Assembly: GCA_938034445.1 (NCBI GenBank)
Contig: CALHLD010000046.1
Coordinates: 1-43,212 of the forward strand
DNA from: an uncultured archaeon
GTDB taxonomy: Archaea; Thermoproteota; Nitrososphaeria; JACIWG01
Length of the DNA stretch: 43,212 bases
Direction: 5' to 3'
The notes beneath the pieces were generated by a model, which was not told the origin of the DNA, searched no databases, and saw only the letters and a list, made by a program, of their open reading frames with translations. Both the position numbers and the translations under genes were made by a program. How positions within the stretch are numbered: position 1 is the stretch's first letter; each line of letters begins with the position of its first letter. This document shows, piece by piece, positions 1 to 43,212 of this stretch.

Positions 1-19
1 TAGTAGTAGAGAAACTATT

Positions 20-1264
20 TTATATAAAAAAGTGTGGAACATATGCTATTTTTGTGCTATTTACTTTTTTTACAGTGAAATCTTTATCTGTAAACACTAT
101 CGCATTTTTCGGCTTATATGCTTCAATAAAATTTATGAACCCCCTTTTGATTTTACCTAAACTCTTTACTTCAACTGGTATTACTTGATTCTGTTCTTCT
201 ATTATAAAGTCTATTTCAGCCTTTCCTGTAGTCCTCCAGTACTTGATATTGTATCCTAAACTTTTTAACTCATTATATACAAAGTTCTCAAGTAATGCAC
301 CCTTATCAATCCTGTTCTCTAATGGAAGAAAGTTATTTATTAAAGAATTCCTTAATCCTGTGTCGGTGAAGTAAACCTTCTTAGACTTCTTCAATTCAGT
401 AACAAGATTTTTGTAATAAGGGGGCACCAAATGTATTATGTACGTGTTAAGTAATATTGAAATATAATTGTCTAATGTCCTATAATCCATACCTATTTCC
501 CTCATTAGAGACGATAGCTCGAGTATTGAGCCTACAGTTAGGCTGAGGTAATTGATTAGTTTCCTAAATTTTTCTATTTCCCTAATATTTAAGAAAAAGA
601 ACACATCTTTTTCTATATAAGTTCTTGTTAGGTTTTTTAAAAGCTCAACCTTGACTTTTTCATCCTTTTCCTTAACTATTGCTGGAAAGCCTCCAAAAAG
701 TAGATATTCTTCAAGAAAAGAATCGAATTCTTTTTGAAACGCAGGCTGGACATCTATCTCCTTTCCACTCCTAATAAACTCTTCTAGTTGGCTTCTATAT
801 TCGACAAAAATTTTGTGTAAATCCTTTGCTTTCCATAAAAGAAATTCTTCAAAAGTTAGTGGAAGTAGTTCAAAATATATTGATCTACCAACCAAATATT
901 TTCCAACTTCAACCTTTATATCAAAGGATCCTGAACCTGTAACCACAATTTTTACTTTATCAGAAAATAGATCAAACAATAACTTTACATTTTTCCCAAC
1001 CCTTTTACTATATTGAGCTTCATCTAAAAAGAGAACAGTCTTACCTTCTCTTAAAAATCTTTCAACAAACTCTTTTGGAGCAGTATCAAATGTGTTCAAC
1101 ATATCCTCGTCTTCAAAAGTTATATATATTCCTCCGTACTTTTCTTTTAGGTGTAAAAGCAATGTTGTTTTACCGCTCTGTCTCGGCCCCCTAATTATTA
1201 GAGCCTCACGCCTATCCATCCACTTATCCAATTTTTCTTCTATTTTCCTTGGATAATACTCCAT
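20..1264 (-). CDS. AAA ATPase with DUF4143-type C-terminal nuclease-like domain
   Basis: A 414-residue protein of the archaeal ATPase/DUF4143 group. The Walker A loop GPRQSGKTT is at residues 26-34 and Walker B (VLFLDEAQ, D81-E82) follows. The middle is a helical winged-helix region. Near the C-terminus AEIDFII...PVEVKS has the spacing of a PD-(D/E)XK nuclease-like core. The family is widespread and multicopy in archaea, often near mobile or defence genes, and its substrate is unknown. The frame is complete, with a TAA stop at the window edge. It stands alone on the minus strand. Role beyond ATP binding is not known. Confidence 0.85.
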   Translation of the reverse strand: MEYYPRKIEEKLDKWMDRREALIIRGPRQSGKTTLLLHLKEKYGGIYITFEDEDMLNTFDTAPKEFVERFLREGKTVLFLDEAQYSKRVGKNVKLLFDLFSDKVKIVVTGSGSFDIKVEVGKYLVGRSIYFELLPLTFEEFLLWKAKDLHKIFVEYRSQLEEFIRSGKEIDVQPAFQKEFDSFLEEYLLFGGFPAIVKEKDEKVKVELLKNLTRTYIEKDVFFFLNIREIEKFRKLINYLSLTVGSILELSSLMREIGMDYRTLDNYISILLNTYIIHLVPPYYKNLVTELKKSKKVYFTDTGLRNSLINNFLPLENRIDKGALLENFVYNELKSLGYNIKYWRTTGKAEIDFIIEEQNQVIPVEVKSLGKIKRGFINFIEAYKPKNAIVFTDKDFTVKKVNSTKIAYVPHFFI

Positions 1265-1621
1265 AAATAATTCTATAAAATTTGGAGTTAATAAATTTTT
1301 AATTTATTGAATAAACTCTTTTGCATCCTAAACTTTCAACTATATAATTTTATGCTAGTTTTTAACCGGCAACATTTTTTCTGTTCGACTAGACTATAGA
1401 ATCAGAGTTTGTTGATGGGTTTGTTGGAAAGGGGTGTTTGTTCAGCCCGGATAATTCCATCATATTTTGTTCAGATATAACATTCTCTCATCATCAAAAG
1501 AACGTCTCTCTATACTGTTATTAAAATGTTATTTGCTTTAATTGAAATTTTTGACGGATTTTTAGAGCAGTTTATATTAAGTTTTAAAGCTTATTAAGGA
1601 ACGGGATGTAATAATGTTTTC
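1265..1621. other. Intergenic region with a TATA box for the downstream gene
   Basis: No open frame or RNA gene was recognised in these 357 bases. The clear element is the sequence tttatattaa at 1571-1580, which suits a TATA box for the thiamine-diphosphate enzyme beginning at 1622. A moderately G-rich stretch around 1395-1445 has no partner strand or motif that I could identify. Confidence 0.5.
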
Positions 1622-3298
1622 ATGGATGGATGGCAGGCTGTTATTAGAATATTGGGGGAGGAAGGTATAGACATAGTTTTCGGTCTACCGACAACACATT
1701 TGATGACACCACATCTTGAAGAAGCAAACATTAAACCTATCCAAGTAAGGCACGAAGCATCAGCTGTTTTTATGGCGATGGCATATTCTAGACTCAGAGG
1801 TTCACCGAGCATAGTATACGCTTCTCCTGGACCTGGTGTCGCAAACATGGTTCCAGCAATGCTTGAGGCATACTCCTCATGTCTTCCTATAATAGCAACA
1901 TGTCCGAGTACCAGCACTAGAACTGAAGGAATGGGTGCATTTCAAGAACTTGACCAGGTTGCATTGTTCAAGCCTGTAACTAAATGGAGTGCCCGTGTAC
2001 TCTGTCCAGAAAGAATTCCATGGTTCATACATCGTGCATTTACATTAGCGGTGAATGGTAAACCTGGTCCAGTTTTTCTAGATTTTCCCTCTGATATTGT
2101 AAGGTCTGAAGTTAAAGATTTTGTTTACAAGAAATCTAGGAAAGTTTTAGTTAGACCAGATAGCGAGCTTGTAAAAGAGGCTGTTGACCTTATACTTTCT
2201 TCTGAAAGGCCTGTTGCTGTTGCTGGAGGGGGTGCAATACTTTCTAGAGCATTTGATGAATTTAGACAGTTTGTAGAATTTTTTGGAATACCCTTTCTAA
2301 CAACACCTGCTGGTAGAGGGATATTATCGGAAAATCATCCACTTGCTTTAGGGCTTGTTGGCCTATACCGTACTGAGGTTGGGAAAAAGGTTTTTGAGGA
2401 AGCAGATCTTCTAATTAATGTTGGCTCAAGATTTGAAGAATTTCAGTCTGGTGCATGGAAATATTTTCCACAGGGTGCAAAATATATTCAAATCGACATA
2501 GACTATTATGAAATGGACAGAAACTGGTTTCCAGATGTGTTCATTTTAGGTGACGCTAAGCTAACTTTGAAAGAGATTACTGACTATGCTAAAAACAAAC
2601 TGGCTTTCTTTCCATCAAAATCTTCTAGGGTAACTGAAATTGAAAAGGCTAAAAGAGAGTTTGAAGAAATTGTGGAAGTTGAATGCATGGATAATTCTGT
2701 ACCTATAAAGACCAAGAAGATTATAAAGGAAGCAAACAAGGTTTTCGGCGAGAAAACAATACTTGTCAATGAGAATGGAATGCAGGACCTTTGGTCATAC
2801 TATTTCCCATACTATAAAGTCCTTGATGTACTTGGATGTGTTCCTCCAGCTGAACAGACTTGTATGGGGTTTGGTGTTGTAGGCGCAATTGGTGCAAAAA
2901 TTGCCATGCCAAATATGAAGGTTATATGTACTACTGGCGATGGCGCCTTCCAAATGTATAGTCAAGATGTTCCAACGGCAGTACAATATAATGCTCCAGT
3001 TACATGGATCATACTAGACAACTTTAGCTATGGTTGGCCTAAGTGGATTCAAAAAAAGATTTTTGGGAAATCTACAGCAACAGACTTCATTGTACAACCA
3101 GACTTTGTAAAATTTGCTGAAGCAAACAAATGTTATGGGGAAAAGATAGATAGGCCAGAAGATGTAAAAGGGGCACTAGAAAGGGCTTTGAAAGCAAACT
3201 TTAATGGTGTTCCAGCAATATTAGACTTTATAATAGATCCAGAGGACTGTCCAAAGGGCTTCAAAGAATTTTATAGAAATGTTTATGGAATAGGATAG
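1622..3298 (+). CDS. Thiamine-diphosphate-dependent enzyme, acetolactate synthase-like large subunit
   Basis: A 558-residue protein with the three-domain layout of the acetolactate synthase/benzoylformate decarboxylase superfamily. The N-terminal pyrimidine-binding domain carries the conserved catalytic Glu in RHEASAVFMAMAY (about residue 48). The C-terminal domain has the Mg-ThDP motif, GDGAFQM followed after the usual gap by DNFSYG. Length fits the family (550-600). No small regulatory subunit (ilvN) or branched-chain gene lies nearby, so a role as the biosynthetic acetolactate synthase is not supported by context. A decarboxylase or other 2-oxoacid enzyme is equally possible. The ATG at 1622 is the first in-frame start. 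Confidence 0.85.
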   Translation: MDGWQAVIRILGEEGIDIVFGLPTTHLMTPHLEEANIKPIQVRHEASAVFMAMAYSRLRGSPSIVYASPGPGVANMVPAMLEAYSSCLPIIATCPSTSTRTEGMGAFQELDQVALFKPVTKWSARVLCPERIPWFIHRAFTLAVNGKPGPVFLDFPSDIVRSEVKDFVYKKSRKVLVRPDSELVKEAVDLILSSERPVAVAGGGAILSRAFDEFRQFVEFFGIPFLTTPAGRGILSENHPLALGLVGLYRTEVGKKVFEEADLLINVGSRFEEFQSGAWKYFPQGAKYIQIDIDYYEMDRNWFPDVFILGDAKLTLKEITDYAKNKLAFFPSKSSRVTEIEKAKREFEEIVEVECMDNSVPIKTKKIIKEANKVFGEKTILVNENGMQDLWSYYFPYYKVLDVLGCVPPAEQTCMGFGVVGAIGAKIAMPNMKVICTTGDGAFQMYSQDVPTAVQYNAPVTWIILDNFSYGWPKWIQKKIFGKSTATDFIVQPDFVKFAEANKCYGEKIDRPEDVKGALERALKANFNGVPAILDFIIDPEDCPKGFKEFYRNVYGIG

Positions 3299-3351
3299 TT
3301 TAAAAAGGCTAAGAAAATACTTATTATATCCTTCCCTTTTTAGGATGAAAC

Positions 3352-4863
3352 ATGGTTAAAGATTGTATCATAAACATAAAATTAGATGAGTATGTTGGTG
3401 AAATCAGCAAAAATATCTTCGGCCACTTCATTGAACATCTTGGCAGATGCATTTACCCAGGAATCTGGGTTGGAAGCAACTCAAAAGTTTCTGATGAATA
3501 CGGTTTTAGAAGAGATACAGTTTCTGCTCTAAAATCCATTTCTACACCTATTATCAGATGGCCTGGAGGCTGCTTTGCTGACTACTACCATTGGAGAGAT
3601 GGTGTCGGCCCTAGAGAAAGTAGGCCTAGACGTCTGAATGTTTGGTGGAAGGGTGAAGAATCTAACGCATTTGGAACTGACGAATTCATACAATTTTGTA
3701 AAGTTGTTGGCGCTGAACCATACATCTGTGTTAACGTTGGTTCAGGAAGTCCTGAAGAAGCTTTGGCATGGCTTGAGTACTGTAACCTTTCAGGAAACAC
3801 AAAGTATGCTAACATGAGAGTTTCCAATGGCTATCTTGAGCCATATAATGTCAAGTTTTGGGGTGTAGGTAATGAAAGCTGGGGTTGTGGCGGAAATTTT
3901 GACCCTGTCTACTATGCTTGGGAATATCGTAGGTTCGCAACTTTCATGAAAAGAGCTGACCCGACTATTAAGTTGATTGCATGCGGCCACACAACAAGAG
4001 ACTGGAACTTCAAGTTCATGGAACATATAAGAGACTATATTCATTTGATCGATTATTTATCAATACACTATTATTTTCGCAATGGCCAACGATATGGTGA
4101 TGATATAAAATTTACAGACAACCAATACTATAATCTACTCTATGATGTACAACATTTAGAGTATCAGCTTCAGCAGGCAATATACGCAATAGACTTTTTT
4201 TCTGAAGGTAGGAAAGATATTGGACTTATCGTTGACGAATGGGGTGTCTGGCACCCTCAGGCTACAGTAGAAACCGGACTATATCAGCAAAACACTTTAA
4301 GAGACGCACTCTTGGCTGCAACCATTCTAAACTTGTTCATTAAATATTGTAGTAAGGTTAAGATGGCTAACATTGCCCAGGCTGTAAACGTTTTACAAAG
4401 CGTATGTTTAACTGAAGGTGATAAAACATTGTTAACACCAACATACTATGTTTTCAAAATGTATAGGCCGCACATGAACAACTATGCATTGGCTGTAGAA
4501 TCTGAGTCTCCAATAATATGGTCTGAAGAAAGGGAATCCACTACATTCCAGAGCAAGTTGAGACCACTTAAAGCATTAGATGTCTCAGCATCCTTAAGTA
4601 ATGATAAAAAGTTTCTTGTAGTAACAGCCGTTAACCGAAGTCTGGACCAAGACTATAATGCAAAGATATACACCAATTTGGGTATAAAATTTTTGGAATG
4701 CAAACTAGAGTCCCTTAATGCAAAGGATGTTAGAGCCTATAACGATTTCGATTCAAAAAACAGTGTAAAGACCAAAGAGGAGACATTTTCCATAAACAGC
4801 GCCTCTTTCGAATTTAATTTTGAAAAGCATTCTGTAAACAAGCTAATATTTAAACTAGAATAA
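3352..4863 (+). CDS. abfA: GH51 alpha-L-arabinofuranosidase
   Basis: A 503-residue glycoside hydrolase family 51 protein, expected to release terminal L-arabinose from arabinose-containing polysaccharides or oligosaccharides by a retaining mechanism. The acid/base Glu is E175 in FWGVGNES and the nucleophile is E296 in VDEWGVW. Other family blocks are IFGHFIEHLGRCIYPGIW near residue 22 and RWPGGCFADYYHW near 69. A beta-sandwich C-terminal domain follows the barrel. No signal peptide is seen, so it should be cytoplasmic and act on imported oligosaccharides. It starts 53 bases after the thiamine-diphosphate enzyme gene and is followed by a broken sugar-isomerase gene, suggesting a former sugar-use cluster. 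Confidence 0.9.
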   Translation: MVKDCIINIKLDEYVGEISKNIFGHFIEHLGRCIYPGIWVGSNSKVSDEYGFRRDTVSALKSISTPIIRWPGGCFADYYHWRDGVGPRESRPRRLNVWWKGEESNAFGTDEFIQFCKVVGAEPYICVNVGSGSPEEALAWLEYCNLSGNTKYANMRVSNGYLEPYNVKFWGVGNESWGCGGNFDPVYYAWEYRRFATFMKRADPTIKLIACGHTTRDWNFKFMEHIRDYIHLIDYLSIHYYFRNGQRYGDDIKFTDNQYYNLLYDVQHLEYQLQQAIYAIDFFSEGRKDIGLIVDEWGVWHPQATVETGLYQQNTLRDALLAATILNLFIKYCSKVKMANIAQAVNVLQSVCLTEGDKTLLTPTYYVFKMYRPHMNNYALAVESESPIIWSEERESTTFQSKLRPLKALDVSASLSNDKKFLVVTAVNRSLDQDYNAKIYTNLGIKFLECKLESLNAKDVRAYNDFDSKNSVKTKEETFSINSASFEFNFEKHSVNKLIFKLE

Positions 4864-4900
4864 ACTCCATTAAATTTTTATTCGATTTTTAACAAATTTA

Positions 4901-4925
4901 TATTTATCTAATGTTTAGATAAATA
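4901..4925. promoter_or_regulatory. Inverted repeat with 11-base arms before the isomerase relic
   Basis: The arms tatttatctaa (4901-4911) and ttagataaata (4915-4925) are perfect reverse complements around a three-base loop, and the right arm ends three bases before the ATG at 4929. The left arm overlaps the TATA-like atttatattta. The layout suits an operator or a very short hairpin at the transcript start. Binding is inference. Confidence 0.45.
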
Positions 4926-4928
4926 GTT

Positions 4929-5747
4929 ATGATAAAAATTTGTTTAACATTTATCAGTAAACCAAAGTTTGAAGCAGGACATCCTTACGTTGGTTTCGAT
5001 AACGAAGAATACAAGAAAATTGTCTTAGGCACGCTTAAAACAAAATTCAATGATATAACTTTTATTGACCACGATATCATCACCTACTATAATAAAGATT
5101 TACTCAAAAAAAGTCTGATGCAAAAGAATGTGACGGACTAATAGTATATACTATTGGTCAATATAGTGACCCTCTTTCTAACAGGAAAGATACCTGCATT
5201 CCCATGTTTCACATTCTCTAAACTAATGGATGAGGGTATAGTAGGAATTTGCGAATCTGACCTAGATTCTGGCATAAGCGCGCTTCTAGTAAGATATCTT
5301 TTTGATAAGCCAAGTATTATGACGAACCAGTCACTGGATACAGTCCACAATCTTGTAACATATATGCATTGCTGGGCTCTAACAAAATTATATGGTATAG
5401 AAAAGGAGCCTCTGCCACATGAAATAGATAGACATGGCGAATCTTATGGCCTGGGCGCTGTACCCTTTGTAAATTTTCCAGAAGGCGAAATTTTGACTAC
5501 AATAAAAATAAGCATGTTAAAAAAGAAGATTGCTTTAAGATCTGGAAAAATAGTAAAAACAGTCACTGATGATGATAGAGCATGTAGAGTAAAGGTTATT
5601 GTAGAAGATAATGCTGAAAAGATTCTAGAAAAATATGATTGGGACACGTTTGGATTGCATAGAGTGAGTTTCCTCGGCGACTATAAAAGAGAAATCGGCT
5701 ATGCTGCTAAACTTTTGGGTTTAAAATTAGTGGAAGAAGATAGGTGA
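4929..5747 (+). pseudogene. L-fucose/L-arabinose isomerase-like gene, frameshifted and internally deleted
   Basis: Three pieces of one sugar-isomerase family gene remain. Piece one (4929 to about 5110) encodes the N-terminus beginning MIKICLTFISKPKF. At an A7 run (5106-5112) the homologous frame shifts, giving DGLIVYTIGQYSDPLSNR to about 5185. The first frame then resumes with the C-terminal domain, recognisable from PCFTFSKLMDEGIVGICESDL and from the HGES block. Together they cover roughly 270 residues against about 450-480 for the family, so the central part is missing. A functional isomerase is unlikely. The C-terminal piece alone could be read from TTG at 5154, but this would be a fragment. 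It lies just behind the arabinofuranosidase. Confidence 0.75.
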
Positions 5748-5834
5748 ATTCTGTACAAGGGTTCCCGAAAAAATATTACTATTTTTTTAGTAAATACAAA
5801 AATTTTTTATAATATAATTTTGTAGCCTAATCTG

Positions 5835-6494
5835 ATGAAAACCTATTATATTAGTGCGGGTGCAATATTTGGCACTTTAGCTGTTGTAATAAGAATTTTG
5901 GGAATAAAATTTCCTTTTCCACCAATTCCATATCTAACGTTCGAATTTGCTGAAATTTCAATAATTTTAGGTTTCCTACTTTATGGCCCTATAGTAGGCT
6001 TTGTCAGTGTACTCTCATACTGGCTAATATTGAATGTTGTAGGTTCGTTTGTTCCCATAGGGCCTGCTATGGCTTTCGCTGCATCACTTTCAACAATATG
6101 TGGTATATGGTTGGGTGTAAGAGCTGCTGGAAAATTCACCCGTTCTAAAGACTTGATTATATTCTTTGGTTTTATAGTAGGTTCAATTCTGAGAGTTACC
6201 GTAATGAGCTTATTCAATTACATAATTTTATGCATTTTAATGCCCTCATTCTTTGATATAGCGAGCAAAAGTCTGTCACTGTTTTTGGGATTAAGCTTTT
6301 CTAATCAAATTGATGCACTCATACTTATCTTTGTATTCACTTCAATATTTAATGCCCTCCAAACTGCTATAATATTCGTTCCCTCTGTATTTATTGTTAA
6401 AGTGGTAGAGTCTAGGGTTGGCCTATCCTTAAAAGCTGGAAGCTGGCTAACAAATTCCATAAGAAGACATCAAAAGGCTTTAGAAAAGGTTTAA
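5835..6494 (+). CDS. ECF transporter S component-like membrane protein
   Basis: A 219-residue hydrophobic protein with about six membrane segments. The first 60 residues, including FPPIPYLTFEFAEISIILGFLLYGP, resemble the substrate-binding S components of energy-coupling factor importers, particularly the riboflavin-type (RibU-like) group. S components bind a vitamin and work with a shared T protein and two ATPases. None of these partners is in the window, so it may use a module encoded elsewhere. Substrate is not determined. A TATA-like tttataata (5806-5814) lies about 25 bases before the ATG, suggesting a short leader or none. The protein ends in a basic tail. Confidence 0.7.
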   Translation: MKTYYISAGAIFGTLAVVIRILGIKFPFPPIPYLTFEFAEISIILGFLLYGPIVGFVSVLSYWLILNVVGSFVPIGPAMAFAASLSTICGIWLGVRAAGKFTRSKDLIIFFGFIVGSILRVTVMSLFNYIILCILMPSFFDIASKSLSLFLGLSFSNQIDALILIFVFTSIFNALQTAIIFVPSVFIVKVVESRVGLSLKAGSWLTNSIRRHQKALEKV

Positions 6495-6504
6495 CTGCAA
6501 TCAT

Positions 6505-7779
6505 TCAATTTTTTAACACTGTTATCATACCACCTAAAGGTGCAACTGTGACCATAGCATCTCTCCCATGATATTCAAATGCTTTATTCAAAGCTTCTTC
6601 TATGGATTCTGCATAATCTAAGCCAAGATCTGAAGCCTCCTCTCTAGTATAATTGTCTGAAACAAGAATAATTCTATTCCTCTTTAGCACCTTAGAATAG
6701 CAGTAATCGAATGCTCCACTTGAAGCCTCAATAACCCCATTTTTTATTTGCTCGATAAGATCTTTAGGCTCTATACAAGCAAGCTCCTTGAATGCTAAAC
6801 GTTCGAAACGCGTTCCAGCACCCTCAAGGCATGGTGCAACAAAGATTATGGTACCACCTTCTTTCACCAATTGGGCTGAAGAATATAATGCAAAAGTTGC
6901 ATGACCGAATGTTGCATCCCTAGGACAAGAGCCTAGCACTAGAATATCAGCCTGCTCACTAAATTTCACACCATAAATTTTTTCATATTCTCTTACACAC
7001 TCCCTATGTGCTTTAACAAATTCTCCACAATATGCTTTAACAACATTTTTTTTCTCATCTAATATCAGATTTATGCTAAAATCTAAACCTACTCTACCAG
7101 CTATCTCTTCCATATCTTCCCTTATAGGGTTCCCATCTGTTACGCCAACTGTAGCATTCGGGTCACTTACTAGACTATGGTTGTAATTTATGGTTTCTCT
7201 ACCTGAAACACCAGGAACAATAATCTTCGCTCCACCACCATATCCTGCAAGTGGATGTGGAATCACCGTTCCAATAGAAATTATTATGTCTGCATCTATA
7301 AGTTTCCTATTAACCCATATGGGCGTCCCTCTTGAAGTCTTTCCTAAGAAGACAAGATCATTGTCACAATCATGAATTTCAACTGAATATTTTCCAATAA
7401 TATCTTTCCCAAGTTTATCTAAAAGTTCACTTTTAGTAGGTTTCCTATGCGTTCCCCTAGCGACAATAAAGGAAACATTTTCATCCTTGACTTTTGCCTC
7501 TTTAAGTTCTTTTACTACAAATTTTATAATCTTGTAAGCTGGAGTAGGCCTTGTCCAATCATCAACTAAAACAATAGCCTTTGTACCACTGTCACATAGC
7601 TTCTTTAACCTTTCACAGTCTATTGGATTCTGGATCCCTTTTACAATTTCATTCTCTTCTTCGACTGCTTCAGGATGATTTAGTAAAGGATGTTGAATAT
7701 AAGCCAGTAAATTTTTCTTTGGTATCATAAATTTTTTTGAGCTTTCAGCATATGGGATTTTAAGCTCAACCTTTTCCAT
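6505..7779 (-). CDS. larA: LarA-family (nickel-pincer cofactor) racemase
   Basis: A 424-residue member of the lactate racemase LarA/DUF2088 family, enzymes that racemise or epimerise 2-hydroxy acids with the nickel-pincer nucleotide cofactor. All key positions are present. H111 in GTHRKPT matches catalytic H108 of Lactobacillus LarA, H175 in IPHPLAGYGGGAK matches H174, K185 matches the cofactor-linked K184, and H201 in NYNHS matches the nickel ligand H200. Length fits the family. No larB, larC or larE cofactor genes are in the window, so they must lie elsewhere if this protein is active. Many LarA relatives act on substrates other than lactate. The gene converges with the S-component gene 10 bases away. 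Confidence 0.85.
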   Translation of the reverse strand: MEKVELKIPYAESSKKFMIPKKNLLAYIQHPLLNHPEAVEEENEIVKGIQNPIDCERLKKLCDSGTKAIVLVDDWTRPTPAYKIIKFVVKELKEAKVKDENVSFIVARGTHRKPTKSELLDKLGKDIIGKYSVEIHDCDNDLVFLGKTSRGTPIWVNRKLIDADIIISIGTVIPHPLAGYGGGAKIIVPGVSGRETINYNHSLVSDPNATVGVTDGNPIREDMEEIAGRVGLDFSINLILDEKKNVVKAYCGEFVKAHRECVREYEKIYGVKFSEQADILVLGSCPRDATFGHATFALYSSAQLVKEGGTIIFVAPCLEGAGTRFERLAFKELACIEPKDLIEQIKNGVIEASSGAFDYCYSKVLKRNRIILVSDNYTREEASDLGLDYAESIEEALNKAFEYHGRDAMVTVAPLGGMITVLKN

Positions 7780-7857
7780 ACCAAAAATTATCTTCTTTAA
7801 GATGTATTTAAGATTTCAACAATTTAATTTATATAAAAGATTTCTTCAACTTTATCA

Positions 7858-8030
7858 AACTGAAAATCCCTAGGAGGCTAAAAAGGCGGGAAAAAGGTTT
7901 TCTGGAAAGCTACTAAAAGGATACTCTCTCCCTTTAAGACGATTGAAATAGCCTGCGCTTGAGACTCGGTCGGCGTTCCGAAACACTTTCCCCTACAGTA
8001 CTTCTTAGAAGTTATCCGATAATGTTTTTA
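7858..8030 (+). ncRNA. Possible small non-coding RNA
   Basis: Between two genes lies a stretch with visibly more G and C than its surroundings. A TATA box (tttatataaaa, 7828-7838) sits about 25 bases upstream of 7858, and an AT-rich end with a T run (aatgttttta) lies near 8022. Short stems can be drawn, such as aaagg with ccttt around 7915-7935 and tcgg with ccga around 7969-7980. No long open frame crosses it. It does not match tRNA, C/D-box or RNase P patterns that I can recognise. Boundaries and the RNA itself are inference. Confidence 0.3.
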
Positions 8031-8073
8031 ATTGAAGGAATAGGACAAAGTATCTGGTTTGCAGATGGTGAGC

Positions 8074-8091
8074 CTTAAATAGGTAATCTTA
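8074..8091 (+). promoter_or_regulatory. TATA box and imperfect palindrome before the Cys-rich protein
   Basis: The TATA-like cttaaata at 8074-8081 stands about 26 bases before the ATG at 8107, so the transcript is probably leaderless. It runs into taggtaatctta (8080-8091), which matches 10 of 12 positions of the palindrome taggttatccta found over the feo promoter at 31706-31717. Shared control by an iron regulator is inference. Confidence 0.4.
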
Positions 8092-8106
8092 GGAGTAATA
8101 GGGCGT

Positions 8107-8406
8107 ATGCCTGTATCGGTTTCAGATAAGTGTCCCTATCAGTCGAGATGCAAGTTGATGGCGTGGTACGTTGAAGGTAAGAGGGGCCAGAGGCCAGATG
8201 GATTCTACTATCTAACAGAAGAGTACGTCCAAAACACATGTAACACGAAGGGTTGGCGCAGTTGTAGTGAACAGTTCACGTATTGGAAGGAGGATTTTGA
8301 CAAGAGGTTTACAGAGAAGATAGTCTGCCCAAAATGTGGTAAAAATGTAAAATACGATCCTGTTAGAAAGGTGATGATTAGACATTGGTGTAAGAAAGTT
8401 AAATGA
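8107..8406 (+). CDS. Small Cys-rich putative metal-binding protein
   Basis: A 99-residue protein of unknown function with seven cysteines. C9-x5-C15 at the N-terminus and C45-x7-C53 in the middle could together hold a cluster or zinc. The C-terminal CPKCGK knuckle (C74, C77) with H93 and C95 looks like a zinc ribbon. The middle is rich in aromatic residues. I do not recognise a named family. A TATA box and an imperfect copy of the presumed iron-regulator palindrome lie just upstream. It converges with the radical SAM gene across an AT-rich palindrome. The start is the ATG that suits the TATA spacing. Confidence 0.7.
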   Translation: MPVSVSDKCPYQSRCKLMAWYVEGKRGQRPDGFYYLTEEYVQNTCNTKGWRSCSEQFTYWKEDFDKRFTEKIVCPKCGKNVKYDPVRKVMIRHWCKKVK

Positions 8407-8478
8407 TTAAAGAAACTCGAATATGTGACAGTAATACAAAAAGTGAACTTGAATATTTACAGATATTATTGGAAAACT

Positions 8479-8498
8479 AATCTTTAATATTAAAGATT
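8479..8498. terminator. AT-rich 20-base palindrome between convergent genes
   Basis: The halves aatctttaat and attaaagatt are exact reverse complements. The palindrome lies between the ends of the Cys-rich protein gene and the radical SAM gene and is followed by T-rich sequence, so a terminator role for the plus-strand gene is likely. The rest of the 190-base gap holds no gene that I recognise. Confidence 0.4.
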
Positions 8499-8598
8499 TA
8501 AATTCTTTTGTTAGGAACATTTTTTGGCAATGAAGAGAAGAGGGTCGGGGAATTTTGGAAATGACCTTGACTTACCTGTCTGAGCCACTTAACAAAAA

Positions 8599-9486
8599 CT
8601 ATTTCTTTAAACAAAGGGATATACCATCACATGATACTCCTTTGTCATTTAAATTGGATAGGTTTTCTCTGCATGTACTAAATGTTAAACCTCTACTTTT
8701 AACTTCCCCTCTAACTTTTAAAAGAATCTTTTCCCTATAATTTTTTGGAGCATAATATGCGCCATGAATCTTCTCTCCATTCTCGTAATAGAGTTCTTTG
8801 AAACTTTTGGATAGACTAGGAAATTTGGAAACTATTCTCCTTAGGTTATCAGGCTTAACTTTATATGTTGATGAAATTACATGTTTTGCTCCAGCATTTG
8901 CTACATTTTCTATAACATTTTTTATGTTTTCTTCACTGTCTGTGATAAAGGGTATTATTGGGTCAAATCTTACGACAACAGGTAAATTATTTTTTGAAAG
9001 TTTTTTGACTGCCTCAATCCTTTTAATAGGAGAGGGTGCTCCCGGCTCTAATATTCTCGCCAACTCCTCATCCAATGTTGTTATTGTGATCGAGACAACA
9101 CTTTTGCCTTTACACAATAGGTCTATATCTCTTAAAACAAGGTCAGATTTTGTAACGATCTCAATAACATAGTTTCTTTCAACAAATTTTTCTAGAATCC
9201 TCCTTGTAATCTTCTTCTCCTTTTCAAGAGGAATATATGGATCACTACTGCTTGAAATATTTATTATACTCCCTTCCGGTATATACCTAATATCTTTTGA
9301 AACATCTTCGAGAAACCTACTTTTCTTTCTAGGATTAAAAAAGTCTTTAATATAAGATGACGCATAACAGTATAGGCATGAATGTGAGCATCCCGTGTAA
9401 GGGTTAATTGTATACTTAAATGGGCAAGTGCATAGACTTCCCTCCTTCCAAGGATCAAATGGTTTCACTATTCTATAGTACTTCAT
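8599..9486 (-). CDS. Radical SAM protein, SPL/Rv2578c-like
   Basis: A 295-residue radical SAM enzyme. The cluster motif C33-x3-C37-x2-C40 lies in TGCSHSCLYCYAS and should bind the 4Fe-4S centre that cleaves S-adenosylmethionine. NISSSSDPYIPLE and the long IETVTK-type strand that follow are typical of the group related to spore photoproduct lyase (COG1533). Members of this group are common in archaea and most have no known substrate. Two further cysteines near the N-terminus (C19, C21) and three near the C-terminus could be structural. No partner gene is adjacent. Confidence 0.85.
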   Translation of the reverse strand: MKYYRIVKPFDPWKEGSLCTCPFKYTINPYTGCSHSCLYCYASSYIKDFFNPRKKSRFLEDVSKDIRYIPEGSIINISSSSDPYIPLEKEKKITRRILEKFVERNYVIEIVTKSDLVLRDIDLLCKGKSVVSITITTLDEELARILEPGAPSPIKRIEAVKKLSKNNLPVVVRFDPIIPFITDSEENIKNVIENVANAGAKHVISSTYKVKPDNLRRIVSKFPSLSKSFKELYYENGEKIHGAYYAPKNYREKILLKVRGEVKSRGLTFSTCRENLSNLNDKGVSCDGISLCLKK

Positions 9487-9976
9487 CCCTTATCTTATAA
9501 TATTATATACTACTTTATAACATGTTCGAAAATTAAAAAATACAAAAGTAGCATACGGTTTCTCTAAAAGGAATGGTGGACCTTAGAGGATAATTTTTTA
9601 AAGTAGATAAATCATGACTTCGCTTGTTAGTAAGAATCTTTAGATGAATTTTTTTAATGTCGCTTATGTTTTATACTTCTATGTATGGATGAACAATTAT
9701 CGCAAAAAAGGTTTTTCTTCGTTATCCTATTCTCGGTTTTGCATAAAGTAACATCAAATTCTGTAGTCGTCTATGCCAATCGTCTGCTCTAATCTATCAG
9801 TTACATTTTTTGGCAAAGAAATGTCAATTTAAGTTAATCAGCTGCATTTTAATATTATGTGATTTTAGCAAGTCCTTTTCCTTCTTCACTCCAGCTTGTT
9901 TTGCAATGGTAGGTTGGCTACAATGGAAGAAATCTTTAAAAAATATTAAAAGTAGTTTGACATAATGGTTTGATAG
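9487..9976. other. Intergenic region with possible gene debris
   Basis: No intact gene is visible in these 490 bases. Read on the minus strand, short protein-like segments appear between stops, for example DRLEQTIGIDDYRI (about 9755-9805) and a Lys-rich segment around 9830-9900. They may be remains of a dead gene, but no family is recognised. On the plus strand an ATG at 9685 opens only 34 codons. The sequence before 9977 (aaatattaaaagtag) is the likely promoter of the THUMP gene. Confidence 0.35.
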
Positions 9977-10504
9977 ATGGCCAGCGTATTGGTTGTCTAT
10001 GAAGGGGAAAGTACGAGGAAAGGTGTTTATGAACTTAGTGATTTAGGCATATTCGAGGAAACAGGGTTTAGGGGAATAATTAAAGGTGAAGTTGAAAATT
10101 TAGAAAAATTTCTTGTAGATCTAGAGGAAAGGGTAAAAACATCATTTTTGCCCGTTAGCAGAGTCGTTCCAATTGATGAATGGTTCTATTTTTCTCCAGA
10201 AAACTTTTTGGATATTGTAAAGGAGAGGATAAAAAAATATTTAGAAAAAATTGGCGCTAATGAGACATTCTGTGTTAGGGTAGAAAGGAGGGGTATGAAG
10301 GGTATTTTTTCTAGTAAGGATTTGGAGAGAGAAATAGGCTCACACGTTTATGGTCTATTGAAAGAAAGGGATGGTTTAGAGCATAAGGTTGATCTAAAGG
10401 ATCCGGACAAGATGATAGTAGTAGAAACTATAGGCAACCTGGCGGGTATGGTTGTAATATCTAAAGAAGATAGGAAAAGGTTTTTCTTGATTAGAGTCAA
10501 ATAA
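9977..10504 (+). CDS. THUMP-domain protein, TAN1-like tRNA acetylation partner
   Basis: A 175-residue protein with a C-terminal THUMP RNA-binding domain (about 70-170), seen in FCVRVERRGMKGIFSSKDLE, the GLEHKVDLKDPDKMIVVE block and the final GMVVISKEDRKRFF strand. The arrangement fits the archaeal homologues of yeast TAN1, which help the acetyltransferase make N4-acetylcytidine in tRNA. The acetyltransferase is not in the window. Binding of tRNA is established for the family, and the exact partner here is inference. Its stop codon is only two bases from the stop of the converging ferritin-like gene. Confidence 0.8.
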   Translation: MASVLVVYEGESTRKGVYELSDLGIFEETGFRGIIKGEVENLEKFLVDLEERVKTSFLPVSRVVPIDEWFYFSPENFLDIVKERIKKYLEKIGANETFCVRVERRGMKGIFSSKDLEREIGSHVYGLLKERDGLEHKVDLKDPDKMIVVETIGNLAGMVVISKEDRKRFFLIRVK

Positions 10505-10505
10505 A

Positions 10506-10784
10506 CTAATTCTTTTCTTCTACCTCTCTTTTTCCTTCCTCGAGCTCCTGAAACTGCTCTTCGTCTTTGCTTAAAAGTAGTGTTTGGAATTCCCCAAAAT
10601 GGGTCTTCTCCTCTCTCGCTATATCAAGTAAGATGCTTTTAATTTTCTGGTCTCCTGTTAAAGATGCTAGTTGTTCATACAAGTTTATAGCATCTAGTTC
10701 AGCGATCATTCCTATCCTAAGAATCTCCCTATCCAAATCTTCCTTCTTCAGTTTATCAACTGAAATCGGCATCTTAGATAACAT
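10506..10784 (-). CDS. Encapsulated-ferritin-like protein without a shell domain
   Basis: A 92-residue two-helix ferritin-like protein. E29 in IAELDAINLYEQ and E59/H62 in AREEKTHFGEF have the same 30 and 3 residue spacings as the di-iron ligands E32, E62 and H65 of Rhodospirillum EncFtn. The closest pattern I know is the ferritin-like N-terminal part of the Pyrococcus furiosus encapsulin, which is fused to the shell. Here the chain stops in the charged tail (EEGKREVEEKN) where the fused form would continue into the linker. It has no visible shell-targeting peptide. No encapsulin gene is present nearby. Expected role: ferrous-iron oxidation and storage. TatA lies 57 bases upstream. Confidence 0.8.
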   Translation of the reverse strand: MLSKMPISVDKLKKEDLDREILRIGMIAELDAINLYEQLASLTGDQKIKSILLDIAREEKTHFGEFQTLLLSKDEEQFQELEEGKREVEEKN

Positions 10785-10841
10785 AATTTTTCACCAATAT
10801 GATATAGAATAAAGTAATTATAAGTTTATTTTGAAAGATGT

Positions 10842-11144
10842 TTAGACCGCTTTCTTTATTTCTTCCTTCAACTGTTCATCGGTTTTACCTGTTGGATCTA
10901 TTCCTAAAGCCTTTGCAGCCTCCTCAAGCTTTAGCCTCTCAGGACTCTTATTTAATTCAGCCGAAGCCTTCTCTATTTCCTTCTCTATTTCCATTTTTCC
11001 CTTTTGAAACTCTCCTGTAGCCCTACCAATTGCTCTAGCGATCTCGGGAATCTTATTTGCTCCAAATAGTAGTACAACAACTACAATAAGAACCCAGAAC
11101 CACTCCATGCCAGCAATATTAAACAGGAAATGATTTTCTAACAT
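10842..11144 (-). CDS. tatA: Twin-arginine translocase subunit TatA/E
   Basis: A 100-residue protein with the classic TatA layout. A short N-terminus leads into one hydrophobic helix (about 13-28, MEWFWVLIVVVVLLFG), the FG-x-x-KIPE hinge, an amphipathic helix (IARAIGRATGEFQKG) and an acidic-basic tail. TatA forms the protein-conducting element for folded proteins with twin-Arg signals. No tatC is in the window. The tail of about 45 residues is rich in Glu and Lys. The gene runs in the same direction as the ferritin-like gene and could be co-transcribed with it. Confidence 0.9.
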   Translation of the reverse strand: MLENHFLFNIAGMEWFWVLIVVVVLLFGANKIPEIARAIGRATGEFQKGKMEIEKEIEKASAELNKSPERLKLEEAAKALGIDPTGKTDEQLKEEIKKAV

Positions 11145-11248
11145 TAAATCACCAGCATGTATCTACTTTATACGGTATATTTAAGTTTTTGAATAAATAA
11201 GGTAAAAAATATATTTATTATTATAGTATGTTCATTTATGGGTGAAAT

Positions 11249-11593
11249 GTGTTGGGTAAAGTTTACAAGTTGGATGATTTACCTTTTACCGAACTTATTA
11301 AAGGAGCTAAAAGTCGCCTTATAGCAGGACAAAGGGTTCTCGTAAGTTTTATTGAAATGGAGCCGAACATGATTTTCCCACTCCATAGACATGAGAATGA
11401 ACAGATTATGATTGTCATAGAAGGAAGCATGCTGCAAACATTAGGTGATGAAAAGATTAAGGTTAGTAAGGGTGATGTTCTCGTTATAGAAAGTAATGAA
11501 CTACATGGCGGCCAAGTGTCTGAAGAAGGTTGTAAGGCTATCGACATTTTTGTACCACCGAGACAAGATTATCTGAAGCTGATTAAAGGCTAG
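11249..11593 (+). CDS. Cupin-domain protein
   Basis: A 114-residue single-domain cupin. The metal-binding signature is PLHRHENEQIMIVIEGS, with H46, H48 and Q52 as probable ligands, completed by H86 in ESNELHGG of the second motif. Such small cupins bind one metal ion, and substrates vary too widely to predict. Translation starts at GTG 11249, the first in-frame start after a stop codon, with TTG 11252 as an alternative. A TATA-like aaatatatttatt lies about 40 bases upstream. It diverges from tatA. Confidence 0.8.
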   Translation: MLGKVYKLDDLPFTELIKGAKSRLIAGQRVLVSFIEMEPNMIFPLHRHENEQIMIVIEGSMLQTLGDEKIKVSKGDVLVIESNELHGGQVSEEGCKAIDIFVPPRQDYLKLIKG

Positions 11594-11647
11594 GAGACAG
11601 TATATCTTGATACAGCTTAAATATTAGATTAAAGCAGGTTTAATAAC

Positions 11648-12034
11648 ATGTCACATGCTAATGAAGTTAAGATATTAAGGAAGAGGGCTGGCGCCTTCTA
11701 CAAAAGGGCTTTAGATAGTTTAAAGGACGACGACTATGACCTTGCATCATTCTTATCTGAGCAAGCAGTCCAGCTCCACCTTAAATCTATTTTACTAGAA
11801 GAATTAGGAGATTATCCAAAAACCTATTCAATATCAAACCTAATTTCCATACTTCGAAAGGTAAAAAAGTATGATTCATTAGTAAAATTTTTTGATGAGA
11901 ATAGACTAAAATTTCGTTTAATGGAAGATGCATATATTCTATCAAGATATATCATAAGAGAATATACAAAGGAAGAGGCTGAAGCATTACTTGAGGTAGC
12001 GAAGGAGGTCTTAAAATATGGAGAAATATACTGA
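11648..12034 (+). CDS. HEPN-domain protein, toxin of a HEPN-MNT pair
   Basis: A 128-residue all-helical HEPN protein. The active-site region SRYIIREYT (about 104-112) matches the Rx4-6(H/Y) RNase motif of HEPN toxins paired with minimal nucleotidyltransferases. The N-terminal helix KRAGAFYKRALDSLKDDDYDLASFLSEQAVQLHLK is typical of the family. Its end overlaps the following nucleotidyltransferase gene by 17 bases, as expected of a coupled pair. In studied pairs the toxin cleaves RNA and is silenced by AMPylation or binding by the MNT partner. A TATA-like cttaaatatt (11616-11625) suggests a near-leaderless message. Confidence 0.85.
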   Translation: MSHANEVKILRKRAGAFYKRALDSLKDDDYDLASFLSEQAVQLHLKSILLEELGDYPKTYSISNLISILRKVKKYDSLVKFFDENRLKFRLMEDAYILSRYIIREYTKEEAEALLEVAKEVLKYGEIY

Positions 12035-12341
12035 TATCTTGTTAGATAGGGCAAAAATGGTTAGAGAATGGAAAACATACATGTATGATATAGTTAAAGC
12101 TGTAAAAACAATCTTACCGGATTCAAAAATTTATGTGTTTGGAAGTGACGTGGACATATTAATATTTTCTAAAAACGTTCCAAAAACAAATATTGATAGG
12201 GCAAAAATAAAGCTAGAAATAGAAAATCTTTCCAACTTACCACAACATCATCCTTTTGAACTGCATCTTGCAGATGAGGAAGATATGCGATTGTATGCAA
12301 GCAGAATAAAGGAGCTTATAGAATTGAAGGCTGATGAATAA
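12018..12341 (+). CDS. Minimal nucleotidyltransferase antitoxin with a shortened active-site loop
   Basis: A 107-residue MNT-family protein overlapping the HEPN gene. The usual active site reads GS followed by about ten residues, then S(D)xD. Here YVFGSDVDILIFSKNVPK runs straight from GS into DVD, so the connecting loop is absent while both catalytic Asp residues remain. The rest, including LPQHHPFELHLADEED, is normal for the family. Either an in-frame deletion of about 30 bases between two Ser codons occurred, or this is a short-loop variant. It may still bind the toxin, but nucleotidyl transfer is doubtful. Confidence 0.8.
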   Translation: MEKYTDILLDRAKMVREWKTYMYDIVKAVKTILPDSKIYVFGSDVDILIFSKNVPKTNIDRAKIKLEIENLSNLPQHHPFELHLADEEDMRLYASRIKELIELKADE

Positions 12342-12396
12342 ATTTCCATTAAATGTTCTTGTAAAAAATTGAAATATTTCTAGAAAATTATTTTGG

Positions 12397-12804
12397 ATGG
12401 GGTATATGAAAATTTTAGTTTGCGGTCCAATGGCTTACGGCAGTATTGAAAGGATTAGGCGGCTGCAAAAAATTTTAGAACAGGAAATGTTTGAAGTTGT
12501 TGACCAGTTCCAATCAAAGGAAATGGACTATAGTAATGTAAAAGATTTTAGGGATAATAAGGAATTAGCTGAAAAAATCGTTTTAAACGACCTTTCTTTT
12601 ATTGAAAAAAGTGATATTATTGTAGCTATATGTGATCAACCTAGCTTTGGGACAGCAGTAGAAATATACTATGCTAAAATGTTGGGCAAAAGGGTTATAG
12701 TGTTGAACGAAATAGAACAGCCTTCACCTTGGCCAATAGCATTTGCAGACGTAATAGTTAAAGACATGAGCACTCTATTAGATATTCTAAAAAATTTGCT
12801 ATGA
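12397..12804 (+). CDS. Nucleoside 2-deoxyribosyltransferase-like protein
   Basis: A 135-residue Rossmann-like protein of the nucleoside 2-deoxyribosyltransferase superfamily. The first strand and loop are MKILVCGPMAYGS, and the family block DLSFIEKSDIIVAICDQPSFGTAVEIYYA contains the Glu (in TAVEI) that corresponds to the catalytic residue in characterised members. The closing strand is GKRVIVL. Members move or hydrolyse the glycosidic bond of nucleosides or nucleotides. The archaeal relatives are mostly untested. The ATG at 12406 (fourth codon) gives the more usual N-terminus MKILV. Confidence 0.75.
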   Translation: MGYMKILVCGPMAYGSIERIRRLQKILEQEMFEVVDQFQSKEMDYSNVKDFRDNKELAEKIVLNDLSFIEKSDIIVAICDQPSFGTAVEIYYAKMLGKRVIVLNEIEQPSPWPIAFADVIVKDMSTLLDILKNLL

Positions 12805-12885
12805 GACCACCATCTTTTGTGTCTGGATAGATAGAAAAATGTTTGTAGCTTAAATCTTATAAGGATTTAAAACCTACTTAAATGG

Positions 12886-13392
12886 ATGAGGAATATGTCT
12901 GAAAATGAGTTATTAGATAAAGTATATGATTTAGCTTTCATGTATGAAGCAAAATATGGTTGTTGTCCCCAATGTGTTTTGAGAGCAGTTCAAGAAGTGC
13001 TTGGCCTTAAAATGGATGATGTAATAAAGGCATCTCATGGTCTTGGTGGAGGAACTGGACTTTCTGGGCAAGGGACGTGTGGTGCTCTTGTTGGAGGTAT
13101 TATGGCCATATGCTTTATACATGGTAGGGGATTAAAGGACATGGATAAAGGACGTTTTCTAAACTCTTACACGTTAGCTAAAAAGTTATATGACAAATTT
13201 GTTGAAGAATATGGCAGCTGCCTTTGTAAGGATGTCCAGAGCAAAATTTTTGGACGTTCATTTAACCTTTGGGATCCAGAAGATTTTAAAAAGTTTGAGG
13301 AAATGGGTGGCCATAGGGATAAATGTCCTGCTGTTGTAGGTAATGTTGCACGTTGGGCGACGGAGATACTTCTAAAGGAATCTAAAGTTTAA
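12886..13392 (+). CDS. C_GCAxxG_C_C family redox protein
   Basis: A 168-residue protein of the C_GCAxxG_C_C family, named for its conserved cysteine pattern. Visible here are CCPQCVLRAV near residue 26, GTCGALVGGIMA near 64, a CLC motif near 108 and a final CP in HRDKCPAVV. The family is related to split-Soret cytochrome domains and is common in anaerobes, probably binding a metal or cluster. Function is unproven. The ATG at 12895 (fourth codon) lies three bases after gatgagg and is the better ribosomal start. There is no twin-Arg or secretion signal. Confidence 0.8.
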   Translation: MRNMSENELLDKVYDLAFMYEAKYGCCPQCVLRAVQEVLGLKMDDVIKASHGLGGGTGLSGQGTCGALVGGIMAICFIHGRGLKDMDKGRFLNSYTLAKKLYDKFVEEYGSCLCKDVQSKIFGRSFNLWDPEDFKKFEEMGGHRDKCPAVVGNVARWATEILLKESKV

Positions 13393-13420
13393 AACTTATA
13401 ATTTTTGACGCCGGATTATT

Positions 13421-14008
13421 ATGTTTAAAGAAATAGTTATTAGACTTTTTAGATATTCCGGAATTCTTGCAATAGTTGCATTTGTTTCTTCTGTTATTAT
13501 CTCAGTAAGTTTTAACCCTTGGTTTTCTATTTTTGATAATGCGTTCAGCGAATTGGGCGGCTCTAAAGCTAGTATGCCATACATTTTCAACTATGGTCTT
13601 ATAATTTTTGGCTTCTTTATGCTATTATTTTCCATTTACGCCATTTATATTTCAAGTAATAAAATTGGAACTGTTTCAGGAAGTTTTATGGTTATCGCAT
13701 CATTTTATTTTATGATGATCGGTGTTTTTCCATACGATTTTAATCCTATGTGGGTTCACGTTTTTGTAGCTCTTTCTTCCTTTTTGATAGGATATTTGTC
13801 AATTATCGTTTGTGGTGTAGGCTTAATTGTTGGTGGAAAGAAAATAATGGGCTTAATCCTCTTATTGATTTCATTATTTTCTCCTTTTGCGGTAGGCTTT
13901 TTTAGTCTATATTCTGCCGCATTAGTTGAATCTTATGGCATATTCGTTTTAACTATTTGGATACTTTTGCTCACTTTTTTTATCAAAAAGGCATTTAATA
14001 CTCAATAA
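13421..14008 (+). CDS. DUF998 family membrane protein
   Basis: A 195-residue protein with about six membrane helices. SFNPWFSIFDNAFSELGGS after the first helix and the later MIGVFPYDFNPMWVHVFVA block are the signature segments of DUF998. The buried acidic and His residues (D, E and H in these loops) are conserved in the family. No function is established. It follows the C_GCAxxG_C_C gene by 28 bases in the same direction and may share its transcript. Confidence 0.75.
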   Translation: MFKEIVIRLFRYSGILAIVAFVSSVIISVSFNPWFSIFDNAFSELGGSKASMPYIFNYGLIIFGFFMLLFSIYAIYISSNKIGTVSGSFMVIASFYFMMIGVFPYDFNPMWVHVFVALSSFLIGYLSIIVCGVGLIVGGKKIMGLILLLISLFSPFAVGFFSLYSAALVESYGIFVLTIWILLLTFFIKKAFNTQ

Positions 14009-14068
14009 TTTTTTAATGAACAATAATTTTTATATAATTTAGTATTTTTTAATTTAAAAAAGTAAAAG

Positions 14069-14078
14069 TATATATAAT
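14069..14078 (+). promoter_or_regulatory. TATA box of the formamidase gene
   Basis: The sequence gtatatataa lies about 27 bases before the ATG at 14101, inside an AT-rich gap, so transcription should begin at or next to the start codon. Two ATG codons (14101 and 14107) are close to the expected start. Confidence 0.55.
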
Positions 14079-14100
14079 AGAATAATGTAACTGTCATTGG

Positions 14101-15405
14101 ATGCATATGGCAAAAAAATTGTTTTATAATAATAAATTTACGAATGGGATAATTGGTCCTAGTGTGAAAATGCTTGGCCCAGTAGAAGATGGGGGAACAA
14201 TTGTGTTTGATACTACACCCGGATGTTGGGGGCCTATGATTACTCCAAACCTTAGAGGTGGACATGAGGTTAATGTTCCCGTTGCAGTCGAAGGCGCTAA
14301 AGTAGGAGATGCTATTGCTGTCAAAATAAAAAGTATAAAAGTTAAGTCCCTTGCTACAAGTTCTGGTGTGGATAGGGCTGTTGAGGGAACATTTTTGGGT
14401 GACCCGTATGTTGCTAAAAAGTGTCCAGGTTGCGGCAGACCTTGGACCGATGCAGTTTTGGAAGGTATAGGCTTTGAGGCGATTCACTGCAAGTATTGTG
14501 GTACACCTGCAAGCCCATTTAGGATGGTTCACGGGTACACCATGATCTTTGATCATGAAAGAGGTTTTGGATTAACTGTTAATGAAGAGACAGCTAAAAA
14601 GATAGCTGGAGACGCTAGAGTATGGGGTAGGATCCCTGAAAACTCTATCCAATTTTCTGTCCTTATTTCGGGAAAGGCTGACCTCGTAGGACTTGTGTCA
14701 AGGATAAGACCTTTTGTCGGCCAACTTGGTACAACTCCATCAATTGACATGCCCGACTCCCATAATGCTGGAGATTTTGGCTCATTCCTTGTAGGCGCTC
14801 CACACGAATATGCTTTAACAAAAGAGCAGTTAGAGAAAGGGAAAACTGATGGACACATGGATATAGATTCCGTAAGAGAGGGTGCAATAGTTATATGTCC
14901 AGTTAAAGTTGATGATGGTGGCGTATATGCTGGTGATATGCATGCAATGCAGGGTGACGGTGAAGTTGCAGGCCATACAACTGATGTTGCAGGAGAACTA
15001 ATGGTTGAAGTTAATGTAGTGAAGGGGTTGGGGATTGATGGGCCGATACTACTACCTCCTGCCGAAGATTTACCTATTCTCGCTAGACCTTTCACAGCTG
15101 AAGAATGGGCGAAGGTTAAGTCGCTTGGCGCTAAATATGGTGTTGAAGTAGAGGAAGCTGCGCCTATACAGTTTGTAGGAACTGGGCCAGATTTAAATAG
15201 TGCGGCATTAAATGGCTTCGAACGCGCATCAAAGCTTTTGGACATAAGTGTTGAAGAGGTTAAAAATCGTGTAACAGTATGTGGTGGTGTAGAAATAGGT
15301 CGATTGCCTGGCGTCGTCCAAGTAACCCTCTTAGCCCCCATTCGAAAGCTTGAAAAAGTTGGGCTAGCAAAGTTTGTTAGAGAACAATATAATCTTCCAT
15401 ACTAA
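14101..15405 (+). CDS. fmdA: Acetamidase/formamidase family protein
   Basis: A 434-residue protein of the FmdA/AmdA family, which hydrolyses formamide, acetamide or related short amides to the acid and ammonia. Typical blocks are GPVEDGGTIVFDTTPGCWG near the start, GGHEVNVPVAVEGAKVGDAIAV, and the central DDGGVYAGDMHAMQGDGE. A zinc-ribbon-like insertion, CPGCG near residue 110 and CKYCG about 25 residues later, marks a subfamily with four extra cysteines. Length fits the family. A strong TATA box lies upstream. No amide transporter or nitrogen regulator is adjacent, so the natural substrate is open. Confidence 0.85.
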   Translation: MHMAKKLFYNNKFTNGIIGPSVKMLGPVEDGGTIVFDTTPGCWGPMITPNLRGGHEVNVPVAVEGAKVGDAIAVKIKSIKVKSLATSSGVDRAVEGTFLGDPYVAKKCPGCGRPWTDAVLEGIGFEAIHCKYCGTPASPFRMVHGYTMIFDHERGFGLTVNEETAKKIAGDARVWGRIPENSIQFSVLISGKADLVGLVSRIRPFVGQLGTTPSIDMPDSHNAGDFGSFLVGAPHEYALTKEQLEKGKTDGHMDIDSVREGAIVICPVKVDDGGVYAGDMHAMQGDGEVAGHTTDVAGELMVEVNVVKGLGIDGPILLPPAEDLPILARPFTAEEWAKVKSLGAKYGVEVEEAAPIQFVGTGPDLNSAALNGFERASKLLDISVEEVKNRVTVCGGVEIGRLPGVVQVTLLAPIRKLEKVGLAKFVREQYNLPY

Positions 15406-15445
15406 ACTTATCTTAAGATGAACCATTATTTTTTTATTTAGAAGA

Positions 15446-15901
15446 TTAGCTTATGTAAACGCTATTTAATTTTTCGCTTTTAGCTATCTCATGTAAAAGT
15501 TTATCTCCCGTCAAGAATTCTTTAGCGCCAACATTTTTTGCTGAAACAATCTGTATTGCATCTGCCTGATATACGCCATACTTTTCTACGAGCTTCCAGC
15601 ATTCGTAAATTAATTTTGTTTTAAGGGGAACCAATACTAATGTTCCAAGCTTAACCAGTCTTTTACATTCTAAAAGAAAACGTTTTTTTGAAAGCGCATA
15701 CCTTTGCGTGTCTAAACGTTTTTGTGTTTCAGCTCTTTTAAATACGCTTATAACCTCACCAATGTTCCATATGTTAAAGGAAAGTTTTAGATCTCCAGCG
15801 TAGGCTTTCATGTATAAAGCTTCTATAAAATCGCTACCCTCCTCCCTAATGTACCTTTTAACTATGCTACTAGAATCCAGATAGGTGATTTCCTCTTTCA
15901 T
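15446..15901 (-). CDS. vapC: VapC-type PIN-domain ribonuclease toxin
   Basis: A 151-residue PIN-domain protein. The acidic metal-binding set is complete: D9 in TYLDSSSIVKRY, E49 in NIGEV, D114 in YQADAIQ and D133 in LTGDKLL. Such toxins cut tRNA or rRNA at specific sites. It is the second gene of a pair and overlaps the upstream antitoxin gene by 32 bases. It converges with the formamidase gene across 40 bases. Confidence 0.9.
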   Translation of the reverse strand: MKEEITYLDSSSIVKRYIREEGSDFIEALYMKAYAGDLKLSFNIWNIGEVISVFKRAETQKRLDTQRYALSKKRFLLECKRLVKLGTLVLVPLKTKLIYECWKLVEKYGVYQADAIQIVSAKNVGAKEFLTGDKLLHEIAKSEKLNSVYIS

Positions 15902-16145
15902 CCCTCATAACCCTTACCAGTCCACTAATTGAGCCTTCTTCAGGTTCTATAGGTTCAAATTTTATTTCATAATCTTCTATATCACCTGCCTCTTCTACTA
16001 TCTTATTTAGGAAGTTGTCGATTAAGTTATCTTGGATCATTTCTTCGAGCAACTGTGTTAATTCTACACCATTTTTAGAAGCTTGCAGCTTAAACTTTTC
16101 CCACAATTCTTTGTCTACGTATATGCTGGTTTTAACTTTAGCCAC
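15870..16145 (-). CDS. vapB: VapB-type ribbon-helix-helix antitoxin
   Basis: About 91 residues. The N-terminal KVKTSIYVDKELWEKFKLQASKNG is a ribbon-helix-helix DNA-binding domain, and the acidic C-terminal part should wrap the PIN toxin. An open frame begins at GTG 16154, but the strong ribosome site ggaggtg (minus strand, 16158-16152) overlaps that codon. It is spaced six bases from the GTG at 16145, which is therefore chosen (MAKVKTSIYV). The overlap with vapC suggests translational coupling. Autoregulation is likely given the inverted repeat upstream. Confidence 0.85.
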   Translation of the reverse strand: MAKVKTSIYVDKELWEKFKLQASKNGVELTQLLEEMIQDNLIDNFLNKIVEEAGDIEDYEIKFEPIEPEEGSISGLVRVMRDERGNHLSGF

Positions 16146-16158
16146 CTTAAACACCTCC

Positions 16159-16185
16159 TATACCGAATATACTTACATTGGTATA
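16159..16185 (-). promoter_or_regulatory. Inverted repeat over the vapBC promoter
   Basis: Arms tatacc (16159-16164) and ggtata (16180-16185) are separated by 15 bases. The outer arm overlaps the minus-strand TATA box (ttatatac), and the inner arm is next to the ribosome site. The position suits binding by the VapB dimer, which is inference from the family habit. Confidence 0.4.
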
Positions 16186-16297
16186 TAAGTTTTTGAAAAA
16201 GATTACTAAACATATTCTTTGAATACCAAAACCAACTACCTTCGTCACCTAAAGAATCGCATTCACTTCCTAAATCGTACAAATATAAGGTAATCTC

Positions 16298-16717
16298 TTA
16301 TAATTTAAAGACTTTAAATCCAATTGACCTAATAAATTTTCTAAATCTTTCGAGTTCATATTCTTCTCTAAAGTACAGTAAATGTGATACGTCTTGCTTC
16401 CTGTCGCTACATCCAAAACCCTTTATGAACTTGAACTTTAACCCCCTAATGGTAGTATTCGCTAAAAAACTTTCATAATGTTTTTCAGGCAATACGAAAA
16501 CTTCAATTATCCGCATGTAATCAAGTATATAATCTACGTGCCAATGTTTCCTTCCACCTAAAAAATATCTTCTTATCCTAGATTCTAGTCCACCTGGACC
16601 AAACATCGAGCCTATGTAAGCGTAAAATCCTCTATCAAATTCTATTATTCCCAGTGCTCCAACCCTAATATTACATTTTTCTCTATTCTCTAATACTATC
16701 ACATAAGAGCCGTTCAA
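16298..16717 (-). CDS. GIY-YIG-related DUF123 protein
   Basis: A 139-residue stand-alone DUF123 protein, a diverged branch of the GIY-YIG nuclease fold found in archaea. The core elements are GSYVIVLEN at the start, RGFYAYIGSMFGPGGLESRIRRYF (YIG equivalent and conserved Arg) and KHWHVDYIL. In some genomes this domain is fused to endonuclease III, which hints at DNA repair, but activity has not been assigned here. It is a single gene on the minus strand. Confidence 0.8.
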   Translation of the reverse strand: MNGSYVIVLENREKCNIRVGALGIIEFDRGFYAYIGSMFGPGGLESRIRRYFLGGRKHWHVDYILDYMRIIEVFVLPEKHYESFLANTTIRGLKFKFIKGFGCSDRKQDVSHLLYFREEYELERFRKFIRSIGFKVFKL

Positions 16718-16804
16718 TAACCCTTTTTTTTACTCTTGGAAAAATAAACTTTATTCAGAATCCTTTTTAACTAACTTTAATAGGATATCATGTTGAGAAA
16801 TTAA

Positions 16805-17765
16805 ATGCTTAAAGAAATAGAGGGTGTTGAAATAATAAGTTTAGTTGATAACTCAATCGACTTCCTATCAACTATCGGAAGAAATGGTGTTGAAAATGTT
16901 GTGACTTGGGTTATAAAGTGTATGGGTAAAGATTGGTTCAAAAAACATTTTAGATATCCGATTGCAGAACACGGTTTCTCGGCAATTATAAAAGTGTTAA
17001 CAGATAATGTAAAATATAACACTATTATGTTTGACACGGGAATTAGCTCCAACGGTGTTCTATACAATGCACAGGGAATAGGTATAGACTTGAAAGAAAT
17101 AGAGGCGATAATTTTATCTCATGGACATTACGACCATTTTGGTGGACTATTAAATACGGTTAAAGCAATAGGTAAAAAGGAGTTGCCGGTAATAGTTCAC
17201 GATGACATGTTTAAAAAAAGGGGTGTTCAAGAAGAAGATGGAAGTATAAGGGTGTATCCTGAGTTTCCTAAAGAAGAGATTATACTTGCAAAATTTGTGC
17301 GAACAAAAAAACCCTTTTTTATGCTAGATAACAGCATTTTAGTTACAGGGGAAATTCCACGTAAAACAGAATTTGAGAAGGGTGCTACTAGACAATATTG
17401 TTTTGAAGACAATAAGTGGAAGCCTGACCCATGGATGTGGGATGATAGAGCATTAGTTATGAATGTTAGAGATAAAGGTCTTGTTATAGTTTCAGGCTGC
17501 GGGCATGCTGGAATTATTAACACAATCCATTATGCCCAACAGCTTACTGGAGTAGAAGAAAATTTTTGCAATAGTAGGCGGTTTCCATCTTTCCGGAAAA
17601 GATTATGAAGGGCTAATAGATTATGTCGTCCCCGAAATTAAAAGAGTTAATCCAAAGCTTTTGGTGCCATCTCATTGTACTGGATGGAGGGCTGCACTTA
17701 AATTCGCTCAAGAATTGCCTAATGCATTTGTGTGGAATAGTGTTGGAAACGTGTATAAAATTTAA
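16805..17765 (+). pseudogene. Metallo-beta-lactamase fold hydrolase (COG1237-like), frameshifted near the 3' end
   Basis: The first 250 codons encode a metallo-beta-lactamase fold protein of the group annotated as dihydropterin ribofuranosyl aminobenzene phosphate synthase-like. The zinc motif is SHGHYDHFGG near residue 103, and SGCGHAGIINT lies near 230. After GVE the frame changes in the run gaagaaaattttt (about 17557-17566) and the annotated frame ends at 17608. The plus-one alternative frame continues perfectly with KIFAIVGGFHLSGKDYEG and PSHCTGWRAA to a TAA at 17765. The lost part holds the last metal-ligand histidines, so the truncated product should be inactive. A base-calling error in the homopolymer is an equally good explanation. 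Confidence 0.8.
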
Positions 17766-17814
17766 GTTAAAACTTTAAAATTAATAGATTTGTTTCAGCT
17801 GCCAGTGGAAAAGC

Positions 17815-18090
17815 ATGATTGAAACAATTACAATGCTTTTTATCGGTCTGGTGATTGGATTTGCATTAAAAAAATTTAGGGTTAAAGATGTGGGTAGAAA
17901 GTTAGATAAAATGTTATCGATCATTGTAATGTTTCTCCTTTTTGTAATGGGCTTAAAGTTAGGATCTGATGATAAAATAATATACAATTTGATGTTCCTC
18001 GGATACCATTCAATAATTTTAGCTTTCCTAATTTTTTTAGGCAGCATAATATTTGGATATCTTTTTAATAGGGTGAGGGTGATATATTGA
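17815..18090 (+). CDS. lysO: LysO-type exporter, N-terminal part
   Basis: A 91-residue protein with three membrane helices, matching the N-terminal third of the lysine exporter LysO (DUF340, formerly YbjE). In Escherichia coli LysO is one chain of about 300 residues. Here the stop codon overlaps the ATG of the next gene in TGATG, and the next gene encodes the remainder. The split therefore looks like a functional two-gene arrangement rather than damage, but this is inference. LysO removes excess lysine and toxic analogues. Confidence 0.65.
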   Translation: MIETITMLFIGLVIGFALKKFRVKDVGRKLDKMLSIIVMFLLFVMGLKLGSDDKIIYNLMFLGYHSIILAFLIFLGSIIFGYLFNRVRVIY

Positions 18091-18677
18091 TGCTAAATTT
18101 TTTTCTTGCACTAGTAGCTGGTATAGTTATTGGAAAATTATGGCATAATCTTTTCTTGTACAACCTCAATATTTTAGAAAACATTTTAATCGACATTCTT
18201 CTTGTAATAGTAGGATGTTCTATCATTTTAAATGAAAGTGTTCTGTATTTTAAAAACCATAGTAAGATTGCATTAAAATCGATATTTTCAGCTCTAATAG
18301 GCAGTCTTGTTGCATCATATCCATCAAGTCTAATACTAAACGTTCCATTAAAGGTATGCTTATCCACTGCATCAGGGTTTGGCTGGTACTCTTTTACAGG
18401 ACCATTCCTATCTAAAGCAATAGGTTTAGAGGCGGGTGTATTAGGTTTACTTACAAACCTGATGAGGGAACTTATCACAATGTTAACTTCACCAATTGTT
18501 GGCAAAAAACTTGGACCAATATCCATCATCTCTGGAGGGGGTGCAACAGCATGCGATACCACATTACCGTTCATAATAAGATATGGTGGTGAAGAATATA
18601 CTATTCCAGCAATAGTAAGTGGTTTAACATTAACTTTTGCTACAACAATCCTAGTGCCATTGTTTGCTCAACTCTAA
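18090..18677 (+). CDS. lysO: LysO-type exporter, C-terminal part (DUF340)
   Basis: About 195 residues with six or so hydrophobic segments. The family signature STASGFGWYSFTGPFLS and SGGGATACDTTLPFIIRYGG, with the conserved Asp in the latter, identify the C-terminal domain of LysO. The ATG at 18090 overlaps the previous stop codon, indicating coupled translation with the N-terminal half. A TTG at 18087 is the other possible start. Membrane-located export of lysine or another basic amino acid is expected from the family. Confidence 0.8.
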   Translation: MLNFFLALVAGIVIGKLWHNLFLYNLNILENILIDILLVIVGCSIILNESVLYFKNHSKIALKSIFSALIGSLVASYPSSLILNVPLKVCLSTASGFGWYSFTGPFLSKAIGLEAGVLGLLTNLMRELITMLTSPIVGKKLGPISIISGGGATACDTTLPFIIRYGGEEYTIPAIVSGLTLTFATTILVPLFAQL

Positions 18678-18712
18678 AAAATTAATTTACTATAAACTAT
18701 ATACTACAAATT

Positions 18713-19333
18713 ATGGCAAAATCATCAAAAATCGCTTTAGATGCCATCATATTCTTTATTATAGGCCTCTTAATTGGAACAACAATAGTTTCGCAACACG
18801 ATTATAGGACGACGACAATCACAACAACTTACATTCAATTAAAAACAAATACCGTCACAGATACTGTTACAAAGACGGTATTTCATACAGAACCTTCTAT
18901 TGAAATTTTGGGCGTATACTTTTCGCCAAAAGGCGGTTGTGCGGAACAAATAATTTATTGGATAAATCGCGCTAACATTTCAATACACGTGTTAATCTAC
19001 AGTTTCACGCTTTCAAATATTGCTGATGCATTAATTGACGCAAAAAATAGAGGCGTTGATGTTAAAATTGTCTTCGAAAAAAGCCAGATTAACCAGTATT
19101 CTCAGTATTTTAGGCTTGTAAATGCTGGTGTAGGTGTTAGAAATGATACAAATCCAGATTACATGCATAATAAGGTTGCCATCATAGATGGTGTAATTGT
19201 TTTAACTGGTAGCTATAACTGGTCCTCTTCGGCAGAAAATAGTAATAATGAAAATTTAATCATTATTAAGGGTGTTCACATTGCAAGAGAGTATGAAAAT
19301 GCATTTAATGGAATTTGGGAACGTGGAAGGTGA
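18713..19333 (+). CDS. Membrane-anchored PLD-family nuclease
   Basis: A 206-residue protein with an N-terminal membrane helix (about 9-25), a Thr-rich linker, and one phospholipase D-fold domain. The single HKD motif is HNKVAIIDGVIVLTGSYNWS near residue 150, with NNENL after it, as in bacterial Nuc-type endonucleases, which act as dimers to build two HKD motifs. The anchor places the catalytic domain outside the cell or against the membrane. Nuclease or phosphodiesterase activity follows from the family. Substrate is unknown. Confidence 0.8.
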   Translation: MAKSSKIALDAIIFFIIGLLIGTTIVSQHDYRTTTITTTYIQLKTNTVTDTVTKTVFHTEPSIEILGVYFSPKGGCAEQIIYWINRANISIHVLIYSFTLSNIADALIDAKNRGVDVKIVFEKSQINQYSQYFRLVNAGVGVRNDTNPDYMHNKVAIIDGVIVLTGSYNWSSSAENSNNENLIIIKGVHIAREYENAFNGIWERGR

Positions 19334-19335
19334 AA

Positions 19336-19887
19336 ATGTTGTATATTAAAATAGTTGATTTAACTGTAGAAAACTTGGAAGAAATTCCAGAAATGGAATA
19401 TATTCCCTATAGCTGTAAATATTGTCTATATTGGGAATTTCCATAAGAACACAGTAGACTCTCATTTGATTCGAGAGTAGAGCGTTTAAATAAAAAGCTA
19501 GAATGGTTAATAAATGTGAATGAAAGTTTTGGTTACTGTGGTAAATTAGCATATCTTGATAATAAAATGGTCGGATACTCAGAATACGCGCCACCAAAAT
19601 ATTTTCCAAATTCAAGATTTTATCCTTCTGGACCACCCAATGATGATGCAATTTTAATTGCATGCCCCTATATATTTAATAAGGAGGCTAGAGGTTTAGG
19701 TGTAGGCCAAAAACTACTAAAAAACATAATCTCCGACTTAAAGAACAGAAATTTTAAGATTGTTGAAACATTCGCTAGAAAGGGCTCTGTTGAAAATCCT
19801 TCAGGTCCAATAGAACTATATACAAAGAATGGATTTAGAATTTATAGAGATGATGTAGAATTTCCCTTGTTAAGGCTTGAACTTTAG
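19336..19887 (+). pseudogene. GNAT acetyltransferase interrupted by one in-frame TAA
   Basis: The frame from the ATG at 19336 encodes MLYIKIVDLTVENLEEIPEM and then a C-x2-C segment (SCKYCLYWEFP) before a TAA at 19444-19446. It continues in the same frame as a normal GNAT domain to 19887. The acetyl-CoA loop is ARGLGVGQKLL, and GPIELYTKNGFRIY closes the domain. The region before and after the stop belongs to one family of archaeal acetyltransferases, so this is a nonsense lesion or a sequence error. Restart at 19516 would give 123 residues without the N-terminal strands. TAA is not a codon used for selenocysteine or pyrrolysine. Confidence 0.75.
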
Positions 19888-19953
19888 TTTCTTTTAACAT
19901 TTTAGAAAATTTAATAGCAAAAAATTTTAAATTATAAGGATGAGGATGAGTGC

Positions 19954-21573
19954 ATGTTAACTGGATTTGTAAATGGTAACATATATGTATCTTTTAACCC
20001 TTTAAAGAAGGTAGAAGCTCTAATTGTTGCTGGAGATAAGATTGCCTATACTGGAAGCAGTAAGATGGTTAAGCAGGTTATCGAGTTAGCTGATGGCGAG
20101 CTAGTTGACTTAAAGGGACAGACTGTTCTTCCAGGATTTATTGACTCACATATGCATCTTGATGAACTAGGAATGTATTTGAACATGCTAGATTTGCGTG
20201 GAGTAAAAAGCATTAGAGAGCTCAAAAGAAGGGTGAAAGAGTATTCTAAATGCTCAGATAGTACATGGATAATTGGCCATGGATGGGATCATGAACTTTT
20301 TGAGGAAAAAAGATTGCCGACCAGATATGATTTGGACGAAATAGTTTACGATAGGCCTGTAATGCTTTCTAGAATCTGTATGCATACTGCTGTTTTAAAT
20401 ACAAAGGCCATGGAGGTTACAGGTCTCATGAAAATGAGGTTAGCCGGGATAATGTTAGGTGAAAATGAAGTTCCCAATGGTATTGTTAAAGAAGAAGCTT
20501 TCTTTTCTATTGCTAGAGAAAGGTTTAAAGAAACTTTAACCTTAGACGCCTATGAAAAGTTTTTTGAAAATGCAATGAAATATGCTGCCTCCAAAGGTGT
20601 TACTACAGTTGGTTTTGTATTATGTGATTTAAAATCATGGAATGCTTTGACTAGATTAAAAATTAGAAAAAGTTTTCCTATAAGAGTAAGAGTTTACCTT
20701 CATCCTGGAGAAAAAAGACCTAACGAGAGTAGCATGTATGGAAACAAACACGTTTTAGACACATTGAAGAGGCTTGGAATAATTAGAGGTTTTGGTGACG
20801 ATTTTCTCAAGTTATTGGGTGTTAAGATAATTGCTGACGGCGGCTTAGGGGCTAGAACTGCATGGCTTACTCAACCTTATTCTGATAGTCCTTCTACAAG
20901 CGGTTACCCTAATCTTGGAGAAGATAGGTTAAAGGAAATTGTTAACGAGGCTCATGAAGTTGGATTACAAGTTGCAGTTCACGGCATTGGCGACAAGACA
21001 ATAGACATGATCTTAAAAGTTTACAAGAATATTGAGCAACTTAAGGATAGTAGGCATAGAATAGAGCATGCATCAGTATTAAGAAATGAGCAGTCTGATG
21101 AAATAGCCTCATTAAATATTCCTGTTTCTGTTCAACCACATTTTATTATAACTGACTGGTGGGCTAAAAACAGGGTTGGAGAAGATAGAATTAAGTGTCT
21201 TTGGCCGTTTAAAACGATGATAAGAAAAGGTATTAAAATTGGGATTGGAACTGACTGTCCAGTTGAACCCCTTAATCCATGGGAAACAGTATACGCTGCT
21301 GTAACAAGGGGAAAATATGATGAGATCCCATACTATGAGGATACTAGAGACGAGTGTTTAACAGTTGAGGAAACTCTTCAAGCATACACCTTAGGCTCAG
21401 CATACCTTATGCATGAAGAAAATAGTCTAGGCAGTCTTGAGGAAGGCAAACTTGCAGACTTTATAGTAGTGGACAGGGATCCGTTTAATGTAAAAGAAAA
21501 TGAGCTTAAAGACATAAAGGTTATTGAAACATATGTTGGAGGTAAATGTGTTTGGAAAATGGATAATGTGTAA
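19954..21573 (+). CDS. Amidohydrolase, YtcJ-like (Amidohydro_3)
   Basis: A 539-residue metal-dependent hydrolase of the amidohydrolase superfamily. The first metal motif is GFIDSHMHLDELG near residue 62, a later block is KIIADGGLGARTAW, and the last conserved Asp is in IGTDCPVEPLNPW near 430. The C-terminal beta-sandwich closes with GKLADFIVVDRDPF. The YtcJ group hydrolyses amide bonds in various N-acyl compounds, and the substrate here is unknown. Length is typical. It runs in the same direction as the following NAD kinase-like gene, 37 bases apart. Confidence 0.85.
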   Translation: MLTGFVNGNIYVSFNPLKKVEALIVAGDKIAYTGSSKMVKQVIELADGELVDLKGQTVLPGFIDSHMHLDELGMYLNMLDLRGVKSIRELKRRVKEYSKCSDSTWIIGHGWDHELFEEKRLPTRYDLDEIVYDRPVMLSRICMHTAVLNTKAMEVTGLMKMRLAGIMLGENEVPNGIVKEEAFFSIARERFKETLTLDAYEKFFENAMKYAASKGVTTVGFVLCDLKSWNALTRLKIRKSFPIRVRVYLHPGEKRPNESSMYGNKHVLDTLKRLGIIRGFGDDFLKLLGVKIIADGGLGARTAWLTQPYSDSPSTSGYPNLGEDRLKEIVNEAHEVGLQVAVHGIGDKTIDMILKVYKNIEQLKDSRHRIEHASVLRNEQSDEIASLNIPVSVQPHFIITDWWAKNRVGEDRIKCLWPFKTMIRKGIKIGIGTDCPVEPLNPWETVYAAVTRGKYDEIPYYEDTRDECLTVEETLQAYTLGSAYLMHEENSLGSLEEGKLADFIVVDRDPFNVKENELKDIKVIETYVGGKCVWKMDNV

Positions 21574-21610
21574 TTTTATTTCCTTATTTTTCTGTAAAAT
21601 GTGTGATGGT

Positions 21611-22726
21611 ATGAAGTTAGGTTTTCTCGTGAACCCTATTGCAGGGATGGGCGGAAGTGTAGGATTAAAGGGAACGGACGGTCTCGAAACATATAAGAAG
21701 GCAATTATTTTGGGCGCAAAGCCCATTGCGCCAGAAAAGGCAAAACAGTTTCTATCATATTTAAATGAGTTGGTAAAAGATGTCAGTTTCCAACTTTATG
21801 CTGCTCCTAAAAGGATGGGTGAAGAAGAATGCAGAGAAGTAGGTTTAAGCTGCATTGTTGTAGGTGAAGTGGGTGAAGAAACATCATCAGATGATACAAT
21901 AAAAGTTTGTAAACGTTTTCTTGATTTAAATGTCGACTTAATTGTTTTTGTTGGAGGCGATGGTACTGCAAGAGACGTTGTTAAGGTAGTAGGCCAACAG
22001 AAACCTATTATAGGTGTTCCATCTGGAGTTAAAGTTTACAGTAGCGTGTTTGCATTTAACGTTAAAGCTGCCGCAGAAACAGCATATAGATTCATTAAGG
22101 AAGGGCTGCCTTTACGAGATGGAGAAGTTGTTGATGTTGACGAGGAAGCCTTTAGGGAAGGTAAACTTTTAATAAAACTGTATTCGTTTGCCAAGGTTCC
22201 ATATGATTCTAGGCTAATACAAGTAACCAAATCACCAACAATACTTGATGATGAAAAGGAAAACCAGTACGCTATAGCCAAATATGTTGTTGAAAACATT
22301 GACTCTAACACATTATATATTTTGGGTCCAGGTACCACAGTAAAGGCTATAACAGACAAGTTAGGAGTTGATAAAACCATATTAGGTGTAGATATACTTT
22401 TAGGCAAGAAACTGATCGCAAAAGATGTTAACGAGCAAAAGATTATTGAAATTTTAGAAAAATATAGATCGAATCCTGTTAAAGTGATTGTTTCACCATT
22501 AGGTGCACAAGGCTTTATTTTCGGACGAGGCAATCAACAAATAAGTCCAAAAATATTGAGCAAAATCCCTAAAGATGACGTGATAATAGTATCAACTAGA
22601 TTTAAGTTAAATAACACACCAATTCTAAGAGTTGATACAGGCGACCCAAAAATTGATGAAAAGTTTAAAGGTTATGTGAAAATTATTGTTGATTATAACG
22701 AGGAACTCGTAGTTAAAATAGAATAG
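21611..22726 (+). CDS. ATP-NAD kinase-like protein (COG3199)
   Basis: About 371 residues when started at ATG 21611. The chain begins MKLGFLVNPIAGMGGSVGLKG, the standard opening of COG3199 proteins, and the nucleotide motif GGDGTARD is near residue 120. An ATG upstream at 21524 would overlap the amidohydrolase gene by 50 bases and add 29 residues not seen in the family, so it is rejected. Members resemble NAD and diacylglycerol kinases. Some archaeal members are grouped with acetoin or other catabolic genes. The specific phosphate acceptor is unknown. Confidence 0.8.
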   Translation: MKLGFLVNPIAGMGGSVGLKGTDGLETYKKAIILGAKPIAPEKAKQFLSYLNELVKDVSFQLYAAPKRMGEEECREVGLSCIVVGEVGEETSSDDTIKVCKRFLDLNVDLIVFVGGDGTARDVVKVVGQQKPIIGVPSGVKVYSSVFAFNVKAAAETAYRFIKEGLPLRDGEVVDVDEEAFREGKLLIKLYSFAKVPYDSRLIQVTKSPTILDDEKENQYAIAKYVVENIDSNTLYILGPGTTVKAITDKLGVDKTILGVDILLGKKLIAKDVNEQKIIEILEKYRSNPVKVIVSPLGAQGFIFGRGNQQISPKILSKIPKDDVIIVSTRFKLNNTPILRVDTGDPKIDEKFKGYVKIIVDYNEELVVKIE

Positions 22727-22798
22727 TATTTGTTGACTACTAAATTTAAAAAATTAAATAATTTCAAGTACCAATACTTAAAGGGATTGTAGACTAAA

Positions 22799-22816
22799 GT
22801 TATATTTAAATATAAC
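22799..22816. promoter_or_regulatory. Perfect 18-base palindrome over the AbiE-type promoter
   Basis: gttatattt (22799-22807) is followed directly by its reverse complement aaatataac (22808-22816). It ends 19 bases before the ATG at 22836 and contains the only good TATA-like sequence of this promoter. AbiEi antitoxins are known to repress their own operon by binding inverted repeats, so an autoregulatory operator is likely. Confidence 0.5.
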
Positions 22817-22835
22817 CTAAATCAATCATAATCAG

Positions 22836-23474
22836 ATGTCGTATAGGTTGCCCCTTGTAAAAATTTTAAAGGGTAGAATGCTGAAGATTGCAGAATTCCA
22901 AGACCTAATTATAATCGAACTTTCCAGACGATTTGATTTTGTGCTACGTGGCGATACAGCCATTTGGAGAATATATGGTGGTAAAAGACTTTCTTATGAT
23001 ATTGACATATATTATAATGACCCTGAAGAAATATCAAACTATTTTTCTTCATCTAAGGTGTTTAAGGTGCTAAAATCAAAGTTAACCACATCTAAAATTC
23101 TTTATCTAAAGTTTGGTGACGATATTGTTACAGAATTGGAGGTTTCACCTCCCTCTTATGATTTTAAAGCTATAGAAGCTGATTTCTGGCTTGTCGATGG
23201 TGGAAGTATAGTTGTAAAGACTTTAGCACCAGAAAACTTACTCTTAGAGAAGATAAATGCATTTATAAGCAGGAGGAAGTCTAGAGACCTTTACGATATA
23301 TATTATCTACTCGATTTTTGTAAAATAGAAGAAGTGAAGCCCATGGTAAAAAAGTTGCTACCTTTCCTTGACTCTGAACCCAAAGACTTTAGATTGTTAT
23401 CGGAGCTTATAATTTTAGGACGTTCTCCAAGTTTTCAATCAATAGTGGAGAAGGTAAACAGATATGCGAAATAA
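22836..23474 (+). CDS. AbiEii-type nucleotidyltransferase toxin
   Basis: A 212-residue nucleotidyltransferase of the AbiEii/AbiGii family. The active site is LRGDTAIWRIYGGKRLSYDIDIYY (residues about 37-60) with the DxD pair, and the family motif EKINAFISRRKSRDLYDIYYLL near 147. Type IV toxins of this group transfer nucleotides to tRNA or another target. It overlaps the following antitoxin-like gene by 11 bases. Here the toxin comes first, whereas in studied abiE operons the antitoxin gene comes first. Confidence 0.85.
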   Translation: MSYRLPLVKILKGRMLKIAEFQDLIIIELSRRFDFVLRGDTAIWRIYGGKRLSYDIDIYYNDPEEISNYFSSSKVFKVLKSKLTTSKILYLKFGDDIVTELEVSPPSYDFKAIEADFWLVDGGSIVVKTLAPENLLLEKINAFISRRKSRDLYDIYYLLDFCKIEEVKPMVKKLLPFLDSEPKDFRLLSELIILGRSPSFQSIVEKVNRYAK

Positions 23475-24069
23475 GTATGAACCTTTTATAGAAAAGCTTC
23501 GTAATGCAGACTTTTTCACATTCAAATTAATAGAAAGTAAAGTTGGAAAAAATTATGCAAAACTTCTTGTACATAATTTAAAGGAAAGAGGTGCGATTGT
23601 TGAACTTGCTAAAGGCATTTACACATTTAAAAAGACACCTTATATGCTTGCTAAGATATTACCGAAATCTTATGTCGGTTTAGGAAGTGCGGCATTTCTC
23701 TACAATGCTTGGGAGCAGGCTACAAAGATAACAATTCTTTCCCCATATGTATCATATATGATAAAGGCAGGAGAAAGAGAAATAGCAGGGTTTAAAGTTG
23801 TCCTTAGAAAGATTTCCCCGAAAATGTTTTTTGGCTACGAACTAAAATTTTTAGAAGATGTAGACGGTTGGATTAGAGTATCTGATACTGAAAAAACCTT
23901 TATAGACTTAATCTATCTAAATTATCCATTTAAAGAAGAAATTTTGTCCAACTTGCTTAAAATTTCAGACATTAAAAAAATTAAAAAATACATTACATTA
24001 ATGCACAAAAGAAATGTCAAAGGATGGAAAAAAGTAAAGAATGAAGTAGATTTAATGTTAAAAATTTGA
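23464..24069 (+). CDS. AbiEi-type antitoxin/regulator
   Basis: A 201-residue protein with an N-terminal winged helix (about 1-60, FFTFKLIESKVGKNYAKLLVHNLKERGAI) followed by the AbiEi C-terminal domain (GLGSAAFLYNAWEQATKITILSP and VSDTEKTFIDLIY). It should bind promoter DNA and counter the nucleotidyltransferase. The gene overlaps the toxin gene and depends on the same promoter, which holds an 18-base palindrome. The C-terminus is strongly basic. Confidence 0.8.
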   Translation: MRNKYEPFIEKLRNADFFTFKLIESKVGKNYAKLLVHNLKERGAIVELAKGIYTFKKTPYMLAKILPKSYVGLGSAAFLYNAWEQATKITILSPYVSYMIKAGEREIAGFKVVLRKISPKMFFGYELKFLEDVDGWIRVSDTEKTFIDLIYLNYPFKEEILSNLLKISDIKKIKKYITLMHKRNVKGWKKVKNEVDLMLKI

Positions 24070-24257
24070 AGTTTACAAAAAAATCTTTTAATAGATTAAG
24101 GAATTTATAATAAATTTCATCAAACTCTATTTTAGTTTATTTTTAAAAATTACTATTCTTAGAACTGATGTAGGAAATTTTGAGTCGATAAAAAATTTAA
24201 GGGTACATAAAAGTTGTTGTAGACGATGATGAAGTAATAGCCAGAATAAAATAGTTT

Positions 24258-25133
24258 CTACTCCTCATACGCTGTTTCAGCAAACTTGTGTTCCCTAAAA
24301 CGTTCTGGCTCACTAATCAACAGCTTAAGGTTTTCCATCAATTTTGCGAAAACGTCTTCAAGATTTTCTGAAACCTTTCTTTTTCTACCAATTGGATTAC
24401 AGTATGAAACTATTTCCTTGTGCAAAAATGGATGCGATATTCCTATTTCCTTAACCTTTTCAGCAGCCTTTCTTGTGAGCATATCTGTTTCAAGGATTAT
24501 GTTCGCCTTTTCCCTCCTTTTATTGACAGCAACATTAAGAGGTAAGGATAGGAACCTGTCCAACCTTCTAAGTAGTGACTCGTACGCTGAACCAAAAAGT
24601 TTCTGATCCCTTTCATATGCTATACCTAATGTTATATAATATGGGTACTCGATAGAGTCAAGAATTTTTACGTCATCTTCTGGAATAGCTGGTGTTTCAC
24701 TTAAATACATTCTGTAAACATTTAATGCAACATAACACTTCTCCCTAAGAGACATCTGTTTCTCAATATTCAGTTCCATAAGGTCATGAGCATACTTTTC
24801 AGGTATTATAATAAGAGGTATTTCTTTGAGGCCCATTTCTTTTGCAGCCAAAAACCTATGTTGGCCATCAACAATGATATAGCCGTCCTTACCTTTTATC
24901 GCGATTGGTGGTGTAATAAAACCAATCTTTTTAATAGAAAGGGCAAGCCGCCTTACATGATACTGTGACGGTTTCCTCTGAATCTCTATAACCTTGACAT
25001 TTTCTATAGGTTCAACTACAACTTCTTGAACATATCCATATAAAGGCTCTTTAATTTCACCAACTTTCATGTCAAAAGCACTTCTATCCATAGCTTGTAT
25101 AAAAAATTTAAATCTTTTTAATTGAGACTTCAT
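24258..25133 (-). CDS. ParB/sulfiredoxin-domain protein
   Basis: A 291-residue protein with an N-terminal ParB-like domain (about 40-135). The signature is GYIIVDGQHRFLAAKEMGLKEIPLIII, preceded by the RKPSQYHVRRLALSIKKIGFITPPI segment. The C-terminal half is helical and basic, with GRKRKVSENLEDVFAKLMENL. No parA is near, so plasmid-type partition is not supported. Stand-alone relatives include nucleases and CTP-binding switches. Its ATG overlaps a TGA of a decayed upstream frame in ATGA, so it was probably the second gene of an operon. Confidence 0.75.
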   Translation of the reverse strand: MKSQLKRFKFFIQAMDRSAFDMKVGEIKEPLYGYVQEVVVEPIENVKVIEIQRKPSQYHVRRLALSIKKIGFITPPIAIKGKDGYIIVDGQHRFLAAKEMGLKEIPLIIIPEKYAHDLMELNIEKQMSLREKCYVALNVYRMYLSETPAIPEDDVKILDSIEYPYYITLGIAYERDQKLFGSAYESLLRRLDRFLSLPLNVAVNKRREKANIILETDMLTRKAAEKVKEIGISHPFLHKEIVSYCNPIGRKRKVSENLEDVFAKLMENLKLLISEPERFREHKFAETAYEE

Positions 25134-25340
25134 AATCTCCTATTAAAGTATTTTAGTGGAATTCCTAAATGTTTTGAGACTTTACCAGCCGTATCCACTA
25201 GCGTATTATCCCTTACTCTAACCCACTATCATTTTTACTTAAAACAAAAATTTCTAAAAAATTTGCAATAGCCTTAACCGGGTTCAAGTAAATAAACATC
25301 AACACCCCTTGATATGAGCAAGCTTACACTCTACAGTACT
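25134..25340 (-). pseudogene. Remains of a gene formerly coupled to the ParB-like gene
   Basis: Read on the minus strand, three protein-like pieces in shifting frames follow each other: LISRGVDVYLLEPG, then KAIANFLEIFVLSKNDSG, then VRVRDNTLVDTAGKVSKHLG with a short tail to a TGA. That TGA overlaps the ATG of the ParB-like gene (ATGA), a spacing expected of real neighbouring genes. The family is not recognised. Frameshifts indicate decay or several sequence errors. Confidence 0.45.
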
Positions 25341-25373
25341 CCAAGGACGTAAAAGAACTAGGTTTTAGTAGTT

Positions 25374-25520
25374 ATGTCAAGAAATATAGGAAGAGCGACA
25401 CTCTATAAGGTCAACTTAGAAAACCAAATGATAAGAATGTTAATAAAATACGAAACACAGCTTCCACTACAGATATCGGAGCAAGAAAGGGCTAGGATGC
25501 AAAAACAAATTGAAGCATAG
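25374..25520 (+). pseudogene. Fragment of a winged-helix transcription regulator
   Basis: A 48-codon frame. Its GRATLYKVNLENQMIRML resembles the wing and linker that close many archaeal helix-turn-helix regulators (pattern GRAKLYRLN-x-NP). The preceding DNA-binding helices are missing or scattered in other frames around 25310-25373. It is probably the tail of a dead regulator. A very short real protein is possible. No promoter was recognised. Confidence 0.35.
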
Positions 25521-25615
25521 TCTACATAAGCTAGCAAATTTTTCAACTTCAAAAGATATCATATTTTACATGCTTATGAAAAATTCTATTTTACCAAATT
25601 TTTCTTTTAAATTTT

Positions 25616-25891
25616 TTAGGCTATTATCTGCCTTAAAAATTCTTCAGCTTCTTCCTTGCTGCCAAATTTTTTCATTAAAATTTTTCCGGTACGATATACT
25701 CTTATTATCTTATCCCTATATAATATTTCGTATACTGCATTGGCAAAGTTTTTCACAATCTTTCCTTTTTCTAAAATTTTATTTATAGCATCATCCTTTA
25801 ACTCATATTTCAGTATCACAATAATATCTTTCTCTTCCCCACATGCTTCCTCAACACGTGAAACGTATTTTTTAAAATTTTCATCCAACAT
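25616..25891 (-). CDS. Unknown 91-residue protein at the end of the Fe-S operon
   Basis: The start codon lies inside the end of the sufS gene (11-base overlap), so it is translated with that operon. The second half, VYEILYRDKIIRVYRTGKILMKKFGSKEEAEEFL, predicts strand-strand-helix with a GKI turn, faintly like one repeat of a TBP-type fold. The first half has one Cys (C17). I recognise no family. Its position suggests a helper or regulator of cluster assembly, which is inference. No signal peptide or membrane segment is visible. Confidence 0.7.
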   Translation of the reverse strand: MLDENFKKYVSRVEEACGEEKDIIVILKYELKDDAINKILEKGKIVKNFANAVYEILYRDKIIRVYRTGKILMKKFGSKEEAEEFLRQIIA

Positions 25892-27116
25892 CTTCTATCA
25901 TCTTTAAAACATCTACAAATTTTTCAACCTCTTCTTTAGTATTGTATATGTAGAAGCTTGCTCTAACTGAGCCTTTTATGCTCAGTCTTTGATGTAATGG
26001 TTCTGCACAATGGTATCCGCTTCTCACCATTATACCGAAATTGTCCAAAAGTAGTGCAACATCATTATAATCCATATTCTTAATATTAAATGATATTATC
26101 CCACATTTTATTGACGTATCAGATGGACCATACAAACTTATTTTCTCATCTTTCTGCAAAAGTTTTAAAGTATATTGTGTTAGTTGACGCTCATGCTCTT
26201 GAACGTTTTCCATTCCAAGCCTTTTAAGGTATCTTATAGCCTCAGTTAACCCGATTGCACTACATACGTTTGGGGTTCCAGCTTCAAACTTCCATGGTAG
26301 ATGATGCCATTCTATCATACACCCTTTGGCTTTATCATATTTTACTGACCGTATCATGTCACCTCCTCCAATAAATGGCTCCATTTTTTCTAGCAATTCC
26401 TTTTTAGCGTATAATACGCCTATGCCTGTTGGAGCAAGCATCTTGTGCCCAGAAAATGCTAGAAAATCTATATCCAGCCTCTTTACGTCAACAGGCATAT
26501 GTGGTACCGATTGTGCTCCATCAACAACTATTATTGCATTATTGTCGTGTGCGAGTTTTGAAATTTTAGATATATTGTTTATTGCTCCAGTAACATTTGA
26601 TGCGTGTGTGACTGTTATTAGCTTTGTTTTTCTGGTGACTAGATTTTCTAAACTTTCGTAGTCGAGTGTCCCGTCTTCTTTTACATTAACATATTTGACC
26701 TTGAACCTCTTTATCTTTGAAAGTATTTCCCATGGAACAATATTACTATGATGCTCCATAAGTGTTGTTAAAACTTCATCGCCTTCTCCAAGTTTATGTA
26801 GTCCCCAAGAGTATGCTACTAAGTTTATTGCTTCTGTAGTGTTTTTTGTAAAAACTATTTCTTCCATACTATTTGCGTTAATGAATTTTGCAACCTCATT
26901 ATGGGCTTCCTCATAAAGTTCTGAGGCCTCCTGTGAAAGTGTATGCAGGCCCCTGTGAACGTTGGCATTATGTTTTTTGTAAAAATCCTTTACTGCATCG
27001 ATAACCTGTAAAGGTTTCTGTGATGTTGCAGCATTATCAAAATAAATGATTTCGTGGCCGTTCACTTTCCTTTCGAAGATTGGAAAGTCTTTTCTAATAG
27101 TGTATGGGTCAAACAT
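25881..27116 (-). CDS. sufS: Cysteine desulfurase SufS
   Basis: A 411-residue group II cysteine desulfurase, which takes sulfur from cysteine as a persulfide for Fe-S assembly. The PLP lysine is K225 in FSGHKMLAPTGIGVLY, the stacking His is in MEHHSNIVPW (residues 120-129), and the persulfide Cys is C370 in RSGYHCAEPLHQ. Length fits SufS (about 405-415). The ATG overlaps the stop codon of the scaffold gene (TAATG), which shows coupled translation. It also overlaps the next small gene. This is the canonical desulfurase of the locus. Confidence 0.92.
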   Translation of the reverse strand: MFDPYTIRKDFPIFERKVNGHEIIYFDNAATSQKPLQVIDAVKDFYKKHNANVHRGLHTLSQEASELYEEAHNEVAKFINANSMEEIVFTKNTTEAINLVAYSWGLHKLGEGDEVLTTLMEHHSNIVPWEILSKIKRFKVKYVNVKEDGTLDYESLENLVTRKTKLITVTHASNVTGAINNISKISKLAHDNNAIIVVDGAQSVPHMPVDVKRLDIDFLAFSGHKMLAPTGIGVLYAKKELLEKMEPFIGGGDMIRSVKYDKAKGCMIEWHHLPWKFEAGTPNVCSAIGLTEAIRYLKRLGMENVQEHERQLTQYTLKLLQKDEKISLYGPSDTSIKCGIISFNIKNMDYNDVALLLDNFGIMVRSGYHCAEPLHQRLSIKGSVRASFYIYNTKEEVEKFVDVLKMIEDVG

Positions 27117-27622
27117 TATTCTTCACTTTCAAATATGCCTAATCTTTTTGAAAGCATTTCCGCAAGCTTTTCTTCCTCTAGTGCCTGCTTTTCTTCAAAT
27201 GTCTGCTCTTCAGGCAACCATTCTGGCTTTTTTTCCTTAATTCGATAATATTGTCTTATAGCCCTTCTTAATGCACCTACAGCCAATATACCACAATGGA
27301 ACTTTACAGTAGGTAAGCCACCCACTTCGTTTGCAACAGTCTTCCATGATGTCTGCCACGCCTCCTCTAACCTTTTCCCCTTGACCATTTCAGTTAGTAT
27401 GCTTGATGTTGCGATGTTTGCAGCACAACCGTAGCTTTCAAAAGAAGCCTTTTCAATAACCTCTTTCTCATCATCGATTTTTAGATAAAATGTTATCATA
27501 TCTCCACATGACGGATTACCTGCTACAGCGGAAACTGTCGCATCATCCATTCTTCCAAGATTTTTAGGATTCCTAAACAGTTCAAGAATTTTTGGATTAT
27601 ATGGTAGTGGTGACCTTGACAT
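27116..27622 (-). CDS. iscU: IscU/SufU-type Fe-S scaffold protein
   Basis: A U-type scaffold of about 168 residues. The three cluster-binding cysteines are in GNPSCGDMITFYL, ESYGCAANIATSS and KFHCGILAVGALRRAI, and the Asp following the first Cys is retained. The C-terminus carries an extra charged helical tail of roughly 40 residues (EEKQALEEEKLAEMLSKRLG) beyond the usual IscU length. The start at ATG 27622, one base after the upstream stop codon and seven bases after gggtga, is preferred over a longer frame from 27643. It lies between two desulfurase genes. Confidence 0.9.
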   Translation of the reverse strand: MSRSPLPYNPKILELFRNPKNLGRMDDATVSAVAGNPSCGDMITFYLKIDDEKEVIEKASFESYGCAANIATSSILTEMVKGKRLEEAWQTSWKTVANEVGGLPTVKFHCGILAVGALRRAIRQYYRIKEKKPEWLPEEQTFEEKQALEEEKLAEMLSKRLGIFESEE

Positions 27623-27623
27623 T

Positions 27624-28844
27624 TTATTCACCCATCGAACCATAAATTTTTCTAAGCCTGTTTACAGCTTCAGGCAGAACTTTTAAAACATATTCTATAT
27701 CGTCCATACTATGGTATCTTGTAACCTTCATCAATATGCTCCCATGGGCTTCCTCAAATCTTCTACCTATAGCTGTTAAAACATGGCTTGGCTGTAAAAC
27801 TCTACGTGTACATGCACTGCCGCTTGAGACATAAACGCCTTTAAGGCTTAACTCGATGGTAAGGGACTCGCCTTCACATTTTAGAAAGCTTATGTTTATG
27901 TTATCTGGGCTCCTTTTATCTCCTGCAGGCCCATTCAGTAAAGTCTCATCAATATTATTTATAATTCCATCGATAAGCCTGTCCCTCAATTTCTTCATAT
28001 GATTTATATTATTTTCAAAGTTTTTGAACGCGAGCTCTGAAGCTTTCGCGAACCCAACTATTGCAGGAGTATTTTCTACTCCTGGCCAAAGTTTTTGTGT
28101 TCCAATCTGTCCCTCTAATATTCTCTCAATCTTTAAACCTTCTTTAACGTAAAGTGCTCCAATTCCTCTTGGACCCAAAATTTTGTAGCTGCTTATCGTA
28201 GCTAATTCTACAGGAACCTTCTTTACATCGAATGGTATTCGTCCGTAAGCGTCTGAGAGATCGACATGAAATATTGTGTTAGTATTTATGTCCTTAACTG
28301 TTTTAAAAACTTCTTTTATAGGCTGCACTGTTCCAATCTCATTGTTTACCAGAGAAAAGCTTGCAAACACCGTGTTCTTGTCCACCTTCTCCTTTAACCT
28401 CTCAATTTTTATAAAGCCGTCTCTGTCTACAGGAACCTTCTCAACCTTGAACCCATAGTTTTCAAGCATCTTGCAAACATTTACCACATTTAATGGCTCA
28501 ATTTCAGAGACAACAATCTTTTTACCATCATTTCTTCTACTTAGGCATACACCCAGTATGGCTAAATTGTTGGCTTCAGTTTCTCCGGGAGTAAAATTTA
28601 TTTCTTCAGGACTTTCTACACCAACATGTTCACCAACCTTTTTCGCTGACAAGATTATTGTTTCATAGGCTTCCCATCCAAGCTTATGTGTTAATGTTGG
28701 ATTACCGTAGGCTCGCTTATTAAAATAGGGTAACATTTCATTCACAATTTCTTCTGGGACAGGAGACGAATTTTCAATATCTAAGTAAACTTCCTTTTCA
28801 ATATTTGCATGTGCTCTTATGAGCTCTCTTACACTTTCAACCAA
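27624..28844 (-). CDS. Divergent NifS/IscS-like cysteine desulfurase
   Basis: A 406-residue class V PLP enzyme of the NifS/IscS type. The PLP lysine K221 (SSYKILGPRGIGALYV) and the persulfide Cys C345 (VSSGSACTRRVLQPSHVL) are present. Several cofactor-pocket positions are changed. The stacking His of the EH motif is P117, the His before the Lys is Y220, and the Gln of the DxxQ motif is D198 (HVDLSDAYG). The opening YLDNAATTP motif reads YLDIENSSP. Start is TTG, with aggtga upstream on the same strand. It heads the set with the scaffold and SufS. Altered activity or specificity is inference. Confidence 0.85.
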   Translation of the reverse strand: MVESVRELIRAHANIEKEVYLDIENSSPVPEEIVNEMLPYFNKRAYGNPTLTHKLGWEAYETIILSAKKVGEHVGVESPEEINFTPGETEANNLAILGVCLSRRNDGKKIVVSEIEPLNVVNVCKMLENYGFKVEKVPVDRDGFIKIERLKEKVDKNTVFASFSLVNNEIGTVQPIKEVFKTVKDINTNTIFHVDLSDAYGRIPFDVKKVPVELATISSYKILGPRGIGALYVKEGLKIERILEGQIGTQKLWPGVENTPAIVGFAKASELAFKNFENNINHMKKLRDRLIDGIINNIDETLLNGPAGDKRSPDNINISFLKCEGESLTIELSLKGVYVSSGSACTRRVLQPSHVLTAIGRRFEEAHGSILMKVTRYHSMDDIEYVLKVLPEAVNRLRKIYGSMGE

Positions 28845-28989
28845 ATCTTACATCACCTTAAAAATTTATAGTCAAGCATAGAATGATATGGAATATAATG
28901 GAAATTGGATGTTGTACTCATATTTTTTATCATGTAAGCTTGCTATTACACTGTTATAAAAGCTTTTTGAAAAACGGTAATAAAATAGC

Positions 28990-31128
28990 TTAAATGTAAC
29001 CTAATATTCTTCCAATCCAGTACACTGATATTGACGCAGTGAAGCCTATGAGTAAAGAAACTATCACAGAAAATACGGTTAACTTAAAACTTCTTGTTTC
29101 ACTAAATATTGTGACAAATGCGGCTAAACAGGGTGAATAGAACATTACAAGCACTAGTAAGGCATAGGATTGTAATGGCGTTAGAGTAAGGGATGCTACA
29201 GCCTCTATTGGACTAATCTTTCCTGTAGCGATAACGATTGAAGTTATAAAAATTTCTTTTGCAATCCAACCAAATATTAGTGCAAAGGGTATGATCCAGT
29301 TATCGATGTCTATAATTGAAAGTGCTGGAGTAACCGTTTTTGCGATAAGTGCTCCATAACTTTCTTCAACATTTTGGGTGGTTGATGGACCAAAGTATAA
29401 TAGTGCCCACAATATTATACTGAATAAGAAGATTATTGTGCCCGCCTTTATGATAAAAGATTTACTTCTTTCCCAAGAAATCCATCTAATTACTCTAAAG
29501 CTTGGAAGGTGGTAGGATGGTAATTCAATAATTAATTCAGGCACCTCTTTCTGTTTAAAGACCCTTTTTGTAATAACCTTATTAAATATGAGAAAGAGTG
29601 TGACAGAAATTATGTAAATTGATGCGATTACAAATGTTTGCATGATTGCGCCGGTAAAAAGTGCGGAAACCATAATAAGTAGTACAAATAGTCTCGCTTG
29701 GCAGATAATAAGTGGCATTAAAACTATTGCAGATAACCTCTCTTCATCTGTTTCTAATATTCTTGTGCCCATTATTCCGGGAACGTTACATCCTAGACTT
29801 AGGGTTAGAGGAAATATAGTCTTGCCTGTTAATCCAACTTTCTTTAGAAGCCTATCGAATGATACTGCAATCCTTGACATTAGTCCACTATCTTCAAGAA
29901 TAGCCATCAATACGTTTACAATAAATATTAGGGGAAGGAATGTGAGAACACTACCTACACCGGGTATAATTCCCTCTACAACTAGATCAACAAGCCAATC
30001 TTGAACATTATAGCTTACAGCAACACTCCTAAAATATTCTGCAATAACCGAAAATATTTTTGAAATTATAGATGAAAGCGAATTTTCTTCAATATATTCT
30101 GCTATTACCTCATATCCCAAGCTTCTAAAAGCATAGTTTAGAGGAAAGCCTGTGTTTATAATAAACGCAAAAGACATCATAGATAATAAGATTAGTGAAG
30201 ACAGTATCGGTCCAGAGAAGGGATTTAATAAAATACTGTCCAACTTTTCTATAAACCTTTTTTCAGAGACTCTAACCTTTTCTATCACCCTGCTAAGAAG
30301 ATCGTTTACAAATTTGTAACGATACAATATTATTATTTCAACAGGATCCTTTTTATACACTTTCTTTATTTCCTCAATTATGTCTTCAATTGCTTTAGCC
30401 GCTCTACTATCTTTTTCCTCAACTTCTTTCATGAAGTAAAGGTCCCCTTCTAAGATTCTTAATGCAACCCACCTTCTAGGATACTTTTCAAAGAGGTTGT
30501 GTTCAATTAAGATATTCTCTATTCTATTGACATAATGTTCGAGTGGCCCATACTCTATCCTAAATTCTTCTTCTCTCCCAAGTCTACCTTCAGCTACATC
30601 AACAATTCTATCCAAAAGTTCGCCTAGACCTGTTTTCTTTAAAGCACTAATTGCTATAACTGGAACACCGAGCTCATTTTCCAGACGCTCAGTATTAATG
30701 TGGAGACCTTTAGATTGTGCTAAATCATACTTGTTTATTGCAACAATAACTTTACCCATTAATTCGAGAACTTGCAGAAGAAAATAAAAAGACCTTTCTA
30801 GCGCCTCAGCATCAAGCAAAACAACAATAGCGTGAGGTCTTTCATCAACAATAAACTCTCTACTCACGAACTCTTCCAAAGTTAACGCTGAAAGACTATA
30901 TATTCCAGGAAGGTCAATAACATGAAAAATTTTACCATGATGCACAAATTCACCCTCCATTCTTTCAACAGTTTTTCCAGGCCAGTTTCCAACATATCCC
31001 GTCTTCCCTGTTAAAGTATTGAATAAGGTTGTTTTACCAGCATTTGGTTGCGCTGCTAAAGCTATGAGGAAATCATATTTTCTCCCCTGACTTCTATGCT
31101 TTTCCCTATCACTGTTATCGGTTACCAT
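28990..31128 (-). CDS. feoB: Ferrous iron transporter FeoB
   Basis: A 712-residue FeoB. The N-terminal GTPase domain shows G1 AAQPNAGKTTLFN (residues 25-37), G3 DLPG (72-75), G4 NKYD (132-135) and G5 ISALK. It is followed by the helical domain and a membrane region with the two Gate repeats, including LSLGCNVPGIMGTRILE and the C-terminal FYSPCLAAFVTIF with conserved cysteines. G1 begins AQPN rather than the common GNPN. The start is fixed by aggaggctg ending three bases before the ATG. It lies 23 bases after feoA in one transcript. Role: uptake of Fe(II). Confidence 0.95.
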   Translation of the reverse strand: MVTDNSDREKHRSQGRKYDFLIALAAQPNAGKTTLFNTLTGKTGYVGNWPGKTVERMEGEFVHHGKIFHVIDLPGIYSLSALTLEEFVSREFIVDERPHAIVVLLDAEALERSFYFLLQVLELMGKVIVAINKYDLAQSKGLHINTERLENELGVPVIAISALKKTGLGELLDRIVDVAEGRLGREEEFRIEYGPLEHYVNRIENILIEHNLFEKYPRRWVALRILEGDLYFMKEVEEKDSRAAKAIEDIIEEIKKVYKKDPVEIIILYRYKFVNDLLSRVIEKVRVSEKRFIEKLDSILLNPFSGPILSSLILLSMMSFAFIINTGFPLNYAFRSLGYEVIAEYIEENSLSSIISKIFSVIAEYFRSVAVSYNVQDWLVDLVVEGIIPGVGSVLTFLPLIFIVNVLMAILEDSGLMSRIAVSFDRLLKKVGLTGKTIFPLTLSLGCNVPGIMGTRILETDEERLSAIVLMPLIICQARLFVLLIMVSALFTGAIMQTFVIASIYIISVTLFLIFNKVITKRVFKQKEVPELIIELPSYHLPSFRVIRWISWERSKSFIIKAGTIIFLFSIILWALLYFGPSTTQNVEESYGALIAKTVTPALSIIDIDNWIIPFALIFGWIAKEIFITSIVIATGKISPIEAVASLTLTPLQSYALLVLVMFYSPCLAAFVTIFSETRSFKLTVFSVIVSLLIGFTASISVYWIGRILGYI

Positions 31129-31151
31129 ATTCAGCCTCCTACTTTCCCAGT

Positions 31152-31388
31152 TTACTCAATTTTCTTAACAAAAATGTGATGCGCCATCCCCCTTCCGATG
31201 GCAATAGTGATTCCCCTAACCCTGACTATGATCGGCCCCAAATTATTCCGTACAACCTCTACTTCAGTACCTGGAACCATCCCCATCTCCATTAACCTAC
31301 GTGTTAAACCTACCCCTGCTGAAAGCTCTTCCACAACACATTTCGAATTCTCTGGCATAGTCGATAGTGGAACAACATCGTCAGACAT
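31152..31388 (-). CDS. feoA: FeoA
   Basis: A 78-residue SH3-like FeoA protein that supports FeoB. Typical segments are VGLTRRLMEMGMVPGTEVEVV and GRGMAHHIFVKKI. Its start lies three bases after the FeoC-like gene, and its ribosome site aggtga overlaps the final codons of that gene, so the two are translationally coupled. FeoB follows directly. Confidence 0.93.
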   Translation of the reverse strand: MSDDVVPLSTMPENSKCVVEELSAGVGLTRRLMEMGMVPGTEVEVVRNNLGPIIVRVRGITIAIGRGMAHHIFVKKIE

Positions 31389-31391
31389 TTT

Positions 31392-31670
31392 TCATTCACC
31401 TAGAACATAAAATTTTATTTTACCCAAATTGCAGGCATTGACATAAGGGCAACTCTTACACAAGTTTATGTTACATTCTTTTAAAACTGGCTTAATCAAC
31501 TCCTTCTCTTCAAGATAATTAAATATTTGTTTAAGCTCATTATAGTTTAATTTAAATTTATTCATAATAATTTTTTTATCAATGTAACCAGCTGACTTTA
31601 TAAACCTAAATATTTCTAAAGCTATATCATCCTTACATTCATTTTTTACTTCTAGTCTTTTCTTGGGCAT
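31392..31670 (-). CDS. FeoC-like winged-helix protein with a four-Cys motif
   Basis: About 92 residues. A winged-helix domain (ALEIFRFIKSAGYIDKKIIMNKFKLNYNELKQIFNYLEEKELI) is followed by C-x4-C-x2-C-x5-C in ECNINLCKSCPYVNAC, the same pattern as the Fe-S or iron-sensing wing of bacterial FeoC. Its position before feoA supports the assignment. An upstream ATG at 31700 is unlikely because the TATA box (31701-31707, minus strand) is directly next to it. The ATG at 31670 lies about 30 bases downstream, as expected. Role as a sensor or as a protector of FeoB is inference. Confidence 0.75.
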   Translation of the reverse strand: MPKKRLEVKNECKDDIALEIFRFIKSAGYIDKKIIMNKFKLNYNELKQIFNYLEEKELIKPVLKECNINLCKSCPYVNACNLGKIKFYVLGE

Positions 31671-31700
31671 CGTTCTCCAAATGAGAGAATACACATACAT

Positions 31701-31717
31701 ATTTATAGGTTATCCTA
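31701..31717 (-). promoter_or_regulatory. DtxR-like box overlapping the feo TATA box
   Basis: The palindrome taggttatccta (31706-31717), on the minus strand taggataaccta, follows the TAGG-x-TA-x-CCTA pattern of DtxR/IdeR operators. It overlaps the minus-strand TATA box ctataaat (31701-31708 region), so a bound regulator would block TBP. The gene next upstream encodes a DtxR-family protein. Binding has not been shown and is inference. Confidence 0.6.
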
Positions 31718-31746
31718 ACTTTTCTCAATATTAAATCAAAAAATTT

Positions 31747-32175
31747 TTATTCACCCAAATATTCAAACCATTCTTCTATTAAACCAGAATCTTCCATACG
31801 ATCCTTAAGAAAATTCAGAAACTTTATCAAATTTCTGACAGTAATCTCATTAAGACTATGTTCAAGCACATGAGCATCATTCTCAGCTATTTTTGAAGGA
31901 ACTTGGAGCAGGTTTAGAAAATTGATAAAAACCTTCCTTCTTTCCTCAACATTTTTGGCAATATGAAGACCTTTCTCTGTTAACTTAATACGTCCATACT
32001 TGTTATGTTCTATAAGGCCTAAACTTTTTATTCTATCAAGCATTTCACTCACACTCGGTGCCGCAATTCCAAGCGAACGTGCTATATCCTTGTTTCTTAC
32101 AACACCCTTATCTCTTGAAATTTGCAGTATAGTAACCAGATAATCTTCAACAGCTCTAGTAAATTCCTCTACCAT
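31747..32175 (-). CDS. DtxR-family metal-dependent transcription regulator
   Basis: About 142 residues. The N-terminal winged helix (VEEFTRAVEDYLVTILQISRDKGVVRNKDIARSLG and PSVSEMLDRIKSLGLIEH) is followed by a dimerisation and metal-binding domain with ENDAHVLEHSLNEIT. There is no C-terminal SH3 domain, as in MntR or short archaeal MDR1-type proteins. The ATG at 32175 fits both the family N-terminus and the TATA box at 32203-32213. The frame extends upstream to an ATG at 32202 that overlaps the promoter. It lies just before the feo genes and is their likely repressor, with iron or manganese as corepressor. Confidence 0.88.
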   Translation of the reverse strand: MVEEFTRAVEDYLVTILQISRDKGVVRNKDIARSLGIAAPSVSEMLDRIKSLGLIEHNKYGRIKLTEKGLHIAKNVEERRKVFINFLNLLQVPSKIAENDAHVLEHSLNEITVRNLIKFLNFLKDRMEDSGLIEEWFEYLGE

Positions 32176-32202
32176 ATTATCACAAAATTTTTTGATAAAC
32201 AA

Positions 32203-32213
32203 AGGATTATATA
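32203..32213 (-). promoter_or_regulatory. TATA box of the DtxR-family gene
   Basis: On the minus strand gtatataatcc lies about 30 bases before the ATG at 32175. This places the transcript start downstream of the other ATG at 32202 and so decides the start codon. No copy of the feo palindrome is visible here. Confidence 0.5.
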
Positions 32214-32266
32214 CTTTATTCTTTTATATGCTAATTAAAAAAATTTGAGGGAAAGTTAGAATAGTA

Positions 32267-32710
32267 CTATTCACTTTTCCCTTCAAGCAAATCCTTTTTC
32301 ATAATGGACATTTCGTTCATTATTTTGTTGGACGCATATATTGGGCTATGTGCTCTTACAGCTAAAGCTATAGCGTCACTTGACCTACATTCGAAATCCT
32401 TGACTTCACCTTTAAAGTCCAATGATATTTTTGCACAGTACCTGTTTTCAATTAGATCATATATTTTTGCACCTAAAATTTTAACATCAAGCTCCTTAAA
32501 CACTTCCATCATAAGGTCATGTGTCATGGGCACTTGTAAATTTCCTTCTAATCCGACTTTTATGGAAAAAGCCTGTTGCTCGTCAATGAAGATCGGCAAA
32601 ACTCTTTCTTCCTTATCGATTAAGAAGACGACTGGCGCGTTTCCAGCATCTGTGCTCACTATAGCTACATCAAACACTTTTGCTTCTACTAAATCTTCCA
32701 AAAACCTCAC
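32267..32710 (-). CDS. Bifunctional nuclease (BFN, DUF151) family protein
   Basis: A 147-residue DUF151/BFN protein. Conserved features are VVFLIDKEERVLPIFIDEQQAFSI near the start, THDLMMEVFKELDVKI in the middle, and FECRSSDAIALAVRAHSPIYAS towards the end. Plant homologues show nuclease activity and thermophile members have been crystallised. The physiological role in archaea is unknown. It lies 64 bases before the DtxR-family start on the same strand, but that gene has its own TATA box, so shared transcription is not required. Confidence 0.85.
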   Translation of the reverse strand: MRFLEDLVEAKVFDVAIVSTDAGNAPVVFLIDKEERVLPIFIDEQQAFSIKVGLEGNLQVPMTHDLMMEVFKELDVKILGAKIYDLIENRYCAKISLDFKGEVKDFECRSSDAIALAVRAHSPIYASNKIMNEMSIMKKDLLEGKSE

Positions 32711-32862
32711 CAGACAACTTACTTTTTATAGCATATAAACATTTTCTAAACATCTTAAAGAAAAAACCTTTTACAGGATATACCTTCTATTCTAAAAGAT
32801 CAAAAAATTGGTTGGCTATTGCATGCGTAAAAAATTTAAACCTGTGTTTTCTAGTTTAAAAT

Positions 32863-33585
32863 ATGACAAAACTCTTGTACATGGACGACTCTTACCTAAA
32901 AGAGTTTGAGGCTGAAGTTTTAGAAGTATTAGGTGAAGAGGTTGTATTAGATCAAACCGCATTCTATCCAAGAGGCGGTGGCTTGCCAGAGGATAGGGGA
33001 ACAATTTTTAAAGGACAAGAAAGGTATTTAGTTGACAATGTAAGGAAAGAGGGTGATAAAGTTTTCCATCATATTACTACCGTAGGCTTATTTTTAGGTG
33101 ATAAAGTGAAAGGAGTTATCGACTGGGAGAAAAGGTATACTGTAATGAGAATGCACACCGCATTACATGCCTTAGCTTCTGTATTTAATAGGGAGACTGG
33201 TGCATTAATTACAGGAAATCAGGTTGGAATAGATGTTTCTAGATTAGATGTTAATATCGAAAAATTTGATAGAAAATTGATTGAAGAAGTCTTTTTGAAA
33301 ACAAATGAGGAACTTTCAAAAAACAGGAACGTGAAAATCTATTATCTATCAAGAGAAGAAGCATTTAAGATTCCAGGTATAGTTAAGCTTGCTGAAGCAA
33401 TGCCGCCAAATATAGAGAAATTGAGGATAGTGGAGATAGAAGGGTTAGATATTCAAGCTGATGGAGGCCCTCATGTCATAAACACGAGTGAAGTTGGATC
33501 CCTTAAGCTTGTTAGAGTTGAGAACAAGGGTAAAAATAATAGGAGAGTCTACTTTTCATTAGAACCAAGCAAAATAAAAGGATAG
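32863..33585 (+). CDS. alaX: Alanyl-tRNA editing protein AlaX-M
   Basis: A 240-residue stand-alone editing protein related to the second half of alanyl-tRNA synthetase. It removes Ser or Gly wrongly attached to tRNA-Ala. The zinc ligands H98 and H102 are in MHTALHALAS, the Gly-rich loop is YPRGGGLPEDRG near 35, and the third metal site reads QADGGPHVINTSEVG. The usual Thr of the DGGTH motif is Pro here. Length fits AlaX-M. A LigD-type phosphoesterase gene begins 10 bases later, probably on the same transcript. Confidence 0.88.
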   Translation: MTKLLYMDDSYLKEFEAEVLEVLGEEVVLDQTAFYPRGGGLPEDRGTIFKGQERYLVDNVRKEGDKVFHHITTVGLFLGDKVKGVIDWEKRYTVMRMHTALHALASVFNRETGALITGNQVGIDVSRLDVNIEKFDRKLIEEVFLKTNEELSKNRNVKIYYLSREEAFKIPGIVKLAEAMPPNIEKLRIVEIEGLDIQADGGPHVINTSEVGSLKLVRVENKGKNNRRVYFSLEPSKIKG

Positions 33586-33594
33586 AAGATTCAA

Positions 33595-33960
33595 ATGAGC
33601 CCAATATTTGTTGTTCAAGAACATTGGGCGACACATCATCACTTTGATTTTAGGCTGGAAATGGATGGAGTCCTAAAGTCTTGGGCTATACCTAAAGATA
33701 TACCACTTGAACGTGGCGTCAGAAGGCTTGCAATAAATGTTGAAGACCACAGTCTAGAGTATGCCGATTTTGAAGGCAAAATTCCAGAAGGAGAATATGG
33801 TGCTGGAGAGGTTCTGATATGGGATAAAGGAAAATATGAACTGGTTGAGAGATCTGAAAACAAGATAAAATTTAGGCTGTATGGAGAAAAATTAAAAGGC
33901 ACATATCAACTGATAAGGTTTAAAGAAGGAAATCAGTGGCTTTTGATGAAAGTAGAGTAA
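33595..33960 (+). CDS. LigD-type 3'-phosphoesterase, stand-alone
   Basis: A 121-residue protein equal to the phosphoesterase domain of bacterial LigD, which trims 3'-phosphate or 3'-ribonucleotide ends for DNA repair. The catalytic set matches Pseudomonas LigD spacing exactly: H10, H16, D18 and R20 in VQEHWATHHHFDFRLE, and H52 in VEDHSLEY (counterparts of H42, H48, D50, R52 and H84). Archaea often encode it as a separate gene. No ligase or Ku gene is in the window. It follows alaX by 10 bases. Confidence 0.92.
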   Translation: MSPIFVVQEHWATHHHFDFRLEMDGVLKSWAIPKDIPLERGVRRLAINVEDHSLEYADFEGKIPEGEYGAGEVLIWDKGKYELVERSENKIKFRLYGEKLKGTYQLIRFKEGNQWLLMKVE

Positions 33961-34019
33961 AAAGTATTTTTCCAAAACCTACCATTTTTATATGCTTATC
34001 ACTTCTTCAATAAGTTTAA

Positions 34020-34388
34020 TCAATTTTTACTAGATTTTCTCCTTTCATACTCTAATCTTTGTTGATAATATTTCTCTAAACCTTCTACGCTCATATTCTT
34101 ATATTCGTCAACCAACAATTCTCTATACCTATCATTTTCTATAAAATATTTTATTGCATAACTACATTGTGGTACAATCTTCAATCCTTCCTTTAAAGCA
34201 TACTCAATTGCTGCATCAGTCATTAATTTAGCAATACCACGTCCCCTAAAAGCTGGCGGCGTATAAGTTTCTATCAAATACATTATTCCATTTTCAACCT
34301 TATATCTCAAGTATGCCTTAGACTTATTCGGTAACCTTACATAAAAAACTGTTTTTGTACGTTCAACCTTAAGCTCATTATCATCCAT
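34020..34388 (-). CDS. Small GNAT-family acetyltransferase (COG2388-like)
   Basis: A 122-residue minimal GNAT-fold protein of the YjdJ/COG2388 type. The acetyl-CoA loop is PPAFRGRGIAKLMTDAA, and the later KIVPQCSYAIKYF contains the conserved Cys-Ser-Tyr-x3-Phe region of this group. Function is unknown; some relatives bind CoA only. A basic helical tail (EKYYQQRLEYERRKSS) extends the C-terminus by about 20 residues. The gene is single, with short gaps to its neighbours. Confidence 0.8.
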   Translation of the reverse strand: MDDNELKVERTKTVFYVRLPNKSKAYLRYKVENGIMYLIETYTPPAFRGRGIAKLMTDAAIEYALKEGLKIVPQCSYAIKYFIENDRYRELLVDEYKNMSVEGLEKYYQQRLEYERRKSSKN

Positions 34389-34475
34389 AACAAAAACTTA
34401 TTCTAATACAATTATTAAGTATTGTGTCCACCAAATAAAGTTCTGAGTGCGCATACACATAATTTATGTTAATTA

Positions 34476-35630
34476 TTAATCTTTTTCAAGTGCTTTATAT
34501 GCTGCTTCTACTCCATTTCCTATCCTTTCTATCATGCCTAATTCTTTTAGTGTTATTTCTAGTGCTTGTATAAGCTGTACTAAGTATTGTGGGTTCGCTG
34601 TTGTTCCCATGTGCCCTATTCTCAAAGATCTACCCTTCAACTTTCCTAGCCCGCCACTTATTATCATGTTGTGTTCTTCTAGAAGTTTTGAGACGATTTT
34701 TTTGTCTAAGCCTTCCTGGACTGAGAATGCCGTTACTGTTGGACTAGCATATTCTTCTTTTGGTATCGGGTTTAGGTTCATGGCCCTTAGTGCTGCACGA
34801 CATGCTCTAGCAACTTTAATGTGTCTTCTATACCTGTTCTCTAATCCTTCTTGAAAAGCTTTGCTTGCAACATAATAGAACGCTCTTACAACAGAAGTTG
34901 GCATTGAAGTTGGATGAGGATGATTTTCAAAAAATTTTGACATCTCCATGTAAACGGGTAAGTTAAAGTAGTAGCTTTTAACCGGACTCTCACGTTTTTG
35001 CACATAATCTAGAAATTTTTCACTTATCGCAACAGGACAAACTCCGTTAATACCTGAGAGACATTTGCTTGCATAGCCTACAGCATAATCTACACACCAT
35101 CCATCGAAGTCAAAATCTACACCACCAAAAGATGAGATCGCATCAACACATAATAGTTTATCATATTTTTTTACAACCTTTGCAACAGATGGCACATCAT
35201 TTAGAACTCCTGTTGAAGTTTCATTTTGGACCATAAAAACAGCCTTAACATTAGGATTTTCATCAAGTACTTTCTTCAATTCTCCTAAATCTATTGGCGA
35301 ACCCCAATCGCTACATACTTCAATTACATTTGCGCGATGCAGTTTTAAAATCTTTCCAATAAGTTCACCGAACAGACCATTACAAAGATTAACAACACAG
35401 GTTCCTTCTTCTACTACATTAAATACTGCCATTTCAACGGCAACAATGCCAGGAATAGGAAGAAGTGTAACAAAACCATCAGTCTTAAAAATCTTTTTTG
35501 CGACATCACAAGCCTTTTCATATAGTTCAACCCATTCCTTACCATAGTGTGGTATAACAGGTTTAGAAAGTTCTAAAAGTACATCATATTCGACTTCAGA
35601 GGGTCCAGGTATAAATAAAATTCTTTTCAT
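34476..35630 (-). CDS. Class V aminotransferase, alanine-glyoxylate/serine-pyruvate type
   Basis: A 384-residue PLP enzyme of fold type I. The opening RILFIPGPSEV, the cofactor-binding VDAISSFGGVDFDFDGWCVDY and the PLP Lys in VGYASKCLSGINGV (about residue 193) are typical, and the C-terminal GKLKGRSLRIGHMGTTA holds the substrate-carboxylate Arg. Members transfer amino groups among alanine, serine, glyoxylate and pyruvate, or act in phosphonate use. Which one applies here cannot be told. It diverges from the flavoprotein gene across about 100 bases of promoter sequence. Confidence 0.87.
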   Translation of the reverse strand: MKRILFIPGPSEVEYDVLLELSKPVIPHYGKEWVELYEKACDVAKKIFKTDGFVTLLPIPGIVAVEMAVFNVVEEGTCVVNLCNGLFGELIGKILKLHRANVIEVCSDWGSPIDLGELKKVLDENPNVKAVFMVQNETSTGVLNDVPSVAKVVKKYDKLLCVDAISSFGGVDFDFDGWCVDYAVGYASKCLSGINGVCPVAISEKFLDYVQKRESPVKSYYFNLPVYMEMSKFFENHPHPTSMPTSVVRAFYYVASKAFQEGLENRYRRHIKVARACRAALRAMNLNPIPKEEYASPTVTAFSVQEGLDKKIVSKLLEEHNMIISGGLGKLKGRSLRIGHMGTTANPQYLVQLIQALEITLKELGMIERIGNGVEAAYKALEKD

Positions 35631-35701
35631 ACAACTTATAGTTTATCTTAATTAATATTTATATTTTTAGAATTTATCTATAAATGTCTCTTTCTGATAA
35701 T

Positions 35702-35710
35702 GTTTATATA
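35702..35710 (+). promoter_or_regulatory. TATA box of the flavoprotein gene
   Basis: gtttatata at 35702-35710 lies about 30 bases before the ATG at 35741. It argues for that ATG over the one at 35684. A second TATA-like site (aatatttatat, 35655-35666) could drive a longer message. Confidence 0.45.
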
Positions 35711-35740
35711 GTAAATTTTTTCAGTATATATTTGAGCGAT

Positions 35741-36673
35741 ATGGCTCGTGTACTAGGGTTTTTGGGAAGTGCAAGAAAAGATGGGTATACTGTAAAGGTT
35801 TTAAATGAAGCTTTAGAGGGGGCGAAATCGGTTCCTAATGTAGAAGTTGAGCTAGTATACCTCTTAGATTATAGTTTTGGACCTTGTACCTCATGTTATG
35901 AATGTATAAGGATGCCTGAACATAGATGCATTCAACAGGATGACATGGGCTTTAAAGGAGAAGGAAAGTTGTGGAAAAAGGTTGAAAAAGCCAACGGTTT
36001 TATCTTTGCTGCACCAGTTCACTTTTGGAGTGCTGATGCCTTAACACACACATTTATAGAAAGACTTTATCCCTTCCTTTGGAGTGGAGAATTAAAGGGT
36101 ATACCTGCGGCAACTATAACGGTAGCCAGCAATCAAGGTTTCCAGATAGTCGCAAATACAATGCTATGTGAATGGGCATTTACTATGGTCATGAAATACG
36201 TGGGCGGATTACCCGTGCATGTAGCATATTTGGATGAAGCCTTACCCAGAGCAAGATATTTGGGGATGAAGCTTGGTGAGGCAGCATTAAAGGATGAAAA
36301 AGAGGGGAGAAAGGCTCCAACAGATGAAGAAATATGGCTTTATTATCAGGACAAACCATGGAGCGTTTTCCCGAATTATATTGAGAATTTAACTATGGGT
36401 ACACGTGATCCAAAACTATCCATAATAAAAAGAGCTTTAGCTTTAGGCACGTTTAAAAGAAAGGAGGCAATAGAGTTACTAAAGAAGGCGGATGAAGAGT
36501 TTGACAACTACGCCCATTATTATAGTCTCAACGATTACGAAAATGCACTTAAAAGTTTAGTTAAGGCAAGCGCCTTTTGGACGCATGCAACTTGGAAAGA
36601 ATTTCTTGAAGAACAGCTTATAAAAGCACCCCCTCCAAAGGCATATCGCCCTCTAGAAGGAACTAGCACTTGA
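35741..36673 (+). CDS. Flavodoxin-fold FMN reductase-like protein with cysteine motif
   Basis: About 310 residues from ATG 35741 (MARVLGFLGSARKDGYT, the normal opening of NADPH-dependent FMN reductases). GPCTSCYECIRMPEHRC (about 50-66) has the cysteine spacing seen in iron-sulfur flavoproteins. APVHFWSADALTHTFIERL is the flavin-loop region. After residue 190 the chain has about 120 helical residues with Tyr- and Lys-rich segments that are not part of the basic flavodoxin fold. An ATG at 35684 would add 19 residues, but a TATA box lies between the two. Electron carrier or reductase role is inferred. Confidence 0.8.
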   Translation: MARVLGFLGSARKDGYTVKVLNEALEGAKSVPNVEVELVYLLDYSFGPCTSCYECIRMPEHRCIQQDDMGFKGEGKLWKKVEKANGFIFAAPVHFWSADALTHTFIERLYPFLWSGELKGIPAATITVASNQGFQIVANTMLCEWAFTMVMKYVGGLPVHVAYLDEALPRARYLGMKLGEAALKDEKEGRKAPTDEEIWLYYQDKPWSVFPNYIENLTMGTRDPKLSIIKRALALGTFKRKEAIELLKKADEEFDNYAHYYSLNDYENALKSLVKASAFWTHATWKEFLEEQLIKAPPPKAYRPLEGTST

Positions 36674-36702
36674 TAACCTTAAAACCCCCCTCATTTTTTA
36701 AG

Positions 36703-36714
36703 CTTTATAAATAT
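36703..36714 (+). promoter_or_regulatory. TATA box of the metallo-beta-lactamase gene
   Basis: ctttataaatat lies about 25 bases before the ATG at 36735, pointing to a message with a very short leader. A second AT-rich ttatataaaa is directly before the ATG and is too close to serve this start. Confidence 0.5.
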
Positions 36715-36734
36715 GTGTACTCTTATATAAAAGT

Positions 36735-37487
36735 ATGAAAATTGTAAGGGATGTATATTTGGTAGGAAGTGGGCAAATCCGTCTTTCAAATCCTATGGAT
36801 TGTCACATCTATTTGATAGATGGTGGAAATGAGCTTGCGTTAGTTGATGCTGGAGTTGGATTGGATACTGGGCTAATAATTGAAAATATACGTAATGAGG
36901 GTTTTGATGAAAAGAATGTTCGCTATCTTTTGCTTACTCATACTCATGCTGATCATGCCGGTGGATGTAAAAAGCTTAAGAGGGCAATAGGTTGTAAAAT
37001 TATTACATCGGATATCGAGGGTAAAATGCTTGAAAGTGGAAGTGAAGAGGATCTTGGACTAGATGTGGCTAAAAGAAGTAATATATATCCTAAAGACTAC
37101 ATATTTGAACATTGTAATGTCGATCAAACGGTTAAAGATCATGACATAATTATGGTTGGGAAGTATAGTATAAGAGCAATCATAGTCCCAGGCCACAGTA
37201 AAGGATCAGTATGCTATCTTTTAGACCAAAATGGTTACAGAATACTATTTTCCTCTGATGTAGTTTTCTTTGGAGGAACAATCGGATTAGGAAATTGGCC
37301 TGGTTCAAGCTTAGAAGAATATAGAAAAAATATAGGAAAACTTAGTAACCTCTCTATTGACGCTCTACTTCCAGGCCACTTTATTTGGACATTAAAAGAT
37401 GGACAAGCGCATTTAAATAAAGCTGTAGAAAACCTTAAGCTAGCTTGGGTTCCACCAGCTTGGCAACATCAACATCCTCACTTCTAA
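36735..37487 (+). CDS. Metallo-beta-lactamase fold hydrolase
   Basis: A 250-residue metallo-beta-lactamase fold protein. The metal motif is LLTHTHADHAGG (residues about 66-77), the next His is in VPGHSKGS, the bridging Asp in FSSDVVFFGG, and the final His in LLPGHFIWT. The layout resembles glyoxalase II-like hydrolases. The C-terminus is unusual, WVPPAWQHQHPHF, with three extra His residues that might bind metal. Substrate is unknown. It follows the flavoprotein gene by 61 bases but has its own TATA box. Confidence 0.85.
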   Translation: MKIVRDVYLVGSGQIRLSNPMDCHIYLIDGGNELALVDAGVGLDTGLIIENIRNEGFDEKNVRYLLLTHTHADHAGGCKKLKRAIGCKIITSDIEGKMLESGSEEDLGLDVAKRSNIYPKDYIFEHCNVDQTVKDHDIIMVGKYSIRAIIVPGHSKGSVCYLLDQNGYRILFSSDVVFFGGTIGLGNWPGSSLEEYRKNIGKLSNLSIDALLPGHFIWTLKDGQAHLNKAVENLKLAWVPPAWQHQHPHF

Positions 37488-37501
37488 AAAAAGAAGTGGG
37501 G
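37476..37501. terminator. Hairpin between convergent genes
   Basis: cctcacttct (37476-37485) and agaagtgggg (37492-37501) can pair over ten bases with one G-T wobble around an A6 loop. The stem includes the stop codon of the metallo-beta-lactamase gene and ends just before the stop of the MFS gene. It may separate the two converging transcripts. Archaeal terminators need mainly T runs, so the role is uncertain. Confidence 0.4.
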
Positions 37502-37507
37502 GGTTAA

Positions 37508-38707
37508 CTACTTCTTCCTAATCGTTAGAGCGACTATTCCACCAATAAGTGCAAGTATAGCTGGAAAAGACCATGAGGCCATTAAACTTCCTGTAGCATC
37601 ATAAAGGTAGCCCATTACCAAAGGCACAATAACAGAGCCTAATGAGGATGTAAATGAGAGGAAACCGAAGGCGAACCCTATTAAAGATGGGGAAACAGCT
37701 TCAGCTCCAGCTGCGAATGTTGCAGCATTAGAAACCCAATTAAAGATACCAACAAGAACTATTGCAAACATTGTTAAGTATAAGATATTTGAAGAGCCAA
37801 TCAGATAGTATGCGAGTGCACAAATTATAGTAGGCAACCATATCATTATCTTCCTTCCAAATTTTGGTTTCAGCTTATCAGAAATCCATCCACCAGCCAC
37901 ATGGAAAGGTACAGCGGTAATTGAGGCAATTCCTGCTAAAGCTGCGGCTTCAGCCTCGCTCATTTTCAAATTACTTATCATTGTTGTGGGAGCCCATGTC
38001 GCATAACCAGTGAATATTCCAACAATTGCAAACCAAGCGATACCAACCTTCCATAGGTCTACACTCTTAATAGCTTCCCCTAATGAAGGTGGATCAACAG
38101 CCTTCTCCTTTATTATACCAGGGTTTGTAGTAACAGGTGCCTCCCTGCGGATAGCAAAAACAATGAGTGCCCAAATCAGTGAGAAAATTCCAATACCTAG
38201 AGCCGTCGCTCTCCAGCCTAAAGAAGAAAGTATATAACCCATTGCAAAAATGCCTATGATTCCAGATCCACTATATCCTGAAATTAAAAAACCTAAAGCT
38301 GTACCTAACTCTTCAGGCGGAAACCATTTTGTAGTCCAAGCCTGAGGGGGAGAAACACATAAAGCAACACCTATACCGATCAATAATCTAGCCACCGCTA
38401 GAGTCCAGAAATCGTATGTCGCATTAAATGCGATCAAACCAATGCCCAATATTAAGGTGCCCAAAGCACCCAATATTCTTCCACCATAACGATCTATAAG
38501 GATTCCAATCGGAATAGCGAGAATAACACCTGGAACCCACGCCATTGTCATTAATGTTCCAGCTTGCCATCCAGCTAAATTGAATTCGGGAATAAGTAAA
38601 GGTATCATGGCACCAATACTAAAGATTGCAGTACCCTGCAGAAGCCATATAACCCAAGATAACCCCAGCACAACCCATCTGAACCCAACCTTTTTCTCTT
38701 TTGACAA
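37508..38707 (-). CDS. Major facilitator superfamily transporter
   Basis: A 399-residue membrane protein with about twelve helices. The MFS loop motif between helices 2 and 3 is GILIDRYGGRILG (about 68-80), its repeat between helices 8 and 9 is GGWISDKLKPKFGRK, and the antiporter-like helix 4-5 region is ARLLIGIGVALCVSPPQAWTTKWFPPEELG. The latter resembles carriers of small anions and carboxylates, but substrate is not decided. The gene faces the metallo-beta-lactamase gene tail to tail. Confidence 0.88.
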   Translation of the reverse strand: MSKEKKVGFRWVVLGLSWVIWLLQGTAIFSIGAMIPLLIPEFNLAGWQAGTLMTMAWVPGVILAIPIGILIDRYGGRILGALGTLILGIGLIAFNATYDFWTLAVARLLIGIGVALCVSPPQAWTTKWFPPEELGTALGFLISGYSGSGIIGIFAMGYILSSLGWRATALGIGIFSLIWALIVFAIRREAPVTTNPGIIKEKAVDPPSLGEAIKSVDLWKVGIAWFAIVGIFTGYATWAPTTMISNLKMSEAEAAALAGIASITAVPFHVAGGWISDKLKPKFGRKIMIWLPTIICALAYYLIGSSNILYLTMFAIVLVGIFNWVSNAATFAAGAEAVSPSLIGFAFGFLSFTSSLGSVIVPLVMGYLYDATGSLMASWSFPAILALIGGIVALTIRKK

Positions 38708-39011
38708 CTTTTATCCACTCAAAAAAGTGATTTGATAAGAGTATTATATAAACTTTTAATAAGGTATGATGGCGTATGGATGTGCCCAAACCTTTCATAC
38801 ATTTTGGCTCCTATGAAGAGTTCCGCAAATGGCTTGTAGAAGAGTTTTAATAAAAAATTGTCTAATATCCTTTTGCAGGTTTAATTTTAAGAAAGAAGGA
38901 ATAGAATAGGATTTTTCAGCCCATTATTGATCACCTTTGCTTCGTATTAAAAGGCTAGGCATGTGGGGAAAATGCATTCTATTGATGCTTAAGTGTAAAT
39001 AATATTTTTAT
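38708..39011. other. Intergenic region with a 24-codon relic
   Basis: The only coding-like sequence is at 38776-38850, an ATG frame of 24 codons ending KPFIHFGSYEEFRKWLVEEF. It resembles the first residues of YdeI-type proteins and has a TATA-like attatataaa about 30 bases upstream. It may be the start of a lost gene. Beyond it, around 38995-39010, AT-rich sequence supplies the polymerase promoter. No RNA gene was recognised. Confidence 0.35.
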
Positions 39012-41309
39012 ATGTCTACCAAATTATTATCGTTAATGCCCTTGTACTGGATTCTTGATGTTTCTGGGGAAGAGGAGTCCAATGAGATTGAAATGTGGGC
39101 TGTTTCTGAGGATGGAGCGCGTGTTATTATTAATGATAGTTTTTGTGCTGAATTTTATGTGCAGTCAAGTAATGTGGAGGAGGATGTGAAGAGTATTAGG
39201 GTTATAGGTGGTGTTAAGGGTGTTGAAGTTGTTAATAAGAGTTTTAAGGGTAGGTTTCTTAGTCTGCTGAAAGTTTCTATAGGTAATCGTAGGTTGAATG
39301 ATGTTGTAGAAGAGGTTAAGAGAAGATGTAAGTATTTAGTGGATGTTTTTGAGGATGATATAAGGTTTTCTAATCAATATATTTTCAGAAGAGGTGTTAT
39401 ACCATCATCGTGGATGAACCTTGATGTTATTGACTATGGCCACTCTAATGGTTATCGTATTTTTAGGTTGGATAAGATAGTTTCAGCAGACTTTGAGAGG
39501 CCGCATTTTCCACAACTTAAAATTTTAGCTTTTGATGCCATTTTCTTTTCTCCGAAGGGTTCTCCTGATCCAGAGCATGGTTCTATAGTGGCTATTTCTG
39601 TGATAACTTCTGATAATGTTTCAAAGGTTTTTGTTGGAGAAGAAAAGCTGTTAATAGATGATTTCTTGGATTTTATTAAAGATTTTGATCCTGACATAAT
39701 TGTAGGATTTAATAGTAATAGGAAAATTATTCCTTTCCTTGTCGAAAGGTCTAAGAGGATTGGATTGGAGTTTAGCGTAGGAAGGTTGGATTCTGTGCCT
39801 AGAGGTAGTGTTTATGGGCATCAGTCCATTAGGGGTAGGCTAAATATTGACTTATATGATCTGGTCGAGGAAACTCCTGAAGTGAAATTGGAGACTTTAG
39901 AAGAGTTTACCCAATTTTTAAATTTGCCAATAGAATACGATACTATAGACGAGTATGAGTTGGCTGAAGTTTGGTCTAGGGATCGTGGTCGTGTTTTAAA
40001 GTATTTGGGTCAGAGGGTTAAAGGTATTTTTGAAATATATAAGCTTGTTGACGAATACATATTTTCTCTCTCACAGCTAACTTGTATGCCTGCAGACTAT
40101 GTTCTTACTGCGTCAACAGGCTTTAGGGTTGAAAGTTATCTTTCTAAACTGGCTGTAGAAAAAAATGAGGTGATTCCATCAAGGAAGGAGGTTGTTCACA
40201 TATCATATGCTGGTGGCATGGTTAGGTCTCCGTCTCCAGGATTGCATAAGGATATTGTTGTACTCGATTTTAGGTCAATGTATCCGTCTCTTATGATAAA
40301 ATATAACATTTCTTTTGACACAATAGACCCTAATGGGCCGATAACTGTGCCTAATTCGACAATAAGGTTCAGCGATAAAGAGGGTTTCCTACCCTATGCG
40401 CTGAAGAAACTTGTTGAAGAAAGGAGAAGGATAAGGGAGAGGGCGGATTCGCTTCCAAGAGATTCTTCAGAAAAAATCATATTGGATGCTAGACAGAGGG
40501 CTATAAAGGTTATCTCAAATGCAATATACGGTTACACAGGCTGGGCTGGTGCAAGATGGTATGCTAGAGAAATAGCTGAGGTTACAGCCACCTTGGGTAG
40601 GGAAACAATTTTGAATACTATAAGAAAAGCTGAAGAACTTAAGCTAAAAATTGTGTATGGCGATACTGATTCACTTTTTATAAAAAATGATAAGAAAATA
40701 GGTGAGCTAATAAATTGGATAGAAGGAACGCTTGGGTTAGAGGTTAAGGTTGATAAAATTTACAGGACAGTACTATTTACTGAGGCTAAAAAGAAGTATG
40801 CGGGCTTAAGAGATGATGGTGGTGTAGAAATTGTCGGCCTCGAAGCTATACGTGGGGACTGGAGTGAGGTAGCAAAGGCTGCTCAGAAGGAGGTTATAGA
40901 CGCTATATTAAAGGTTGGTGTCGAGGAAGGGGTTAAGGTTGCAAGAAGGCACATAGATGATCTAATGAATCAAAGAGTTCCGTTAAAACAGCTAGTGATA
41001 TGGAAGCAGATTACAAAATCTATAGAAGATTATGAGGCTACAGCACCACATGTTGAGGTTGCGAGAAAGCTTATTGAGGAGGGGTGGAGGATACAGCCTG
41101 GAGATAAGGTTGGATATGTTGTAGTGAAGGGAACTGGAAGGCTCTATACTAGAGTGAAACCATACTTTAAAGCAAACTTGAATGAGATAGACTGGAACTA
41201 TTATATTGAAAAACAAGTTTTACCCGTCTGTATGAGGATTTTGGAGGTCTTTGGAGTAAAAGAGTCAGATTTGAAGCCGACTGTGGGCTTAACAGCCTTC
41301 TTTCAATAA
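39012..41309 (+). CDS. polB: Family B DNA polymerase with degenerate proofreading motifs
   Basis: A 765-residue family B polymerase. Synthesis motifs are intact: motif A DFRSMYPSLM (D419), motif B K499/N503/Y506-G507 in KVISNAIYGYTGW, and motif C YGDTDS (D551, D553). Proofreading is not. Exo I, usually FDIE, reads FDAI (D175 kept, I177 for Glu). Exo II, usually NSNRFD, reads NSNRKI (I239 for Asp). Exo III, usually YxxxD, reads YLGQR (R335 for Asp). The C-terminal TVGLTAFFQ resembles a PCNA-binding box. The ATG at 39036 (MPLYWILDVSG) is a plausible alternative start, because TATA-like sequence lies directly before 39012. It converges with the DHH gene after three bases. Confidence 0.92.
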   Translation: MSTKLLSLMPLYWILDVSGEEESNEIEMWAVSEDGARVIINDSFCAEFYVQSSNVEEDVKSIRVIGGVKGVEVVNKSFKGRFLSLLKVSIGNRRLNDVVEEVKRRCKYLVDVFEDDIRFSNQYIFRRGVIPSSWMNLDVIDYGHSNGYRIFRLDKIVSADFERPHFPQLKILAFDAIFFSPKGSPDPEHGSIVAISVITSDNVSKVFVGEEKLLIDDFLDFIKDFDPDIIVGFNSNRKIIPFLVERSKRIGLEFSVGRLDSVPRGSVYGHQSIRGRLNIDLYDLVEETPEVKLETLEEFTQFLNLPIEYDTIDEYELAEVWSRDRGRVLKYLGQRVKGIFEIYKLVDEYIFSLSQLTCMPADYVLTASTGFRVESYLSKLAVEKNEVIPSRKEVVHISYAGGMVRSPSPGLHKDIVVLDFRSMYPSLMIKYNISFDTIDPNGPITVPNSTIRFSDKEGFLPYALKKLVEERRRIRERADSLPRDSSEKIILDARQRAIKVISNAIYGYTGWAGARWYAREIAEVTATLGRETILNTIRKAEELKLKIVYGDTDSLFIKNDKKIGELINWIEGTLGLEVKVDKIYRTVLFTEAKKKYAGLRDDGGVEIVGLEAIRGDWSEVAKAAQKEVIDAILKVGVEEGVKVARRHIDDLMNQRVPLKQLVIWKQITKSIEDYEATAPHVEVARKLIEEGWRIQPGDKVGYVVVKGTGRLYTRVKPYFKANLNEIDWNYYIEKQVLPVCMRILEVFGVKESDLKPTVGLTAFFQ

Positions 41310-41312
41310 ACT

Positions 41313-42521
41313 TTAATCCAGCACAAGACTCTTACGTTTAACTCTTCTAACACCATTAACCCAACCTTCGACAAACTTATCTAAACCTGAAATAAATTCT
41401 TCAAAACGTTCCTTCGGCACTATACAGCTTGCAGCAAATTCGTGGCCGTCAGAGAACCCTCCAACATCTTCGGCAACAGCTAATATGTCGATAGCGGAAG
41501 GCATCCTACCCTCCTCAACAGCCTTCTTCAACCTTTCAGGAACCCTAACAGACACCTTAACAAGCCTTTCACCAAGTCTTCCAAATCCTGGAATATTATC
41601 GAGCAAATCCATGTAGCCCAAAATATACTTGTCTAATTTAATGAGCCTTTTCTGGTAGCTTATGTAGGAGCAGAAGCTTCCAAGAACCTTACTTCCCATA
41701 CCACTAAAAATGTTTTTGGAATCAAAATACTGGATATATTTGGTTTCCTCTAAACCATTTCTATATAATATTGCTAGAAGCCTCTTATTTGCTTCTTTCC
41801 TTTCTCTCTCAAGCGTATCCAAAAACTTTTTGCTATCTTCAGAGAAGCCTTCTAATGCAACCTTTATGCCAACACCCGGTCCACCCCTATAATATCCAAC
41901 CGAACCCATAACTTGTAAAGCAGAAAAAAGCTCGTCCACAGACAACCCAAACCTAACAATCTCAAGACGCTTATTCTTTTTTAAAATATTATTTTTTAAA
42001 GCATCTTCTAAAACCTTAGCATTTAAGCCCACAATATCTCCAGGAATCTCTCTTGAGCCGACTATTGCAAGATATGAGAGGTCAAAGTTATTTTCATCTA
42101 ATATTATGGAAAAAAGGTATGATATGGTTGAGCCGGAAAAATCAGTTTCTCCTTTAAACCCAAAATATTCAAGATTTAAATCAAAAACTGAAGGTGTAGA
42201 AGTTGGTACAGGATCGTGATGGTCTAAGATTATTGTAGGACTTCCTTTAACATTTTTTAAAGAGATAAGGTCAGCGTGTGGTGAACCTAAGTCAGCATAA
42301 ATAACAGGCACACCTTCCTCGTGAACCGATTCAACAATCTTTGGAAACAACTTTTCTAAACATATGAGTTTAATATCAAATCTATTTTCTAAAGCCCTTT
42401 TAAGAATCGCTGCAGAAGCAAGTCCATCAGCATCATCGTGATGGACAATAAGAACTTTCTTATAATTTGATAAGAGTCTAATGGATTCTAAAGCTTTATC
42501 CCTAAAACTATTAGGATACAT
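41313..42521 (-). CDS. DHH-family phosphoesterase, RecJ-like
   Basis: A 402-residue DHH/DHHA1 protein. Motif I is VHHDDADGLASAA (residues 26-38), followed by YADLGSPH (D77) and DHHDP (D100-H101-H102), all intact, so metal-dependent phosphodiesterase activity is plausible. The C-terminal DHHA1 region ends with GGFSDGHEFAASCIVP, where GGH is replaced by DGH. Relatives include RecJ exonuclease, the GINS-associated nuclease and nano-RNases. The neighbouring polymerase suggests a DNA role, but the genes converge and are not an operon. Confidence 0.85.
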   Translation of the reverse strand: MYPNSFRDKALESIRLLSNYKKVLIVHHDDADGLASAAILKRALENRFDIKLICLEKLFPKIVESVHEEGVPVIYADLGSPHADLISLKNVKGSPTIILDHHDPVPTSTPSVFDLNLEYFGFKGETDFSGSTISYLFSIILDENNFDLSYLAIVGSREIPGDIVGLNAKVLEDALKNNILKKNKRLEIVRFGLSVDELFSALQVMGSVGYYRGGPGVGIKVALEGFSEDSKKFLDTLERERKEANKRLLAILYRNGLEETKYIQYFDSKNIFSGMGSKVLGSFCSYISYQKRLIKLDKYILGYMDLLDNIPGFGRLGERLVKVSVRVPERLKKAVEEGRMPSAIDILAVAEDVGGFSDGHEFAASCIVPKERFEEFISGLDKFVEGWVNGVRRVKRKSLVLD

Positions 42522-42646
42522 TTACATAATATAATATTATCAAATAAATAAAGATTTAAATTATGTTATTTGCATGCGATTACTATTAAAAAAGTTTATA
42601 AGCCAACCTTCTAGTAGAACACCAAATATCAGCCTCGTGAACAAAA

Positions 42647-43212
42647 ATGGCGTTCGATAGCATTCTGCAAATGCTTACAGAACTTATTAAAGTGTATGGC
42701 TACATAGGAATACTTATCGTTTCTCTAATATCAAATTCAATCCCATACGTAAGCCTACCCTATCTCGCATTACTAGTTTTTATGGCGCCATTTATTGGTT
42801 CACCCATTATCGCTGTAATCGCTTCAGCGTTCGGTGCCACAATGGGTAAAGTTATAATATTATTTTTAGGTAGAGGTTTCCGAATAATATTATCTGAAAA
42901 GACAAAAGAAAATCTTGAACAATTTAATAACCTTTTTAAAAAGTGGAGTTTTATCGCAGTATTCTTGTTTGCAGCATTACCCTTACCTGACGACGTACTC
43001 TACATTCCATTGGGGGTTAGTGGATACAAACTTCTACCATACTTTATATCAGTTTTTGCTGGAAAGATAATAGTTACAGCACTTGCAATATTGTTTGGAA
43101 AAGCCTTTATTGAAATCGCATGCAACTATAATATTCCTCTTGAAGTAAGCTTTGCCTCACTAATTATAGTAACAATAATTATCACATATATAGCGGTCAA
43201 AGTAGACTGGAA
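42647..43212 (+). CDS. DedA/VTT-domain membrane protein, cut by the window edge
   Basis: At least 188 residues with no stop before the window ends. Four or more membrane helices are visible. The segment after LPYLALLVFMAPFIGSP and the re-entrant part FLFAALPLPDDVLYIPLGVSGYKLLPYF match the VTT/DedA fold, including the Pro-rich loop and Gly. DedA proteins move lipids or affect membrane potential. A TATA-like gtttataag (about 42593-42602) lies before the start, which is ATG 42647. The function in this organism is unknown. Confidence 0.75.
   Translation, partial: MAFDSILQMLTELIKVYGYIGILIVSLISNSIPYVSLPYLALLVFMAPFIGSPIIAVIASAFGATMGKVIILFLGRGFRIILSEKTKENLEQFNNLFKKWSFIAVFLFAALPLPDDVLYIPLGVSGYKLLPYFISVFAGKIIVTALAILFGKAFIEIACNYNIPLEVSFASLIIVTIIITYIAVKVDW

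Follow-up and report, generated by a model that had tools for sequence, protein, structure and literature searches.

The window, by which we mean the whole stretch of 43,212 nucleotides that was analysed, contains a gene for a family B DNA polymerase, referred to here as the window polymerase. It is flanked by genes for an MFS protein, a RecJ-like DHH protein and a VTT-domain protein. The features of the locus are listed in Table 1.

Table 1. Position and sequence of the features discussed in the text, in coordinates of the window.
Feature	Coordinates	Strand	Basis and remarks
Exo-dead PolB3-type family B DNA polymerase	39012..41309	+	765 aa; ORF reading, Pfam, 5mdn alignment, tree
N-terminal domain, degraded uracil read-ahead pocket	39066..39368	+	Column comparison
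Exo I FDAI, aa 174-177	39531..39542	+	5mdn FDIE; D175 kept, Glu replaced by Ile177
Exo II NSNRKI, aa 234-239	39711..39728	+	5mdn NSNGFD; Asp replaced by Ile239; identical in both genus-mates
Exo III YLGQR, aa 331-335	40002..40016	+	5mdn YVLDD; Asp replaced by Arg335
Polymerase motif A LDFRSMYP, aa 418-425, intact	40263..40286	+	Sequence reading
Polymerase motif B KVISNAIYGY, aa 499-508, intact	40506..40535	+	Sequence reading
Polymerase motif C YGDTDS, aa 549-554, intact	40656..40673	+	Sequence reading
Non-canonical PIP-like tail LTAFF, aa 760-764, no Gln	41289..41303	+	Sequence reading
RecJ/GAN-like DHH nuclease, convergent neighbour	41313..42521	-	Locus comparison

Exonuclease and polymerase sites of the window polymerase

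The 765-residue open reading frame matches the Pfam family DNA_pol_B at 227 bits and, more weakly, DNA_pol_B_exo1 at 64 bits. Alignment with homologues begins only near Met9, and translation may therefore start at codon 9 (39036). The closest solved relative is PolB3 of Pyrobaculum calidifontis (5mdn, E 1e-166), and the alignment of the two proteins runs without gaps across the exonuclease motifs. The four exonuclease carboxylates, typically Asp, Glu, Asp and Asp (DEDD) in PolB3 and stated to be conserved in this family (PMC5911459), are Asp, Ile, Ile and Arg in the window polymerase. Because of this substitution we describe it as an exonuclease-dead (exo-dead) variant and not as a canonical PolB3. 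The gapless alignment bears out the sequence-only reading that three of the four carboxylates are replaced. We also checked the alignment for carboxylates shifted to neighbouring residues and found none: apart from D175 itself, no Asp or Glu lies within five residues of a lost position, and the closest acidic residues (D186/E188, E245 and E341) are at least six residues away. D186 matches an Asp that is present in exo-intact PolB3 too and is therefore no substitute.

Polymerase motifs A, B and C are intact, as had been noted before. The catalytic residues D419, D551, D553 and K499 and the steric-gate residue Y424 are all present, and none of them varies among 103 exo-dead and 54 exo-intact homologues, leaving aside two rows without the motif C region. 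Taken with the lost carboxylates, these residues predict a polymerase-competent, exonuclease-dead B-family enzyme, in agreement with the earlier reading.

The same exonuclease losses are found in two genus-mates, G002 (83% identity) and G001 (75% identity), indicating that they are not sequencing errors; no PolB3 match was found in G003 and G004. The dN/dS ratio of the dead exonuclease domain is 0.09-0.13, near that of the polymerase domain (0.06-0.09), showing that purifying selection acts on the exonuclease domain despite its dead site. Conservation among the genus-mates and a dN/dS of about 0.1 rule out both sequencing error and a pseudogene. In the AlphaFold2 model (mean pLDDT 89.3), the exonuclease domain is complete and well folded, with block pLDDT values mostly between 81 and 97, and the best fold match in the PDB is 5mdn over the full length (TM 0.86). 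The exonuclease domain of the window polymerase appears to survive as a structural module only.

Descent and distribution of exo-dead PolB3

In a 63-row tree of the polymerase domain that includes PolB1 and PolB2, all PolB3 rows, the window polymerase among them, form one group (100/100). PolB2 forms a separate clade (100/99), made up of Sulfolobales PolB2, related forms of about 700 residues and DxD-bearing members. The separation of the two clades rules out membership of the window polymerase in PolB2. The earlier reading also held that PolB2 paralogues lose the polymerase site instead. That contrast is out of date, since DxD is retained in some PolB2 (PMC11791011) and activity of PolB2 has been described (PMC11791011, PMC8764526). 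PolB2/Dpo2 resembles the window polymerase in being a B-family enzyme with no functional exonuclease site and with a possible translesion or extender role (PMC8764526, PMC11791011). It differs in forming its own clade, in being shorter, in usually lacking the first Asp of motif C, in the absence of Exo III and in a structurally decayed exonuclease domain, whereas the window polymerase keeps the DTD motif and a complete exonuclease fold. The genus-mate G001 encodes an extra polymerase (L241) on the PolB2 side of the tree that has the sequence YADCDS; it groups with L242-L244, which have DxD (ADTD/GDTD).

To place exo-dead relative to exo-intact PolB3, we built a tree on the polymerase domain alone, leaving out the exonuclease columns. 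Forty-nine exo-dead sequences form a single clade (100/98, in 100% of bootstrap trees) that is nested inside exo-intact PolB3 and has long branches within it, which calls for caution. A second exo-dead branch (100/99) consists of three sequences, two of them identical, from Methanomethylicota-like families f62 and f65, and stands beside the exo-intact f49/f54. A single origin for all dead PolB3 was rejected (AU p=0.003). The exo-dead class, so far as sequences can tell, descends from exo-intact PolB3.

The four carboxylates were read in 106 PolB3 sequences that represent 50 family-level lineages within the host phylum. DEDD is found throughout 22 of these lineages and a dead site throughout the other 28; no lineage combines the two. 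Of 100 exo-dead TACK homologues, none has the Exo III Asp and only one has the Exo I Glu; 48 keep the Exo II Asp. Named members with a dead site include Bathyarchaeota, Geothermarchaeota, Brockarchaeota, Wolframiiraptor sinensis, Methanodesulfokora (Korarchaeota) and Methanomethylicota, and the Conexivisphaera-like genomes (f5) are exo-dead as well. In the named set, PolB3 of Thermoproteia, Asgard archaea and euryarchaea has DEDD. By these criteria the window polymerase belongs to an apparently ancient exo-dead group found in at least 26 family-level archaeal lineages, an affiliation that the sequence-only reading did not anticipate. We found no description of exo-dead PolB3 in the literature covered, namely openly available main texts. 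The accessible portions of the archaeal polymerase surveys PMC4104785, PMC7544198, PMC2527604, PMC2669801 and PMC11791011 treat inactivated PolB2 and Pol zeta/alpha and make no mention of it.

The uracil pocket and the C-terminal tail

Comparing conserved columns between intact and dead PolB3 shows that the positions lost in the dead group include those of the exonuclease site and the equivalents of V93, R97 and F116 of the Pfu polymerase. We take R97 to be a residue with a role in the uracil pocket. It is kept in 53/54 exo-intact but only 3/103 exo-dead PolB3, and none of the three sequences in the second, independent exo-dead group has it. With Pfu numbering mapped through an alignment with the Tgo V93Q sequence (2vwk), the equivalents of Y7, P36, V93 and R97 in the window polymerase are G19, A46, N96 and E100, and F119 (Pfu F116) is retained. 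V93 of Pfu lies in the uracil-binding pocket, and the V93Q mutation lessens stalling at uracil (PMC2847956). A conserved Tyr is required for read-ahead (PMC5911459); this residue is Gly19 in the window polymerase. Most of the uracil-stalling pocket is thus gone from the window polymerase, and exo-dead PolB3 appears to have lost both error correction and uracil sensing in each of the two independent losses.

The C-terminal tail of the window polymerase reads GLTAFFQ. A PCNA-box-like tail, as proposed in the sequence-only reading, is indeed there; the canonical Gln of the PIP box is missing from it, which weakens the argument drawn from the PCNA box. The Gln is likewise absent in 99/99 full-length exo-dead homologues. 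The canonical PIP sequence QxxhxxFF is present in 30/54 exo-intact PolB3 and is therefore typical of that group, not defining. Overall, the window polymerase resembles exo-intact PolB3 (Pyrobaculum calidifontis 5mdn; Pfu/KOD/Tgo) in domain order, fold and polymerase motifs, and differs from it in lacking the exonuclease metal site, most of the uracil pocket and the PIP Gln.

Possible roles beside PolD and PolB1

A search of the host genome for other polymerases recovered PolD, an exo-intact PolB1 and a third B-family enzyme. Of PolD, DP2 is present and DP1 has its DLH, GDLVD, GNHD, HG and GHVH motifs intact. The earlier suggestion that the organism proofreads by other routes agrees with these intact DP1 phosphoesterase motifs and with the exo-intact PolB1. 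The third enzyme (L003:1438-3315, G000:C5) is a 625-residue polymerase with an intact YGDTD motif. Like the window polymerase it looks active and has no proofreading site; it differs in being derived from PolB1 and in having the whole exonuclease domain deleted. It has relatives within the genus and among Bathyarchaeota-like genomes (L276-L278). The host genome yielded no Y-family polymerase, and neither did 46/58 exo-dead genomes. Since the sampled exo-intact genomes also lack one (0/22), this absence is not specific to the exo-dead group.

PolD DP2 was found in 48/58 exo-dead versus 2/22 exo-intact genomes (Fisher p 1e-9), an association in which the genomes are not independent evidence, as there were only two independent losses. 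The two sampled genomes that combine exo-intact PolB3 with PolD are G524 (f66) and G488 (f69), which would serve as controls for this association. DP2 was not detected in the Conexivisphaera-like (f5) genomes G010, G013 and G040, all of which have kept an exo-dead PolB3; G010 is a single contig of 1.594 Mb that is 99% complete. By hand count, 37/114 genomes from exo-dead families have no PolB3, against 2/123 from exo-intact families, a difference to which incompleteness of the metagenome-assembled genomes may add. The frequent absence indicates that PolB3 is dispensable in exo-dead families.

Our preferred reading, which we hold slightly more likely than not, is that exo-dead PolB3 is a retired replicase that became an accessory polymerase, lacking proofreading and blind to uracil, and that it probably serves to bypass lesions or to extend mismatched ends in the manner of Pol zeta. 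Faithful replication by PolD (and PolB1) would have released PolB3 from replicative duty, leaving it an accessory polymerase beside the two. Such an enzyme would extend primers with no excision and would not stop at deaminated bases; predicted properties are synthesis activity and tolerance of uracil and of mismatched ends. Its role would be like that of Pol zeta or of an extender that helps to bypass lesions and fill gaps, and overall fidelity would then rest on proofreading elsewhere by DP1 and PolB1. This reading would account for the joint loss of both brakes on two occasions. A candidate translesion role also agrees with two observations, the lost uracil sensing and the failure to detect any Y-family polymerase in the host genome. 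Pol zeta and Pol alpha are polymerase-active B-family enzymes with an inactivated exonuclease domain (PMC7544198), a design analogous to that of the window polymerase. They differ in being a separate lineage with a separate loss, and neither their C-terminal metal-binding domain nor a B-subunit is evident in the window polymerase. PolB2 lies in an operon with an inactivated RadA and arCOG07300/PPB2; the genes seen around the window polymerase are those of the MFS, RecJ-like DHH and VTT-domain proteins. Among the genes neighbouring the PolB3 loci we found no pointer to a damage response.

A role like that of Pol alpha, with brief extension of primase products followed by hand-over to PolD/PolB1, would need neither proofreading nor tight clamp binding. 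The loss of the PIP Gln throughout the full-length exo-dead homologues fits poor clamp binding, which would suit such a primer extender. In several other exo-dead lineages, PolB3 adjoins a gene (cluster c2) that we take, from our own reading of its sequence, to be dnaG-like. Linkage of polB3 and dnaG is described for crenarchaea (PMC4104785), and among family B polymerases Pol alpha is the classic example of an exo-dead enzyme (PMC7544198). However, no primase gene lies next to the window polymerase, about a third of the genomes of exo-dead families are missing PolB3, unlike what is expected of an essential primer extender, and this role gives no specific reason for the loss of uracil sensing. 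We consider this role unlikely. A lagging-strand or Okazaki-maturation polymerase, in which strand displacement and gap filling over short tracts would relax the need for proofreading, can be argued by analogy with the Thermococcus PolB, which aids lagging-strand synthesis and surpasses PolD at strand displacement (PMC13136892); the presence of PolD in most exo-dead genomes agrees with it. The thermococcal PolB-type enzymes, however, keep an intact exonuclease and uracil pocket, and this together with the frequent gene loss in exo-dead families makes such a function quite doubtful.

The remaining two alternatives would restore proofreading. In one, the adjacent RecJ/GAN-like DHH nuclease would proofread in trans. 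A RecJ-like gene lies next to or near exo-dead PolB3 at 13 loci (in f1, f2, f5, part of f30 and f38), on the same strand in most of them. In Baldrarchaeota (L092), however, the same nuclease gene accompanies an exo-intact PolB3; the linkage therefore predates the exonuclease loss or is independent of it. Most other exo-dead PolB3 (Bathyarchaeota, Brockarchaeota and Korarchaeota loci) have no such gene nearby; trans proofreading is therefore very improbable. We regard as equally far-fetched a residual exonuclease activity through unrecognised residues: D175 is retained in the window lineage and the Exo II Asp in about half of the dead homologues, but the near-universal loss of the Exo I Glu and Exo III Asp, and the lack of acidic residues close to the lost positions, argue against it.

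PolB3 is described as an archaeal family B enzyme that proofreads. A deep clade spanning much of non-crenarchaeal TACK has kept its polymerase and appears to have dropped the brakes at errors and at uracil, in parallel and twice. The division of labour among PolD, PolB1 and PolB3 becomes directly testable, and the group may be a source of natural exo-minus, uracil-tolerant polymerases. More tentatively, and with somewhat less than even confidence, we propose that exo-dead, uracil-blind PolB3 is a major ancient class with two origins, one in early non-crenarchaeal TACK and the other in Methanomethylicota-like genomes. Such a class would be an archaeal counterpart of Pol zeta/alpha that evolved independently, and would mark a step toward complete PolB3 loss in ammonia-oxidising archaea. 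The clade suggests how PolB3 could have vanished in those organisms. In families f23, f30, f32 and f55, PolB3 is frequently absent and is exo-dead where present, suggesting that loss of proofreading precedes loss of the gene.
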